Source: an uncultured Armatimonadota bacterium
Lineage (GTDB): Bacteria; Armatimonadota; Armatimonadia; Armatimonadales; Armatimonadaceae
Reading direction: 5' to 3'
DNA length: 51,715 nt
NCBI GenBank assembly: GCA_903910385.1
Contig: CAIVZM010000009.1
Coordinates: 1-51,715, forward strand
The notes beneath the pieces were generated by a model, which made no database searches, was not told the origin of the DNA, and worked only from the letters and a program-made list of their open reading frames with translations. The position numbers were made by a program, and so were the translations under genes. Shown here piece by piece: positions 1 through 51,715 of this stretch (position 1 is the stretch's first letter; every line of letters starts with the position of its first letter).

Positions 1-68
1 CCGTCGTTGACTTGCCCCTCAACATATTCTTTCAGGGACTCTGGCAGGGAGACATTCATATTGGTCAT
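1..68 (-). CDS. ParD/CopG-like antitoxin, N-terminal fragment (cut by window edge)
   Basis: The first 22 codons read MTNMNVSLPESLKEYVEGQV and run off the left edge. The pattern of a beta strand NVSLPESL followed by a helix is that of ribbon-helix-helix antitoxins of the ParD family, which repress their own operon and neutralise a ParE or similar toxin. The toxin would lie left of the window. The start could be the ATG at 68 or the one at 59 that begins MNVSLP. The family assignment rests on this short N-terminus only. Confidence 0.6.
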   Translation of the reverse strand, partial: MTNMNVSLPESLKEYVEGQVND

Positions 69-118
69 TATGCTACTTCATGAGTTAATTCCCACAAATT
101 TTAGCATATTATGTCATA

Positions 119-151
119 ACTTGGGGCGGCGCGAGGCGCCGCCCCAAGTTT
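119..151. terminator. Hairpin terminator downstream of acs
   Basis: A perfect 15-bp inverted repeat (AACTTGGGGCGGCGC and its complement, loop GAG) begins right after the acs stop codon. It lies between acs and the ParD-like gene. The uridine tract is short on either strand, so it may act as a processing or weak terminator hairpin. Confidence 0.75.
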
Positions 152-2164
152 CTACCCTTCCGCGTTTTCGTATTTGTCCTTCAATCCAGCGACGACCGAG
201 GGATCGGCGAGGGTAGTGGTGTCGCCGAGGGCGCGGCCTTCGGCGATGTCGCGCAGGAGACGGCGCATGATCTTGCCGGAGCGGGTCTTGGGCAGTTCGG
301 CGCTGAAAAGGATATCGTCCGGCCGGCAGATGACACCGATATGGTGGGCGACATGTTCCTTCAGTTCTCCCGCTAACTCCGACGTTCCCCGGAAGCCGTC
401 CTTCAGCGTTACGAAGGCAGCGATTGCCTGACCTTTGATCTCGTGGGTGCGCCCGATAACCGCCGCCTCTGCGACAGCAGGATGCGAAACCAGCGCAGAT
501 TCCACTTCCATCGTACTGATATTGTGACCGGCGACCAGCATGATGTCATCGACACGTCCCAGCAACCAGAAGTAGCCATCCTCGTCGCGACGCGCCCCGT
601 CACCGGCAAAGTACAGATTCTTACTACCGAATTTCGACCAGTACGTTTTCTGATAGCGATCATCATCGCCCCAGAGCGTGCGGAGCATGGAGGGCCATGG
701 CGTCCGCATGACCAGGAAGCCGCCGGAGCCGGGTGGCACGGAATCACCGTTCTCATCCACGACATCCGCGCCGATTCCGGGGAACGGGCGTGTAGCGGAA
801 CCGGGCTTTGTCGATACGACTCCCGGTAACGGAGTTATCATGTGCGCCCCGGTTTCCGTCTGCCACCATGTATCGACAATCGGGCATTTGCCGCCGCCGA
901 TTTGTTCGTGGTACCAGATCCACGCTTCCGGATTAATGGGTTCACCGACCGATCCCAGCAACCGCAACGAGGAGAGATCATGCTTCTCCACATGCTCCGT
1001 CCCCCACTTCATAAAGGCGCGAATCGCTGTCGGCGCGGTATAGAAGACGGTAACGCCGTATTTCTCGATCACTTCCCAGAAGCGGTCTCGATGCGGCCAA
1101 TCGGGAGCGCCTTCGTACATCAACACCGTCGCACCCGCAGCAAGAGGACCATAAACCACATAAGAATGCCCGGTTACCCAACCGACATCGGCGGTACACC
1201 AGTAGACATCTTCATCCTTGATATCGAATGTCCATTTCATGGTCGCCAGCGCCTGCGTCAGATAGCCAGCGGACGTATGCAGAATCCCCTTAGGCTTGCC
1301 TGTTGAACCGGAAGTATAAAGAATATATAGCGGGTCTTCAGAGTCCATGACTTCAGGATCGACACGCTTGGGCGATATCTCCATCAGGCGGTGCCACCAG
1401 TGGTCACGTCCCTCGGTCATGGCGACGTGGCGTGGGTCAGCGGCGCGATTGTAGACCACCACATTCTCAATAGTCGGGCAAGCTCCACCTTCGAGAGCTT
1501 CATCCGCCGTCAATTTTAACTGCACCACATTTCCACGTCGCCATCCCCCGTCCGCCGTAATCAACACTTTGGACTGGCTATCGTTGATGCGTTCGCGCAG
1601 GCTATCGGCGGAAAAACCTCCAAAAACGACGGTATGGATCGCTCCGATTCGGGCGCACGCCAGCATAGCAATCGCTGCTTCCGGGATCATGGGCAGGTAA
1701 ATGGTGACCCGGTCGCCTTTACCGACGCCCAGATGCTGCAAGACGCCGGAGAAATTATTCACTTCGCGCCACAGATCGTAGTAAGTCAAAACCCGTGTGT
1801 CGCCAGGTTCTCCTTCGAAGATGATCGCTGCTTTGTTGCGTCGTGCATTCTTTAGATGTCGATCCAGGCAGTTGGCGGCAAGGTTGAGTTTCCCGCCGAG
1901 GAACCACTTCGCGTGCGGCGGGTTCCACTCGCAGACGGTATGAAACGGTTCGACCCATTCCAGTTGCCGCGCCCATTCCGCCCAGAACGCTTCAGGGTTC
2001 TCCCCCGCCTTCTCATAAATGGCGGGATCACTTATATTAGCCCCGGCGGAAAACGTCTCGGATGGTGGAAACAATCGTTCTTCGGAAAGTCGGGCCTCGA
2101 TTGCAGCCCCGTCATTACTTGTCATAGTATTCGCGGCAGTCGCCATAGCGGATTCATCCTTCAT
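152..2164 (-). CDS. acs: Acetyl-CoA synthetase (AMP-forming)
   Basis: This 670-residue protein has the usual family length and converts acetate, ATP and CoA into acetyl-CoA, AMP and PPi in the cytoplasm. The AMP-binding loop [11 protein letters not shown] lies near residue 283, the adenylate motif WWQTETG near 437, and the C-terminal [11 protein letters not shown] near 630 carries the catalytic lysine that is often acetylated for regulation. No strong ribosome site precedes the first ATG. An internal ATG at 2146 (MATAAN) with AAGGA upstream is an alternative start. It appears monocistronic, closed by the hairpin at 119-151. Confidence 0.97.
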
Positions 2165-2282
2165 CGGTCACAAAGTTGCGCCCTTTAGTATAGCGATGCC
2201 GAAGGGGTTAAGCAACCGGGTACTTCCGCCACGGGATGCTTACCGAGACGGAGTCATAAGTGTCGCGGAACTTTCGAGCCGT

Positions 2283-3056
2283 TTATTCCTTGGCGACGCC
2301 AAATAACGAACGGAGACGAGATGACAAGCTAATCCGTTCGCTTTTGGGCTCCTGTTCTTCGAAAATAACATTGAAAAGGCGGCGATATCGTCCTTCGGGG
2401 CAGGTCAATGTGCGGACGCCATGCCATGCGTTCGGCGTATTTTGAAAAAGGAAACTATGGTTATCGCGGATTTCTGATGCCGCTTCTCTGGCAAAATCGG
2501 TGAAATCCGGGTTGATAGCATCTGTCTTCTTGCCTTCCAAAACCAGCGTCGCGCCACCCCAATCGGAGTCCCAATCTTCATGGGTATTGAAATAGAAAAT
2601 GTGAGTGCCCACTTTGTTATCCGCATCGCGGTGCGGGGATACTTCCGAGCCGGTAAAGCCCACATGCCAGGCATAGCGCACTGTCATACCTTGCCTACCC
2701 AGCAAACGCTCCATGAAAGCGCGATACCTGTCACTGGTCTGCAACTCTGTCATAAATTCGCGCCAGGCTAATGGTAAGTCCACATCACGGACTACTCCAG
2801 GTTCATCGGCATTCTTTTGTCCGTAGATAGAATGTCCATACGCGAGATAGTAGCGGTCGTGAGGACGCTGTCCTCCGACCCGCTCCAAACTGATATGCTT
2901 CTCAAAGAGGGTAAGCGATGGAAATTCTCGATATAATTTTTCGAACGCTTCCTGATGCAAAAGACCAGAAAAATTGAACCAGGGAAACGGCTGCCGTTCC
3001 GTAAAATGAACCACCTCAAATCTGTCAAGTGCGTTAATATCCAAATATCCGTTCAT
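2283..3056 (-). CDS. 2OG-Fe(II) oxygenase (prolyl-4-hydroxylase-like)
   Basis: This 257-residue protein has the double-stranded beta-helix iron site: HRDAD near residue 140 gives H-x-D, and NAWHGVRTL near 215 gives the distal His, followed by R in GRYRRLFNV for 2-oxoglutarate. Such enzymes hydroxylate proteins or small molecules; the substrate cannot be told. I chose the ATG at 3056 because GGAGAG sits 8 bases before it. An upstream in-frame ATG at 3116 overlaps the permease stop as ATGA but lacks a ribosome site and adds an unlikely 20 residues. It is last in the ABC transporter cluster and probably co-transcribed. Confidence 0.85.
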   Translation of the reverse strand: MNGYLDINALDRFEVVHFTERQPFPWFNFSGLLHQEAFEKLYREFPSLTLFEKHISLERVGGQRPHDRYYLAYGHSIYGQKNADEPGVVRDVDLPLAWREFMTELQTSDRYRAFMERLLGRQGMTVRYAWHVGFTGSEVSPHRDADNKVGTHIFYFNTHEDWDSDWGGATLVLEGKKTDAINPDFTDFAREAASEIRDNHSFLFQNTPNAWHGVRTLTCPEGRYRRLFNVIFEEQEPKSERISLSSRLRSLFGVAKE

Positions 3057-3112
3057 AATAAAAACTCTCCGAAAGATCCAGTGGTCTGTAATGACAATCT
3101 TGCTATAGGAAA

Positions 3113-6100
3113 TCATTCATGGCGCAACGCGTTCAGCAACGGCGCATTCAGCGCGAATCTTGCTGCAAGATACGCGAAAAGAAAGCCACTGAGGAATACT
3201 GCGCCAATGGTAACTGAAAGCGACAGGTAAGGAATATTCGCGCCGGGCGAGAGGAGCGAAGGTAAGACGGCGATCAAAGCGGCGAGTGTGCCGACAATAA
3301 GCCCCATCGATAACAATAATGCGTGTTCCCGAAAGACCAGAGTTTGCAAATCGGAGGAACGGAACCCGACCGCTCGGAGTAATGCCAGTTCGCCAGCCCT
3401 TTCATAGACATTTCGCAGAACGACTATACCCAATCCCAGACTGCCCAATAGTAGGCCCAACCCACCCAGAATCGCAAAAATGGAAAGATACGCATTTTCT
3501 ACTGTCTGAAATGCTGACAGTCGGTCAGTGGCGGGCGTTACCGCCATACCGACATCACTGAGTTTGCGAGTCAGTTCAGCGCCGATAGCCTTCGCCCGTT
3601 CCGGAGGAGCGTCGATCAAAAAGACGCGATATCCGCTATCTCCCGGAAACAGACGGGTAAAATGAGATTCCGATAGTATCAGTCCACCCTGCAAGATCGA
3701 CCCGGCAAGTATACCGACGATACGCAATTTATGCAGGACACCACGGTCATCCGCGTAATCCAGAGTATCGCCGAGTTTTTTTCCCAGAGACCATGTAACG
3801 GCATTCGTATCACCGATTACTGGTATCGCTCCATCAGAGTCCTGAAGTTTCAACAGATTCCAGGGATTTCCTGTCGTCGTACCCTGCGTTTGCATGAAAG
3901 TGAAAGCCCCGCGATCCGCCAGTTCTTTCTCAGGCGCTCCCAGAAGCCGGGGAGTTTGCGCACGGTTCAAATTCAGACAACTCGCCTCGTCTCCTTCACG
4001 CACGCGTAATGAGACAACCTTCGCTCCCGTAATGATTGTGTCATCGAGTGCATAGGTATCTCGTCCTTCAGGAGCGTTCAAATCCTGATACACCGGCAGA
4101 GAAGATTCAGCATAGAGCGCAAAACCGCCTGTGCCGGAACTGCGACGGGTGGCATTTTCACCGGGATCGTGACGGTTCGCGCCAATAGCGATTACCAGAA
4201 AACTGCCGGATGCCAGAAGGGAAATGACTCCCAGGCTACGCCCAACCCGACGAAAGGCGTTCCGCTCCGCCAAAGACTTCATTGTCAGCGCACCGCCTTT
4301 ACGCCGTTCCCCAGCAGACAACAAAACACGGCAAATCGAGATGCCCGCGATTAAAGCCAGCGCTCCGACACCGAAGAAAATCCCCGACTCCGCTTCATGA
4401 TTATCAGACACACCCAAAAAGGGCGTTGCAATTCCGAGGACGAGCGCTAGGACTCCAGTTACTAATGCCGTCAGAAGACCGGGCAGAAGACGGGTACTGC
4501 TCCGCGATGCAGAGAACAATCGGGCGGCGGACTCAGAGCCTGAAGCCATCAGCTCACGCGCCGACGCCTTAGTCTGCCGACGCGCTGCCAGATAAATCGC
4601 AAACAACGCCATCAAAAATCCGGCGAGTCCGCCATAGATCAACGTCTGCGAGTTCGCATGGTACTCCAGCGAGGAATTCGAGACAGCGCCGCTCCAGATC
4701 GATGTCAATCCCCCCACGACCATACGGGCGTACAGGGAAGCCAGAGCTACCCCAGCAAGCGCCGCAAGGATCGCAATCAAAGCTCCTTCCATCAGAAGAA
4801 AAGCGAGGATCCGACGAGAAGAAAATCCCAGAGCCAGTAATGTTCCTATCTCGGATGCTCGTTGTTCCACCCCAAAAGCGAAGAGCAGCGCAGTCAACAG
4901 TAACGCGGCAAGAATGAGAAAGAAGGAGAAGCCGAGAAATAATTGACCGAAGTCCAATGACTCGGAGGATGCCGTTAGAGCGCGTTCACGAACCGGTTGA
5001 AAGAAAAGTCCCTGAGAAGCCGGATTCAATGCCTGTCGCAGACATGCCCGAACCTTCTGTTCGCCGTCATTACCCCTCGCGGGATAACGAACTGAGGTGA
5101 GGTTTCCAAACCGGTTTTTCCATATGTTTTGACCGGCGCGAAGAGTTATGAACGCCTTCGGAGTCCCACGGTATATGTCCCAGTAAGCCTGATCTTTATC
5201 GCGTAATTTGTTGAGATCGACCGGGACGCCCGGTTCCCACTCACGGCAATTCTTTTTATCTGAGAGACCGGGAATATCCGGCATCAATGTCGGGTCATTC
5301 GCGACGCCGGCAAGGGGAAGAATCCCCCGTATTTTGAAGGTGGAACTGTGCTCCTCCAGTTTACGCATCGGTCCCACGAGCCAGTACTTTAGCGCTACCT
5401 GATCGCCTACCTTAGCTCCGACATCTTGTGCAAACCACTCGTTGACCAGAATCTCGTCATCCTTCATTCCAGAAGGGACTATTCCACCGTCCATCGCAGC
5501 GACCGTCGAGTAAGGTGTCGCCTTTTGCCCGACGCGTAATTCGTTGACGAAGTAGGTCAGCGTCCCCTTTGCATCCGGCATCGCCTTGATAGCAGCCTCG
5601 CCCAGAGGGGGGTCGAGGAACACACGATTTGTCCGAAGTTCGACCAGATTCTGGTTCGGGACTTTTCGGACATCCAGACCGGAATCCGTAAAATCCCAGT
5701 GTTTCCAGAGAGCGGAAGTCGCATTCGCCGAGGCGGACGTTTGTGTCCCCGGAACGGACGATGGCGCGTTTCTTGTCACTCCTGTCAGAAGCGCGTTGGC
5801 ACGGTTTTCCATACCAATCAGTTTTTGTAACGCCTCGCGAGCGATAAAGGCGTTAAAGGGAGGCGTTTGATTGGCTTCCAGACTAAACCTGCCAAACTGC
5901 TCCTCCTTCAAAATAGCGCCGACGGGAGCTCGGAGAGTGACAGTTGCATCCTCGATAGTGGAAAGCGGAGCGTCCCTTGATAACAGGCTGGGCTTGTTGA
6001 CTCGCAGGAGTACATCGTCTCCTATTTTGATGCTTAACGCGGCTGCCAGTCTCTCATTGAGGGCGACGCTCTCTCCACGAATCGACGGTGGCGTCATCGG

Positions 6101-6478
6101 GTTTGCGTTCAATTCCCAGAAATCAGATTCGATTCCTATGACCTGAACACGATTGACTCGCACATCGCCGCCCGTACCATCGGCTCGCTGCGCGGTAGCC
6201 GTGCCAGGGAGGAGAATAATTGCCGATGTTTTCACACCGAGTTCGCTGGCAAGGTCGGAAGCCAGTTTTGTACGGAAGAAGCGTTCCGGGTTATACAGCG
6301 CATTTTCGATGATGCCTATACGGGAAAGCGCCATCTTTTGCAGGCTATATCTCACCGAATCGCCTACCGCGAGCGCCCCGGTAATAATCGCCGTAGCGAG
6401 AGTAGCTCCCAGCAATACTCCGATATGCGATTTCGCATGGTAGCGTAGACTCTGAAGGATAAGCCGCCATGAGTTCAT
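3113..6478 (-). CDS. Large FtsX-like ABC transporter permease
   Basis: A 1121-residue permease of the MacB/FtsX type. It starts with one membrane helix (residues about 18-40), has a large extracytoplasmic domain, a block of three helices near 500-620, further helices near 650-720, a second soluble domain and a final helix trio ending at residue 1121. This is the duplicated layout of DUF214-type permeases that move lipids, lipoproteins or peptides rather than small nutrients. Its start overlaps the ATPase stop by 4 bases (ATGA), which points to translational coupling. The substrate is unknown. Confidence 0.92.
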   Translation of the reverse strand: MNSWRLILQSLRYHAKSHIGVLLGATLATAIITGALAVGDSVRYSLQKMALSRIGIIENALYNPERFFRTKLASDLASELGVKTSAIILLPGTATAQRADGTGGDVRVNRVQVIGIESDFWELNANPMTPPSIRGESVALNERLAAALSIKIGDDVLLRVNKPSLLSRDAPLSTIEDATVTLRAPVGAILKEEQFGRFSLEANQTPPFNAFIAREALQKLIGMENRANALLTGVTRNAPSSVPGTQTSASANATSALWKHWDFTDSGLDVRKVPNQNLVELRTNRVFLDPPLGEAAIKAMPDAKGTLTYFVNELRVGQKATPYSTVAAMDGGIVPSGMKDDEILVNEWFAQDVGAKVGDQVALKYWLVGPMRKLEEHSSTFKIRGILPLAGVANDPTLMPDIPGLSDKKNCREWEPGVPVDLNKLRDKDQAYWDIYRGTPKAFITLRAGQNIWKNRFGNLTSVRYPARGNDGEQKVRACLRQALNPASQGLFFQPVRERALTASSESLDFGQLFLGFSFFLILAALLLTALLFAFGVEQRASEIGTLLALGFSSRRILAFLLMEGALIAILAALAGVALASLYARMVVGGLTSIWSGAVSNSSLEYHANSQTLIYGGLAGFLMALFAIYLAARRQTKASARELMASGSESAARLFSASRSSTRLLPGLLTALVTGVLALVLGIATPFLGVSDNHEAESGIFFGVGALALIAGISICRVLLSAGERRKGGALTMKSLAERNAFRRVGRSLGVISLLASGSFLVIAIGANRHDPGENATRRSSGTGGFALYAESSLPVYQDLNAPEGRDTYALDDTIITGAKVVSLRVREGDEASCLNLNRAQTPRLLGAPEKELADRGAFTFMQTQGTTTGNPWNLLKLQDSDGAIPVIGDTNAVTWSLGKKLGDTLDYADDRGVLHKLRIVGILAGSILQGGLILSESHFTRLFPGDSGYRVFLIDAPPERAKAIGAELTRKLSDVGMAVTPATDRLSAFQTVENAYLSIFAILGGLGLLLGSLGLGIVVLRNVYERAGELALLRAVGFRSSDLQTLVFREHALLLSMGLIVGTLAALIAVLPSLLSPGANIPYLSLSVTIGAVFLSGFLFAYLAARFALNAPLLNALRHE

Positions 6479-7215
6479 TGAAGCGATACCGTTCCGTCCT
6501 GTATCTGGTATACAGTTCCCATGCGTGCGGCGAGTTCCGGGGCGTGCGTCACCAGCAATACGGCGACTTTTTCTTCGCGATTGAGTTCCAGCAACAAATC
6601 AGCAAGATTCTCCGCCGATCTGGCGTCCAGCGCACCCGTCGGTTCATCGGCGAGGAGAAGTTTCGGTGAGTTGATCAAAGCGCGAACCACTGCCACCCGC
6701 TGACGTTCCCCGCCGGACAACTGACCGGGTCGGTGCGTCAAGCGATTCAAAAGCCCGACACGCTCCAGCAATCGCTTTGCCCGCAATTCGGGCTGTTCTG
6801 GCGCAGAGGTATGCGCCCCTCCCTTAACGGAATTTCCCGGTGGCAACGCTAGCGTCGGCACCAGAACATTTTCCCAGACAGTGCACTGCGGCAAGAGATG
6901 ATGCAGTTGAAAAATGAGCCCGATATCCCGGCTACGAACCTGTGCCAGCTCTTTTTCGGAAAGCCGGGTCAGATCCTGCCCATCCAGCTTGATGACACCT
7001 TTATCGGCTTTATCCAGTGTCCCGATGAGGTTCAGGAGAGTACTCTTACCCGAACCGGAAGGCCCCACCAGCGCCGCCGTCTCCGCAACATGCATCAGCA
7101 AACTCACATTACGCAGTACAGGAGTCTCTGGACTATCGTTTCCCTCACGGAAACTTTTAAATACATTCGCAACTTCCAACAGGAGACCGCTCTCCGAAGT
7201 GCGTTTCGCCGTCAC
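6475..7215 (-). CDS. ABC transporter ATP-binding protein, LolD/MacB type
   Basis: This 246-residue ATPase has Walker A GPSGSGKS, the Q-loop in LIFQLHHLLP, the signature LSGGERQR, Walker B LLLADEP and the H-loop in LLVTHAPE. It energises the FtsX-like permease encoded next, with which it overlaps by 4 bases. I place the start at the GTG at 7215, which overlaps the stop of the upstream membrane gene as GTGA. The longer open frame to 7524 only reads through that gene in the wrong frame and its residues have no family resemblance. Confidence 0.92.
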   Translation of the reverse strand: MTAKRTSESGLLLEVANVFKSFREGNDSPETPVLRNVSLLMHVAETAALVGPSGSGKSTLLNLIGTLDKADKGVIKLDGQDLTRLSEKELAQVRSRDIGLIFQLHHLLPQCTVWENVLVPTLALPPGNSVKGGAHTSAPEQPELRAKRLLERVGLLNRLTHRPGQLSGGERQRVAVVRALINSPKLLLADEPTGALDARSAENLADLLLELNREEKVAVLLVTHAPELAARMGTVYQIQDGTVSLQ

Positions 7216-7772
7216 TGTTTTGTCGCTTCCATCACTGCCGTAGAATTTGCGGGACGAGGAGCCGGGCCATGAGGAGGCATCGGACGAAACAATGTCACCA
7301 GAAAACCGCCGAGAGCTGCCATAATAAGACCCAAATAGAATGGCCAGCGAATTGAACCGATTCCTTCCGCAGGAGGATTCATTATAATCGCAACGATGGC
7401 GTTCACGATCGGAGCCCCGCCAAAGACAATGGACATGACAACAGGAGGCGATCCCTTCGCTCCATACGCAAGCAGTACGCAAAAGGCTCCGATCGCCCCG
7501 ACGATTCCCGCCATCAAAGACCATCCCATTCCCTTGACCGGCATTTGCCAGGATGCGCCATTGAGCAGCATTACCACAACGGGAGCCAGAACCGCTGTCA
7601 GGAAATACGCCAATCCGACAAACAGAAAAGCTTTATAGCGACCGTTCATCGGGTCGCCCATGCTCATCTGACCGACATTGAGAAAGACGCCATACACGCC
7701 CCAAGTCACAACAGTCATCAGCGCAAATCCCAACCATCCCATACCGGGAGACCCTGCCTGCTCGCTTCCCAT
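7212..7772 (-). CDS. Small multi-spanning membrane protein, DMT/EamA-like
   Basis: A 186-residue hydrophobic protein with about five predicted membrane helices and a short polar tail. Helices and glycine-rich turns such as LMAGIVGAIGAFCVLLAYG and the final LGLIMAALGGFLVTLF resemble half of a drug/metabolite transporter fold. AGGAG stands 6 bases before the ATG. It heads the cluster that continues with the ABC ATPase, permease and oxygenase. Whether it belongs functionally to the exporter is unknown; the family is inferred from helix pattern only. Confidence 0.75.
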   Translation of the reverse strand: MGSEQAGSPGMGWLGFALMTVVTWGVYGVFLNVGQMSMGDPMNGRYKAFLFVGLAYFLTAVLAPVVVMLLNGASWQMPVKGMGWSLMAGIVGAIGAFCVLLAYGAKGSPPVVMSIVFGGAPIVNAIVAIIMNPPAEGIGSIRWPFYLGLIMAALGGFLVTLFRPMPPHGPAPRPANSTAVMEATKQ

Positions 7773-7850
7773 ACTTTACTCCTGCAATCTCTAAAACCGA
7801 AATATGATTTTCTGCCGCATCATTGATACAACATAGACTGATCCGCGCTC

Positions 7851-9131
7851 TCAAGCGCTTCCCAGCGCTTGCATGACGCCACTCGCCATGTCGTCCATAC
7901 TGAATCTCTCAAAAACGCGTTTCTGACCTTCCGCTCCCAGTTTGTACGCTTCGTCAGGATAAGACAGCAATTCTTCGATTGCTTTGGCTAAATCGTCGAC
8001 GCTATCTGGTTCGCACAAGATACCACCGCCAGTAGCGGCAAGGAGTTCCGGAAAAACGGCATGGCGAGGAGCCACGACCGGGGTTCCAGCTGCCAGAGCT
8101 TCGATGATATATAACCCGAAAGCCTCTCCATACATCGCCGGGGTCGATAGTACGGTGAGGGATTGCAGAAACGCGATTTTATCGTCCCGGTCAATATTGG
8201 GAAAGAACTGCGCATCATTTTCCAGACCAGCAGTCCGTAGTTTCGCTTTTTGCTCCTCTACATAAGTCACATCGCCCGGCGTTTGCGCTCCTGCTACACG
8301 TAACTGCACAGCGGGAATGGCGTTACGTTTACGCAACAGGATGTACGCATCCACAAGGGTGTGCAAGCCCTTTGGAGGGCACATTCGGGAAAGAAATCCC
8401 AGAGTCGGCGTCTCCGGGGGAGCGGGTTTAGGATTATATCCCTCCAATGAGATGCCGTTATATACGACGTGGACTTTTTCTGGAGGAAGTTTCGCCCGTC
8501 GTATCATGATGTCACCATAGTAATGGCTGACAGGGATAAATACATCGACATCCTGCGCTCTCTCCGCCAGAGTTTCCCAGGATTGAGTCCGATAAGGTTC
8601 CCCAAGACTATCCAGAAAGGTATCTTCTCCGTGTAGAGTGCAGATTACTTTAGCTCCCGTCTCACGGCGAATTCTCCCCGCTAACCCCATGAGAAGAGCG
8701 TTGGACAGAATTACTGCATCCGCTTTACCATCATGTTTCAGCCACTCAACCAGACGATCCAGTTCTTTTGACTGACTGCCGTCTTCACCTCTCAACATAG
8801 AGAGCGTCAGATTTCCCAGTTCGTGTGGTTGCGTCATCCCCGCTCGTTTCGCTGCGGATGCGAGAGCGGGAGGAGAGTCGAAAAGACGATCTATCCAGCG
8901 GGGGGTCTTTCGAAAAATAGGTGAAACCTGCTGAAGATAAACATTGATGCCCCCATAGAAAAGAGGAGCTCCTTCAGCAGCAGAAACTTCATCCAGAGAT
9001 GGCGGCAGGTACATGGGAACCATGAGCGCATCCTGATTTCTTCGACGCAGGGCGATTGCCAGCGCATTATCGCGCATGCAGGTGCCGCAGTAAAAGCTAC
9101 CAGTACCAGGAGTGAGGAGGATGATCTTCAT
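7851..9131 (-). CDS. Glycosyltransferase family 4 (GT-B fold)
   Basis: A 426-residue retaining glycosyltransferase. The N-terminus MKIILLTPGTGSFYCGTC and the acceptor-side HGEDTFLDSLG are followed by VSHYYGD, GFLSRMCPPKGLHTLV and the donor-binding GEAFGLYIIEALAAGTPVVA with the E-x7-E pair. It likely adds a sugar to a lipid, exopolysaccharide or glycan; acceptor and donor are unknown. The frame opens at a GTG at 9170, but that start lies inside a hairpin behind the previous gene and the family alignment begins at MKIILL, so ATG 9131 is preferred. Confidence 0.9.
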   Translation of the reverse strand: MKIILLTPGTGSFYCGTCMRDNALAIALRRRNQDALMVPMYLPPSLDEVSAAEGAPLFYGGINVYLQQVSPIFRKTPRWIDRLFDSPPALASAAKRAGMTQPHELGNLTLSMLRGEDGSQSKELDRLVEWLKHDGKADAVILSNALLMGLAGRIRRETGAKVICTLHGEDTFLDSLGEPYRTQSWETLAERAQDVDVFIPVSHYYGDIMIRRAKLPPEKVHVVYNGISLEGYNPKPAPPETPTLGFLSRMCPPKGLHTLVDAYILLRKRNAIPAVQLRVAGAQTPGDVTYVEEQKAKLRTAGLENDAQFFPNIDRDDKIAFLQSLTVLSTPAMYGEAFGLYIIEALAAGTPVVAPRHAVFPELLAATGGGILCEPDSVDDLAKAIEELLSYPDEAYKLGAEGQKRVFERFSMDDMASGVMQALGSA

Positions 9132-9142
9132 GAGAGTGAAGC

Positions 9143-9168
9143 GTCCCTCTTCGGATGAGAAGAGGGAC
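9143..9168. terminator. Hairpin between prepilin-like gene and glycosyltransferase
   Basis: A perfect 10-bp stem (GTCCCTCTTC with its complement) and a 6-base loop lie between the stop of the prepilin-like gene and the preferred start of the glycosyltransferase. There is no uridine run, so it may terminate weakly, protect the upstream mRNA end, or limit read-through into the glycosyltransferase gene. Confidence 0.55.
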
Positions 9169-9179
9169 ACATGAATATA

Positions 9180-10067
9180 TTACTGGGTCGCGCCGGGGCA
9201 GGATTCACGAAACCACGCAGCGGCGTTCGGCGTTTTTTCCTTGCACCAGCTGACATTGGTCTCACTCCGCTGACGCCAGGACTGCGTTGGAGCTTTGAAC
9301 CATTTTACATGACCATCGGCAAACGCGTAAACACTGCCACCGGAATGGCGGTAGCGCCCAGCGCAGTAGTTGTCTGCACGTCCAATGATGCGTCCGGTGC
9401 TGGTCAGATCCGGATAGCCGTATTCGATTCCCTTACATCCCGTAGTCCAGTCATCGCCGCTGGTATTCCCGATGTAGCCCCAGCCTTCGGTGACCAGAAC
9501 CACCTGCGCCGGAGCGTCGAAAGCGGCAAGAACGCTCGGTTTGCCCGGGAACCATCCGTAAGTGGGCGCCAGTCGGTGCATGGTCGGCATATAGTACGCG
9601 TTATTGATATAGCTAAGCCCCTTCGAGTAGAAGGAACTGGCGAACGGTCCGGGTTGCGGATCTCCCGTCGCGACTGGGAAACCGTTATTACCGATGCTGG
9701 GGCAGACCCAGAAAGCAACCTCCTTACGGTTTGCGGGAGAATTGGGATTGGCATTGGCGCCCGCCCCTACCTTGATATATGGCTCGATCAGGTCTTGCCA
9801 GGTGACAGCGGAGGTCATCCCCGGCAACAGAAAAGATCCCAGAGGAAGACCCTCGTCGTAATCTTGCGCATACATCATGACCGCAAGACCTATTTGCTTG
9901 TTGTTTGAAAGGCAAGTCGCCTGACGCGCCTTCTCTCTTGCCTGTGCGAAAACAGGAAAAAGAATAGCGGCAAGTATCGCTATAATGGCTATGACGACAA
10001 GAAGTTCGATGAGCGTAAATCCGCGCTCTAAACCGCTCAGTCGAGCGCGGTTTGTGGCAAACGACAT
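9180..10067 (-). CDS. Prepilin-type N-terminal methylation protein with H-X9-DG domain (DUF1559-like)
   Basis: A 295-residue type IV pilin-like protein. The leader ending LERG is followed by [18 protein letters not shown], the prepilin peptidase site with Glu at +5, then [13 protein letters not shown], and near the end [14 protein letters not shown], the H-X9-DG block. Such proteins are abundant in Planctomycetota and Armatimonadota and are thought to be surface pseudopilins of unknown task. AAGGAG precedes the ATG by 9 bases. It is divergent from the carotenoid genes. The variable C-terminal domain has eight cysteines, which could form disulfides outside the cell. Confidence 0.93.
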
Positions 10068-10161
10068 TCAAAAGGCTCCTTCCGCATCTCAAGGACCGCC
10101 GTTTGCGTCCCGATGAAGCGTCGTTGATCGGTAAAATTATACCATTGCGATAGAATACGCT

Positions 10162-10506
10162 GTGACATATTCCGCTTTTCTGGTAATATTTCTGCTCTGT
10201 CCCATAATTTTACTGATTGGGATTCTGCGACGCCATATTATGTCAGCCCATCTGAAAGCCTGTGGTCTGATATGTCTGATATCATTTGTATACACTACCC
10301 CCTGGGATAACTACGCCGCCTATAAGAAGTTATGGTCCTTCGCACCGGAATTTGTCTGGGGACCGCCCCTCTGGTTCGGCTATCTTCCGCTGGAAGAATA
10401 CCTATTTTATTTCGCAGAAGCCGTGTTCGTTTGTCTGGTTGTTGTCGGGTTATCCTGTATCCGCTTTCTTGCCCCCGAAAACCCCGGAGACATTGACAAG
10501 CCTTAA
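10162..10506 (+). CDS. crtYc: Lycopene cyclase domain protein, subunit c
   Basis: A 114-residue protein with three predicted membrane helices and the motif YLPLEEYLFYF, the PLEE signature of the CrtYc/CrtYd type lycopene cyclases found in actinobacteria and, fused, in fungi and archaea. Together with the next gene it forms a heterodimer that closes the ends of lycopene to beta- or epsilon-rings in the membrane. The start is a GTG at 10162 with no clear ribosome site. A TTWDN-like element (YTTPWDNYAA) is also typical of the family. Confidence 0.9.
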   Translation: MTYSAFLVIFLLCPIILLIGILRRHIMSAHLKACGLICLISFVYTTPWDNYAAYKKLWSFAPEFVWGPPLWFGYLPLEEYLFYFAEAVFVCLVVVGLSCIRFLAPENPGDIDKP

Positions 10507-10540
10507 ACCATTCAGAAATATTTGACATCATTTGACAACT

Positions 10541-10930
10541 ATGGAAACGCTCCCCTTCGGCAAAACGTCTTATCTCTGGATATTGCTACTATGGGCAATG
10601 CCTGTGTTAGCGTTGCAGTGGGTGGTTGCGCCTCGCGCTTTGTGGCGCAATCGTCGACTTATCGTCGCCTCGACGCTTCTCTGCGGGACTTACCTCAGTC
10701 TTGCGGATCATTTTGCCATCGCTCGCGGTATCTGGCAAATTCGTGAGGAAGGGATTCTCGGATGGAGACTTCAGGGGCACTTACCACTGGAGGAAGCGTT
10801 CTTCTTCTTCTTGACCGTCGCATTGTGCGTTCAGGGATTTGTCATGATTTCCGGCTACTTTTTTGAACTGGTTCCACACTCAGACCAGAGCGCTAACAAG
10901 AGAAAGACAAAAGAAAGCAACCAGAAATGA
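10541..10930 (+). CDS. crtYd: Lycopene cyclase domain protein, subunit d
   Basis: This 129-residue second subunit has the same three-helix layout and the motif HLPLEEAFFFFLT, matching PLEE in the partner gene, plus DHFAIARGIW, which corresponds to the WDN-like region. I start it at ATG 10541; a TTG at 10532 is possible. Its stop overlaps the following muramidase gene as ATGA, so the three genes are probably one transcript. No other carotenoid genes are in view, so the lycopene-forming steps must be encoded elsewhere. Confidence 0.9.
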   Translation: METLPFGKTSYLWILLLWAMPVLALQWVVAPRALWRNRRLIVASTLLCGTYLSLADHFAIARGIWQIREEGILGWRLQGHLPLEEAFFFFLTVALCVQGFVMISGYFFELVPHSDQSANKRKTKESNQK

Positions 10931-12255
10931 CGACACGACGGGGATTGATTCAGGCAGGATTGGCGGGAGCGGTAGGTCTCGTGACCGGGCAGGCAACCGC
11001 TCGTGCTCAGAATCTGGGCGACGCCAAACCAGGTGATGGCAATAATAAGGTAAACACGGAAAGGGTCCGCCCCGGACTGGAATCTCTGGCAATATCAGGA
11101 TATTCTCCGCTTGCTGGTCTGAAAGTGGGGCTGGTAACGAACCCAACAGGGATTTTGCCCGATTACACTTCCACAATTGAAGCATTGTACCGAGCCCCCG
11201 GAGTCAAGCTTCGCGCCTTGTTCGGTCCAGAGCATGGAATCCGAGGCAATATATCCGCAGGCGATGAGGTCGCCTCGTCGGTGGACTCACAGACCAAACT
11301 ACCCGTTTATTCCCTCTATGGAAAAACCAGAGTTCCGACCGCCGCGATGCTGAAAGGTTTGGATGCGCTGATTTTCGATATGCAAGATATCGGGGCGAGG
11401 TCTTATACCTATGTTTCCACTCTGGGATGCGTCATGGAAGGAGCGGCGGCGCAAGGCATTCCCGTGATCGTTTTGGACAGACCAAATCCAGTAGGGTTGA
11501 ACCGGATCGAAGGCGGACCACCAAGAGGCGCCTTTCTTGGCTCATATGTCAGTAAGTATCCCATCGCCTACCTGCATGGAATGACTCTGGGCGAGTTAGC
11601 GAAGATGATCAACGGGTCAGGTTGGCTACCGGGCGGGCGTCTCTGCGAATTGACGGTGATTCCCTGTGAAAATCTGCGGCGAAACATGGCGACCTGGGAA
11701 TCATTTGGCGGGTTGCCCTGGGTTCCCACATCACCGCACATCCCGCAATCCACTACTCCCGCTTTTTATGCCCTTACCGGGATCGTGGGCGAGCTTTCCA
11801 CTGTCGCCACTGGTATTGGGTACCCGTTACCATTTGAACTTGCGGGGGGTCCGGGTATCGATTCTTTCGCATTGTCGAAGGAGCTCACGCGCAGGAACCT
11901 GCCGGGGATGATTTTCCGTCCCCATTTCTGGACTCCCTACTACGGATCAATGACAGACCGTACCTGCGGAGGCGTCCAGATTCATCTTCCTGAACTCACG
12001 GCAAGCGCAACGACTCGTCTGGCTTCCCTGACCCGATTCAATTTCGAGCTTCTAGATGCCTTGCGAAAGCTGAATCGCTCCCGATCATTCTTTACGAGTT
12101 CTGAATCCACCCGCATGTTCGATCTGGGATGCGGAACGGATCGCGTCCGCAAAGCGTTCCTTTCCGGCGCATCCGCTTCCGATATGTGGAATATCTTTAA
12201 CGAAGGGCGGGACGCCTTCACCGCCCTTCGTTCGTCCTATCTGATATACATTTGA
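10927..12255 (+). CDS. Exo-beta-N-acetylmuramidase NamZ-like (DUF1343)
   Basis: A 442-residue exported protein. The N-terminus TTRRGLIQAGLAGAVG looks like a twin-arginine signal. The DUF1343 core follows: GLVTNPTG, FGPEHGIRG, PVYSLYG, DALIFDMQDIGARSYTY and VLDRPNPVG. Characterised members (NamZ, family GH171) remove terminal N-acetylmuramic acid from peptidoglycan fragments during cell-wall recycling. The start overlaps the crtYd stop by 4 bases. Linking a wall enzyme with a carotenoid cyclase in one transcript is unusual and is probably a matter of co-expression rather than a shared pathway. Confidence 0.9.
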   Translation: MTTRRGLIQAGLAGAVGLVTGQATARAQNLGDAKPGDGNNKVNTERVRPGLESLAISGYSPLAGLKVGLVTNPTGILPDYTSTIEALYRAPGVKLRALFGPEHGIRGNISAGDEVASSVDSQTKLPVYSLYGKTRVPTAAMLKGLDALIFDMQDIGARSYTYVSTLGCVMEGAAAQGIPVIVLDRPNPVGLNRIEGGPPRGAFLGSYVSKYPIAYLHGMTLGELAKMINGSGWLPGGRLCELTVIPCENLRRNMATWESFGGLPWVPTSPHIPQSTTPAFYALTGIVGELSTVATGIGYPLPFELAGGPGIDSFALSKELTRRNLPGMIFRPHFWTPYYGSMTDRTCGGVQIHLPELTASATTRLASLTRFNFELLDALRKLNRSRSFFTSSESTRMFDLGCGTDRVRKAFLSGASASDMWNIFNEGRDAFTALRSSYLIYI

Positions 12256-12636
12256 TTCACATACCTGTAATTGATGTTGGTAATGTATACGGGTTAGGGC
12301 GTCAACAATCCAACCTCGGCGCGACGCTGAAGAAGGCGCAGGAAATACGAAATGTTTATCAACTCCAGAGCGGTGATCGGTCTAACCTGTAACCCATCTC
12401 TGGAAGCGAAGTGAGATACCAAATCAGATATCCTCCCAATTATTTAGCAGTTAATACAGAATAATCCTGTATCCCTAACATAGATTTACTTTCCGAATAT
12501 CCTGTCGGAGCAGTTGATTTTCTTTGATCACGGCTGCATTTTTTTGATCTGTTCGCTCAGATCGGTGACGATGCGCCATAGACAGGCTACAATAGTAGAC
12601 GTCAAACTTATCTTTCCGCTCCGTGAGGAGGTTCCG
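12256..12636 (+). promoter_or_regulatory. 381-bp spacer with likely promoter for the proline-rich secreted protein
   Basis: No gene is evident. A promoter-like pair, GTGACG at 12565-12570 and TACAAT at 12588-12593 with 17 bases between, lies about 45 bases before the start codon of the next gene, and the ribosome site AGGAGG is at 12626-12631. The rest of the spacer shows nothing I can name. Confidence 0.5.
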
Positions 12637-14667
12637 TTGCGTCTTTTGAAGTTTATCCGCCTGATGTCGCCCGCACTCAGTGTGGTCTTATTTGCTCCGG
12701 CATTAGCGCAATTACCGCCAGTTAATACGTCGGCGACTCCCCCGCCCGGACCGATTGGCGCAATTAATGCTCCGTCGCTGTTTACCGATAAGGAACGAGC
12801 GTCGATTGTAGCCTACTGGCAGGCTCCCGGTCGTTACACGATCGCCGCTCCTGCCGCCGCCCTCACCGATGGCCCCTTTCAGGTGCGCCTGACCGCCGAA
12901 GGCTCCGCCTGGTTTTTAAATTACCAGAAAGCGGTTGGCGCCGGTGGCAAATTCATTCCGCCCACGCGGGACGCCCGTCCTACATCTGGTCCCTACACAG
13001 AATGGGACGCCTGGGTATCAGCAAAAGTCGCCTATGACCGGGCGCTTTCCCAGCAGGCGGCGGACAATGCCAACAAATTGATTCTGAACAGGACGTTGCC
13101 TGCTCCGGTATTGACGCCGCCCACTCTGACGCCGCCCACTCTGACACCGCCCACTCTGACGCCGCCAGGAACCGCTATCACTTCCGCTCCACAGGTTCTT
13201 GTAGGCGGAACCAGTGTCGGGCTACCGCCAGCCCCTGGCCCGATTCCTGCTGGACTGCTTGCCGCTGCAGGTAATCCGCCCCCCTTTGCTGGAGTTGTCT
13301 GCCCCCTGCTCTACACGGTCAGTTTCGATAAGGCTGATGAAGTTTTCGCTTACACGGACAATGTCAAATTGCGTGAGCGATACGCTTACTACCGATTTCC
13401 TCGCGGCGTCGTTTCCTATGGTAAGCAATTGAAGGATATGGAACCATCCGAGCGTGATGCGCTCTTTCGAGCGGCTGGTTTTACGGAATCAGACCAGCGA
13501 ATCTTCTCGGCGGTTTCGAAGCTAGAAGGCGGCTTTGAAACCGTTCAGACATACGACACCGGATATGTCTCCATTGGTTTTATTCAGTTTGTCACTTTGG
13601 GTGATGGTCGCGCGGATCTCTCCAATGTCCTCCGGGAGATGAAAACATCTGACCCGAAAAGCTTTCAGGAAGATTTCCGACGCTTCGGCATCGACATCTC
13701 CCCAGACCTCACCATCATCGTGATTGACCCTGCGACGGGAGCGGAACTCTCTGGTAATCCCGCAGTCCTGAAGATAATCGACGACAAGCGCCTGACCGCC
13801 GTTTTTCAACGCGCAGGGAGGAAAACGCCTTTTCGCGTTGCACAAATCAAGATTGCTCGTGCGTATTACTGGCCGGTTTTCGATCCTCTGACAGTTTCCT
13901 TGCCAGATGGCTCAACATTCACCGGTACGATAGGCGATGTCGTCAAGTCTGAGGCGGGATTGGCGACTCTTCTAGATCGCAAGATAAATGTCGGAAATCT
14001 TCGCACATTACCGGCGGCGGTCGCACAGTGCATGGCGTCCCGGGGATGTAAGTCCTTTGTGGAAGTCACCGCCTATGAAAAAGACATCATTAGCACAATG
14101 AAATATCGCACTGATTTTCTTGCAGATGTTTCTCTGTCTCAACCGTCAGAACCGCCGACGTTGCCTGTCCCGCCTGTTTTCCCCAAACCGGCATCCGCTA
14201 ACGCCACATATCTACCTATTGGCCCCTCCGTACCTGCCGCGCCTGTTACCTCCGTATCAAACCCTGACGGGGTTCCTTCCACAATTGGAGATGCCACCGT
14301 CAAGGTATCCCCGCAGATTGCAGTTCCAGCGTTACTGCCTATACCGGGCGCCAGCATTCTCCCCTCTGGTACAGCAACACCTAAAACCCCGCCTTCAACA
14401 AAGAATAAAGACATCAAAGACACTAAAGGCAAGGACACCGCCATGTCGGTCAAGCCAAACGTGAAAACCGTCGATAGCAAAACGAAACCCGCCGCCACCC
14501 CGACGGCTACCCCTACTCCACCCATCACTCCAAAAGCGGATAACGGCAACGGCGCCGTTCCTCCGGCAACTCCCACGGGTTCGTCGGGTTCGCCCGCGCC
14601 ATCAACTCCTCCTTCTCCCGGGACGACCAATCCTCCGCCGGCGAGTGTCCCTCCGACTAATCCGTGA
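12637..14667 (+). CDS. Proline-rich exported protein with lysozyme-like central domain
   Basis: A 676-residue secreted protein. The TTG start at 12637 is chosen because AGGAGG lies 5 bases before it and a clean signal peptide follows (MRLLKFIRLMSPALS to APALAQ). A low-complexity stretch near residue 160 repeats TLTPP four times (15-base tandem repeats at about 13,113-13,163). The central part contains AVSKLEGGFETVQTYDTG and VSIGFIQF, reminiscent of peptidoglycan hydrolases in which a glutamate acts as acid, but I cannot assign a family. The last 150 residues are a Pro/Thr/Ser/Lys-rich tail that may span the wall or stay disordered. Function unknown. Confidence 0.85.
   Translation: MRLLKFIRLMSPALSVVLFAPALAQLPPVNTSATPPPGPIGAINAPSLFTDKERASIVAYWQAPGRYTIAAPAAALTDGPFQVRLTAEGSAWFLNYQKAVGAGGKFIPPTRDARPTSGPYTEWDAWVSAKVAYDRALSQQAADNANKLILNRTLPAPVLTPPTLTPPTLTPPTLTPPGTAITSAPQVLVGGTSVGLPPAPGPIPAGLLAAAGNPPPFAGVVCPLLYTVSFDKADEVFAYTDNVKLRERYAYYRFPRGVVSYGKQLKDMEPSERDALFRAAGFTESDQRIFSAVSKLEGGFETVQTYDTGYVSIGFIQFVTLGDGRADLSNVLREMKTSDPKSFQEDFRRFGIDISPDLTIIVIDPATGAELSGNPAVLKIIDDKRLTAVFQRAGRKTPFRVAQIKIARAYYWPVFDPLTVSLPDGSTFTGTIGDVVKSEAGLATLLDRKINVGNLRTLPAAVAQCMASRGCKSFVEVTAYEKDIISTMKYRTDFLADVSLSQPSEPPTLPVPPVFPKPASANATYLPIGPSVPAAPVTSVSNPDGVPSTIGDATVKVSPQIAVPALLPIPGASILPSGTATPKTPPSTKNKDIKDTKGKDTAMSVKPNVKTVDSKTKPAATPTATPTPPITPKADNGNGAVPPATPTGSSGSPAPSTPPSPGTTNPPPASVPPTNP
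13113..13163 (+). repeat. 15-bp tandem repeat inside coding sequence
   Basis: Three to four near-identical 15-base units (CTGACGCCGCCCACT type, with one base change in a unit) encode the TLTPP repeat. Such repeats can change copy number by slippage, so the linker length may vary between strains. Confidence 0.8.
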
Positions 14668-14720
14668 TCCGGATTTCGGTTCCTGGCGCTGTAAAGACGC
14701 ACAGGAATTATATTAAAAAC

Positions 14721-14755
14721 AGGCGGAGCGTATCCTAAAGGATCACGCTTCGCCT
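14721..14755 (+). terminator. Imperfect hairpin after the proline-rich protein gene
   Basis: AGGCGGAGCGTATCC pairs with GGATCACGCTTCGCCT across a TAAA loop with one bulge and one mismatch. It starts about 55 bases after the stop codon. There is no clear uridine run after it. Confidence 0.5.
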
Positions 14756-14823
14756 CACGATTATATGATCTGAGGTTCGGTAATCATCACAGAAATCCAT
14801 TCGGGAATATGTCGCCTCAAGTC

Positions 14824-14852
14824 TTGACGACCCGCGTCGTGCGTGATAAAAC
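14824..14852 (+). promoter_or_regulatory. Probable promoter of tRNA-Asn
   Basis: TTGACG at 14824-14829 and TAAAAC at 14847-14852 are 17 bases apart, and the tRNA starts 13 bases after the latter. The -10 element is weak. Confidence 0.4.
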
Positions 14853-14864
14853 GAAATTCGCTGT

Positions 14865-14937
14865 TCCCTGTTAGCTCAGTTGGCAGAGCGCTTGACTGTT
14901 AATCAGGATGTCGCTGGTTCGAGTCCAGCACAGGGAG
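14865..14937 (+). tRNA. tRNA-Asn (anticodon GTT)
   Basis: The cloverleaf closes: acceptor TCCCTGT with ACAGGGA, D-arm GCTC/GAGC, anticodon stem CTTGA/TCAGG around CTGTTAA, and T-arm GCTGG TTCGAGT CCAGC. The discriminator is G. The CCA end is not encoded, so it must be added by a nucleotidyltransferase. Confidence 0.97.
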
Positions 14938-14960
14938 CCTAAGCATCTAAAACGAAAATC

Positions 14961-14997
14961 GCCTGATTCCGCGCTAAGCGAGAATCGGGCTTTTTTG
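14961..14997 (+). terminator. Rho-independent terminator of tRNA-Asn
   Basis: GCCTGATTC pairs with GAATCGGGC (one G-U pair) and is followed by TTTTTTG. It lies 24 bases after the tRNA. Confidence 0.88.
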
Positions 14998-15032
14998 TTT
15001 TACCGGAAGGGATAAGAACGATTGATATATCG

Positions 15033-15611
15033 TTATAATCCTTCCCATGAGCAGTTGAAGGCTTGTATTCCGGCATACTGCTCCGCCGTCATAAAGACCT
15101 TGCCTTCCTTCAGGTACTCGGTGAACTTCTTGCCGTCGGGAGACACCTGCATACACTCGCCGATGCTCAAACGCTCCGTCTGCACCGTAAAGCCGCCCTC
15201 GTTCTGGAACATCACCGTCACACAAGCGGAGTTAAGAAGATTCTCTTCATACGGTGATAGACCGAATCTGTAACGCAGGCAGGCGCTGTATGGATCGTAC
15301 ATAATGCTCAGAGACGACCGTAAGCGCCGCGACCCGATGATCACTCCGGGCAGGCATTTATAGCCTCCGTTGCCGGAAGCAGGGGTGGCTCGCATCAGAC
15401 CTGACAGGTAAGTCTTTTGCCGCGAGGAGGTCGGCGAGACGATTTGACTGGCATGTTGTTGGTCAGTGTTTTGCCACCCATCACCAGAAGAGACAAACTT
15501 CACCCCCGTATAACGGTTGACCATATGAATGGATTCTCCGAACCGAGTGTAAGCATAGGGCGTTGGCCAGAAAAACCAACCGAACAAAGCAGTTGTCGTT
15601 AAACCAACCAT
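15033..15611 (-). CDS. Membrane-anchored hypothetical protein
   Basis: A 192-residue protein with one N-terminal hydrophobic segment (MVGLTTTALFGWFFWPTPYA) and a polar, probably extracytoplasmic remainder. The stretch YTRFGESIHMVNRYTGVKF looks like a short beta-repeat of the kind seen in small secreted proteins, where a tyrosine-arginine strand is followed by NRYTG. Four cysteines in the C-terminal half may form disulfides. ATG 15611 is preferred because GAGG sits 6 bases upstream; the frame opens at a GTG at 15644. It is a single gene, convergent with tRNA-Asn. Function unknown. Confidence 0.75.
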   Translation of the reverse strand: MVGLTTTALFGWFFWPTPYAYTRFGESIHMVNRYTGVKFVSSGDGWQNTDQQHASQIVSPTSSRQKTYLSGLMRATPASGNGGYKCLPGVIIGSRRLRSSLSIMYDPYSACLRYRFGLSPYEENLLNSACVTVMFQNEGGFTVQTERLSIGECMQVSPDGKKFTEYLKEGKVFMTAEQYAGIQAFNCSWEGL

Positions 15612-15802
15612 GCTGTACCTCACAGCTTTAGAGTTTTGAATCACAGCTTATTTATTTTTCTAATCTCAAAAATTTGTGGTCTGGGAACTTGCGATAATTC
15701 ATGAGGGCGATGAGATACTCCCTCTGTGAAGCATCGTACTGGCAAAACTATAGATTGTTCTAGAAATTTTATATGGAGTCGAGACGATTTTATTATTCAA
15801 CT

Positions 15803-16009
15803 TGAGTTCGGGATAAGGATTCATATAAAAAGTCGTCGATAATAGTTACCGCCTCTCGAAATTGCTGATGGCAAACTCGGTTTTCCTCGCTCGACAGGTG
15901 ACAAATTCGTGGTGCAGTGTCACGTTGTCCGTAAAGCCACAAAATTCAACATTTTTGATATATATTGATATTAATGAAAATCTAATAACCTTCCATTATC
16001 CCAAATTCA
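15803..16009. mobile_element. MITE-like relic with IS982-type termini
   Basis: The left end TGAGTTCGGGATAAG is identical over 15 bases to the left end of the IS982-like element at 51582. The right end at 15996-16009, TTATCCCAAATTCA, is its inverted copy with two mismatches. The 207-base interior is AT-rich and holds no transposase frame. I see no convincing target-site duplication. It is best read as a non-autonomous derivative mobilised by the IS982-like transposase, or as a decayed deletion copy. Confidence 0.55.
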
Positions 16010-16330
16010 CATTAATTTATTAGCTTCAAGTGCAATCAATGTCATATCGAAAATCTAATTCTCAAGCGTGAAATAGCCGGAAACGAATTACCAGAGATAA
16101 TGGTACGTACAATTACTATTTTGATACTATTAGGTGATTCATGACAGGCATTTGAAATCAGGCGCTTGAACCGTGGGCACGGCATATGTTGTATCATGTT
16201 ATAGCACCTACTCACAATTTTCGGTATGCACTTCTGTGAAAAAATTTTTGCGATATAGTATGAGTGTGGAACGCTCAACGAAATTCATTGTATATATGAG
16301 TGTAAGGAAATCAAGGAGCCGATAATCGTT
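16010..16330. other. AT-rich upstream region of hsp20, no gene seen
   Basis: This 321-base stretch is AT-rich. It contains a short palindrome CCGTG-GG-CACGG near 16,170 after CTTGAA, which might belong to a heat-shock type promoter, but no complete CIRCE or sigma32 site is present. AAGGAG occurs 12 bases before the hsp20 ATG. Confidence 0.4.
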
Positions 16331-16801
16331 ATGGCATGGCGTGAATACAGAGACCTTCTCAGGCACATGGAATATGATATGCAACGCTTCGCGGAAGATG
16401 GTCTGCGAGGATTTCTGGAACACCCCGCAGCAGTAAGCAGGTTCTGGCAACCTGCCGCCGACATTCATGAGACCGAAGTCGGCGTCGTGATCAAACTGGA
16501 ACTATCCGGCGTTTCGGTAGATGATGTGAGTGTTTCCCTTTCCGGCGCAGGACGGGAATTGACTGTCTCCGGCGTTCGCTCCGAGCCGTTGCTTGACCGA
16601 AATGAAAGAGTCGGTTGCCATCTTCTGGAAATCTATTACGGTCCTTTTGAACGAACTTTTCATTTGCCCGCTGAGGGCGATATAGACAGGGATGCAATCA
16701 CCGCGACCCTGCGCGACGGCTTCCTGACGATAACGCTACCGCGTCGTCCCGAAGTCCGAGTGACACGCAATATTCCGATTCAGACCGCTTCGGCGGAGTA
16801 G
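16331..16801 (+). CDS. Hsp20 / alpha-crystallin small heat-shock protein
   Basis: This 156-residue protein has the alpha-crystallin domain from about residue 42: WQPAADIHETEVGVVIKLEL, then VDDVSVSLSGAGRELTVSG, GPFERTFHLP and LRDGFLTITLP. It binds unfolding proteins as an ATP-independent holdase in the cytoplasm. The usual C-terminal I-x-I anchor is represented by NIPIQ. It lies 89 bases upstream of lon, so both may belong to the same protein-quality response. Its upstream region is long and AT-rich. Confidence 0.95.
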   Translation: MAWREYRDLLRHMEYDMQRFAEDGLRGFLEHPAAVSRFWQPAADIHETEVGVVIKLELSGVSVDDVSVSLSGAGRELTVSGVRSEPLLDRNERVGCHLLEIYYGPFERTFHLPAEGDIDRDAITATLRDGFLTITLPRRPEVRVTRNIPIQTASAE

Positions 16802-16890
16802 ATAAAGGCGCTACTTCTTCCTGAATCAACTGTTCAGGATGTAAAGAGCGTGGAATGGGAAACAATTGAGGCAGTCAGGAGAGACGCTTG

Positions 16891-19500
16891 ATGAGAAAAA
16901 ATATGGACGAGGAACAGATTAATCCCGACGTGGCAGCGGATAGCGAAACCGAGGGTGGAAATATACCGGGCAGCGCCGGAAACAGCGAGTCGCCGAATAT
17001 ATTCGATCAGCTTTCGCAACGCACTGAGAACGTCACCGTTCCCGAAGAATTGAACTTGCTTCCGTTACGTGAAGCGGTCTTCTTCCCGAAAATGGCGGCG
17101 CCGATTGTCGTTGGACGGGAGCAGTTTGTCAAGTTGGTGGATGATTCCGTGGTGGGTGGTAACCGTATCATCGGCGTGGTGACGCAAAAAGACCCGGAAA
17201 CGGAAAATCCGAAACCGACCGATATCTATGGAACCGGCGTCGCTGTCGCCATTCGTATGATGGGCAAGAATTCAGACGCAACTCGTTTGATCATCGAAGG
17301 CATCCAGCGTTTCCAGATCATCCAGATCACTCAGGAAGAGCCTTATATGAGGGCGAAAGTGCGCCTGATTGATGAGGAAGCCCAGGTGGATGCTGATGAT
17401 TCCATCGAGATCGAAGCGTTGAAACGACAGATAAGTGAGCTATTCGCTCGCGTTGTCGATATGACCCCGGACTTCCCCGATGAGTGGAAACAGATCGGTG
17501 AGGTGCAACCCGTCAATGTCATGACCGACATCATGGCAGCCCACCTGCGCCTACCCACCGAAGATAAAATCCAGGTGCTGGAAACCCTGCCGCTCAAAGA
17601 GCGTATGACCAAACTGCTTGGTTTCATGAGCCGTGAGTCGCAAGTATTGGAAATGGGCGCAACGCTGCACAACCAGGTAGCGGGCGAAATGAACAAGGCG
17701 CAAAGGGAGTACTATCTGCGCGAACAGATGAAAGCTATCCAGAAGGAACTGGGCGAGGGTGACGAGCGAGGCGAAGACATCGCGGAGCTTCGGAAAAAGG
17801 TTGAAGCGGCAAACATGCCGGAAGAAGCGAAGAAGGAAGCGGATCGTGAACTAGACCGCCTTCAGCGAATGTCGCCGGGCGCCCCTGAATATACGGTCGC
17901 ACGAACCTATGTCGATCTAATGGCGAGCCTACCCTGGGATAAAGCGACGCCTGATAATCTGGACATCCGGGAAGTGAAGCGGGTGCTGGATGAGGATCAC
18001 TACGGTCTGGACAAGGTCAAAGATCGCATTCTGGAATACCTGTCCGTCCGCAAGTTCAAGACAGAGGGGACGACACGCCAACCGATACTTTGCCTTGTCG
18101 GCCCTCCCGGCGTCGGTAAGACATCGCTCGGTAAGTCGATTGCCCGTTCCCTTGGGAAGAAATTCCTGCGGATTTCGATGGGTGGGGTTCGGGATGAAGC
18201 GGAGATCCGTGGTCACCGCCGCACCTATATCGGCGCGATGCCCGGACAGATTATTCAGGGACTTAAGCGGGTCGAAGTGAACAACCCGGTATTCCTGATG
18301 GATGAGATTGACAAAATCTCCTCCGATCATCGTGGCGATCCGTCGTCCGCGTTGCTGGAATCGCTAGACCCGGAGCAAAACAGGACTTTCCGCGACCACT
18401 ATCTGGACACGCCGTTCGATCTGAGCAAAGCGCTCTTCATCTGTACCGCGAACCAGTTGGATACGATTCAGGGGCCGTTGCGCGACCGAATGGAGATCAT
18501 CGAGATCGCAGGTTATACAGAAGAGGAAAAAGTCGCAATCTCACGGCAACATCTGGTTCCGAAACAAATCGGCGAGCATGGTCTGAATCCCGATCTGGTG
18601 AAGTTCACCGATGAAGGAATCCGCACTCTGGTGCGTGGTTATACCCGTGAGGCGGGAGTCCGCAGTCTGGAGCGGGAAATCGCGTCCGTTTGCCGCAAAA
18701 TCACCCGTGGCTTTGCAGAGGAAACATTGACGGAAGTTCAGGTGGATTCCGCTAAAGTGGTGTCGTATCTGGGCGAGCCCCGGTTCGAGTATGAAGAGAT
18801 TGAGGATCGAATCGGCGAACCCGGCGTTGTTACCGGATTGGTCTGGACTCCGGTCGGCGGCGATGTTATCTTCATTGAGGCGCAGAAAATGGAAGGGCAG
18901 AAAAATATGCAGTTGACAGGCCAATTAGGCAATGTCATGCAAGAATCCGCCCGTACCGCGCTCTCATTTATTCGGGCGCATGCTGGAGAGTTCGGCATCG
19001 ATCCGAAGTTCTGGAATGAGACGGAGATACATATCCATGTTCCTGCGGGAGCGATTCCGAAGGACGGCCCGTCGGCGGGAGTAACGATGACAACAGCGAT
19101 GACCTCGCTTCTGTCCGGTCGCCCGGTGAAACCCGCTCTAGCAATGACCGGAGAGGTGACGCTGACCGGTAAAGTGCTTCCGGTAGGAGGCATCAAGGAA
19201 AAAGTGCTGGCGGCGAAACGTGCGGGAATACGAACGGTGATCCTGCCTGACCGAAACCGCAAGGACTTGGAAGAAGATATTCCGGCAGCATTGCGTGAAG
19301 GCATGACATTCATCTATGCCAAAACTGTTCGGGACGTTCTGGATAACGCGCTCGAACCAGTTCAAAAGCCGAAGAAAATAAAGGTGACCGGCGGGGCTAC
19401 AACCTCTCCGAAGCGTCCGCTCCCTCTACCCAAGGAGACGCCGCTTCCGGAAGGAATCGTGAATCCGACGACTCCCCCCGCTCAGGCGAAGGGGCGATAA
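16891..19500 (+). CDS. lon: ATP-dependent Lon protease
   Basis: An 869-residue Lon of LonA type. The N-terminal substrate domain starts at LNLLPLREAVFFP, the AAA+ module has Walker A GPPGVGKTS near residue 405 and Walker B VFLMDEIDK, and the protease domain has the catalytic Ser in PKDGPSAGV near 730 and Lys in GIKEKVLAAKRAG near 770. It degrades misfolded and regulatory proteins in the cytoplasm. The ATG at 16891 has AGGAGAG upstream. The first 45 residues and last 50 are polar extensions beyond the core. A strong terminator follows. Confidence 0.98.
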   Translation: MRKNMDEEQINPDVAADSETEGGNIPGSAGNSESPNIFDQLSQRTENVTVPEELNLLPLREAVFFPKMAAPIVVGREQFVKLVDDSVVGGNRIIGVVTQKDPETENPKPTDIYGTGVAVAIRMMGKNSDATRLIIEGIQRFQIIQITQEEPYMRAKVRLIDEEAQVDADDSIEIEALKRQISELFARVVDMTPDFPDEWKQIGEVQPVNVMTDIMAAHLRLPTEDKIQVLETLPLKERMTKLLGFMSRESQVLEMGATLHNQVAGEMNKAQREYYLREQMKAIQKELGEGDERGEDIAELRKKVEAANMPEEAKKEADRELDRLQRMSPGAPEYTVARTYVDLMASLPWDKATPDNLDIREVKRVLDEDHYGLDKVKDRILEYLSVRKFKTEGTTRQPILCLVGPPGVGKTSLGKSIARSLGKKFLRISMGGVRDEAEIRGHRRTYIGAMPGQIIQGLKRVEVNNPVFLMDEIDKISSDHRGDPSSALLESLDPEQNRTFRDHYLDTPFDLSKALFICTANQLDTIQGPLRDRMEIIEIAGYTEEEKVAISRQHLVPKQIGEHGLNPDLVKFTDEGIRTLVRGYTREAGVRSLEREIASVCRKITRGFAEETLTEVQVDSAKVVSYLGEPRFEYEEIEDRIGEPGVVTGLVWTPVGGDVIFIEAQKMEGQKNMQLTGQLGNVMQESARTALSFIRAHAGEFGIDPKFWNETEIHIHVPAGAIPKDGPSAGVTMTTAMTSLLSGRPVKPALAMTGEVTLTGKVLPVGGIKEKVLAAKRAGIRTVILPDRNRKDLEEDIPAALREGMTFIYAKTVRDVLDNALEPVQKPKKIKVTGGATTSPKRPLPLPKETPLPEGIVNPTTPPAQAKGR

Positions 19501-19502
19501 AT

Positions 19503-19537
19503 CAAAAGGACGAACCTTTCGGTTCGTCCTTTTTCTT
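19503..19537. terminator. Strong bidirectional terminator after lon
   Basis: AAAAGGACGAACC pairs perfectly with GGTTCGTCCTTTT around a TTTC loop, and T and A runs flank it on both sides. It separates lon from the convergent methyltransferase gene. Confidence 0.92.
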
Positions 19538-19569
19538 TTGGTGATCGTTACCATCACGGTCAGACGGCT

Positions 19570-20394
19570 TCATGTCCTGCCGGAGCTTCGTTCTCCCTGA
19601 CGAATGGCTTCATAGACTAACGCCCCGGCGGCGACGGTAACATTCAGGGAATCCGCGCCATTGGGAGCCATAGGCAGGCGCAAATAAATGTCCGCCAGAG
19701 CTTGCGTTTCAACAGTGACTCCGGTCTGTTCATTACCGACGACGATTACCAACGGGCGTGATGATAGATCTGCATCAAAAGCAGTCATCGGAGCCTGACC
19801 TGAGGAAACCGCGATTGTCGTTCCCTGTCGCTGTAGCGTGCGCAATGCCTCAGGCAAATCGGGAGCCAGATGGAGTGGAACACGCAGAATCGATCCTGTC
19901 GTAGACCGAACCGCCTGCCGGGAGAATGGTTCCGCGGAATCCGACGAAAGAATCAGACCGGCGCAACCGGCGGCATCCGCCGTACGGATCAGGACACCTA
20001 CATTACGAGGGTCTTGAATCTTTTCGCCACAGAGAATCAGGGGGCGCGCTTTCGACAACAACGATTCCAGCGGAGATAACTGTTGACCGATCACTGCGAC
20101 CGCAGTGACTGCAGTGTCGTAACCCGTGCCTACCAGTTTGGAAAGCAGACCACCACTCGCTATATAGAGAGGAACATTCCGAGCGGCGCATAACGATTCC
20201 AGATCGGCGACCGCTTCAGGCGACACAAAAACAGCGAAAATCGGCGTTGTGTCAGGTGAGGATGTCAGCGCCTGACGCACCATATCCGCATCTTCGACCA
20301 GATACCGACCGGAAGCGATTCTTCCACCCGCACGCGTCAGGCTTAAGGCATCCCGAAATGCCGGATGCTTGATGCCTCCCAGAGCTTCTTTCAA
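19570..20394 (-). CDS. SpoU/TrmH family RNA 2'-O-methyltransferase
   Basis: This 274-residue enzyme has an N-terminal substrate-binding domain (GGRIASGRYLVEDADMV) and the SPOUT knot motifs: DPRNVGVLIRTADAAGCAG (motif 1 with the catalytic-site Asn and Arg), VIVVGNEQTGV (motif 2) and LNVTVAAGALVYEA (motif 3). It methylates a ribose in rRNA or tRNA with S-adenosylmethionine; which site cannot be told. The only reasonable start is a TTG at 20394, which lies 17 bases after the stop of a small upstream gene with GAGGA in between, suggesting coupled translation. Confidence 0.92.
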   Translation of the reverse strand: MKEALGGIKHPAFRDALSLTRAGGRIASGRYLVEDADMVRQALTSSPDTTPIFAVFVSPEAVADLESLCAARNVPLYIASGGLLSKLVGTGYDTAVTAVAVIGQQLSPLESLLSKARPLILCGEKIQDPRNVGVLIRTADAAGCAGLILSSDSAEPFSRQAVRSTTGSILRVPLHLAPDLPEALRTLQRQGTTIAVSSGQAPMTAFDADLSSRPLVIVVGNEQTGVTVETQALADIYLRLPMAPNGADSLNVTVAAGALVYEAIRQGERSSGRT

Positions 20395-20410
20395 GCGTAG
20401 TTCGCCATCC

Positions 20411-20665
20411 TCAACAAGCGAACGCCATATGAATCGCAGGTTTTTGATCGATCCAGACGAGATGAATTAGTTTAGTGAAGCCCGAATGTAATGCCCGCCG
20501 TTCCGCCATAGCGAAGTACTGTTCGGCGCGAGCTTCATTGCCCACTTCTTCTGCGAATCGCGCCTCGGAAATTAAACAAGACACCGTGAACAAGGCAATT
20601 TCAAAAGAGACATTCCGTGTCGCTTGATTCTCGTTAGGCGTCTCTTTTATTGGTGGAGCAGACAT
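20411..20665 (-). CDS. Small hypothetical protein
   Basis: An 84-residue soluble protein with a helical central stretch (FEIALFTVSCLISEARFAEE to EARAEQYFAMAERRALHSG) that resembles a single TPR-like helical pair. It directly precedes the RNA methyltransferase, with only 16 bases between, so the two are likely one operon. A weak GGAAA ribosome site is present. No family recognised. Confidence 0.6.
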   Translation of the reverse strand: MSAPPIKETPNENQATRNVSFEIALFTVSCLISEARFAEEVGNEARAEQYFAMAERRALHSGFTKLIHLVWIDQKPAIHMAFAC

Positions 20666-20955
20666 TCAAAATTTCCTATAACGGCGACAATCATCAATCT
20701 CCTCTGGATCATCGAGCCGAAGTTTTGAAAGCTCAAATCAACACTTAGCCACCTAAGTAAGATTTGTTGCTTTCGAAACTAATATACCCAGAAAATGACC
20801 GTTTAACTCACTCAGCATTGATTTAATCAATTGATTAACAATTTAAGAAACGTAACTCTCTCCGCCGGAGTTCCCGCTCAAAGCGTGGAATGAAAAATTA
20901 AGGGTCCTACTTGCCGAGTCGAGCGGAATCGGTTATACTTCCGGAAACGAACGAT

Positions 20956-21117
20956 ATGGAAACGCTTTCTACCTCCATCCTGGAAATCAACTCTATCCCG
21001 ACCAAACTGAGCGGGAATGGTTTCTGGCGCGTGAGCGTCCGTGCCGTGCGTTATTATTTTAACTATCTCTTTTTCTGGTTTTACTACGCCGAGCCGGGCG
21101 CAGGAGGCCGATCCTAA
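20956..21117 (+). CDS. Aromatic attenuator leader peptide upstream of DAHP synthase
   Basis: A 53-codon open frame that ends just before a Rho-independent terminator. Residues 33-44 (YYFNYLFFWFYY) contain ten aromatic residues out of twelve, covering Phe, Tyr and Trp. Such runs are the sensor of ribosome-mediated attenuation in genes for aromatic amino acid synthesis. A ribosome stalled for lack of charged tRNA-Phe, -Tyr or -Trp would free the segment 21093-21104 to pair with the terminator 5' arm and let transcription enter the DAHP synthase gene. The start ATG has a modest GGAAA upstream; a later start cannot be excluded. Confidence 0.8.
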   Translation: METLSTSILEINSIPTKLSGNGFWRVSVRAVRYYFNYLFFWFYYAEPGAGGRS

Positions 21118-21195
21118 CGAACGCGCTAAACCAAGCGCCAAAATAAGGAAAAGCGACCTGCCCGGGCTACACGCCGGGCGGGTCGTTTTGTTTTT
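21093..21195 (+). promoter_or_regulatory. Transcription attenuator of DAHP synthase gene
   Basis: The terminator stem CGACCTGCCCGG (21154-21165) pairs with CCGGGCGGGTCG (21174-21185) and is followed by TTTTGTTTTT. The upstream segment GCCGGGCGCAGG (21093-21104) can pair with the 5' arm of that stem (GCAGG with CCTGC plus nearby C/G pairs) as an antiterminator. A small extra hairpin GCGCT/AGCGC lies near 21,123-21,138. The aromatic codons end at 21087, just before the antiterminator segment, which is the geometry expected for leader-peptide control. Confidence 0.8.
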
Positions 21196-21224
21196 GTGGG
21201 ATTTGATCCGATGGAGCGAAACTG

Positions 21225-22331
21225 ATGCTAACCGCCGAACTTTCAACGACAATCAACCAGCCATCGCCGAAAATAGATGATACTTTTAGCGATACCACTC
21301 CTTCTGCCGTCAATGTGACGACGGAACGCTTACCAACGCCCCATGAACTCAAACTTGAATTCCCATTGACACTGCGGGGGGTAAAAGCGATACAGGAAGG
21401 ACGGGACCTGATCCGTCGTATCCTGAGACGCGAAGACCAGCGCTTACTTGTAGTAGTAGGCCCCTGCTCCCTCCATGATCCGGATTCGGCTATCGAATAC
21501 GCCCGGCGGTTAGTGGAGTTGCAGGAAACATGTCGCGATAAGGTAGTCCTGGTCATGCGCGCATATCTGGAAAAGCCACGAACCACAATCGGTTGGCGAG
21601 GCTATCTGAACGATCCCAATCTGGATGGGTCATGCGATATGATCGAAGGGCTTCGTCAGTCGCGACGTTTACTGACCGCGCTTGCAGACTGCGGCATACC
21701 GCTCGCCACCGAACTTCTTGATATCGCCGCTTCCGCCTACTACTCCGATTTGATCTCCTTTGCGGCTATCGGGGCTCGCACCGCCGAGTCGCAACCTCAT
21801 CGCGCCCTTGTGTCGGGTCTGGACATTCCGGCGGGATTCAAAAACGGCACGGACGGTTGCCTTGCTACAGCGATCAATGGGATTCTTGCCGCCGCACAGG
21901 GGCATGCCTACTTCGGTCTTGGTGAGGATGGTCAAGCCTGTATCATGCGCACTCACGGCAATTCGGACACGTTGATGATTTTACGCGGAGGACGTGGCGG
22001 CCCGAATTACGATGCCGTTGAGGTAGCGAAGGCGGAAGAGGAAATGAAACTCTGCGGGTTGCTACCTACTCTGATGGTGGATTGTAGCCATGCGAACTCC
22101 GGATCCAATCCAGATCGTCAAATGGATGTTTGTGATAACGTCATTTCGCAACGGCGCGATGGGAATCAGTCTCTGGTCAGCGTCATGATTGAAAGCCACC
22201 TCCATGCGGGAAAGCAAACGCTCAACGCCGATGCGATTCGCTCCGGGCTAAGATATGGCGTCTCCGTGACTGATGCGTGTGTGGATTGGGACTCGACACA
22301 GACAATGATTTCCCGACTCGCCGCCGGTTAG
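21225..22331 (+). CDS. 3-deoxy-7-phosphoheptulonate (DAHP) synthase, AroF/G/H type
   Basis: This 368-residue type I-alpha enzyme condenses phosphoenolpyruvate and erythrose 4-phosphate in the first step of the shikimate pathway. Visible landmarks are VVGPCSLHDPDSAIEYA with the metal-binding Cys, MRAYLEKPRTTIGWRG for PEP binding, GARTAESQPHR, PAGFKNGTDG, LRGGRGGPNYD and MVDCSHANS. Length and N-terminal regulatory segment match the feedback-sensitive E. coli isozymes. ATG 21225 has GGAG 8 bases upstream. It is preceded by an aromatic leader-peptide attenuator, so expression should follow aromatic amino acid supply. Confidence 0.96.
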   Translation: MLTAELSTTINQPSPKIDDTFSDTTPSAVNVTTERLPTPHELKLEFPLTLRGVKAIQEGRDLIRRILRREDQRLLVVVGPCSLHDPDSAIEYARRLVELQETCRDKVVLVMRAYLEKPRTTIGWRGYLNDPNLDGSCDMIEGLRQSRRLLTALADCGIPLATELLDIAASAYYSDLISFAAIGARTAESQPHRALVSGLDIPAGFKNGTDGCLATAINGILAAAQGHAYFGLGEDGQACIMRTHGNSDTLMILRGGRGGPNYDAVEVAKAEEEMKLCGLLPTLMVDCSHANSGSNPDRQMDVCDNVISQRRDGNQSLVSVMIESHLHAGKQTLNADAIRSGLRYGVSVTDACVDWDSTQTMISRLAAG

Positions 22332-22355
22332 TACGAATTTCGGATTTCTTTCCGA

Positions 22356-22400
22356 TTATGACAGAGGCGGAAGATATGCCTTCTCGCGCCTCTGTCATAA
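22356..22400. terminator. Long hairpin between convergent DAHP synthase and MFS genes
   Basis: TTATGACAGAGGCG (22356-22369) pairs perfectly with its complement at 22387-22400, and GAAG/CTTC inside can extend the structure. No uridine run follows on the plus strand. It sits in the 90-base gap between two convergent genes and may serve both. Confidence 0.65.
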
Positions 22401-22421
22401 CTGGTGAAACTACAGAAGGAT

Positions 22422-23720
22422 TTATTGTCTGAGTCGAGTGGTTGCCGACAGAATCGAGGCAGCCAGTAGCATCCCTGCAAGAACAAAGAGTCCTGCCTGA
22501 TAGTTTTGTGTCAGGTCTTTCAGTTTGCCCATCGCTACCGGACCGGCAAATCCGCCCAGATTACCGACCGAGTTGATAAAGGCGATACCACCCGCCGCTG
22601 CTGCGCCTGTCAACATACTGGTCGGCATCGCCCAGAAGGGTCCCTGACACATTCCAGTACCGATACTGGTGACCGTCATTGCCGCAAGGGTAAAATACGG
22701 GTCATGAGACACCGCGATCAGACAGATGCCCAACGCACCAATCGCCGCCCCGATCGCTACATGATACTTTCGTTCTCCGGTCTTATCTGAGTGCGCCGCG
22801 CTCAATAACATCGCCACCGCCCCGACAAGACCCGGTAATGCTGTCACAAGGGAAATGAACTGAGCTGACCACGTTGTTTGCGCTTTGAAAATCTGAGGCG
22901 TGAAGAATCCGAGTCCATACCCGGCGGAAACGTAGAGAAAAAACAGCAGACAGAAACGCAGGATCAAAGGGTCTTTGAACGCTCCCCAGACCGAGACGCC
23001 ATGTTTGGTTTCTCGTACTGTGGCTTCGCTTGCCAGTGTCTGCATGAGCCAGTTCTTTTCTTCCGGATACAACCACTTCGCTTTTTCCGGTTTGTCCGTC
23101 AGGTATTTCAGGACGACGAAGCCCAACAGGCAAGAAGGAACGCCCTCAAGCAAGAAAACCCATTGCCATCCCTTCAAACCGCCGATCCCATCCATCCATA
23201 ACAACATCCCCGAAAGCGGTCCCCCTACGACTCCGACAATAGCGGATACAGCGACAAATCGGGCAACCGCCTGCGCTCGTTGCGCGGTCGGAAACCAGTA
23301 AGTCAGATAGAGGATCATACCCGGATAAAAGCCCGCCTCAGCAAGTCCGAGTAAGAAACGCATGACATAAAACATGGTCGGCGTTGTCACGAACATCATC
23401 GCTGAGGAGACAAGCCCCCAGGTAAACATGATACGTGCGATCCAGATGCGCGCTCCTACCTTTTCCAGTATGAGGTTCGAAGGTGCCTCAAAGAAGAAGT
23501 ATCCGATGAAGAACATCCCTGCGCCGATTCCGTAAACCGTATCGGAGAAATGCAAGTCCGGCTTCATTGTCAGCGAGGCGATACTGATGTTAGTGCGATC
23601 CAGAATATTGAAGGCGTATATGATCGCGATAAAGGGGATCAGGCGCCTCGCAACTTTGGCTAAAATAGCGCGGCCCTTTTCGCTCTCAGCGGTAAAATCC
23701 AATCTTTGATCTATCATCAT
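22422..23720 (-). CDS. MFS transporter, anion:cation symporter type
   Basis: This 432-residue permease has twelve predicted helices. The first, FIAIIYAFNILDRTNISIAS, has the D-R-x-N signature of the ACS family (tartrate, phthalate, glucarate and similar organic anions), followed by GAGMFFIGYFFFEAPSNLIL and RFLLGLAEAGFYPGMILYLTYWFP. It should import an organic acid with protons; the substrate is open. The frame extends upstream to 23774, but those codons lie inside the terminator of the previous gene, so I start at the ATG pair 23720/23717. Confidence 0.92.
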   Translation of the reverse strand: MMIDQRLDFTAESEKGRAILAKVARRLIPFIAIIYAFNILDRTNISIASLTMKPDLHFSDTVYGIGAGMFFIGYFFFEAPSNLILEKVGARIWIARIMFTWGLVSSAMMFVTTPTMFYVMRFLLGLAEAGFYPGMILYLTYWFPTAQRAQAVARFVAVSAIVGVVGGPLSGMLLWMDGIGGLKGWQWVFLLEGVPSCLLGFVVLKYLTDKPEKAKWLYPEEKNWLMQTLASEATVRETKHGVSVWGAFKDPLILRFCLLFFLYVSAGYGLGFFTPQIFKAQTTWSAQFISLVTALPGLVGAVAMLLSAAHSDKTGERKYHVAIGAAIGALGICLIAVSHDPYFTLAAMTVTSIGTGMCQGPFWAMPTSMLTGAAAAGGIAFINSVGNLGGFAGPVAMGKLKDLTQNYQAGLFVLAGMLLAASILSATTRLRQ

Positions 23721-23740
23721 TGCAGCAGCAGTATAAACGA

Positions 23741-23779
23741 AAAAGGCGACAAAAGGCAAAGCCCATTTTGTCACCTTTT
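23741..23779 (-). terminator. Terminator of the Ig/FKBP lipoprotein gene
   Basis: On the minus strand a long stem (AAAAGGTGACAAAA with TTTTGTCGCCTTTT, one mismatch) closes over an inner GGC-TTT-GCC and is followed by TTTTTCGTTT. It starts 16 bases after the stop of the gene at 23796. Confidence 0.8.
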
Positions 23780-23795
23780 CGAGGTTAAGCCTGTT

Positions 23796-25109
23796 TTATT
23801 TAATCGCTATCAGTGTAACATCAAATACCAAAGTTGCATTCACAGGGATTTTGTCCGTAGACGGATTTTCGCCATAGGCGAGGTCTGGCGGGATTGTCAG
23901 AAGTCGTTGTCCGCCCACTTTCATGGAAACGACGCCCTCATCGAAACCTTTGACGACCTGCCCTGCACCCAACTTAAAATCGAAAGTTCCTGCATCGAAC
24001 TCGGTTCCGTCCGTCAACGTTCCGCGATACTTCACCGTCGCGGTCTTGCCATTAGCCGCCGGAGTCCCATTTGTCAGTTTCATCTCCCGGTATTTCAACC
24101 CGGTAGATGACTTAATCTCCGGACCAATAGTTATAGTAACATCCGATACGGCGCTGGTCACACCGGAAACGGTAGCGGTCACTTTGGTAGTTCCTATGCC
24201 AAGTCCACTGATCGCGCCATTGCTGGACAGGGTGACATGCTCTTTTCCTTCAGTCGCGACTACGGAGACGCCGCCGGCAGGAATATCGACGACTCCCCCA
24301 TTCGCCTTTTTAGCAATCACTGTCAGGGTCTTATTTTCACCGACGCCCACGCTTTGTCCCGCAGGCACTTCGACGGTCGCAACACCCAGATTCACGTTAA
24401 CCTGTGCATTTTCGCTCTCGATCCCATCGGCGGATGCCTGAATTGTCGCCGCGCCCGTCGCTTTTCCCGTGGCAAGACCATTGGGTTCCAGACTCAATGC
24501 CGTAGCGCCGCTCACAAGCTTGAAGAATACCGATCCATCCGAAAGCGCAATTGTGGTGTAATCAGATGCTCTTGCGAGGAAGCGAAGGTTCGTGGTATCC
24601 CCCACCGGGATTGTTTGTCCCGCCGGGATTTCCAGAAATGCGACGCGTTTGTTGACCGTAAAACTGGCGGACTGGCCATTGGTTCCCAGCAGAGTCCCAT
24701 CCGAGGCAAGGGATACATTCTGTTGCGCCGTTGCGACCACCGCTCCTCTGGCGTCCTTATCCGTATAGAAATCCACTTTAGCCAGAAAAGAGTTGTCTGT
24801 GAATCGAATGGTGTTGGAGGAAGTTACAGTCTCGGCGTACTCCGCAGGTTCTGGTTTACGATTGAAGATAACTGCTCCGACGGCGCTGTTATCCTGATGT
24901 GAAAGTAATGTGAACTTGACCGATTGCGCCGAGCCCGGCGCGTAAATGACTTTACTCCTTGCCGACCAGTTCAGCGTCGTCTTAACTGGTCGTTCTGAGG
25001 GAGAGGACGAACCGCCGCCGCCATCGCCACCGCCGCCACATCCCTGCAGGGTAATCGCTAACAAAGAAAACAACGTCGCTATGGCGAGCATTGCAATGAA
25101 TTTTCGCAC
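23796..25109 (-). CDS. Lipoprotein with Ig-like repeats and C-terminal FKBP-type peptidyl-prolyl isomerase
   Basis: This 437-residue lipoprotein has a signal peptide with lipobox LQGC at about residue 24, then a Gly/Ser linker. Residues about 160-330 form two BIG2-like Ig domains (VAFLEIPAGQTIPVGDTT and VATVEVPAGQSVGVGENK have the same strand pattern). The C-terminus is an FKBP domain: ATVKYRGTLTDGTEFDA, FKLGAGQVVKGFDEGV, GGQRLLTIPPDLAYGE and NATLVFDVTLI. It should catalyse proline isomerisation of exported proteins at the envelope. The combination of Ig repeats with FKBP is uncommon. Confidence 0.92.
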   Translation of the reverse strand: MRKFIAMLAIATLFSLLAITLQGCGGGGDGGGGSSSPSERPVKTTLNWSARSKVIYAPGSAQSVKFTLLSHQDNSAVGAVIFNRKPEPAEYAETVTSSNTIRFTDNSFLAKVDFYTDKDARGAVVATAQQNVSLASDGTLLGTNGQSASFTVNKRVAFLEIPAGQTIPVGDTTNLRFLARASDYTTIALSDGSVFFKLVSGATALSLEPNGLATGKATGAATIQASADGIESENAQVNVNLGVATVEVPAGQSVGVGENKTLTVIAKKANGGVVDIPAGGVSVVATEGKEHVTLSSNGAISGLGIGTTKVTATVSGVTSAVSDVTITIGPEIKSSTGLKYREMKLTNGTPAANGKTATVKYRGTLTDGTEFDAGTFDFKLGAGQVVKGFDEGVVSMKVGGQRLLTIPPDLAYGENPSTDKIPVNATLVFDVTLIAIK

Positions 25110-25294
25110 GAACCGCCTCCACCGCCCACATGCCGGGCGCCATGTACTTCAGAATAATTCGTGGTATTAGCGCAAAAGTCCTGCCTCGGAACGAGATTTG
25201 CTACGATGTACCCACTGAACCGGATGGAAATCCCGTCTCATTCAACCCGGATAACTCAGGTTTTCTAACCCCTCGTCTCGCTATCTGATCCGCC

Positions 25295-26203
25295 TCATTT
25301 GAACTTTGGAAGACGCTCGTGGGTGATAACGCGAGATGAACGATACAGGTCCCGAATCATTGTGTCGGAGTTTTTTTCGAAGGTTAGCTCCGCCCAGCTC
25401 ATGAAAAAACACCACCGGGGTTGTTGATCCAGTAATTGCGGAGAGGGCAAACGATCACATTCGCCGATCGCCATCGGCTTATCTCCAACAATGGGAAGGA
25501 TGTAATCGTACCAGGACTTGTTGTATCCGTCCCCATAGATATCGAAGGCGAATATCTCCCAGTATTCCTTGCCCGGATTGTAATCCGCAAAATCACGGCT
25601 CAGGTCCTGCATATCCCATACCCAGATCAGATTCGTGAGTCCTTTGGTTCGGGTCAGATAATCTCGGGTTATGCGATACAATCGGGCTGTGCCATCCGCA
25701 CCTTTACGTCCGCCCCACCAGAAATTTCCCTGATTCATCTCATGCAGGGGGCGAAACAGTGTCTGAACGCCATTTTCCTTCAGATATTGCAGGTAAACAG
25801 CGTAGCCATCGAGACGCGTTTTCCAGGCTTTATTGAGGGTTCCTCCATCCGTGATCAGGTCTTTCCACTGTTCATCGCTTAGATGGCTCAGGATGCCGCC
25901 TTGCCATGAGCAGACCTCCGGTTGATTCGGCGGCGCCACATGCGCCATCACCTGCACGATACAACCTTTGTCCCACTGCTTTTTGCATTCCTTGATCATA
26001 GTCCAGCGATTGTTGACATCGTTTTCGCTGAACAGAAAGTCCCCGCTCCAGAGTCCTGGATATAGTCCTGTGCGCTTGAATATCTCATCGGTCTGTAAGG
26101 TTGGTTTGCCGTTGGGTTCCCTATTGTGTATTCCTGCGACGGTCGATGTACCACTGATACGGCGCAGATACTCCTGAACGGACAGGGCTTTCATTTCAGA
26201 CAT
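25295..26203 (-). CDS. Glycoside hydrolase family 26 (beta-mannanase-like)
   Basis: A 302-residue protein with the GH26 (beta/alpha)8 landmarks: AGIHNREP near the start, LFRPLHEMNQGNFWW with the general acid Glu near residue 155, and KPMAIGECDRLP with the nucleophile Glu near 255. Family members cleave beta-1,4-mannan or related beta-glucans. There is no signal peptide with the chosen start, so it would act inside the cell on imported oligosaccharides. ATG 26203 overlaps the preceding stop as TAATG; the longer frame to 26254 reads through the upstream gene. Confidence 0.88.
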   Translation of the reverse strand: MSEMKALSVQEYLRRISGTSTVAGIHNREPNGKPTLQTDEIFKRTGLYPGLWSGDFLFSENDVNNRWTMIKECKKQWDKGCIVQVMAHVAPPNQPEVCSWQGGILSHLSDEQWKDLITDGGTLNKAWKTRLDGYAVYLQYLKENGVQTLFRPLHEMNQGNFWWGGRKGADGTARLYRITRDYLTRTKGLTNLIWVWDMQDLSRDFADYNPGKEYWEIFAFDIYGDGYNKSWYDYILPIVGDKPMAIGECDRLPSPQLLDQQPRWCFFMSWAELTFEKNSDTMIRDLYRSSRVITHERLPKFK

Positions 26204-27009
26204 TATTCGCTTCTCTGTCCATCTACAGGTTTCCCCGGCGCGAAAGGTTGCCATTTTGCGAATTCACGTACGAAAGCGACAACTTCCCTACTGGTAGCTG
26301 CCAGAATCGCTTCCCCTTTTTCGGCAGTCGCAAGTTCGGGATGCAACAGCGCCCCGGATGCGGTCAATTGATCGAAGGCGCGAATCACATCCACCCGACT
26401 GGGAACGCTTTCCTCCGGGCAATAAAAATCGGAGGTGAACGGAATCGCCGATCCTGCGGCTTTTTCCATATCCACCAGTTCGGGGCGAAGCCGAAGGATA
26501 ATGCTCGTTTCCTGCTCGCAGGCATGAGTTACCATCTTTGCGCTCAGGCTGTCGATTGCGCTAATTGAATCCTTTCCGATTTGCCACCAGCTACTGAATA
26601 CAAGCCACAGATCAGGCTTGTCACGATGCCTGAGGTGAACGTTGTAGACAGCCAGTTTGGCTGGGACGATGTTTCCGCCATGCGCGTTCAGCAAAAAGAT
26701 TCGACGGAAACCGCCGCCGATCAAACTTTCGATAATATCTTCCAGAACCTTCACATAGATATTGGCGGACAGGCTGACCGTACCGGGAAAGGCGCGATGG
26801 TGATCGCTGGAACCGATCCACAATGTCGGAAGAAAAAGCGCTTCGTCCCCGAGTTCCGCTTCGGCGCGACGGGCTATTTCCGTACCGATCATCGTATCGG
26901 TCAGTAACGGGAGATGATAACCGTGTTGTTCAAAGGCGGCGATAGTAACCACCACCACTTTTTCAGTGATTTCCTTCGCTTCCGGCCATTTCCGTTCACC
27001 AAGTTGCAT
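26203..27009 (-). CDS. Creatininase-family amidohydrolase
   Basis: This 268-residue enzyme has the metal ligands of the creatininase fold: E and H in AFEQHGYHLPLLTDT (Glu, His, Asp), HRAFPGTVS, LNAHGGN and VTHACEQETS with the second-shell Glu and His. Relatives hydrolyse creatinine, mycofactocin precursors or formamide-type amides, so the substrate is open. It is translationally coupled to the GH26 gene (1-base overlap). A GGA ribosome site precedes the ATG. Confidence 0.9.
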   Translation of the reverse strand: MQLGERKWPEAKEITEKVVVVTIAAFEQHGYHLPLLTDTMIGTEIARRAEAELGDEALFLPTLWIGSSDHHRAFPGTVSLSANIYVKVLEDIIESLIGGGFRRIFLLNAHGGNIVPAKLAVYNVHLRHRDKPDLWLVFSSWWQIGKDSISAIDSLSAKMVTHACEQETSIILRLRPELVDMEKAAGSAIPFTSDFYCPEESVPSRVDVIRAFDQLTASGALLHPELATAEKGEAILAATSREVVAFVREFAKWQPFAPGKPVDGQRSE

Positions 27010-27044
27010 GTCATACGATTCCTTTCACTGCCTGATTCCCTGCA

Positions 27045-29108
27045 CTAACGCCCTGCAATAAGTGGAGCGATCAACAAACTCACAACGCTCATTACTTTGA
27101 TCAGAATAGCCACCGCAGGACCTGATGTATCCTTGAACGGATCCCCGACCGTATCGCCGACAACCGCCGCCTTGTGCGCCTCACTACCCTTTTTCTGCCC
27201 CTCCATACTCCCGCTTTCGATATACTTCTTGGCGTTATCCCAGGCGCCGCCGGAGTTCGCCATAAAGAGAGACATGGTGGAGCCTACGGCAAGCGCACCT
27301 GCAAGCAAACCAGCTAGAGTTTCCGCGCCGAAAATGAATCCAGTCAGAACCGGGGCGAATAGCGCGATTGATCCGGGAAGAATCATTTCCTTCAACGCGG
27401 AAGTAGTCGCTATATCGACGATATGTGCGGGTTCCGGGTCTGCATCCCCATCTATCAAGCCCTTAATCTCCCGAAACTGACGAGCAATTTCCTGAACGAT
27501 TTTTTCCGCCGCGTGCCCTACCGCCTGCATGGTAGTCGAAGCGACCAGAAACGGTAAAATCGCCCCCAGTAGGATGCCTACCATTATGCGAGCGTCCGTC
27601 AACTGCAGAAGCATTTGCGTTCCGCCACGAGCCTGAGTGATTTCCAGACTGAATGCAGAGAACAGGGCGATAACCGTCAGGGTGGCGGAACCGATCGCAT
27701 ACCCTTTTCCAATCGCCGCCGTGGTATTACCCACCGCATCGAGTTCATCCGTGATTGCACGCACTTCCGGACCGAGAGCCGCCATTTCCGAGATACCACC
27801 CGCATTATCCGAAATAGGGCCGTAGGCATCGACCGTCATCACAATCGCCGTTCCTGCCAGCATCCCTACCGCCGCCAGAGCGATTCCATAAAGCCCTAAA
27901 AGCGAATTAGATACCAGGGCGACTGCGGAGACGACGACCATCGGCAGAGCGACGCTCTCCATTCCAATCGCCAATCCCTTGATAAGGTTGGTCGCCGGAC
28001 CGGAAAGCGAAGCCACCGCGATACGATGCACGGGTCGCGCGGCAGTGTAATACTCCGTGATCAGGCCAATCAACGCGCCGCCGACCGCTCCTGCCGCCAG
28101 CGCCGCCGTAATCGCCTGCGTTGCGCCCAGATACGGCATAGCGATAGCAGAAACGGCGGTCAGGATCAGCGGAGGAGCGATCAAGCAGGCACGTAGTACC
28201 AGTGCGGGCTTGACGCGCCGAAGCGAACGCGCCATAAAGATTCCCAGAATGCTGACGGCAAGACCGAGACCGGAAAGCGTCAGAGGGAGAGCCACCGCCA
28301 GCATTCGCACCTTGTCCGGCGCCATGGTATCGACCGCGACCGCTTTGAGCGTCGCTGCATCCGCCGTCGCGGCAATGGCGATTGCAGCGACGATAGCGGC
28401 AACCATAGATTCATAGATATCGGCGCCCATGCCAGCGACATCGCCGACATTATCGCCAACATTATCTGCGATTGTTCCCGGATTACGAGGATCATCTTCA
28501 GGAATGCCCTGAACTACTTTTCCGGCGATATCTGAGCCAACATCCGCCGCCTTCGTATATATTCCGCCCCCCACACGGGCGAACAGCGCAATGGAACTTG
28601 CGCCGACAGCAAAAGCATGGAGGTATAAGCTCATCGTCTTTATATCGGTGAACACGAAGAATATCAGGCACAGACCGAGAAGTCCCAACCCCGCGACCGA
28701 AAGCCCCATGACAGCCCCGCCATCGAGGGCAGTCAATAATGCGTTCGGCTTGCTTCCCAGTCGCGCCGCTTCCGTCGTGCGAACATTGGCATATGTGGCG
28801 GATTTCATGCCAAAAAAACCGGCTAGCAGGGAAAGGAACGCCCCCAGTAAAAATGTGAGACCGGCGCCAATCCCCAACTGCCATGCCATGAGCGCGAAAA
28901 CAACCAGCGAGTAAAGGGCGAGAATCTTATACTCACGCGACAGGAACGCCATTGCCCCTTCGCGGACATATCCGGCGATCCGGTTCATCGCCTCGTTACC
29001 AGAGGGAAGATTACGAACCCGTAAATAAAAGAAGAGCGCCAGTCCCAGTCCGATAACGCCAACGCCCGGGGTAAACCCCATCCAGAGCGGCCCTAATACT
29101 TCCGCCAA
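27045..29108 (-). CDS. hppA: Membrane-bound proton/sodium-translocating pyrophosphatase, K+-dependent type
   Basis: A 687-residue polytopic pump that hydrolyses PPi to drive ions across the membrane. The PPi site is seen in [37 protein letters not shown] and the second acidic block [33 protein letters not shown] has Ala where K+-independent enzymes carry Lys, which indicates the K+-dependent subfamily by established sequence rules. The frame is open to 29309, but residues there are charged and unlike any family N-terminus. The TTG at 29108 has GGGAGG just upstream and gives the usual length. It salvages energy from PPi made by Acs and others. Confidence 0.95.
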
Positions 29109-29409
29109 AACATCCTCCCAGTTGAGAAAACGGGAAGAGACGATGAAACTGACTTTTTGCCGTTTCGCCTGAATTCCGCTCTCACACTCTCTATCCCTTG
29201 ATTCCTGAGTTGCTGTGACGCCGGGGGGCAGCGGGCGGCGGGAGTCCGATTCCCAAGACCTGTTGCGGCCAAAAAGCGGAGTGGCGCCCTTCATCGGAAG
29301 CCACAGCAAACCTGTTGAATGCTGTCAGTATAGCCGAAAACAGTCTCAAAAGAAAGGGAGCAAAACATGAATTCCGATAAAAAACGCGAAGAAACGAAAG
29401 GAAACGAAC
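29109..29409. other. Spacer between add-like gene and hppA, possible small ORF
   Basis: This 301-base gap holds no firm gene. On the plus strand a 40-codon frame begins at ATG 29367 with GGGAG 6 bases upstream and starts MNSDKKREETKGNEPI; it runs to 29489, antisense to the end of the deaminase gene. It could be a real tiny basic protein or chance. No terminator hairpin is clear. Confidence 0.3.
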
Positions 29410-30414
29410 CTATTTTACGGTCAACCCGCTCTCCACCTTTGAAAATGCGGCGCGGTAGCCTGCGGCAGCATAATGCAGGATATCGTTGAAGTGAAATACA
29501 TCGGCGCGAACGAGACGCTCGTATTCATTGACAATTTTACCCACTTCTCCATGGAGCGCGGGATTATCCGTGGCGACCGTGATTTCTACGCCCGCGTGCT
29601 GACAACGCTCGAAAACAGGACGTAACTCGGCGATATCACGCAAGGTGTTCGTTCGCAGATACGTCATCGGGCAGACTTCCAGACAGATGCGGCGTTCCGC
29701 CAGTTCGGGAAGCAATTCGGCATGATGCAGAGCAATTTGAATTCCATGCCCGATACGATCCAGTAATGGAAGCAGTTGCGGATGCACATCTTCAGGGTCT
29801 GATTCAGCAAGGTGTGCGGTGGTCTTCAACCCTTTCGCTTTCGCCGCTTCGTATAGTTCACGCCACTCGGAAGGGGTCGGGCCTCCGGGTTGATACGGTC
29901 CCGCCAGGTCTATCGCCACCACTTCAGGCGTTTGCGCCGCCAATTCTACAATCGCCCGGTTCAATTGCGGCGTAAAGCCCCGATCCATGCAGAGAATGAA
30001 TGCTGTTTGTATGGGAAATTCGGTTCGCGCCGCCAGAATCACCTGACGCGTCACTTCCCCCATCAACGCCCGCCGTTCCGCATCGGGGAGCGATGCAGGC
30101 GTTCGTTTGTAGGGATTGAAGCGTAGTTCCAGATAATCGACTGATTCAAACACCGCCGCGCCTCGCACCGCTCGATGCGTGAAGTAGGGAATATCTTCCG
30201 CCTGCAACGCTTCCACCAGATGATGCACGGTCAGGTAATCGTCGAGGTCTTTGAAGGGTCGATCAAACTCATGCTTAAAATCCTCATAAGTTGCAAAACG
30301 CGCTTGCAATCGTGCGCTTTCCGCTGTGTGGATACCGTGACGGGTAATATAGCCCCATAAAATCCGCGGATGCGTAGCCCCGCCGAGATGCCGATGTAGA
30401 TCAGGAAAATTCAT
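29410..30414 (-). CDS. Adenosine deaminase-like metal-dependent hydrolase
   Basis: This 334-residue protein has the amidohydrolase barrel: LHRHLGGA (H-x-H metal site), TTAHLAESDPED for the third His and catalytic Glu, DRIGHGIQI, LEVCPMTYLRTNT for purine binding, and ITVATDNPALHG at the end. True adenosine deaminases have Asp-Asp-Pro in the last motif; here the second Asp is Asn, so the substrate may be a modified purine nucleoside or aminodeoxyfutalosine rather than adenosine. The start MNFPDLHRH at 30414 fits the family; a TTG at 30438 is the outer limit. Confidence 0.85.
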   Translation of the reverse strand: MNFPDLHRHLGGATHPRILWGYITRHGIHTAESARLQARFATYEDFKHEFDRPFKDLDDYLTVHHLVEALQAEDIPYFTHRAVRGAAVFESVDYLELRFNPYKRTPASLPDAERRALMGEVTRQVILAARTEFPIQTAFILCMDRGFTPQLNRAIVELAAQTPEVVAIDLAGPYQPGGPTPSEWRELYEAAKAKGLKTTAHLAESDPEDVHPQLLPLLDRIGHGIQIALHHAELLPELAERRICLEVCPMTYLRTNTLRDIAELRPVFERCQHAGVEITVATDNPALHGEVGKIVNEYERLVRADVFHFNDILHYAAAGYRAAFSKVESGLTVK

Positions 30415-30562
30415 TCGTCGCCTATCGTCGCCTAACAAAGCCTATTATACGATACCGTCCCCTGCCCTTATTTACGTGTTCTCTTTAGCCAGGAAGGATT
30501 CCCCGAATGAAAGCGGAATACAAACAGCATTAATCCTTTTCAATGCACATACGAGGCTAATC

Positions 30563-31357
30563 TTGAGCAATGAACGCTATTGGGCGCATCAGTCTGCGCC
30601 CGACGAACAAATCACCGAGTGGGTGGAGCAGTTTCACCGTGATGGTTTCCTGCTTATCCCGAATGTCTTGACGCCGGAAATGGTGGAGGAACTGAAGGCC
30701 GATCTCGATAGCGCTCTGGCGACGAATCAGGATAACGGGAGCGGCGTCATCGAACTTCATTGCCGTATATTCGAAAATAGCGCCATGAACTTGAGCCTTT
30801 TCGACATGGAACCAATTGTCACCTTTGCAGAACGGCTGATCAACACGACAACCCATGTCGTCCATAATAATTCGTTCAGGACGCCGCTCGGAAAAGGAAT
30901 AACCACCTGGCATCAGGACGACCCGCCTCATTTTCTGGTAACGGAAGGCGAACCGCCGAAGAACATTCGTCTTCCCGTATTGCTTTTTACCGCGAACTAC
31001 TATCTGACCGATGTTCTGACGCCCGAATACGGACCGACCCAGTGCATACCCGGATCGCACCTTTTTGGCGCATCACCCCCCGGAAGCATGGAAGGGACGA
31101 AATGGGAAAAGGATATTGTTTCCTGTTGCGGTCCCGCCGGGAGCGTCGTCTTATTCAATAATCAGGTATGGCATCGCGGCGGGCCGAATCTGAGCGACCG
31201 GGTGCGATACATGACGCAAATCAGCTATGGGCGACGGATGGTAGGTCACTTCTACTACCCCTTCATGAACTACCAGATGCCAGCGCATTGTTACGAAAAC
31301 GCCAACCCGCGTCTGAAGCGTCTGCTCGGGTTCCTTCCTTCCGGAGCGTACGGATAA
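30563..31357 (+). CDS. Phytanoyl-CoA dioxygenase (PhyH) family protein
   Basis: This 264-residue 2-oxoglutarate/Fe(II) oxygenase has FHRDGFLLIPNVL at the start, the metal pair in TTWHQDDPPH (H-x-D) near residue 118, GPTQCIPGSHLFG, and the distal His in VWHRGGPNLS followed by the Arg that binds 2-oxoglutarate. Such enzymes hydroxylate lipids or secondary metabolites; the substrate is open. The TTG at 30563 has GAGG 6 bases before it, and the protein then begins MSNERYWAH; the frame itself opens at a GTG at 30476. Confidence 0.85.
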   Translation: MSNERYWAHQSAPDEQITEWVEQFHRDGFLLIPNVLTPEMVEELKADLDSALATNQDNGSGVIELHCRIFENSAMNLSLFDMEPIVTFAERLINTTTHVVHNNSFRTPLGKGITTWHQDDPPHFLVTEGEPPKNIRLPVLLFTANYYLTDVLTPEYGPTQCIPGSHLFGASPPGSMEGTKWEKDIVSCCGPAGSVVLFNNQVWHRGGPNLSDRVRYMTQISYGRRMVGHFYYPFMNYQMPAHCYENANPRLKRLLGFLPSGAYG

Positions 31358-31391
31358 ATCGGGTAGTATCAGATCGCTTCGAAAGAGATAT

Positions 31392-31988
31392 TCAATCGTT
31401 GAGCGCGGCTTGTAGATTAGTCAGGGAATTCGTCTGCACAACGGAGTGCAACGATTCTCCGTGCGAATCCATAGTGACAATGACCGGGAAGTCTTTGACT
31501 CGGAATATCCAGATAGCTTCCGGCGCCCCGAATTCCTCCAGGAAAACGCCTTCCACCCCTTGAATCGCATCTGCATACACCTGTGCCGCCCCGCCTACCG
31601 CGTGAAGATACACGGCGCCGAACTGCTTGCAGGCGTCAAGCGTCTTTTTCCCCATGCCGCCCTTGCCAATGACGCCGCGTATGCCGAACTTCTCGATAAT
31701 CCCCGCCTGATAGGGTTCTTCTCGAATGGAAGTGGTCGGCCCTGCCGCAGTTACCGTAAACTGACGCGTTCCGTCGGCGCCTACCGATTCGATAACCACC
31801 GGACCACAGTGATAAACGATTGCACCTGTCAGGTCAACGCCTTCCGGCAGTTCCCCACCCCCCGCCAGATACTTGTGGACAGCGTCACGCCCGGTGTACA
31901 GGAGCCCGGTAATTGTCACTTCGTCCCCTGCCCGAAGCGATCGGGCTGTAGCCTCGTCCAACGGCGTCGTTATCGCGACCTGCGCCAT
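31392..31988 (-). CDS. Class I fumarate hydratase / L-tartrate dehydratase beta subunit
   Basis: This 198-residue protein corresponds to the C-terminal swivelling domain of class I fumarases (FumA C-terminus, TtdB, archaeal FumB). Landmarks are LRAGDEVTITGLLYTGRDA, VYHCGPV, TAAGPTTSIREEPY, the substrate motif VIGKGGMGKKT and MDSHGESLH. It needs an alpha subunit with a 4Fe-4S cluster to hydrate fumarate to malate or dehydrate tartrate. No alpha gene is adjacent on either side, so it must be encoded elsewhere. Confidence 0.92.
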   Translation of the reverse strand: MAQVAITTPLDEATARSLRAGDEVTITGLLYTGRDAVHKYLAGGGELPEGVDLTGAIVYHCGPVVIESVGADGTRQFTVTAAGPTTSIREEPYQAGIIEKFGIRGVIGKGGMGKKTLDACKQFGAVYLHAVGGAAQVYADAIQGVEGVFLEEFGAPEAIWIFRVKDFPVIVTMDSHGESLHSVVQTNSLTNLQAALND

Positions 31989-31993
31989 AATGA

Positions 31994-32143
31994 TTATCCT
32001 TCCACAACAATATACATCGCATTCGGCGGAAGCTTTACCGTGAAGGTTCTGTTAGCGCCACCACCCTTTTGTACCATTATTTCACGAACCGGGTAACCTG
32101 CAGCATCAGTAAGGAACGCTTTTTTCTGTGACCAATTGTTCAA
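31994..32143 (-). pseudogene. Possible 3' gene remnant or tiny ORF
   Basis: A frame of 49 codons from a TTG at 32143 to the stop at 31994 reads LNNWSQKKAFLTDAAGYPV and ends LPPNAMYIVVEG, with coding-like composition and a beta-rich ending as in the last domain of a larger enzyme. It starts just after the terminator of the PEP-CTERM gene and stops 6 bases before the fumarase subunit. There is no ribosome site. It may be the tail of a gene lost by deletion. Confidence 0.35.
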
Positions 32144-32162
32144 GAGACGGCAATGATGATCA

Positions 32163-32200
32163 CAAAAAAAGAAGGGGGACGTATTTACGCTCCCCCTTCT
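32163..32200 (-). terminator. Terminator of the PEP-CTERM gene
   Basis: AGAAGGGGGA and its complement TCCCCCTTCT form a 10-bp stem with an 11-base loop, followed on the minus strand by a run of seven T. It starts 30 bases after the stop at 32230. Confidence 0.88.
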
Positions 32201-32229
32201 TACACGAACTTATCTGTCTATTACGACTC

Positions 32230-33066
32230 TTACGATCTGCGCCGCAGACGAATCGCGCCAAGAACCGTCGCGCCCAGCGCAATCAGACCCAGCGTTCCCG
32301 GTTCCGGAGCCGAAGCGACCGGCCCGCTGATCACCAGGGAAGGTACATAATTGCCGCCCGCATCCTGAGAAAATTTATAGAATCCCGTTTCAGCGCCGGG
32401 ATTGGAACTGGTGAATGAAACGAGTTTGCTATAATCGTCGACGATACCATTCGGGTAAGCCGAAGGGGCGCTAAAACTTCCGTTACCGGCATCCATGCCG
32501 ACAGTCGCATCCCCGCCAACCGGAATACCTACCATTTTGCGGTAGGAAAAAGCGATATCGTTCTTCTTAAAACTGTTAGGACCGATGGTGACATCCCCGC
32601 CGAACAGCGCAATTTGAAACTGCGCTTCACCGCCTCCGGTCTGGTTTTTATGGACCAGATAGGTAACAGAATAAAAGTTGGTTCCTTTATTCTCGATAAT
32701 AGCGTCTTCCGGTCGACTGAGAATCAGATCGTCCCATGCCCCGGCGATACGATGAATCGAACCCGAAGTGGGTAAAGTTACGTTCGCCGGAGATACATTG
32801 GCAGTCGTCTCTACCGGGTCGGTTTTACGGACGTGCAGGAAGCCGTTGGTGGTGACATTGATACCGGAGCGAGTCACATCGAAGAAATCGTAGCTGAATC
32901 CTGTACTCCGGACAGCATAACCGTTATCGAGGTCGGAGAGAAACGGTCTTAAATCCGTTCCACCAGTCGTATCGATTAAAAAATCTCCCGCGTGTGCGGT
33001 TGTGGCAAGGCTAAAAAGACACAGCGATGCGAGCGCAATTCCGACTTTTCCATAGGTTGAGCGCAT
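32230..33066 (-). CDS. PEP-CTERM sorting-domain exported protein
   Basis: A 278-residue exported protein with a signal peptide ending near AHAGD (residue 27). The C-terminus has PEPGTLGLIALGATVLG followed by RLRRRS, the PEP-CTERM sorting signal cut by exosortase in the membrane, which links it to the extracellular or exopolysaccharide space. The middle is a beta-sandwich rich in Gly, Asn and Thr, with no recognised catalytic motif. No exosortase gene is in view. A terminator follows directly. Confidence 0.88.
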   Translation of the reverse strand: MRSTYGKVGIALASLCLFSLATTAHAGDFLIDTTGGTDLRPFLSDLDNGYAVRSTGFSYDFFDVTRSGINVTTNGFLHVRKTDPVETTANVSPANVTLPTSGSIHRIAGAWDDLILSRPEDAIIENKGTNFYSVTYLVHKNQTGGGEAQFQIALFGGDVTIGPNSFKKNDIAFSYRKMVGIPVGGDATVGMDAGNGSFSAPSAYPNGIVDDYSKLVSFTSSNPGAETGFYKFSQDAGGNYVPSLVISGPVASAPEPGTLGLIALGATVLGAIRLRRRS

Positions 33067-33225
33067 AATTGTCCCTCGTGTTTCTGCCTGATTATCGAAA
33101 TCAAGGAAGTGTAGGAAGTGTAATAGATTTGATCAGTCAATCTTCATTGTTTGACAAAACATTTGTTAAGAAAGACTTCAACTAGTATACCTGCGTACAT
33201 TCATGAAATACGCAGAATTTGAAAA

Positions 33226-33735
33226 TTAACGAGAAATGTTACAGGAAAGAGGCTGTCCGTTTTCGTAGGGCATCACCCCATGAAAGGGACGCGCATCCTC
33301 ATCGAATACCATTGAAAGGAAAAACCTATCACCGGGCCACAGGTTTAGTTCGTCACCCAGCAGCTGTGTGACGGGAGCCCAGAAAAGCGTCCCTTCCGCA
33401 TTTTTCTCCAGCGGCGTTCCGGACCAATCCGTAATCAGGAAAATAAATCCAAACCAGTCTTCACCGTTCTTGCCGAATCCGGGCCAGGAGAGCGTACCAC
33501 GCAATGTCATATCGGAGACTTCGATGGCTGCCTCTTCGCATATCTCACGCTTCATACCGGCAGCCACATCCTCCAGCGGTTCCAGTTTTCCGCCGAGTCC
33601 GTTACACTTTCCGAAAGCGAGATCGTCCGGGCGGGCGTCCCTGCGAATCAGCAGGACTTCGGTTCTATCCGGGGAAAGGATATAACCCAGAGTGGCGAGG
33701 ATTGGCGTGTAAGGCATTCGCTTCGGAGCAGGCAT
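33226..33735 (-). CDS. Nudix hydrolase (MutT-like)
   Basis: A 169-residue enzyme with the complete Nudix box: GGKLEPLEDVAAG followed by MKREICEEAAIEV (G-x5-E-x7-R-E-x2-E-E). The region before it, VLLIRRDARPDDLAFGKCNG, and the WFGFIFLITDW strand resemble 8-oxo-dGTP diphosphatases of the MTH1 type. It probably hydrolyses oxidised or non-canonical nucleoside triphosphates. ATG 33735 overlaps the esterase stop by one base (TGATG) and AGGAAG lies 8 bases upstream, so translation is coupled; the frame up to 33771 reads into the upstream gene. Confidence 0.93.
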   Translation of the reverse strand: MPAPKRMPYTPILATLGYILSPDRTEVLLIRRDARPDDLAFGKCNGLGGKLEPLEDVAAGMKREICEEAAIEVSDMTLRGTLSWPGFGKNGEDWFGFIFLITDWSGTPLEKNAEGTLFWAPVTQLLGDELNLWPGDRFFLSMVFDEDARPFHGVMPYENGQPLSCNISR

Positions 33736-34571
33736 CAAATGAACTTCCTGCTTTTCATCCATGCCGCGCATTGCGCCGGCCAGGCAGACAACACCGGATC
33801 ATCGCCGCCAAGTCCGATGCCATGCTGTCCCTTCTCATAGATTTGCATGGCGAAGGGAACCCCCGCCTTCGCAAGCGCGGATGCGAACGACAGGCTGTTT
33901 TGAACCGGCACAGCGGTATCTTCGACCGTATGCAACAGGAACGTCGGCGATGTCTGCGGCGTTACTCTGCTATCGGTGGACATCTTCCGCACCAGCGCAG
34001 GCGAGGGAGTCGTTCCCAGAAGATTATTACGTGAGCCGATATGGGCGGCAGATCCTTCAAGCTGGATGACCGGGTAGCACAGTACAGCTATATCAGGACG
34101 TGACGACTGTCGTTCCACCGGGTCGGGGTCTCGTCGGCGCCCCCGGTCAAACATCGTCGCCGCACAGGAAGCCAGGTGTCCCCCCGCAGAAAATCCCAGG
34201 ACGCCGATTCGGTTCGGGTCTATCTCCCACTGGGTGGCGCCAGAACGTACCAGACGAATGGCGCGAGCGACATCATACTGCATCGACGGGTAGCGATAGC
34301 GCGGCGCAAGACGATATTTCAGCGTGAACGCCGTGATTCCCAGAGAATTGAGCCATACCGCAATCGGTTCACGTTCATGTGCTGCGTGCATTCCGTATCC
34401 TCCGCCGGGACAGACCACCACAGCCGCGCCATTCGGACGCACAGGACGAAAGGGCGTAATGGTTGGAGTATCTTCGTCACCGGTTCCGAGAGCGGTTGGA
34501 ACTTGACCGGTAGGCCAGAGCGGTATAGGGTTATCAGGTCTCATAGATTTTGCGTAGTTACCGAAATACAT
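33735..34571 (-). CDS. Alpha/beta hydrolase, acetyl-xylan-esterase/BD-FAE type
   Basis: A serine hydrolase of 278 residues with the oxyanion segment VVVCPGGGYGMHA, the nucleophile GFSAGGHLAS, the acid Asp in HTVEDTAVP and the His in YEKGQHGIGLG. This set is typical of intracellular carbohydrate acetyl-esterases that take short acyl groups off sugars. There is no signal peptide. The start is uncertain: ATGs at 34571 and 34544 are both plausible and neither has a clear ribosome site. It is coupled to the Nudix gene downstream. Confidence 0.88.
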   Translation of the reverse strand: MYFGNYAKSMRPDNPIPLWPTGQVPTALGTGDEDTPTITPFRPVRPNGAAVVVCPGGGYGMHAAHEREPIAVWLNSLGITAFTLKYRLAPRYRYPSMQYDVARAIRLVRSGATQWEIDPNRIGVLGFSAGGHLASCAATMFDRGRRRDPDPVERQSSRPDIAVLCYPVIQLEGSAAHIGSRNNLLGTTPSPALVRKMSTDSRVTPQTSPTFLLHTVEDTAVPVQNSLSFASALAKAGVPFAMQIYEKGQHGIGLGGDDPVLSAWPAQCAAWMKSRKFI

Positions 34572-34718
34572 GGCGCGTCGGGATATGACATATCGTACAA
34601 AAGACAGGCTCAAAAAGTTTTGCCTTTTCGACACGGTTGTATCTTAGCGTCTATGATGTATGATTCCTTCGTCACATCGTCAACAATGATATTTCGGGCT
34701 TGTTGTGCGGTATACTGT

Positions 34719-34756
34719 CGGCGGTGAGTTTCATTGCGAGACGTCGCGACCCGCCG
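34719..34756 (+). promoter_or_regulatory. Structured 5' leader of SMR gene
   Basis: CGGCGG (34719-34724) pairs with CCGCCG (34751-34756), enclosing a second small stem GCGA/TCGC with loop GACG. A TATACT element lies at 34711-34716. SMR genes are often controlled by guanidine riboswitches, but the sequence does not fit the known classes well, so I record only a structured leader. Confidence 0.35.
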
Positions 34757-34782
34757 TAGAGAGCATGGAGTAAGTTTTAACA

Positions 34783-35106
34783 GTGCACTGGGTTCTACTG
34801 ATTCTGGCTATTGTTTTTGAAGTTATAGCGGTGCTTTGCATGAAAGCGTCCGAGGGCTTTAAGCGGCTGGAATTTTTGATTCCAATGGGTATTTGCTATG
34901 CCATTTGCTTCGGGTTGCTCACTATTGCCGTCAAGCGGTTAGACATCGGCATGACTTACGCTATCTGGAGCGGAATCGGCACGGCGCTCATCGCCGTCGG
35001 CAGCGTCGCCTTTTTCCGAGAATCCATGAACCCCATCAAAGCGGCGTCTATTATCCTGATTATTCTGGGCGTCGCCGGCCTCAATCTCAGCAGCAAGATG
35101 CACTGA
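34783..35106 (+). CDS. Small multidrug resistance (SMR) family exporter
   Basis: A 107-residue protein with four membrane helices. FEVIAVLCMKASEGFKRL carries the essential membrane glutamate in helix 1, and TYAIWSGIGTALIAVG is the family signature. The latter (AIWSG) is closer to EmrE/Qac-type drug exporters than to guanidinium exporters (AVWTG). It works as an antiparallel homodimer exchanging protons for cationic compounds. The GTG start at 34783 has GGAG 12 bases upstream. It is a single gene closed by a strong terminator. Confidence 0.95.
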   Translation: MHWVLLILAIVFEVIAVLCMKASEGFKRLEFLIPMGICYAICFGLLTIAVKRLDIGMTYAIWSGIGTALIAVGSVAFFRESMNPIKAASIILIILGVAGLNLSSKMH

Positions 35107-35138
35107 GCTTTCAGACTGATTCAAGCGCCAGAGCATTC

Positions 35139-35176
35139 AAGGCTGTAATGACTGTTTGATCATTACAGCCTTTTAT
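35139..35176 (+). terminator. Terminator of SMR gene
   Basis: A perfect 13-bp stem AAGGCTGTAATGA with its complement, 8-base loop, followed by TTTAT. Confidence 0.88.
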
Positions 35177-35534
35177 CATTTGCGGAAGCGAATTTCCCAT
35201 TAGACCAGCATCCTTTGCGGCCTGTTCGAGGGCGCTGTTGAGGGTGGGGCGGTAGCTGCCGCCGAAGCGGACAGCACGAAAAACAAGGCGGTTGCCACCG
35301 AAGCCGTCAAAACGGTGGAAATGGCTATCGAGGAATCGACGAAGTTCGTTTTTCTTCTCAAGGTCCTCCATTATTCAGAAAGCGCGTTAGGAAGTAACCG
35401 TGCTCGCTTCGCTATCGCCCAAGATATAGGGCAACCTTCGGAAAGCGTCTTCCCAAACCGCTCCGGGCGATTCCATTTGCGGGAATCGCCCGTAGGGTAT
35501 TTGTCTGAAGATTGCCTGAGAAACGATTTTAGGA
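35177..35534. other. Gap between SMR gene and PEP-CTERM metalloprotease
   Basis: No convincing gene. A minus-strand 86-codon frame (35111-35371) has soluble composition, but its last 20 codons are made of the SMR terminator, so I do not accept it. A hairpin CGGGCGATTCC with its complement (35464-35492) lies about 40 bases after the metalloprotease stop and probably ends that transcript. Confidence 0.5.
35464..35492 (-). terminator. Hairpin downstream of the metalloprotease gene
   Basis: An 11-bp perfect stem with a 7-base loop, without a T run on the minus strand. Confidence 0.55.
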
Positions 35535-36650
35535 TCAGGGTTTCCGCTTACGAATGATCAGACCGAGGAGCGAGGTTCCCGCAATGATTCCAAAGGCGAC
35601 AACGCCCGGTTCGGGGACGAGTGTATAACCAATGACATCGAAGGCGCGCAAGTCGGTGTTCGAGATTCTGAGCGACTCTGCGAAGTCCGCCGTTGGATCC
35701 ATCAACCCGATGCCGAGATTGTCCTTCCAGTGGCTTGCCTGACGACCGTCACCGTAGACACTACCGGTGGAAAAGTCGGCGATACGGGTCTGACCGCGAT
35801 CCAAGGAGAAGTACTGACCGGCAGAGCCGATTGTGAAGTCAACGACGCCGCCGTTGATCCCCGAACTGATAGTGGAATAGCGGAACGTATCGAGGGGGCT
35901 GACATAAGTGAACTGATAGGAGTAAAAGTTCATCGACCCGGTTGTCGGACGGTTTATGTCCAGAGTATCCACACCGCTGATGAATCCGAGGGCATGACCG
36001 ATTTCGTGGGTCGCAATTCCCACAAAGTCGAATTGACCGGCGCTGATCCCATCGTCGGGATTGAAGTCAAAGTAGGAGCGGTAGCGGCTACTGAACGTGA
36101 TCGCCGCATCCGTTGCGCTATTATTCGGATCCAGAAGGCCCATCGCCTTAGCATTGGCGAGGGTCATTCGTATGGTCGCGTTGTTGGCGTCGCCATTATT
36201 ATCCAGGTAGGGTGTCAGGCTACCGCGTCCGTTAGGGTTATCACGGACGCCGTTGAGAAGGAGAGGCAGGGATGAACTGGTCGGCAGGCTCGAAATCGCC
36301 TGAAAGTCATCGGCGGAGTGCGCGGTGCCAGCCAGTGCGGATCGGTATCCATCATAGGAAATGGTACCCTGCGAGGAATTGGTCGAACCAAGCACGCCGA
36401 CGCTCAACTGCCTGAAATCGATCGTGAAGTTGAACTTGAATGTGTTGTCGAACTGGGCAGTCCAGTTGTTCGCTGCTCGCTGGAACGCGCCGATAATCTG
36501 CGCGCTTTGCGGGTCAGATGCCAGGGACGAACCGATGGTATAGTTTACTGTTATCTGCGAAAAAGCAGGACTTGCCATGCTCGCAGTGACCGTAGTGATA
36601 GCGGCAGCGCACACTGCCAGACGAACCTTACCGCTTTTAGAATGTAGCAA
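35535..36650 (-). CDS. PEP-CTERM zinc metalloprotease (metzincin-like)
   Basis: This 371-residue exported protein has a signal peptide ending at SPAFSQ, the zinc motif THEIGHALGF (H-E-x2-H-x2-G-x2-x) near residue 215, a downstream YFSLDRGQ and GLMDPTADF with the Met that underlies metzincin zinc sites, and a C-terminal VPEPGVVAFG followed by IIRKRKP as PEP-CTERM sorting signal. It probably cleaves proteins at the cell surface and is anchored or released by exosortase. The family NF038122-like metalloproteases fits by memory. Start is a TTG with AGGA 10 bases upstream. Confidence 0.9.
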   Translation of the reverse strand: MLHSKSGKVRLAVCAAAITTVTASMASPAFSQITVNYTIGSSLASDPQSAQIIGAFQRAANNWTAQFDNTFKFNFTIDFRQLSVGVLGSTNSSQGTISYDGYRSALAGTAHSADDFQAISSLPTSSSLPLLLNGVRDNPNGRGSLTPYLDNNGDANNATIRMTLANAKAMGLLDPNNSATDAAITFSSRYRSYFDFNPDDGISAGQFDFVGIATHEIGHALGFISGVDTLDINRPTTGSMNFYSYQFTYVSPLDTFRYSTISSGINGGVVDFTIGSAGQYFSLDRGQTRIADFSTGSVYGDGRQASHWKDNLGIGLMDPTADFAESLRISNTDLRAFDVIGYTLVPEPGVVAFGIIAGTSLLGLIIRKRKP

Positions 36651-37180
36651 TTAGCTATATTCCTTTCATTATAATAGACTTCAGAGGTGATTGAAGTTTG
36701 TAATTGGTCGCAATATACAATAGATTAATAAAATAATCAAATAAATTTCACCGGCGCAATCCCCGGAGTATTGACCCGAAGAGAATAAATACCCTATCCC
36801 GAGAATATGCACTGCCAACTGCCGGGTGAAACGCCGACCACGCTTCAGGAAGATGGCTACCACTTCCCTCCAGAGTACGGCAAGAGCAAGGACGACAACT
36901 TTGTCTTCCGCATTCGGCTACCTCATACACTGGGGGTTTTGATATGGACTACTGTGGACAAGATAGGACACAAGCCCGCCTATTGTTATTGCGTGGAGTA
37001 ACAGCTCCGTCTCCCCCTGCGCAATATTGAGGAGCGTTACTGGACGAATCATAGAGCCTTACGGTCCTGAAGAGCGGAGATTCGCTCTCCCCTCATCATC
37101 TTTTTAGTTGAGAATCTTGCAGAGAGCGCTGACCATCCACGACGCAAACCAGCAGTCGTCATCATCATTGGAATGAAAAT
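36651..37180. other. Intergenic region, no firm gene
   Basis: This stretch has only short frames of doubtful composition (for example 36807-37001 on the plus strand). A weak hairpin AGAGCG/CGCTCT lies near 37,074. It ends at the first copy of the promoter repeat. Confidence 0.45.
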
Positions 37181-37248
37181 GATTGACCCCGTTTGCCTGT
37201 TGGGGTACAATTGAAGAGGTTTCGACCGCGCTGATACGCCCTGAGACC
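37181..37248 (+). repeat. Promoter-carrying repeat, copy 1
   Basis: TTGACC at 37183-37188, 17 bases, TACAAT at 37206-37211, then GACCGCGCTGATACGCCCTG about 14 bases later. Copies 2 and 3 lie at 38693 and 40439 with the same order. It is the first of three copies in 3.3 kb and precedes a possible structured RNA. Confidence 0.85.
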
Positions 37249-37373
37249 CGCAGACAGGCGATACGACGAGGTTTAGCCACTATCTTCCCCGGTCTCCCGG
37301 GGGTAAGCCCTTACGCTTCATTGGAGGCGCCCAAACGTCTCGCCCGCTGCCTCAACGGACTGCCCAAAGAGTA
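37218..37373 (+). ncRNA. Candidate structured RNA (6S-like long hairpin)
   Basis: Starting about 7 bases after a strong -10 box, the segment folds by eye into one long irregular hairpin: TGAG with CTCA, CAG-GGCGA-ACG (37251-37265) with CGT-TCGCC-CTG, GTTT with AAAC, and near the tip CCCCGG-TCTC-CCGGGG plus GTAAG-CC-CTTAC. An open frame of 63 codons covers it but lacks a ribosome site. A single long hairpin with internal bulges is the form of 6S RNA, yet I cannot show the conserved bubble, so the class is a guess. Confidence 0.4.
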
Positions 37374-37439
37374 ATCACATTACCCAACCGCTCGTTCCCG
37401 ATTGACAGGGTTTGCCCATTGCGGCACGAGGAAAACAAG

Positions 37440-38552
37440 ATGGTATTGAAGTGTATTGCCGTCATGATGGTATTGATGCTACCGGGTCTTGCGCAACAGG
37501 GTCTTGCGCAAAAGACGACCCCGGCAAAGGTATTCTCCTCCTTTCTCGTCTCGGGTGACAGAGCCTATGTGAAGATGCGCGATGTCTATATAGGGTCGTA
37601 TGGCGTTGGCACGAAATGGAGCGCCGACAGCAAAGCCCTTCTTGTTGAGACGTCTAACGATCGGACGAATGCGCGTGAACGACGAAGGATACTGGTTCAA
37701 ACCGGCGATGCTGGTGAGCCGACCAGCGCGTTGGTTCGGTATATTCTTGAGACAGGCCAGCGCGAAACCCTCTACCGCTATCGCCCACAGGAAGGTGAAG
37801 GGATCGAGGAGCGGATTTTTGTCGGCGCTGGCAGCGATGTCCTCTTCTCCGTGTTCGGGGTGGAAAACGGCGCGTTGGTTCGACGGCTTTATTTTGCTCC
37901 GACGGGCGGCACGGTGCGAACCGTCGGCGCCTCACTCGATATTCGCACCCCGCCTGCGATCATTGCCTCGCCCACACAGCCCCGAGCCTTAGTTGCGGTC
38001 ACAACGATTGACAAGCGGCTTCAGGTATTTCTGATCGGCCCGGATACGACCCGGAGCATCGACTTGCCCGGGGAGTGGCAATTCGGTCAATTTTCCTACA
38101 ATACGAAGCAAGGGGGCGCTCGTATCGTTGTGGGGAGTCTCGATGAGAAGGAGCGAGCAACGACAAAGATTTTCGACATCGTCTACAACACTGGCAAGAT
38201 TGAGGAACCTTCTGAGAAGGCTCAGTACGAATTTCCAGCGTCTCCGCCGCCGCCATTTCGTCCCGAACTCTACCGTACCGCTCGTGTCACTCGTGTCATG
38301 CCAGCCGGTGCGGATTCAGAGCCAGTCGCACTTGATGACACCTCCCTTACTGCTCTCCAGGATCTGGACTTACTGGATAGTGGCTTAACGCCCCGGCGGT
38401 TGGCGATGGCGCGTGGCGTCACGGGCTATCCCGAATACTCTCCAGACGGACTCAAGGTCGCCTATGAGACCACACAGGGATACATCGTCGGGGAACTGGT
38501 CGCCCTATCCCCGGAAAAGTCGAAAGATAAGGTGATGCCCCCTTCCCCGTGA
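37440..38552 (+). CDS. Exported beta-propeller-like protein (TolB/PD40-type repeats)
   Basis: A 370-residue protein with a signal peptide (MVLKCIAVMMVLMLPGLAQ) and repeats such as GVGTKWSADSKALLVET and GVTGYPEYSPDGLKVAYET, which are the WSPDGKxLAY blades of TolB-like propellers. Residues 275-290 form a Pro-rich break. It likely sits outside the membrane and binds another protein or glycan; no enzyme motif is seen. ATG 37440 is preferred with GAGGAAAA upstream. A degenerate fourth version of the promoter repeat (TTGACA with GCCCATTGCGG) lies right before it. Confidence 0.75.
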   Translation: MVLKCIAVMMVLMLPGLAQQGLAQKTTPAKVFSSFLVSGDRAYVKMRDVYIGSYGVGTKWSADSKALLVETSNDRTNARERRRILVQTGDAGEPTSALVRYILETGQRETLYRYRPQEGEGIEERIFVGAGSDVLFSVFGVENGALVRRLYFAPTGGTVRTVGASLDIRTPPAIIASPTQPRALVAVTTIDKRLQVFLIGPDTTRSIDLPGEWQFGQFSYNTKQGGARIVVGSLDEKERATTKIFDIVYNTGKIEEPSEKAQYEFPASPPPPFRPELYRTARVTRVMPAGADSEPVALDDTSLTALQDLDLLDSGLTPRRLAMARGVTGYPEYSPDGLKVAYETTQGYIVGELVALSPEKSKDKVMPPSP

Positions 38553-38692
38553 TCTGTGGGCGGTATACTGCTGTCACAGAACGAGTATTAACAAGTATTA
38601 ACTGGGAAAACAATGGGACTTCAAAACTTCGCCCCGTCCCACCTGCTTCGCAGGTAACCGAAGCTCAATCGGTCGGCCCAACAGGCGAGGCG

Positions 38693-38760
38693 GATTGCCC
38701 CCCCTACGCCCGTTGCGGTACAGTGGCAAGGTTTTGACCGCGCTGATACGCCCTGAGACG
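38693..38760 (+). repeat. Promoter-carrying repeat, copy 2
   Basis: TTGCCC at 38695-38700 and TACAGT at 38719-38724 (18 bases apart), followed by GACCGCGCTGATACGCCCTG as in the other copies. It stands before the toxin-antitoxin genes at 38826 and probably drives them. Confidence 0.85.
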
Positions 38761-38825
38761 GCACGAATTCTTGCGTGACTGCAAACGACCCGATTGCGGT
38801 AAAATGAGACGTTAGGAGAAACGCC

Positions 38826-39095
38826 ATGCCCCCGGTATTGGAAATGGAAGCGACGGGCGAACAGTTGTTACAAGAGTTGCCCGAACGCCTCGCCGACTTT
38901 AAGGAACAGAAGTTTCACATCACTCTCACGCCCATTGAGCGAATGGGGAAAACGGCGGAGTCCCCGCGCAAGCCTACCATTCAGGAAGAAATCGCCGCTC
39001 TGTTCGCGGATATCCCGCCGGAGGAGCGGGCCAAAGTCCCGGCGGACTTGACCGACCAACTCGACCATTATATCTACGGGACGCCCAAAAAATGA
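38826..39095 (+). CDS. Antitoxin of a VapBC-like pair
   Basis: An 89-residue acidic protein (MPPVLEMEATGEQLLQELPE start) that overlaps the toxin gene by 4 bases (ATGA), the usual antitoxin-first arrangement. The C-terminal helix-rich part with ERAKVPADLTDQLDHYIYG is of the kind that wraps around a PIN toxin. AGGAG lies 7 bases before the ATG. It should neutralise the toxin and repress the operon. A promoter repeat directly upstream is the likely operon promoter. Confidence 0.8.
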   Translation: MPPVLEMEATGEQLLQELPERLADFKEQKFHITLTPIERMGKTAESPRKPTIQEEIAALFADIPPEERAKVPADLTDQLDHYIYGTPKK

Positions 39096-39505
39096 GGCGC
39101 GTCTTTGCGGACACGCTTTATTGGGTGGCCCTCACCCTGCCCGGCGACCCGTGGAAAGTCCCGGCGGACGAGGCATGGGCGCGGTTAAGCGATGTTCATT
39201 TAGTGACGACTGATTCCGTTTTGACCGAGTTTCTGGCTGCGCTGGCAGGCGCAGGAAATTTCTACCGGGAACGGGCCGCGTTGACCGCCGAGCGCGTCTT
39301 GCAAAGGGAGGACATGACCGTTCTGCCGCAAACGCGGGAGGTCTTTCTGGATGGTTTGGCTCTCTACCGCAAGCGGTTAGATAAGGGCTATAGCCTGACG
39401 GACTGCATTTCGATGAACGCTTGCCGCGCCGAGGGCATCACGGAAATTCTCACCAACGATCATCATTTTACTCAGGAAGGCTTCACTGTACTTATCAACC
39501 GATAA
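39092..39505 (+). CDS. PIN-domain ribonuclease toxin (VapC-like)
   Basis: This 137-residue toxin has the PIN acidic residues: VFADTLYW (first Asp), DSVLTEFLAAL (Glu), KGYSLTDCISMNA (Asp) and ILTNDHHFTQEGF (last Asp). Such proteins cleave tRNA or rRNA with magnesium when the antitoxin is lost. All key acids are present, so it should be active. It is coupled to the antitoxin gene. Confidence 0.92.
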   Translation: MRRVFADTLYWVALTLPGDPWKVPADEAWARLSDVHLVTTDSVLTEFLAALAGAGNFYRERAALTAERVLQREDMTVLPQTREVFLDGLALYRKRLDKGYSLTDCISMNACRAEGITEILTNDHHFTQEGFTVLINR

Positions 39506-39570
39506 CCCAATTACCCACCTCTGATTGATCTGCCTTGCCTATCGCACTGCAATGTGAAGGAACATATACC

Positions 39571-40368
39571 TCACTTGATCAGTGTAGTGGCATCGTTGAC
39601 TATCGTTCCTTGATAGACCGCACCTGAGCCACGCATTTCGAACTGTTGCTCAGACAGAGTTTGTTTAATGAAATGTGTTCCTTTGACCAATTGGTATCCA
39701 CCAGCTCGACCATTAAGTGCACCATCATTCACAATACGCCAGCGGAAAGTGCCGAGCCAATCATCCCCATCTTTGAGTTTCTTGACCAAGTTATCTACCT
39801 CTTTAGGAAGAGGTGTGTTCAAGAAATGGAGACTTGCAGCATTGCCCGCCAAACTGAATATATCGCCCAGAGGCGTGCCGTCACTCTCGATGAAAGTCAC
39901 TTGAAGTATCGCTTCCTCGCCCGGCTTAATGTTCAGAGCGGAAAATTCCAGATTGATTTCCTTTGTCTTTCCCGTCTTCATCTTCCATGCTTTACCGTCA
40001 TCAGCATCACCTTTTCTCCCGTACAACGGAGCCACCATCATGCCCTTGCCAAACGAATCCTTCCACTGCACAATAGCGTAAACATCGTCATCACCGCCAA
40101 GTAATCTCCGAACAGGTTTCAAGTCAGATACTTGATCGGTCACAGTCGTGGCATGTAGCCGTAACAAGCGAAATTTGATAGAGGCGAACGTTCCGTTCAG
40201 CGATTCCGCAGGACGATATTCGTACCCTTCTTCCTTGATTACAGCTAACTCTCCGGTTTGTTGACCTTGAGCCGGATTGCCGATAGGCAGGAAGACGATA
40301 AGGCCGATGACAACCCACAAGAACGACGTGAAGACACGGAGACGTATGACGGATTTTCTTTCGCCCAT
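39571..40368 (-). CDS. Exported hypothetical protein
   Basis: A 265-residue protein with a signal peptide or anchor (VFTSFLWVVIGLIVFLPIG) and a polar remainder with beta-strand character (EEAILQVTFIESDGTPLGD, DDWLGTFRWRIVNDGAL). It lies convergent to the toxin gene and divergent from ppdK. I recognise no family. The start is uncertain: ATG 40368 or one of the upstream codons to 40428, none with a strong ribosome site. Confidence 0.7.
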   Translation of the reverse strand: MGERKSVIRLRVFTSFLWVVIGLIVFLPIGNPAQGQQTGELAVIKEEGYEYRPAESLNGTFASIKFRLLRLHATTVTDQVSDLKPVRRLLGGDDDVYAIVQWKDSFGKGMMVAPLYGRKGDADDGKAWKMKTGKTKEINLEFSALNIKPGEEAILQVTFIESDGTPLGDIFSLAGNAASLHFLNTPLPKEVDNLVKKLKDGDDWLGTFRWRIVNDGALNGRAGGYQLVKGTHFIKQTLSEQQFEMRGSGAVYQGTIVNDATTLIK

Positions 40369-40438
40369 AAGAGGCTGTTTCAACGCCCAAATCGCACGAC
40401 GACTCCAACTCAACTGAGAAACCGTCAATCACCTATCT

Positions 40439-40505
40439 GATTGACCCCCTCCGCCCGTTGCGGTACAATGGAAAGGTTTTGACCGCGCTGATACGCCCTG
40501 AGACG
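40439..40505 (+). repeat. Promoter-carrying repeat, copy 3, promoter of ppdK
   Basis: TTGACC at 40441-40446 and TACAAT at 40464-40469 are 17 bases apart, as in copy 1, followed by the shared GACCGCGCTGATACGCCCTG. It lies 90 bases before the ppdK start codon. Confidence 0.88.
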
Positions 40506-40522
40506 GCGCGGCGCGGTTTTTC
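40482..40522 (+). terminator. Leader terminator / attenuator upstream of ppdK
   Basis: ACCGCGC (40482-40488) pairs with GCGCGGT (40511-40517) and CGCC with GGCG inside, followed by TTTTT. It forms right after the promoter and before the ribosome site AAGGAAA of ppdK. It has the form of a Rho-independent terminator, so it could be an attenuator or a stability hairpin. Confidence 0.6.
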
Positions 40523-40559
40523 GTGTGACATTCCACGTTAATTAAGGAAATAAATTCTA

Positions 40560-43229
40560 ATGGCAACCCAGAAGCGCGTCTGGCTGTTCCGCGACGGCGA
40601 CAAGTCTATGCGCGATTTGCTTGGCGGCAAAGGCGCAAACCTCGCCGAAATGACCAATATCGGTCTGCCCGTCCCCCCCGGATTCACCGTCACCACTGAA
40701 GTCTGCAACGAGTACTATGCCAATGGCGCCAAAATGCCCGAAGGGCTGATGGAAGAAGCGAAGGCTGCCCTCGCGGATGTTGAGGCGGCGCAGGGCAAGA
40801 AGTTAGGCGACCCCAACAATCCTCTGCTCCTCTCCGTCCGCTCCGGCGCGAAGTTCTCCATGCCCGGTATGATGGACACGGTTCTCAACCTCGGCCTGAA
40901 CGCGGAAACCGTCGAGAGCATGGTGAAGGCGACCGGCAACCCGCGCTTCGTCTATGACTCTTACCGCCGCCTGATTATGATGCTGGCGGATGTCGCGTAC
41001 TCCGCCGACTATGACCACTTGAGCAAGCATGATTTCGAGCATATGTTCCGTGACTACAAGTCATCCCTTGGCGTGACCGACGACCTTGAAGTCAGCGCCG
41101 ACAGCATGAAGCAGTTGTGCGATGACTACCTCGTTCACTTCAAGAAGCAGACCGGCAAAGACTTCCCGCAGGACGTTTTCGTGCAATTGCAGGATGCGAT
41201 TGAGGCCGTTTTCCGCTCGTGGAACAACGAACGCGCCTTCATCTACCGCCGCAAGGAGAAAATCTCCGACGATATCGGAACTGCCGTCAACATTCAGGCG
41301 ATGGTCTTTGGGAACATGGGCGATGACTGCGGAACGGGCGTCGCTTTCACCCGGAACCCGTCCACCGGTGAGAACAAAGTCTTCGGCGAGTACCTGATCA
41401 ACGCGCAGGGCGAGGATGTCGTCGCGGGCGTTCGCACTCCGCAGCCGATTGAAGAACTCAACACCTATAGCGCGTCTTTGTTTAATGAATTCGTCGCCGC
41501 CTGTGCGACGCTGGAAGACCACTACAAGGATATGCAGGACATCGAGTTCACCATTGAAAAGGATAAACTCTACATTCTGCAATGCCGCTCCGGCAAGCGC
41601 ACCGGCCCCGCCGCCGTCAAAATCGCGGTGGACAATGTGAACGAAGGCCGCATCACGAAGGAAGAAGCTATTGCCCGAGTTGACCCGAACCTGTTGACGC
41701 AGTGTCTTCTCCCGGTCATCTCTGCTGGCGCGAAGTACGACACCATTGCGAAGGGCTTGCCCGCTGGCCCCGGCGCCGCGACCGGCATCGCCGTTTTCGA
41801 CGCCAACCGCGCCGCCGAACTCGGTAAAGGCGGAAAAGGCGAGAAGGTCATTCTGGTTCGCGCCGACACTTCCCCGGACGACCTCAAAGGAATGTTGGCG
41901 GCGCAGGGCGTTCTGACCGAACGCGGCGGCATGACATCCCACGCGGCGCTGGTCGCGCGTGGCTTCGGCATTCCGACCGTCGCAGGCTGCTCCGAACTCT
42001 CCATCGGGGCGAATTCTTTCACCGTCCGCGCCACCGGCCAGGTTATCAAGGAAGGTGACAACATCTCCCTGAACGGCACCCTCGGCGAAGTCATCGTCGG
42101 CGAAGTCCCGGTCGAGGAAGCGGCTCTCTCCGGCGAATTCGGCATTTTCCTGTCGTGGGCGGATGAGATTCGCGGCAAGTTTGGCGTCCGCACCAATGCG
42201 GATACCCCGAAGGACACCGCGCTTGCCATCAAACTCGGCGCGGAAGGCATCGGCCTCTGCCGCACCGAGCATATGTTCTTCGAAGGCGAGCGTCGCCCGG
42301 TGGTTCAGCGCATGATTCTCGCCGAGAACGACGCCGACCGCAAGGCGGCTCTGGACGAACTGCTGGTCTTCCAGCGCGAAGACTTCCGGGGCATCTTCGA
42401 AGTTCTCGAAGGCCGTCCGGCGACTATCCGCCTGATTGACCCGCCCCTGCATGAGTTCCTTCCGAGCCTGGATGGGCTCATCGCCGAAGTGGCGACCCTG
42501 AAGGCGCTGGGCAAGTCCGATCCGGCGAAGGAACATCTGCTGCACGAAGTTGAGGGGATGCATGAAATCAACCCCATGATGGGGATGCGCGGCGTCCGCC
42601 TTTCCATCGTCTTCCCGCAGATCGTCGAGATGCAGACTCGCGCCATTCTCGAAGGTGCGGCGCTGGTCGTGAAGGCGGGCGGTAAGGCCGTCCCCGAAAT
42701 CATGATCCCGCTGGTCGGTCATGTCAACGAGTTGAAGTTCGTCCGCGAGCGTCTGGAAGCCACAGCGAAAGCGGTTGAGTCCGAGCAGGGCGTTTCGGTC
42801 GACTACTCCTTCGGGACGATGATCGAAGTCCCACGCGGCGCTCTGACGGCGGATGAGATCGCGAAGGAAGCCTCTTTCTTCTCGTTCGGCACCAACGACC
42901 TGACGCAGATGACGTTCGGCTTCTCCCGCGACGACTCGGACAAGTTCCTGAAGCCGTATGTGGAGCAGAAGATCCTCCCCGGAGACCCGTTCGAGTCGAT
43001 TGACCAGACGGGCGTCGGTCAGTTGATGGAAATCGCCGTCGCCAAGGGCAAGTCCACCAACCCGAACATCAAGTTAGGCATCTGCGGTGAACACGGCGGC
43101 GAACCCCGCTCGGTCGCCTTCTGCCATAAGATCGGCCTCAACTACGTCAGCTGCTCCCCCTACCGCGTCCCCATCGCCCGCCTCGCGGCGGCGCAGGCTG
43201 CGTTAGGCAAAGGCGTCAGCGACAAATAA
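40560..43229 (+). CDS. ppdK: Pyruvate, phosphate dikinase
   Basis: This 889-residue enzyme interconverts pyruvate, ATP and phosphate with PEP, AMP and PPi. Nucleotide-binding KGANLAEMTNIGLPVPPGF and SVRSGAKFSMPGMMDTVLN are at the N-terminus, the catalytic His lies in RGGMTSHAALVARGFG near residue 463, and the TIM-barrel end has GLCRTEHMFF and GICGEHGGEP with the catalytic Cys near 842. It can feed gluconeogenesis or run glycolysis with PPi, which fits the membrane pyrophosphatase here. It has its own promoter and a built-in leader hairpin. Codon use is GC-rich and strongly biased, as expected for a highly expressed gene. Confidence 0.98.
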   Translation: MATQKRVWLFRDGDKSMRDLLGGKGANLAEMTNIGLPVPPGFTVTTEVCNEYYANGAKMPEGLMEEAKAALADVEAAQGKKLGDPNNPLLLSVRSGAKFSMPGMMDTVLNLGLNAETVESMVKATGNPRFVYDSYRRLIMMLADVAYSADYDHLSKHDFEHMFRDYKSSLGVTDDLEVSADSMKQLCDDYLVHFKKQTGKDFPQDVFVQLQDAIEAVFRSWNNERAFIYRRKEKISDDIGTAVNIQAMVFGNMGDDCGTGVAFTRNPSTGENKVFGEYLINAQGEDVVAGVRTPQPIEELNTYSASLFNEFVAACATLEDHYKDMQDIEFTIEKDKLYILQCRSGKRTGPAAVKIAVDNVNEGRITKEEAIARVDPNLLTQCLLPVISAGAKYDTIAKGLPAGPGAATGIAVFDANRAAELGKGGKGEKVILVRADTSPDDLKGMLAAQGVLTERGGMTSHAALVARGFGIPTVAGCSELSIGANSFTVRATGQVIKEGDNISLNGTLGEVIVGEVPVEEAALSGEFGIFLSWADEIRGKFGVRTNADTPKDTALAIKLGAEGIGLCRTEHMFFEGERRPVVQRMILAENDADRKAALDELLVFQREDFRGIFEVLEGRPATIRLIDPPLHEFLPSLDGLIAEVATLKALGKSDPAKEHLLHEVEGMHEINPMMGMRGVRLSIVFPQIVEMQTRAILEGAALVVKAGGKAVPEIMIPLVGHVNELKFVRERLEATAKAVESEQGVSVDYSFGTMIEVPRGALTADEIAKEASFFSFGTNDLTQMTFGFSRDDSDKFLKPYVEQKILPGDPFESIDQTGVGQLMEIAVAKGKSTNPNIKLGICGEHGGEPRSVAFCHKIGLNYVSCSPYRVPIARLAAAQAALGKGVSDK

Positions 43230-43259
43230 GCGTTGGATATTGGGTTATTGGTTGTTGAG

Positions 43260-43292
43260 AAAGTCCCTCCGGCATTGCCGGAGGGACTTTTT
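43260..43292 (+). terminator. Terminator of ppdK
   Basis: AAGTCCCTCCGGC and its complement form a 13-bp stem with an ATT loop, followed by TTTT. Confidence 0.92.
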
Positions 43293-43336
43293 AATGATTG
43301 ACGAATCAAGCGATATAATTTTGAGGGGGTGATGGA

Positions 43337-43558
43337 ATGACAGTTACCGTGGAAGAAAGGTTAACGCATCTGGAAGAGCGAGTTCGTGAAATGGAGGAGC
43401 GGTTAAGAACGTCAAGCGTTGCGGTTCCCGCCGCAAAACGCGGTTGGCGGGCTTTCGTTGGCGTAGACGCCAATAATCCACGCTTTGAGGAAGCGGTGCG
43501 CCTCGGACGCGAGCGGCGGTTCGCCGATAGCCCGAAGGACGATGAGGACGCTCGGTAA
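43337..43558 (+). CDS. Antitoxin-like small coiled-coil protein
   Basis: A 73-residue protein whose first half (VEERLTHLEERVREMEERL) is a heptad-repeat helix. The second half (GWRAFVGVDANNPRFEEAVR) resembles antitoxin tails that bind PIN toxins. It ends at 43558, directly followed by the remains of a vapC, so it is the antitoxin of a dead module. The GTG of vapC follows with no gap. Confidence 0.75.
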   Translation: MTVTVEERLTHLEERVREMEERLRTSSVAVPAAKRGWRAFVGVDANNPRFEEAVRLGRERRFADSPKDDEDAR

Positions 43559-43861
43559 GTGTACCTGTTAGATACCGACCATATGAGCGTTCTGTAACGG
43601 GTAGGCGCTCCTTCTCTCACCTTGACTCTCCGATTAGCAACTATTGCGGATGAAGACATCACTACTACCATTGTTAGCTACGAGGAACAGTGCAAAGGGT
43701 GGCTCGCCAAAACGGCAAAAGAGACAGATGAAGGGCTCATTCGTGTCTATGCCCAATTTTGGCAACACCTCAACATCTACGCGGGAATTCCCAAAGAGCG
43801 GATCGTCCTGGCATTCCAATACCCAATTCGGCATGAACGGGGAGAATTCGCTCTCACCTGA
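43559..43861 (+). pseudogene. vapC-like toxin gene, nonsense-mutated and truncated
   Basis: Reading from GTG 43559 gives MYLLDTDHMSVL, the classic VapC start, then TAA at 43595-43597, and then in the same frame RVGAPSLTLTLRLATI and TTTIVSYEEQCKGWLA. One change (probably CAA to TAA) interrupts an otherwise intact PIN N-terminal half. The frame ends at 43861, about 35 codons short of normal, and lacks the later Asp residues, so the gene is doubly broken. Confidence 0.8.
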
Positions 43862-43939
43862 TCCCACTATCAACAAGTCTCAGAAGGATGAAATCAAAGT
43901 TCCCTGAATATCGGTAACTATTCATTTCCGGCTTGAGAT

Positions 43940-44974
43940 TTATCCGCCGATTTGCGCCATTATTCGGAGGCTGCCACCTTTAGAGAGACGTCCTTCGAAG
44001 TCACTTTGCAGAGGTTTATGTTCGAGAGCCGCGCGGGTGTGCGCCAGAATGTCGTCATCCGAGCAACCGGAGCGCACCGGAGAACGCAGATCATACTCGT
44101 AGTTATCGGAGAGACAGGGTACCAATTTACCGTCCGCAGTCAGTCGCAAGCGGTTGCAACCATCACAGAAGCGGTGCGAAATAGGATTGATGACGCCGAC
44201 AGTTCCCATCGCGCCCGGTATTTCGAAATTTCGGGAGGTGGACTCGGGCGCATCGTCCAGCGTGATCATCTCTGGATATGCGGCGCGAAGGGTGGCGATC
44301 ACTTCCTCATTGCTGTAGTAACGCGCCCGCCATTCGGGAGGGGTCACCATCCCGATGGGCATATATTCGAGAAAGCGGACTGAAATCGGTCGATCTAATG
44401 TCAGTCGAGCGAATTCGATAATCTCGTCATCATTGATGCCACGCATGACCACACAGTTAAGCTTGACGGGCGCGAAACCATGCTCCAGCGCAGCTTCCAC
44501 TCCCGCCCACGAACGCTCGAACTCCGGCCGGCGTGCAATCCGTTCAAATCGCTCCCGTCGCAACGTGTCCATCGAAATATTGACACGGCTTACCCCCGCC
44601 GCCCGCAATGCCGCTGCTTCCCGCGCAAACAGGATGCCGTTAGTCGTCAATGTCACTTCGCGAATACCGGGAATAGCGTTCAAATGCCTCGCTAACTCAG
44701 GAACGTTCTTTCGCACCATCGGTTCGCCGCCGGTCAGGCGCACTTTCTTCAGTCCCGCCGTCGCCAGAACGCGAACAATGCGTTCGATCTCGTCAAACGA
44801 AAGCAAGTGCGCCGGATCCTCATAAGGAACGCCTTCCTCCGGCATACAATATACACAGCGAAGGTTACAGCGATCTGTCAGACTGATCCGAAGATATTCG
44901 ATGCGCCGTCCGAACCGATCTTGAACGGACGAAGGGGCGATAGGAAGCGCAGTTATCACATCTTCATTATACAC
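43940..44974 (-). CDS. moaA: GTP 3',8-cyclase (molybdenum cofactor biosynthesis)
   Basis: This 344-residue radical SAM enzyme starts molybdenum cofactor synthesis from GTP. The N-terminal cluster is in CNLRCVYC (Cys 36, 40, 43), GGEPMVRKNV binds SAM, and the second cluster is in HRFCDGCNRLRLTADGKLVP near residues 270-290. The C-terminus ends in GG, as needed for activity. AGGAGG lies 8 bases before the ATG. No other moa or moe gene is nearby. Confidence 0.97.
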   Translation of the reverse strand: MYNEDVITALPIAPSSVQDRFGRRIEYLRISLTDRCNLRCVYCMPEEGVPYEDPAHLLSFDEIERIVRVLATAGLKKVRLTGGEPMVRKNVPELARHLNAIPGIREVTLTTNGILFAREAAALRAAGVSRVNISMDTLRRERFERIARRPEFERSWAGVEAALEHGFAPVKLNCVVMRGINDDEIIEFARLTLDRPISVRFLEYMPIGMVTPPEWRARYYSNEEVIATLRAAYPEMITLDDAPESTSRNFEIPGAMGTVGVINPISHRFCDGCNRLRLTADGKLVPCLSDNYEYDLRSPVRSGCSDDDILAHTRAALEHKPLQSDFEGRLSKGGSLRIMAQIGG

Positions 44975-45032
44975 GCCTCCTGCATTCGTTGTGCCAAAAT
45001 ATCGTTACCGGTACTCAATCTCCTTTTCTTAC

Positions 45033-45061
45033 TTGACGAACGTAACCAAGCACGGTAGTAT
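45033..45061 (+). promoter_or_regulatory. Promoter of tRNA-Val
   Basis: TTGACG and TAGTAT with 17 bases between, 31 bases upstream of the tRNA. Confidence 0.65.
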
Positions 45062-45092
45062 GACTTTCGTCTGTCGTTAGCGACGGCAATGA

Positions 45093-45164
45093 GGGCGGTT
45101 GGCTCAGGGGTAGAGCGCTTCCTTGACACGGAAGAGGTCACAGGTTCAAATCCTGTACTGCCCA
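45093..45164 (+). tRNA. tRNA-Val (anticodon GAC)
   Basis: Acceptor GGGCGGT pairs with ACTGCCC (one G-U), anticodon stem CTTCC/GGAAG around TTGACAC, T-arm ACAGG TTCAAAT CCTGT, discriminator A. CCA is not encoded. A tyrosine recombinase gene starts 36 bases downstream, so its 3' half is a likely attachment site. Confidence 0.97.
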
Positions 45165-45199
45165 TTTTTTCTCACGCTGTTCCGAATCAGCAAGAGAAA

Positions 45200-46360
45200 A
45201 TGTCATTTATTGACAACCTCAAAACGCGTGTGACGCCCATCCTTTTCAACAGATTGGATGGCAAAATGCATAAAACAGCTCTTCCTATTGCTATTTCCGC
45301 AACTCAAAAAGTGCGGGAATCTGGTCGCGTTCGCGCACGTCAACGAACCGCTTATTCCCCTCAGTCAATATCTCAACCAGACGCCATTGCTGTAGAAACC
45401 TTGAAGTCGGCGCTGGATTCCTGGATTACTCAGGGCAAATTGCGCCGAATGTCACAGGCGACCCTGACGAACCGAACGTTCGTCATCGATAAACTTCTCT
45501 GGCATCTTGAACGCCATCAGCGAAAGATGTGTGACCGAAAAGCGCTGGAAGATTTTCTTTCCTACGCCGGTTCGCCGATCCCCTCCAACGTGGCACGATG
45601 GGGCAATACGTCGGCTTCCGCCAGAGCTACAACACAAACAAGACCTGAGACAGTAGCCACCTACCATCGGGTTCTCAGAACAGCCTTCCGTTGGCTTGTC
45701 GAGGAGGAATACCTTCGTGAATCGCCTCTGGAGCGTATTAAGCCCCCTATCGCCCGTGCAGACCAGATCGTCCCTCTCACGCCGTCGCAAATTGATCTCT
45801 TGCTTCATGCCACCACGCAAAGCGAATATCCTTTGAGGAACCGGGCGATAATATTACTTCTACTGGACACGGGCCTGCGCGCCGCAGAACTTTGCTCAAT
45901 CCGCTATGGGGATCTGGATATAGACTCGCGACGGATTGTCGTTCTTGGCAAGGGAAACAAGAGACGTACCGTGTTCTTTGGCAAGAATACGACGCAGGCG
46001 CTCAATCGCTACCTGAACATCGACACGCATGCCGACAACGATCCTTTATTCTTCTCCGAACGTGGCACGACCAGCGGCGGCGCTTTGACCCGCTCTGGTC
46101 TGACGCAACTCATCGTCCGGTTGGGGAAAGCGGCGGGAGTTAGGGGCGTTCGCTGTAGCCCCCATACGCTGCGCCATACGTTCGCCCTTAATTTCATTCA
46201 GTCCGGCGGCAACGCCTTTGCCCTGAAGGAATTTTTGGGGCATACATCATTGACCATATCACAACGGTACGTCAATCTTGCCGGAGCGGACATGGAAGGG
46301 CAATGCCGAAATATACTGCCGGTTGACGCCCTTCTCTCCGACCGCTCCCGCCGTCGCTAA
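45200..46360 (+). CDS. Tyrosine recombinase / integrase
   Basis: A 386-residue site-specific recombinase. It has an N-terminal SAM-like DNA-binding domain (KSALDSWITQGKLRRMSQAT and VATYHRVLRTAFRWLVEEEY) and the catalytic residues Arg in DTGLRAAEL near 224, Lys in GKGNKRRTV, HTLRHTF (His, Arg), LGHTSL and the nucleophile Tyr in QRYVNL near 356. ATG 45200 with GAGAAA upstream is preferred. Its place directly behind tRNA-Val is typical of integrases of genomic islands and satellites. No second attachment copy was found in the window. Confidence 0.93.
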   Translation: MSFIDNLKTRVTPILFNRLDGKMHKTALPIAISATQKVRESGRVRARQRTAYSPQSISQPDAIAVETLKSALDSWITQGKLRRMSQATLTNRTFVIDKLLWHLERHQRKMCDRKALEDFLSYAGSPIPSNVARWGNTSASARATTQTRPETVATYHRVLRTAFRWLVEEEYLRESPLERIKPPIARADQIVPLTPSQIDLLLHATTQSEYPLRNRAIILLLLDTGLRAAELCSIRYGDLDIDSRRIVVLGKGNKRRTVFFGKNTTQALNRYLNIDTHADNDPLFFSERGTTSGGALTRSGLTQLIVRLGKAAGVRGVRCSPHTLRHTFALNFIQSGGNAFALKEFLGHTSLTISQRYVNLAGADMEGQCRNILPVDALLSDRSRRR

Positions 46361-46371
46361 TCCGCTATGAC

Positions 46372-46399
46372 AAGTCGGCGTCCCATTGGACGCCGACTT
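46372..46399 (+). terminator. Hairpin terminator after the integrase gene
   Basis: AAGTCGGCGTCC pairs perfectly with GGACGCCGACTT around CATT. No T run follows. Confidence 0.65.
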
Positions 46400-46423
46400 A
46401 TGTAAGACGTAAACTGTATTTCT

Positions 46424-47662
46424 ATGCAAAAACTCCAAAACGCATTAGAAATGCAAAGCGATGAGGAATCGTTTCTCTGGCAATCGACAATGTCAATTCT
46501 GGAGGAAAAAGACATAGATCGATTTCTTTCCCTCCGTCTGACCAATGAAATGATGCGCCAGAGTTGCCAGAAATGGTATTCTCGTAACACTGTCAACTTC
46601 GACAGGCTTCCTGCTTATCGTCACACTTCCCTCATTGTCAGTGAAGATAACGACGATCATCTTTACACTACCATTGTTGTGGGCGAAGATAACTATGGTA
46701 CCTGGTTCGGCAAGCCGGATAGCCGCCTCAATCCCGGTCATACGGACGATGAATCACCGGGAATGCCCCCATCCTGGCCTGTTGTCGCCACACGCTCTCC
46801 AGATTACGGGATCATTAGCGTCTGGAGACGAGGCATCTACTTTGTCATCCGCTTCTGGGTATCCGAAGATCCAACGCGAACGACCAACTTGAAAAGCCGT
46901 CTCCGAAAATTGCCTCAATGGGTAGCCGCTCGCAACATAGTTATCAGCAAGTTACGCCCTTATCTTGAAGGCCACGCGGCAGGACGCAAACCTGACTGGG
47001 TTACTTATATAGGAAGCCTTTCATCCTCACTGCACAATCCTGACGCCACGAGCGTGTTAATTTACCATGACCTCCCCTTACATCCCTCGATTGAGCGATA
47101 TCTTCTCTTTGACGCCGTCGCTACCTGGCTATCCTCCAAAAAAATGTCTGTGCCTGATACTCTACTCAACGCGCCAGATTTAACCCTTGGCATTCTTTTA
47201 GAAGCAAGCTTTATTGCATCGACGCCAGAAAGCATCAACGACGATGGCAAGACATTATTGCCTCCTTCGGTCTGTATCCGCCGTTATGGCTCCACTCTCT
47301 GGACAGAAGATTTTAACCGCAATGTGCGCAGACAAATTTCAAAGTTAGAACAGTGGTGGTTTGACAGAAATAATTATCACCCCCCACGGCGTTTTGACCT
47401 GCGAACCCTCCATCATGCTCCTGCAACGACTCCTGATCCTGATACGCTTCGTGCCATCATCCATAAACTCGTTGGTATGAAAAAGACCATTGATAATGCA
47501 ACTCTCGACGAGATTATTCAGGCGGAAACGGCGCGTCGCAAGGCGTTAGGACGTAGGTCATCTACGGAAAGGCGTCGTGTTCGTAACAGTGTTTGCATGT
47601 CTCTTAAACGTGCGAACATCGAATATCCCCGAACGGAAAGAGCTGTCCACAAAAAAAGTTAA
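46424..47662 (+). CDS. Unknown 412-residue protein of the integrated element
   Basis: A soluble protein without signal or membrane segment, rich in Trp and Arg. The N-terminus has a helical acidic part (LEMQSDEESFLWQSTMSI), the middle a beta-rich part (HTSLIVSEDNDDHLYTTIVV), and the C-terminal 60 residues are strongly basic (ARRKALGRRSSTERRRVRN), suggesting nucleic-acid binding. I recognise no family. It lies between the integrase and a HTH gene, has lower GC than the core genes, and ends at a good terminator. Confidence 0.7.
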   Translation: MQKLQNALEMQSDEESFLWQSTMSILEEKDIDRFLSLRLTNEMMRQSCQKWYSRNTVNFDRLPAYRHTSLIVSEDNDDHLYTTIVVGEDNYGTWFGKPDSRLNPGHTDDESPGMPPSWPVVATRSPDYGIISVWRRGIYFVIRFWVSEDPTRTTNLKSRLRKLPQWVAARNIVISKLRPYLEGHAAGRKPDWVTYIGSLSSSLHNPDATSVLIYHDLPLHPSIERYLLFDAVATWLSSKKMSVPDTLLNAPDLTLGILLEASFIASTPESINDDGKTLLPPSVCIRRYGSTLWTEDFNRNVRRQISKLEQWWFDRNNYHPPRRFDLRTLHHAPATTPDPDTLRAIIHKLVGMKKTIDNATLDEIIQAETARRKALGRRSSTERRRVRNSVCMSLKRANIEYPRTERAVHKKS

Positions 47663-47697
47663 CACATTCATTTGGGCGAATTTAATGTGTGCAGGAA

Positions 47698-47735
47698 ACT
47701 CCAGTCTGTGAAACAGCTGGAGTCTTTTGTTTTTG
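47698..47735 (+). terminator. Terminator of the unknown 412-residue gene
   Basis: ACTCCAG-t-CTGT pairs with ACAG-CTGGAGT around GAA and is followed by CTTTTGTTTTT. Confidence 0.88.
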
Positions 47736-47796
47736 GAGTCAATACCTTCCACTACAAGCGCACAGTCATCTCTATTTCCCACGGGAGGAATGGGAG

Positions 47797-48105
47797 ATGA
47801 CGCTTCGCGATGCCCGGATTGCGGCTGGTTTCACGGCGGAGTCAGCGGCTAAAGCCTTGCATATATCAACAGGTTATTACCGCATCGTGGAGCGGCATGG
47901 ACGAGCGGGCGAACGCCTCAATCGTCGCGCCGCCACCCTATTCCGTGTCTCGTCTCACTTCCCGACAATACAACCCTGGCCGGGCAAGGTTGGCACACGA
48001 GAATCCCGGCAATTTCAAAGAAGGGCGTCACGCGCCAAAGCATCCCTGTTTCCCGTTACCGATTCGGAAACCGCTCCTGACGCGAACGGTTCGGCGACGG
48101 CTTGA
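47797..48105 (+). CDS. Small XRE-type HTH protein
   Basis: A 102-residue protein whose first 45 residues (LRDARIAAGFTAESAAKALH and ISTGYYRIVERHG) follow the Cro/C1 helix-turn-helix pattern, with a basic tail. It is probably a regulator of the element or of the Rep gene. GGGAG precedes ATG 47797. A hairpin ACGCCCG/CGGGCGT lies directly after the stop (48111-48131) before the rep ribosome site. Confidence 0.7.
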   Translation: MTLRDARIAAGFTAESAAKALHISTGYYRIVERHGRAGERLNRRAATLFRVSSHFPTIQPWPGKVGTRESRQFQRRASRAKASLFPVTDSETAPDANGSATA

Positions 48106-48110
48106 GACCT

Positions 48111-48131
48111 ACGCCCGGCGTCAGCGGGCGT
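48111..48131 (+). promoter_or_regulatory. Hairpin between HTH gene and rep
   Basis: ACGCCCG pairs with CGGGCGT around a 7-base loop. It ends 42 bases before the rep start and could be a weak terminator or control rep expression. Confidence 0.4.
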
Positions 48132-48173
48132 AATGTTTTAATTGCTACTAACACAATTTAAAAGGAGTAGATA

Positions 48174-49004
48174 TTGATCCCTACACCTAATTCCAAGCCA
48201 TGCTCCCCTTTACTTGTCACTGGGCGCATATCTGGACAACAAACGCAGACTTTCCAACCACCAGCGGCTTGCCTCCAGATGACAACCATCGAAGCCTTTT
48301 CGCGGGACGTGCGCATACGTCGCTCTTTCGCAGGGCAATCTAAAGCGGGCGGAGGAAGTCGGAGCGCAGTAACGGGTTTTTCACAAGCGTCGCGACGTCG
48401 CCTGAAATTTGCGCTCAACAACATCACTGGCCTGGACCGCATACTCACTCTGACGATACCCGGCGATTTGCCTATGACCGGCACGGAGTTCAAGAAGAAA
48501 TGGAGCGCAATGCGTCGCTTTCTGGTAAGGCGCGATCTGGGCGGCCTGTGGGTTCTTGAATTCCAACAAAGCGGCGCACCTCATCTGCACGTCTTCCTGA
48601 ATGGCTACATAGCGCAAACAGAGTGCGCTGATGCCTGGGCGAAGATTCTGGGCTTATCATCGGGGTACGGCGCCTACATTGAACGCATCCGCAATATCCA
48701 TGCGGCAAAGCGATATGCCACGAAGATAGACTCCAAGGTCGCGCCGGAAGGCTTTGGGAAGGTAGGCAGATACTGGGGAACATTTGGAGGAGTCAAACTC
48801 ATTCCGGAATTCTTCGTCTCCGGTAAGACCACTGACATAGCGCCTCTGGTACGGACCGTGAGAAAAGCGGCGTTAAAACTCAAGAACAAGCGCATCCATG
48901 ACCGGGGCATGGTAGGTTTTGTCCTGCCAGACTTTGGTCCGGTATCTCAAAAAATACTCCGGCGCATCTGTTCTAAGTCATATTCCGATTCAACTGCACA
49001 ATAA
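48174..49004 (+). CDS. HUH-endonuclease replication initiator (rolling-circle Rep)
   Basis: A 276-residue protein with the HUH core: WVLEFQQSGAPHLHVFLNG gives the metal-binding H-L-H near residue 138, preceded by FLVRRDLGGLW, and the single catalytic Tyr is in AAKRYATK near 180, as in one-Tyr Rep proteins of small plasmids and phages. It nicks one strand at the origin and stays bound to the 5' end. The TTG start has AGGAG 6 bases upstream. Together with the integrase this suggests an integrative plasmid or phage satellite. Confidence 0.82.
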   Translation: MIPTPNSKPCSPLLVTGRISGQQTQTFQPPAACLQMTTIEAFSRDVRIRRSFAGQSKAGGGSRSAVTGFSQASRRRLKFALNNITGLDRILTLTIPGDLPMTGTEFKKKWSAMRRFLVRRDLGGLWVLEFQQSGAPHLHVFLNGYIAQTECADAWAKILGLSSGYGAYIERIRNIHAAKRYATKIDSKVAPEGFGKVGRYWGTFGGVKLIPEFFVSGKTTDIAPLVRTVRKAALKLKNKRIHDRGMVGFVLPDFGPVSQKILRRICSKSYSDSTAQ

Positions 49005-49121
49005 AGCGGCGCTGATAACGATACGGGAAAGGCGGAATCTATGTAATGCCGACGGCAGGCAATGTCATTCGGCGCAGTTTTCATAATATGTCATCAGGCG
49101 TCAACGCTGAAACAATGCTCC

Positions 49122-49171
49122 GCCTCTCGTGACCGGAAAGTTCAGGGCGAAAAATACGCCCCACGAGAGGC
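49122..49171 (+). other. Strong two-part hairpin behind rep, candidate replication origin
   Basis: GCCTCTCGTG (49122-49131) pairs perfectly with CACGAGAGGC (49162-49171). Inside, GGGCG pairs with CGCCC around AAAAATA, and 13 unpaired bases lie on the 5' side. HUH Rep proteins nick at hairpins near their own gene, so this may be the double-strand origin. It could also be a structured mRNA leader of the next gene. Confidence 0.5.
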
Positions 49172-49226
49172 CAGGAGCCGTTGACATGCATTGACAGGAC
49201 CAAAACCAAATTCGCATAGGATAGCT

Positions 49227-50054
49227 ATGATGCAAGAACCCGTTACAAATCAGAGCGCAACGTCACGATCTGGTCGGAAGAAGAAAGCGGCTGTACCCCC
49301 CGTTCCTTCTGAGGCGCCGCTTCCCTCTCCCCGTTTACGTCGTTCTCTGGGCGCCGCCTTTTCCGCTCAGGGCGGCCTGACGGACTCGTATCAGGAGATG
49401 GTTTCACTGGCAATCCGACACGGAGCGACCAACGAGGAGATTAATGCCATGCTTCGCGGCGTCGGCGCTCTCAGGGAGGGCGATTCCCTCTCCCGGCAAT
49501 GCCTGTGGAAACATCGGCGCGCTCTCAAAAAAGCGGAGCCGGGCCTTGCCGAACTGAGTGATGAGGCATGGCAGGTGGGCATGGCGGCGCTCAACAGAAC
49601 CGTTACCTACTGGGGCAAATTAGCCGACGCCGTCTATAAACGCATGCTGGTCATTGATGCTGAAGGCGAACCGTCGTTCCGCGAGGGCCTCGATGTGAAA
49701 GAGTTAAACGCTCTGCGGCAAGCGCTGAACGACTGCTCGCGTCAACTTTGGACCATGCTATCGGGTGAACACAAACAAACCGAACGCTATCTTTCACAAA
49801 TCAAAATGGAATTGGAGAAGGAAGTAACTCAACGCCCCGGTCTGACAGAGTCGCAACGGGCCGCGCTGATCGTGGAGATGCAAACACGCTTTACTCGTGT
49901 GCTCCAGTTCGTAGCGCAAGCCGTTCGGGAACGGCGTAACCCTATGGCGGATAAAGGCGGCCTCATGGACCTGTTCCGCGAACTCAAAATCACCAGCATC
50001 ATCCCTGACGCTTTACCTGATCCCTCGTTGACCCCAACGGAATCTCAGGATTGA
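49227..50054 (+). CDS. Unknown 275-residue element protein with DNA-binding look
   Basis: A soluble, helix-rich protein. A Lys/Arg- and Pro-rich N-terminus precedes a helical region (YQEMVSLAIRHGATNEEINA) and KHRRALKKAEPGL, which reads like a helix-turn-helix followed by a basic segment, as in phage small terminase subunits. The second half is a long helical domain. The ATG at 49227 has AGGA 5 bases upstream. Family not recognised; terminase-like or plasmid partition roles are guesses. Confidence 0.65.
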   Translation: MMQEPVTNQSATSRSGRKKKAAVPPVPSEAPLPSPRLRRSLGAAFSAQGGLTDSYQEMVSLAIRHGATNEEINAMLRGVGALREGDSLSRQCLWKHRRALKKAEPGLAELSDEAWQVGMAALNRTVTYWGKLADAVYKRMLVIDAEGEPSFREGLDVKELNALRQALNDCSRQLWTMLSGEHKQTERYLSQIKMELEKEVTQRPGLTESQRAALIVEMQTRFTRVLQFVAQAVRERRNPMADKGGLMDLFRELKITSIIPDALPDPSLTPTESQD

Positions 50055-50387
50055 TGAAGCTGACCGAAATAGCAATCATGCGAAAACACTTCCAACGCAA
50101 ATGCCGATATTCCGCGTTTTGACATGTGAGCGTCTGGCATCCAAAAGAGATAGGCTCAATTAACTCGCTTGCGCCCCTGATGAATCATGACCTCAGTTAA
50201 TAGATTAGGAAATAGATTAGACGCCTCGAAAATCGAGCGCCGGGAGCTCCACAATTATACAAAGCGACTGGCAAGCTCCTATGAAACCGACGAACTTCGA
50301 TTCCAGACGGGTTCGATAAAGGGATGCCCATCAAGCCATTTCTGATGAGAAGATAGGACTGTATTCACCCCGTCCTATCTATGACAT
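50055..50387. other. Gap with one possible small ORF and a terminator hairpin
   Basis: On the plus strand a 52-codon frame at 50187-50345 (starts MTSVNRLGNRLDASKIERRE) has coding-like charged composition but no ribosome site. A hairpin GATAGGAC/GTCCTATC at 50351-50378 lies between the convergent genes. Direct repeats of ATAGATTAG occur near 50,203. Confidence 0.35.
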
Positions 50388-50618
50388 CTATTTTTGGGCG
50401 TGATACTCCGCGTTTTGTCGTTTGCGCGTCGCCACCGCTTTATCGAATTCGGCCTTGGTTACTCTGCTGGAATGAGCGTAGATTTTGAGCCAGTCGTCGG
50501 GCTTGGTGTATCTTGCGCCAGTGAACAACAGAGGATGATCGCCGTCCTTGTGAACGACTACCGGAACGCTTCCTTCAAAAAGGAAATAACCCTTGCGCGG
50601 ATGTGTTTGACCTTGCAT
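50388..50618 (-). CDS. Small hypothetical protein
   Basis: A 76-residue protein (MQGQTHPRKGYFLFEGSVPV start) with a beta-rich N-terminal half and a basic helical tail (KAEFDKAVATRKRQNAEYHA). ATG 50618 follows AGGAGG at 4 bases; the frame opens at 50645. No family recognised. It points away from the CRISPR array. Confidence 0.65.
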   Translation of the reverse strand: MQGQTHPRKGYFLFEGSVPVVVHKDGDHPLLFTGARYTKPDDWLKIYAHSSRVTKAEFDKAVATRKRQNAEYHAQK

Positions 50619-50838
50619 TCTGCCTCCTTTAAGCGCTCCCTTCATGATTTTGACGCTCTTGTGAACATTAGCTTCACCAAAGCCATGCGGAGTCGTATTC
50701 AGATGCCGTTCTTTTGCTGTACCGTTTCATGCTATCTCCTGTTGCCTTAGCTTACAATGATCTATGCCGTAGAGCGTTCAACTTCTTGACACCCAGACCG
50801 TCGCGGAACACGGGTTCCACTTCCGCCACCATTACCGC

Positions 50839-50858
50839 CGGTTCACCCCCACAAGCGT
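50839..50858 (-). repeat. Solitary inverted partial CRISPR repeat
   Basis: These 20 bases are the exact reverse complement of the last 20 bases of the CRISPR repeat (ACGCTTGTGGGGGTGAACCG on the minus strand). The first 9 bases of the repeat are not matched. It lies 123 bases before the array, facing the other way. Confidence 0.9.
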
Positions 50859-50880
50859 CATCAAGGCAAGACGTCTGTCG

Positions 50881-50926
50881 ATTTCCTTTGGATACCGAAC
50901 CAAAAAGTGCGGTGTCCAAAGGAAAT
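50881..50926. repeat. 17-bp inverted repeat before the CRISPR array
   Basis: ATTTCCTTTGGATACCG and CGGTGTCCAAAGGAAAT pair with one G-U across a 12-base loop. It has no T run. It separates the inverted partial repeat from the array. Confidence 0.75.
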
Positions 50927-50981
50927 TAGCGATTGTCCGTCGAAACATTGAACATCATATGGTGTAGTATCAAACATTAGT

Positions 50982-51376
50982 CTTTTCCCCACGCTTGTGG
51001 GGGTGAACCGGACGCTTCCCCGACGACCCCCGCAATCACCAGCTTTTCCCCACGCTTGTGGGGGTGAACCGGCCAGGGTAACGGTTCGCCAACCATTACG
51101 AATCTTTTCCCCACGCTTGTGGGGGTGAACCGACGCAAGTATATTCTTGCACTGACAAAGTGAACTTTTCCCCACGCTTGTGGGGGTGAACCGATCATCG
51201 CCACGCCGGGCGGGAAAACGTACCTCTTTTCCCCACGCTTGTGGGGGTGAACCGATCAACGAGTTTGTCGACGCCTACTTTGCGAACTTTTCCCCACGCT
51301 TGTGGGGGTGAACCGGCAACAGCCCGGTGGGGGCGCTCGGTTGGGCGCTTTTCCCCACGCTTGTGGGGGTGAACCG
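50982..51376 (+). CRISPR. Type I-E-like CRISPR array, 7 repeats and 6 spacers
   Basis: Seven identical 29-base repeats (start CTTTTCCCCACGC, end GGGGGTGAACCG) begin at 50982, 51043, 51104, 51165, 51226, 51287 and 51348, with six spacers of exactly 32 bases. Length, period of 61, the central palindrome CCCCACGC-TTG-TGGGG and the GTGAACCG end match type I-E repeats. By comparison the leader is on the left and the oldest end on the right, where a worn repeat follows. No cas gene is within the window. Confidence 0.97.
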
Positions 51377-51408
51377 AACATGGAAGAGACGACCTTCACC
51401 AACAACGC

Positions 51409-51437
51409 CTATTCCAATGAATGCGAGGGTGAAATGG
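51409..51437 (+). repeat. Degenerate terminal CRISPR repeat
   Basis: Exactly 32 bases after the last clear repeat comes CTATTCC and, later, GAGGGTGAA, which match the repeat with many substitutions and one missing base. This is the usual look of the leader-distal end. It would add a seventh spacer (51377-51408). Confidence 0.5.
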
Positions 51438-51581
51438 ACTTCCTGATTTGCCATTTCAGGATTTAGTCGATCACGGAGCAACGAAACGGACCGAAAAGAA
51501 AACGCCGTTAGAAGTCACTTCCAAAGATGTGTGTCGGGCAGGAGATAGGGTTGACTGAAATGAAAATAAACCTATATAACG

Positions 51582-51715
51582 TGAGTTCGGGATAAGACGG
51601 GCTTTCGGATAGAGTGTAGTTACCACACCGCACTCCAAAGAAAGCCCGCCCCATGTCCAGTTTACTGCATCTGTTCTGCAAAGTAGACGATTTCTGTCAA
51701 CAATTCTTGCCCACC
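51582..51715 (+). mobile_element. IS982-family insertion sequence, left end (cut by window)
   Basis: The terminal repeat TGAGTTCGGGATAAG starts the element and its transposase begins 71 bases inside. Only the first 134 bases are in view. The same terminus is found at 15803. Confidence 0.75.
51653..51715 (+). CDS. IS982-family transposase, N-terminal fragment
   Basis: The first 21 codons read MSSLLHLFCKVDDFCQQFLP, which matches the start of IS982 transposases (the ...FC.VDDFC...F.P. pattern). The rest of the DDE transposase lies beyond the right edge. Confidence 0.8.
   Translation, partial: MSSLLHLFCKVDDFCQQFLPT

Follow-up and report, generated by a model that had tools for sequence, protein, structure and literature searches.

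What controls the DAHP synthase gene at positions 21225-22331 (plus strand) of the window, i.e., the whole stretch of 51,715 nucleotides analysed here, which is contig 9 of the 84 contigs of a 4.47-Mb genome of an uncultured Armatimonadota bacterium (G000), is the question raised by a short, strongly aromatic open reading frame (ORF) and an intrinsic terminator directly in front of it. The initial annotation had called the gene a DAHP synthase, and its product indeed belongs to the AroFGH type (type I) of 3-deoxy-7-phosphoheptulonate synthases, with 419.3 bits against NCBIfam aroFGH TIGR00034 (cut-off 173.2), a further score above cut-off for NCBIfam NF009395 and a Pfam match to PF00793. Taking it for the sole DAHP synthase of G000 would be wrong, since a second, B. 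subtilis-type isozyme is encoded on contig C7 (88115-88885; L132).

According to the ORF list and its translations, the proposed leader peptide ORF occupies 20956-21117 (plus strand; 53 codons plus TAA, with an ATG start) and has METLSTSILEINSIPTKLSGNGFWRVSVRAVRYYFNYLFFWFYYAEPGAGGRS as its product. Its codons 33-44 (21052-21087, plus strand), the putative sensor codons, read YYFNYLFFWFYY and contain 10 aromatic residues out of 12 (5 Tyr, 4 Phe, and 1 Trp, the last at codon 41, W41); the frame and run described in the initial annotation were recovered with the same coordinates and counts. Such a run might be a product of chance beside an ordinary terminator, and frames with 6-7 aromatic residues out of 12 do arise by chance in the window. 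However, 10 out of 12 is unique among the 71,111 stop-free 12-codon stretches in the six frames of the whole window, where all those with 8 or more sit on the leader run and the maximum elsewhere is 7. In 586 kb of fetched loci, that of the window included, the loci with at least 8 out of 12 lead, with one exception, to a DAHP synthase leader. The arrangement is also found in front of the orthologous gene in five further genomes, and by this recurrence in four genera coincidence can, on sequence comparison, be regarded as already refuted, its probability being negligible.

The surroundings of the ORF are those of a transcribed leader that may be terminated early. A sigma-70-like promoter (TTGCCG-17-TATACT; 20911-20939, plus strand) was picked up by a consensus scan with a score of 9/12, which alone is not significant; the leader ATG follows 16 nt after the end of its -10 box TATACT, which would make the 5' UTR very short, and the Shine-Dalgarno sequence of the leader ORF is weak or absent. 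An intrinsic terminator hairpin of 16 pairs (-30.6 kcal/mol) follows at 21150-21189 (plus strand), with GTTTTTG directly 3' of it and a T-rich tail to approximately 21195. It starts 32 nt past the leader stop codon; with GCGACC taken as the beginning of the stem, the distance becomes 36 nt, as originally given for this GC-rich terminator. Only about 35 nt separate the terminator from the ATG of the DAHP synthase gene. Since the upstream ORFs at 19570-20394 and 20411-20665 are both on the minus strand, the terminator does not close any nearby plus-strand gene. The upstream neighbour in the window is an RNA methyltransferase gene on the minus strand, and the 84-codon frame at 20411-20665 (minus strand), between that gene and the leader region, has no match in Pfam or NCBIfam.

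Inside the leader ORF, directly behind the aromatic codons, a segment at 21093-21109 (plus strand; segment 2) mimics the terminator 3' arm and is the candidate antiterminator. In G000 the predicted duplex of segment 2 with the terminator 5' arm has -18.4 kcal/mol compared to a shuffle mean of -13.7, a pairing that by itself is marginal (p 0.05 with dinucleotide shuffles, 0.13 with codon shuffles). The antiterminator that the initial annotation had placed behind the aromatic codons is thus present, although its pairing in this one leader is only marginal, and the weight for it comes from six leaders taken together (see below). The same annotation had proposed folding this region, and the fold of 20940-21200 is more stable than those of 200 dinucleotide shuffles (z -2.8). 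In the full-length fold of the G000 leader region, segment 2 pairs with upstream sequence.

Comparison within the family provides the context for this single locus. An AroFGH-type DAHP synthase occurs in 10 of the 12 genomes of the family, and in six of these ten, belonging to four genera (G000, G001, G005, G006, G007, and G009), the leader is present upstream in a common order: -10 box, short leader ORF, F/Y/W run, stop, terminator, DAHP synthase. The leader ORFs of the five relatives are in the same place as in G000, are 24-56 codons long and have 7-8 aromatic residues out of 12 in their runs. An intrinsic terminator lies between leader ORF and gene in all six genomes; in the five relatives it follows the leader stop after 15-33 nt with -14.5 to -29.4 kcal/mol. 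By eye, -10-like boxes (TATAGT, TATGAT/GATACAGT, TATATT) can be seen in these relatives some 10-20 nt upstream of the leader ATG. The leaders of G006, G005, and G009 read MSTSSTRIVNYGFYWQDGYFSFPWFPNVLERTAC, MAHPTNGYWYFSFYFFPNRDGAVV, and MARTNNSFWYFSFYFFPNREEAAL, respectively, and those of G007 and G001 include ...GLFWRQWLAFGYYFYQGQTRESGTNKTV and ...YPGFAFAYGYYYFPWQTPTPGAEATRR. Phe, Tyr, and Trp codons are each present in all six leaders. The comparison of related upstream regions suggested in the initial annotation revealed a frame rich in F/Y/W codons plus a terminator in six of the ten family genomes with the gene, and the five relatives possess both features rather than lacking them.

Outside the aromatic run the six leaders share little, with the exception of those of G005 and G009, which are of one genus. 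Such a lack of conservation beyond the run is expected for a sensor rather than for a protein. It bears on the possibility that the ORF is a gene for a small functional protein, aromatic and perhaps located in the membrane, whose own transcript would end at the terminator while the DAHP synthase is served by a separate promoter. The 53-codon ORF with its own promoter-like box and the hydrophobic character of the run fit such a protein, but leader length varies from 24 to 56 codons with little except the run in common, searches of Pfam and NCBIfam gave no match for the leader ORF, the ~35 nt between terminator and DAHP synthase ATG offer little room for a promoter, and there is a match between the terminator arm and the sequence following the run. 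We consider this protein very improbable. Even harder to credit is control of the terminator by a metabolite riboswitch or T-box, with the ORF being incidental. A terminator with an alternative pairing occurs in riboswitches too, but the six leaders have no apparent conserved aptamer-like sequence, their conserved element being the aromatic codon run. Rfam gave no match for the leader region among the T-box and riboswitch classes and no covariance model match at gathering score among the leader families (Trp_leader, Phe_leader, and others); at a permissive threshold only weak, chance matches appeared.

Between its last aromatic codon and its stop, each of the six leaders has sequence that is similar to the terminator 3' arm and able to form a duplex with the 5' arm. 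Compared to dinucleotide shuffles, this pairing of segment 2 with the 5' arm yielded single p values of 0.0005 to 0.26 and a combined p of 1.2e-6 over the six leaders; G005 and G009 are not fully independent, and by arithmetic the combined p without G009 is still <1e-4. With codon shuffles, the combined p for the six leaders is 2.8e-4. We also used a position model, in which the ribosome is placed at each codon and the free RNA is folded up to the terminator loop. Under this model, which uses equilibrium folding only and assumes a ribosome edge of 11-14 nt, sequestration of the terminator 5' arm would amount to 0.52-0.85 with the ribosome near the end of the run and to 0.01-0.27 once it has reached the stop codon. 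In each of the six leaders the modelled sequestration starts to drop no more than about four codons away from the last aromatic codon, and wherever in the run the ribosome stalls, even at the lone W41 of G000, the antiterminator would remain free. Tested against shuffles, the positional effect has a combined p of 4e-4, with three of the six leaders individually <0.05 and G000 alone at 0.21. A placement by which a stalled ribosome frees and a passing ribosome masks the antiterminator is thus found over the six leaders together and is marginal for G000 alone; as modelled, this position-dependent pairing is the geometry that attenuation needs. The trp leader has a clear protector hairpin. Compared with that of E. 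coli trp, the leader studied here folds in the model without a protector hairpin, the antiterminator also forming when no ribosome is near segment 2, so that an untranslated leader would read through.

Considering the parts and their order, the conservation in four genera, the pairing and its dependence on ribosome position, the best explanation is a ribosome-mediated transcription attenuator of DAHP synthase of the leader-peptide type, which we regard as very likely. The minus-strand orientation of the upstream neighbours and the Trp-only leaders of trpE (see below) also speak for it. Points against it are the marginal antiterminator of G000 taken alone, the missing protector hairpin in the model, the poor Shine-Dalgarno sequence, the leaderless genes of genus g5 and the non-significant positional test on the trpE leaders (both below). 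The parts, their order, their conservation and their potential to pair are established at the level of sequence. From them we infer where transcription starts, that the leader is translated, that ribosomes stall and polymerase reads through, and that each of the amino acids has an effect, as follows. RNA polymerase would start near 20946, and a ribosome would translate the leader ORF behind it. A shortage of charged tRNA-Phe, tRNA-Tyr, or tRNA-Trp would make this ribosome stall in codons 33-44, and the segment at approximately 21093-21109 would then capture the terminator 5' arm as soon as it is synthesized. With its 5' arm paired the terminator could not form, and the DAHP synthase would be transcribed. 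If none of the three is in short supply, the ribosome would reach the stop codon and cover segment 2; the terminator would then form and transcription would end before 21225. The attenuator proposed in the initial annotation has, therefore, gained support from the anatomy of the locus, including the -10 box, from its conservation in four genera and from the position-dependent antiterminator.

A narrower form of the same explanation is that the attenuator answers mainly to one amino acid, e.g., Phe or Tyr. This is a serious possibility, although we rate it somewhat below an even chance. The run of G000 has a single Trp codon, and AroR of Corynebacterium glutamicum contains F-Y-F, yet Tyr is without effect there. 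On the other hand, F, Y, and W are all kept in the six leaders, and in the model a stall even at W41 leaves the antiterminator free. Judging from codon content, a true response to all three amino acids (Phe, Tyr, and Trp) has about an even chance.

The leader-bearing genomes resemble each other in a further respect, as all six also carry the B. subtilis-type DAHP synthase above the family cut-off, so that the attenuated enzyme is one of two isozymes. In a further genus of the family (g5; four genomes), the AroFGH-type gene is present, neither a leader nor a terminator lies upstream of it, and none of the four genomes has a B. subtilis-type enzyme above cut-off. We read this co-occurrence of leader and second isozyme as a pattern and nothing beyond it, given the small number of genomes and given that one group consists of a single genus. 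The DAHP synthase gene of g5 lies closely behind another ORF. At all four loci (L002, L003, L005, and L013) a small ORF overlaps the DAHP synthase start (TTATGAG), and a hairpin, GATGCCG-TAT-CGGCATC, occurs ahead of the ribosome-binding region, an arrangement that possibly reflects translational coupling. In the phylum as a whole, 79 of 291 genomes have a matching DAHP synthase gene, and a comparable leader was absent upstream in the 21 loci read from other families. With six family genomes carrying the leader and none of these 21 loci doing so, it characterizes some members of one family.

Attenuation of a DAHP synthase gene by an aromatic leader peptide is in itself known. Experimental work on C. 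glutamicum (Neshat et al., 2014, as cited in PMC11802643; also PMC4046766) demonstrated that AroR, with its F-Y-F, attenuates aroF, which encodes DAHP synthase, with a response to Phe and none to Tyr. The two systems share an aromatic leader peptide and attenuation directly before the DAHP synthase gene; they differ in that AroR has only F-Y-F whereas the leaders described here, from another phylum, have 7-10 aromatic codons with F, Y, and W. For aroF of Acholeplasma, the uORFC-13-1 motif, i.e., a uORF plus intrinsic terminator ahead of the DAHP synthase gene, has been predicted (PMC8632094); it is similar in these parts, but has a poly-U run coding for at least one Phe, and a mixed F/Y/W run is not described there. 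The same paper mentions an older hypothesis of this kind for E. coli aroF (PMC8632094). The trp and pheA/pheST leaders of enterobacteria follow the same logic of sensor codons, antiterminator, terminator and gene, but sense a single amino acid and serve a terminal branch or a synthetase. For a long time, reports of leader-peptide attenuation came exclusively from Proteobacteria and Actinobacteria; a Firmicutes case was added later (PMC2965389), and in the open-access literature we found no report of it for Armatimonadota. The novelty that the initial annotation had claimed for DAHP synthase consequently has to be narrowed: such control is already known from C. glutamicum and predicted for Acholeplasma, so that only its occurrence in this phylum and the density of the mixed F/Y/W run are new.

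An alignment-query scan placed the best matches outside the family mostly in Proteobacteria. At seven Pseudomonas DAHP synthase loci (L019, L022, L026, L031, L054, L059, and L068) there is an upstream ORF that ends in an aromatic run, then a terminator, and Salinicola (L045) has a similar arrangement. The runs at the ends of these Pseudomonas ORFs are FYFGYWF-like and contain F, Y, and W, FYFGYWFSHRRR and GYFFYGYWFSQRRA being examples, and between terminator and gene there is another ORF with aromatic residues (MNYATYHRYPSFTAWRFS.., RYYRYDWRFS..). The order of ORF, run, terminator and DAHP synthase gene is, therefore, like that in the Armatimonadota, but the leader sequence is unrelated, there is the extra ORF, and segment 2 pairing in the Pseudomonas and Salinicola leaders was not significant. 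In the three of the seven Pseudomonas loci that were scanned, Rfam RF00627 ("P15 sRNA") matches the leader stretch and overlaps the aromatic-run ORF (L019 2097-2218; L031 2156-2276; L068 2076-2196). P15 is probably the attenuated leader of the DAHP synthase gene and not an independent sRNA, a statement that we did not find in the part of the literature covered.

A second aromatic locus of the same genomes is trpE, which in G000, G005, G006, and G009 is preceded by a leader with WWW and a terminator (L114 (G000:C48), L116, L117, and L118), the runs being ..GLWWWREEI, ..VQWWWRTGACPVRAVC and similar. Since the ribosome-position test on these four leaders was not significant, only the WWW run and the terminator are claimed for trpE. 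No leader with terminator was detected, at the thresholds used, before pheA, leuA, ilvB, or the second, B. subtilis-type DAHP synthase gene. The F/Y/W leader of DAHP synthase and the WWW leader of trpE together suggest a mixed sensor at the common first step and a Trp sensor at the Trp branch. We tentatively propose, with a likelihood only slightly under even, that one leader integrates the three aromatics so that any shortage would open the common pathway, with a Trp-only leader at trpE and an independent origin of the arrangement in Pseudomonas. In one family of the Armatimonadota, attenuation would operate both at DAHP synthase and at trpE, two loci of the aromatic pathway, and its mixed and Trp-only leaders would offer a clean natural comparison for the question of whether one leader can report three amino acids.
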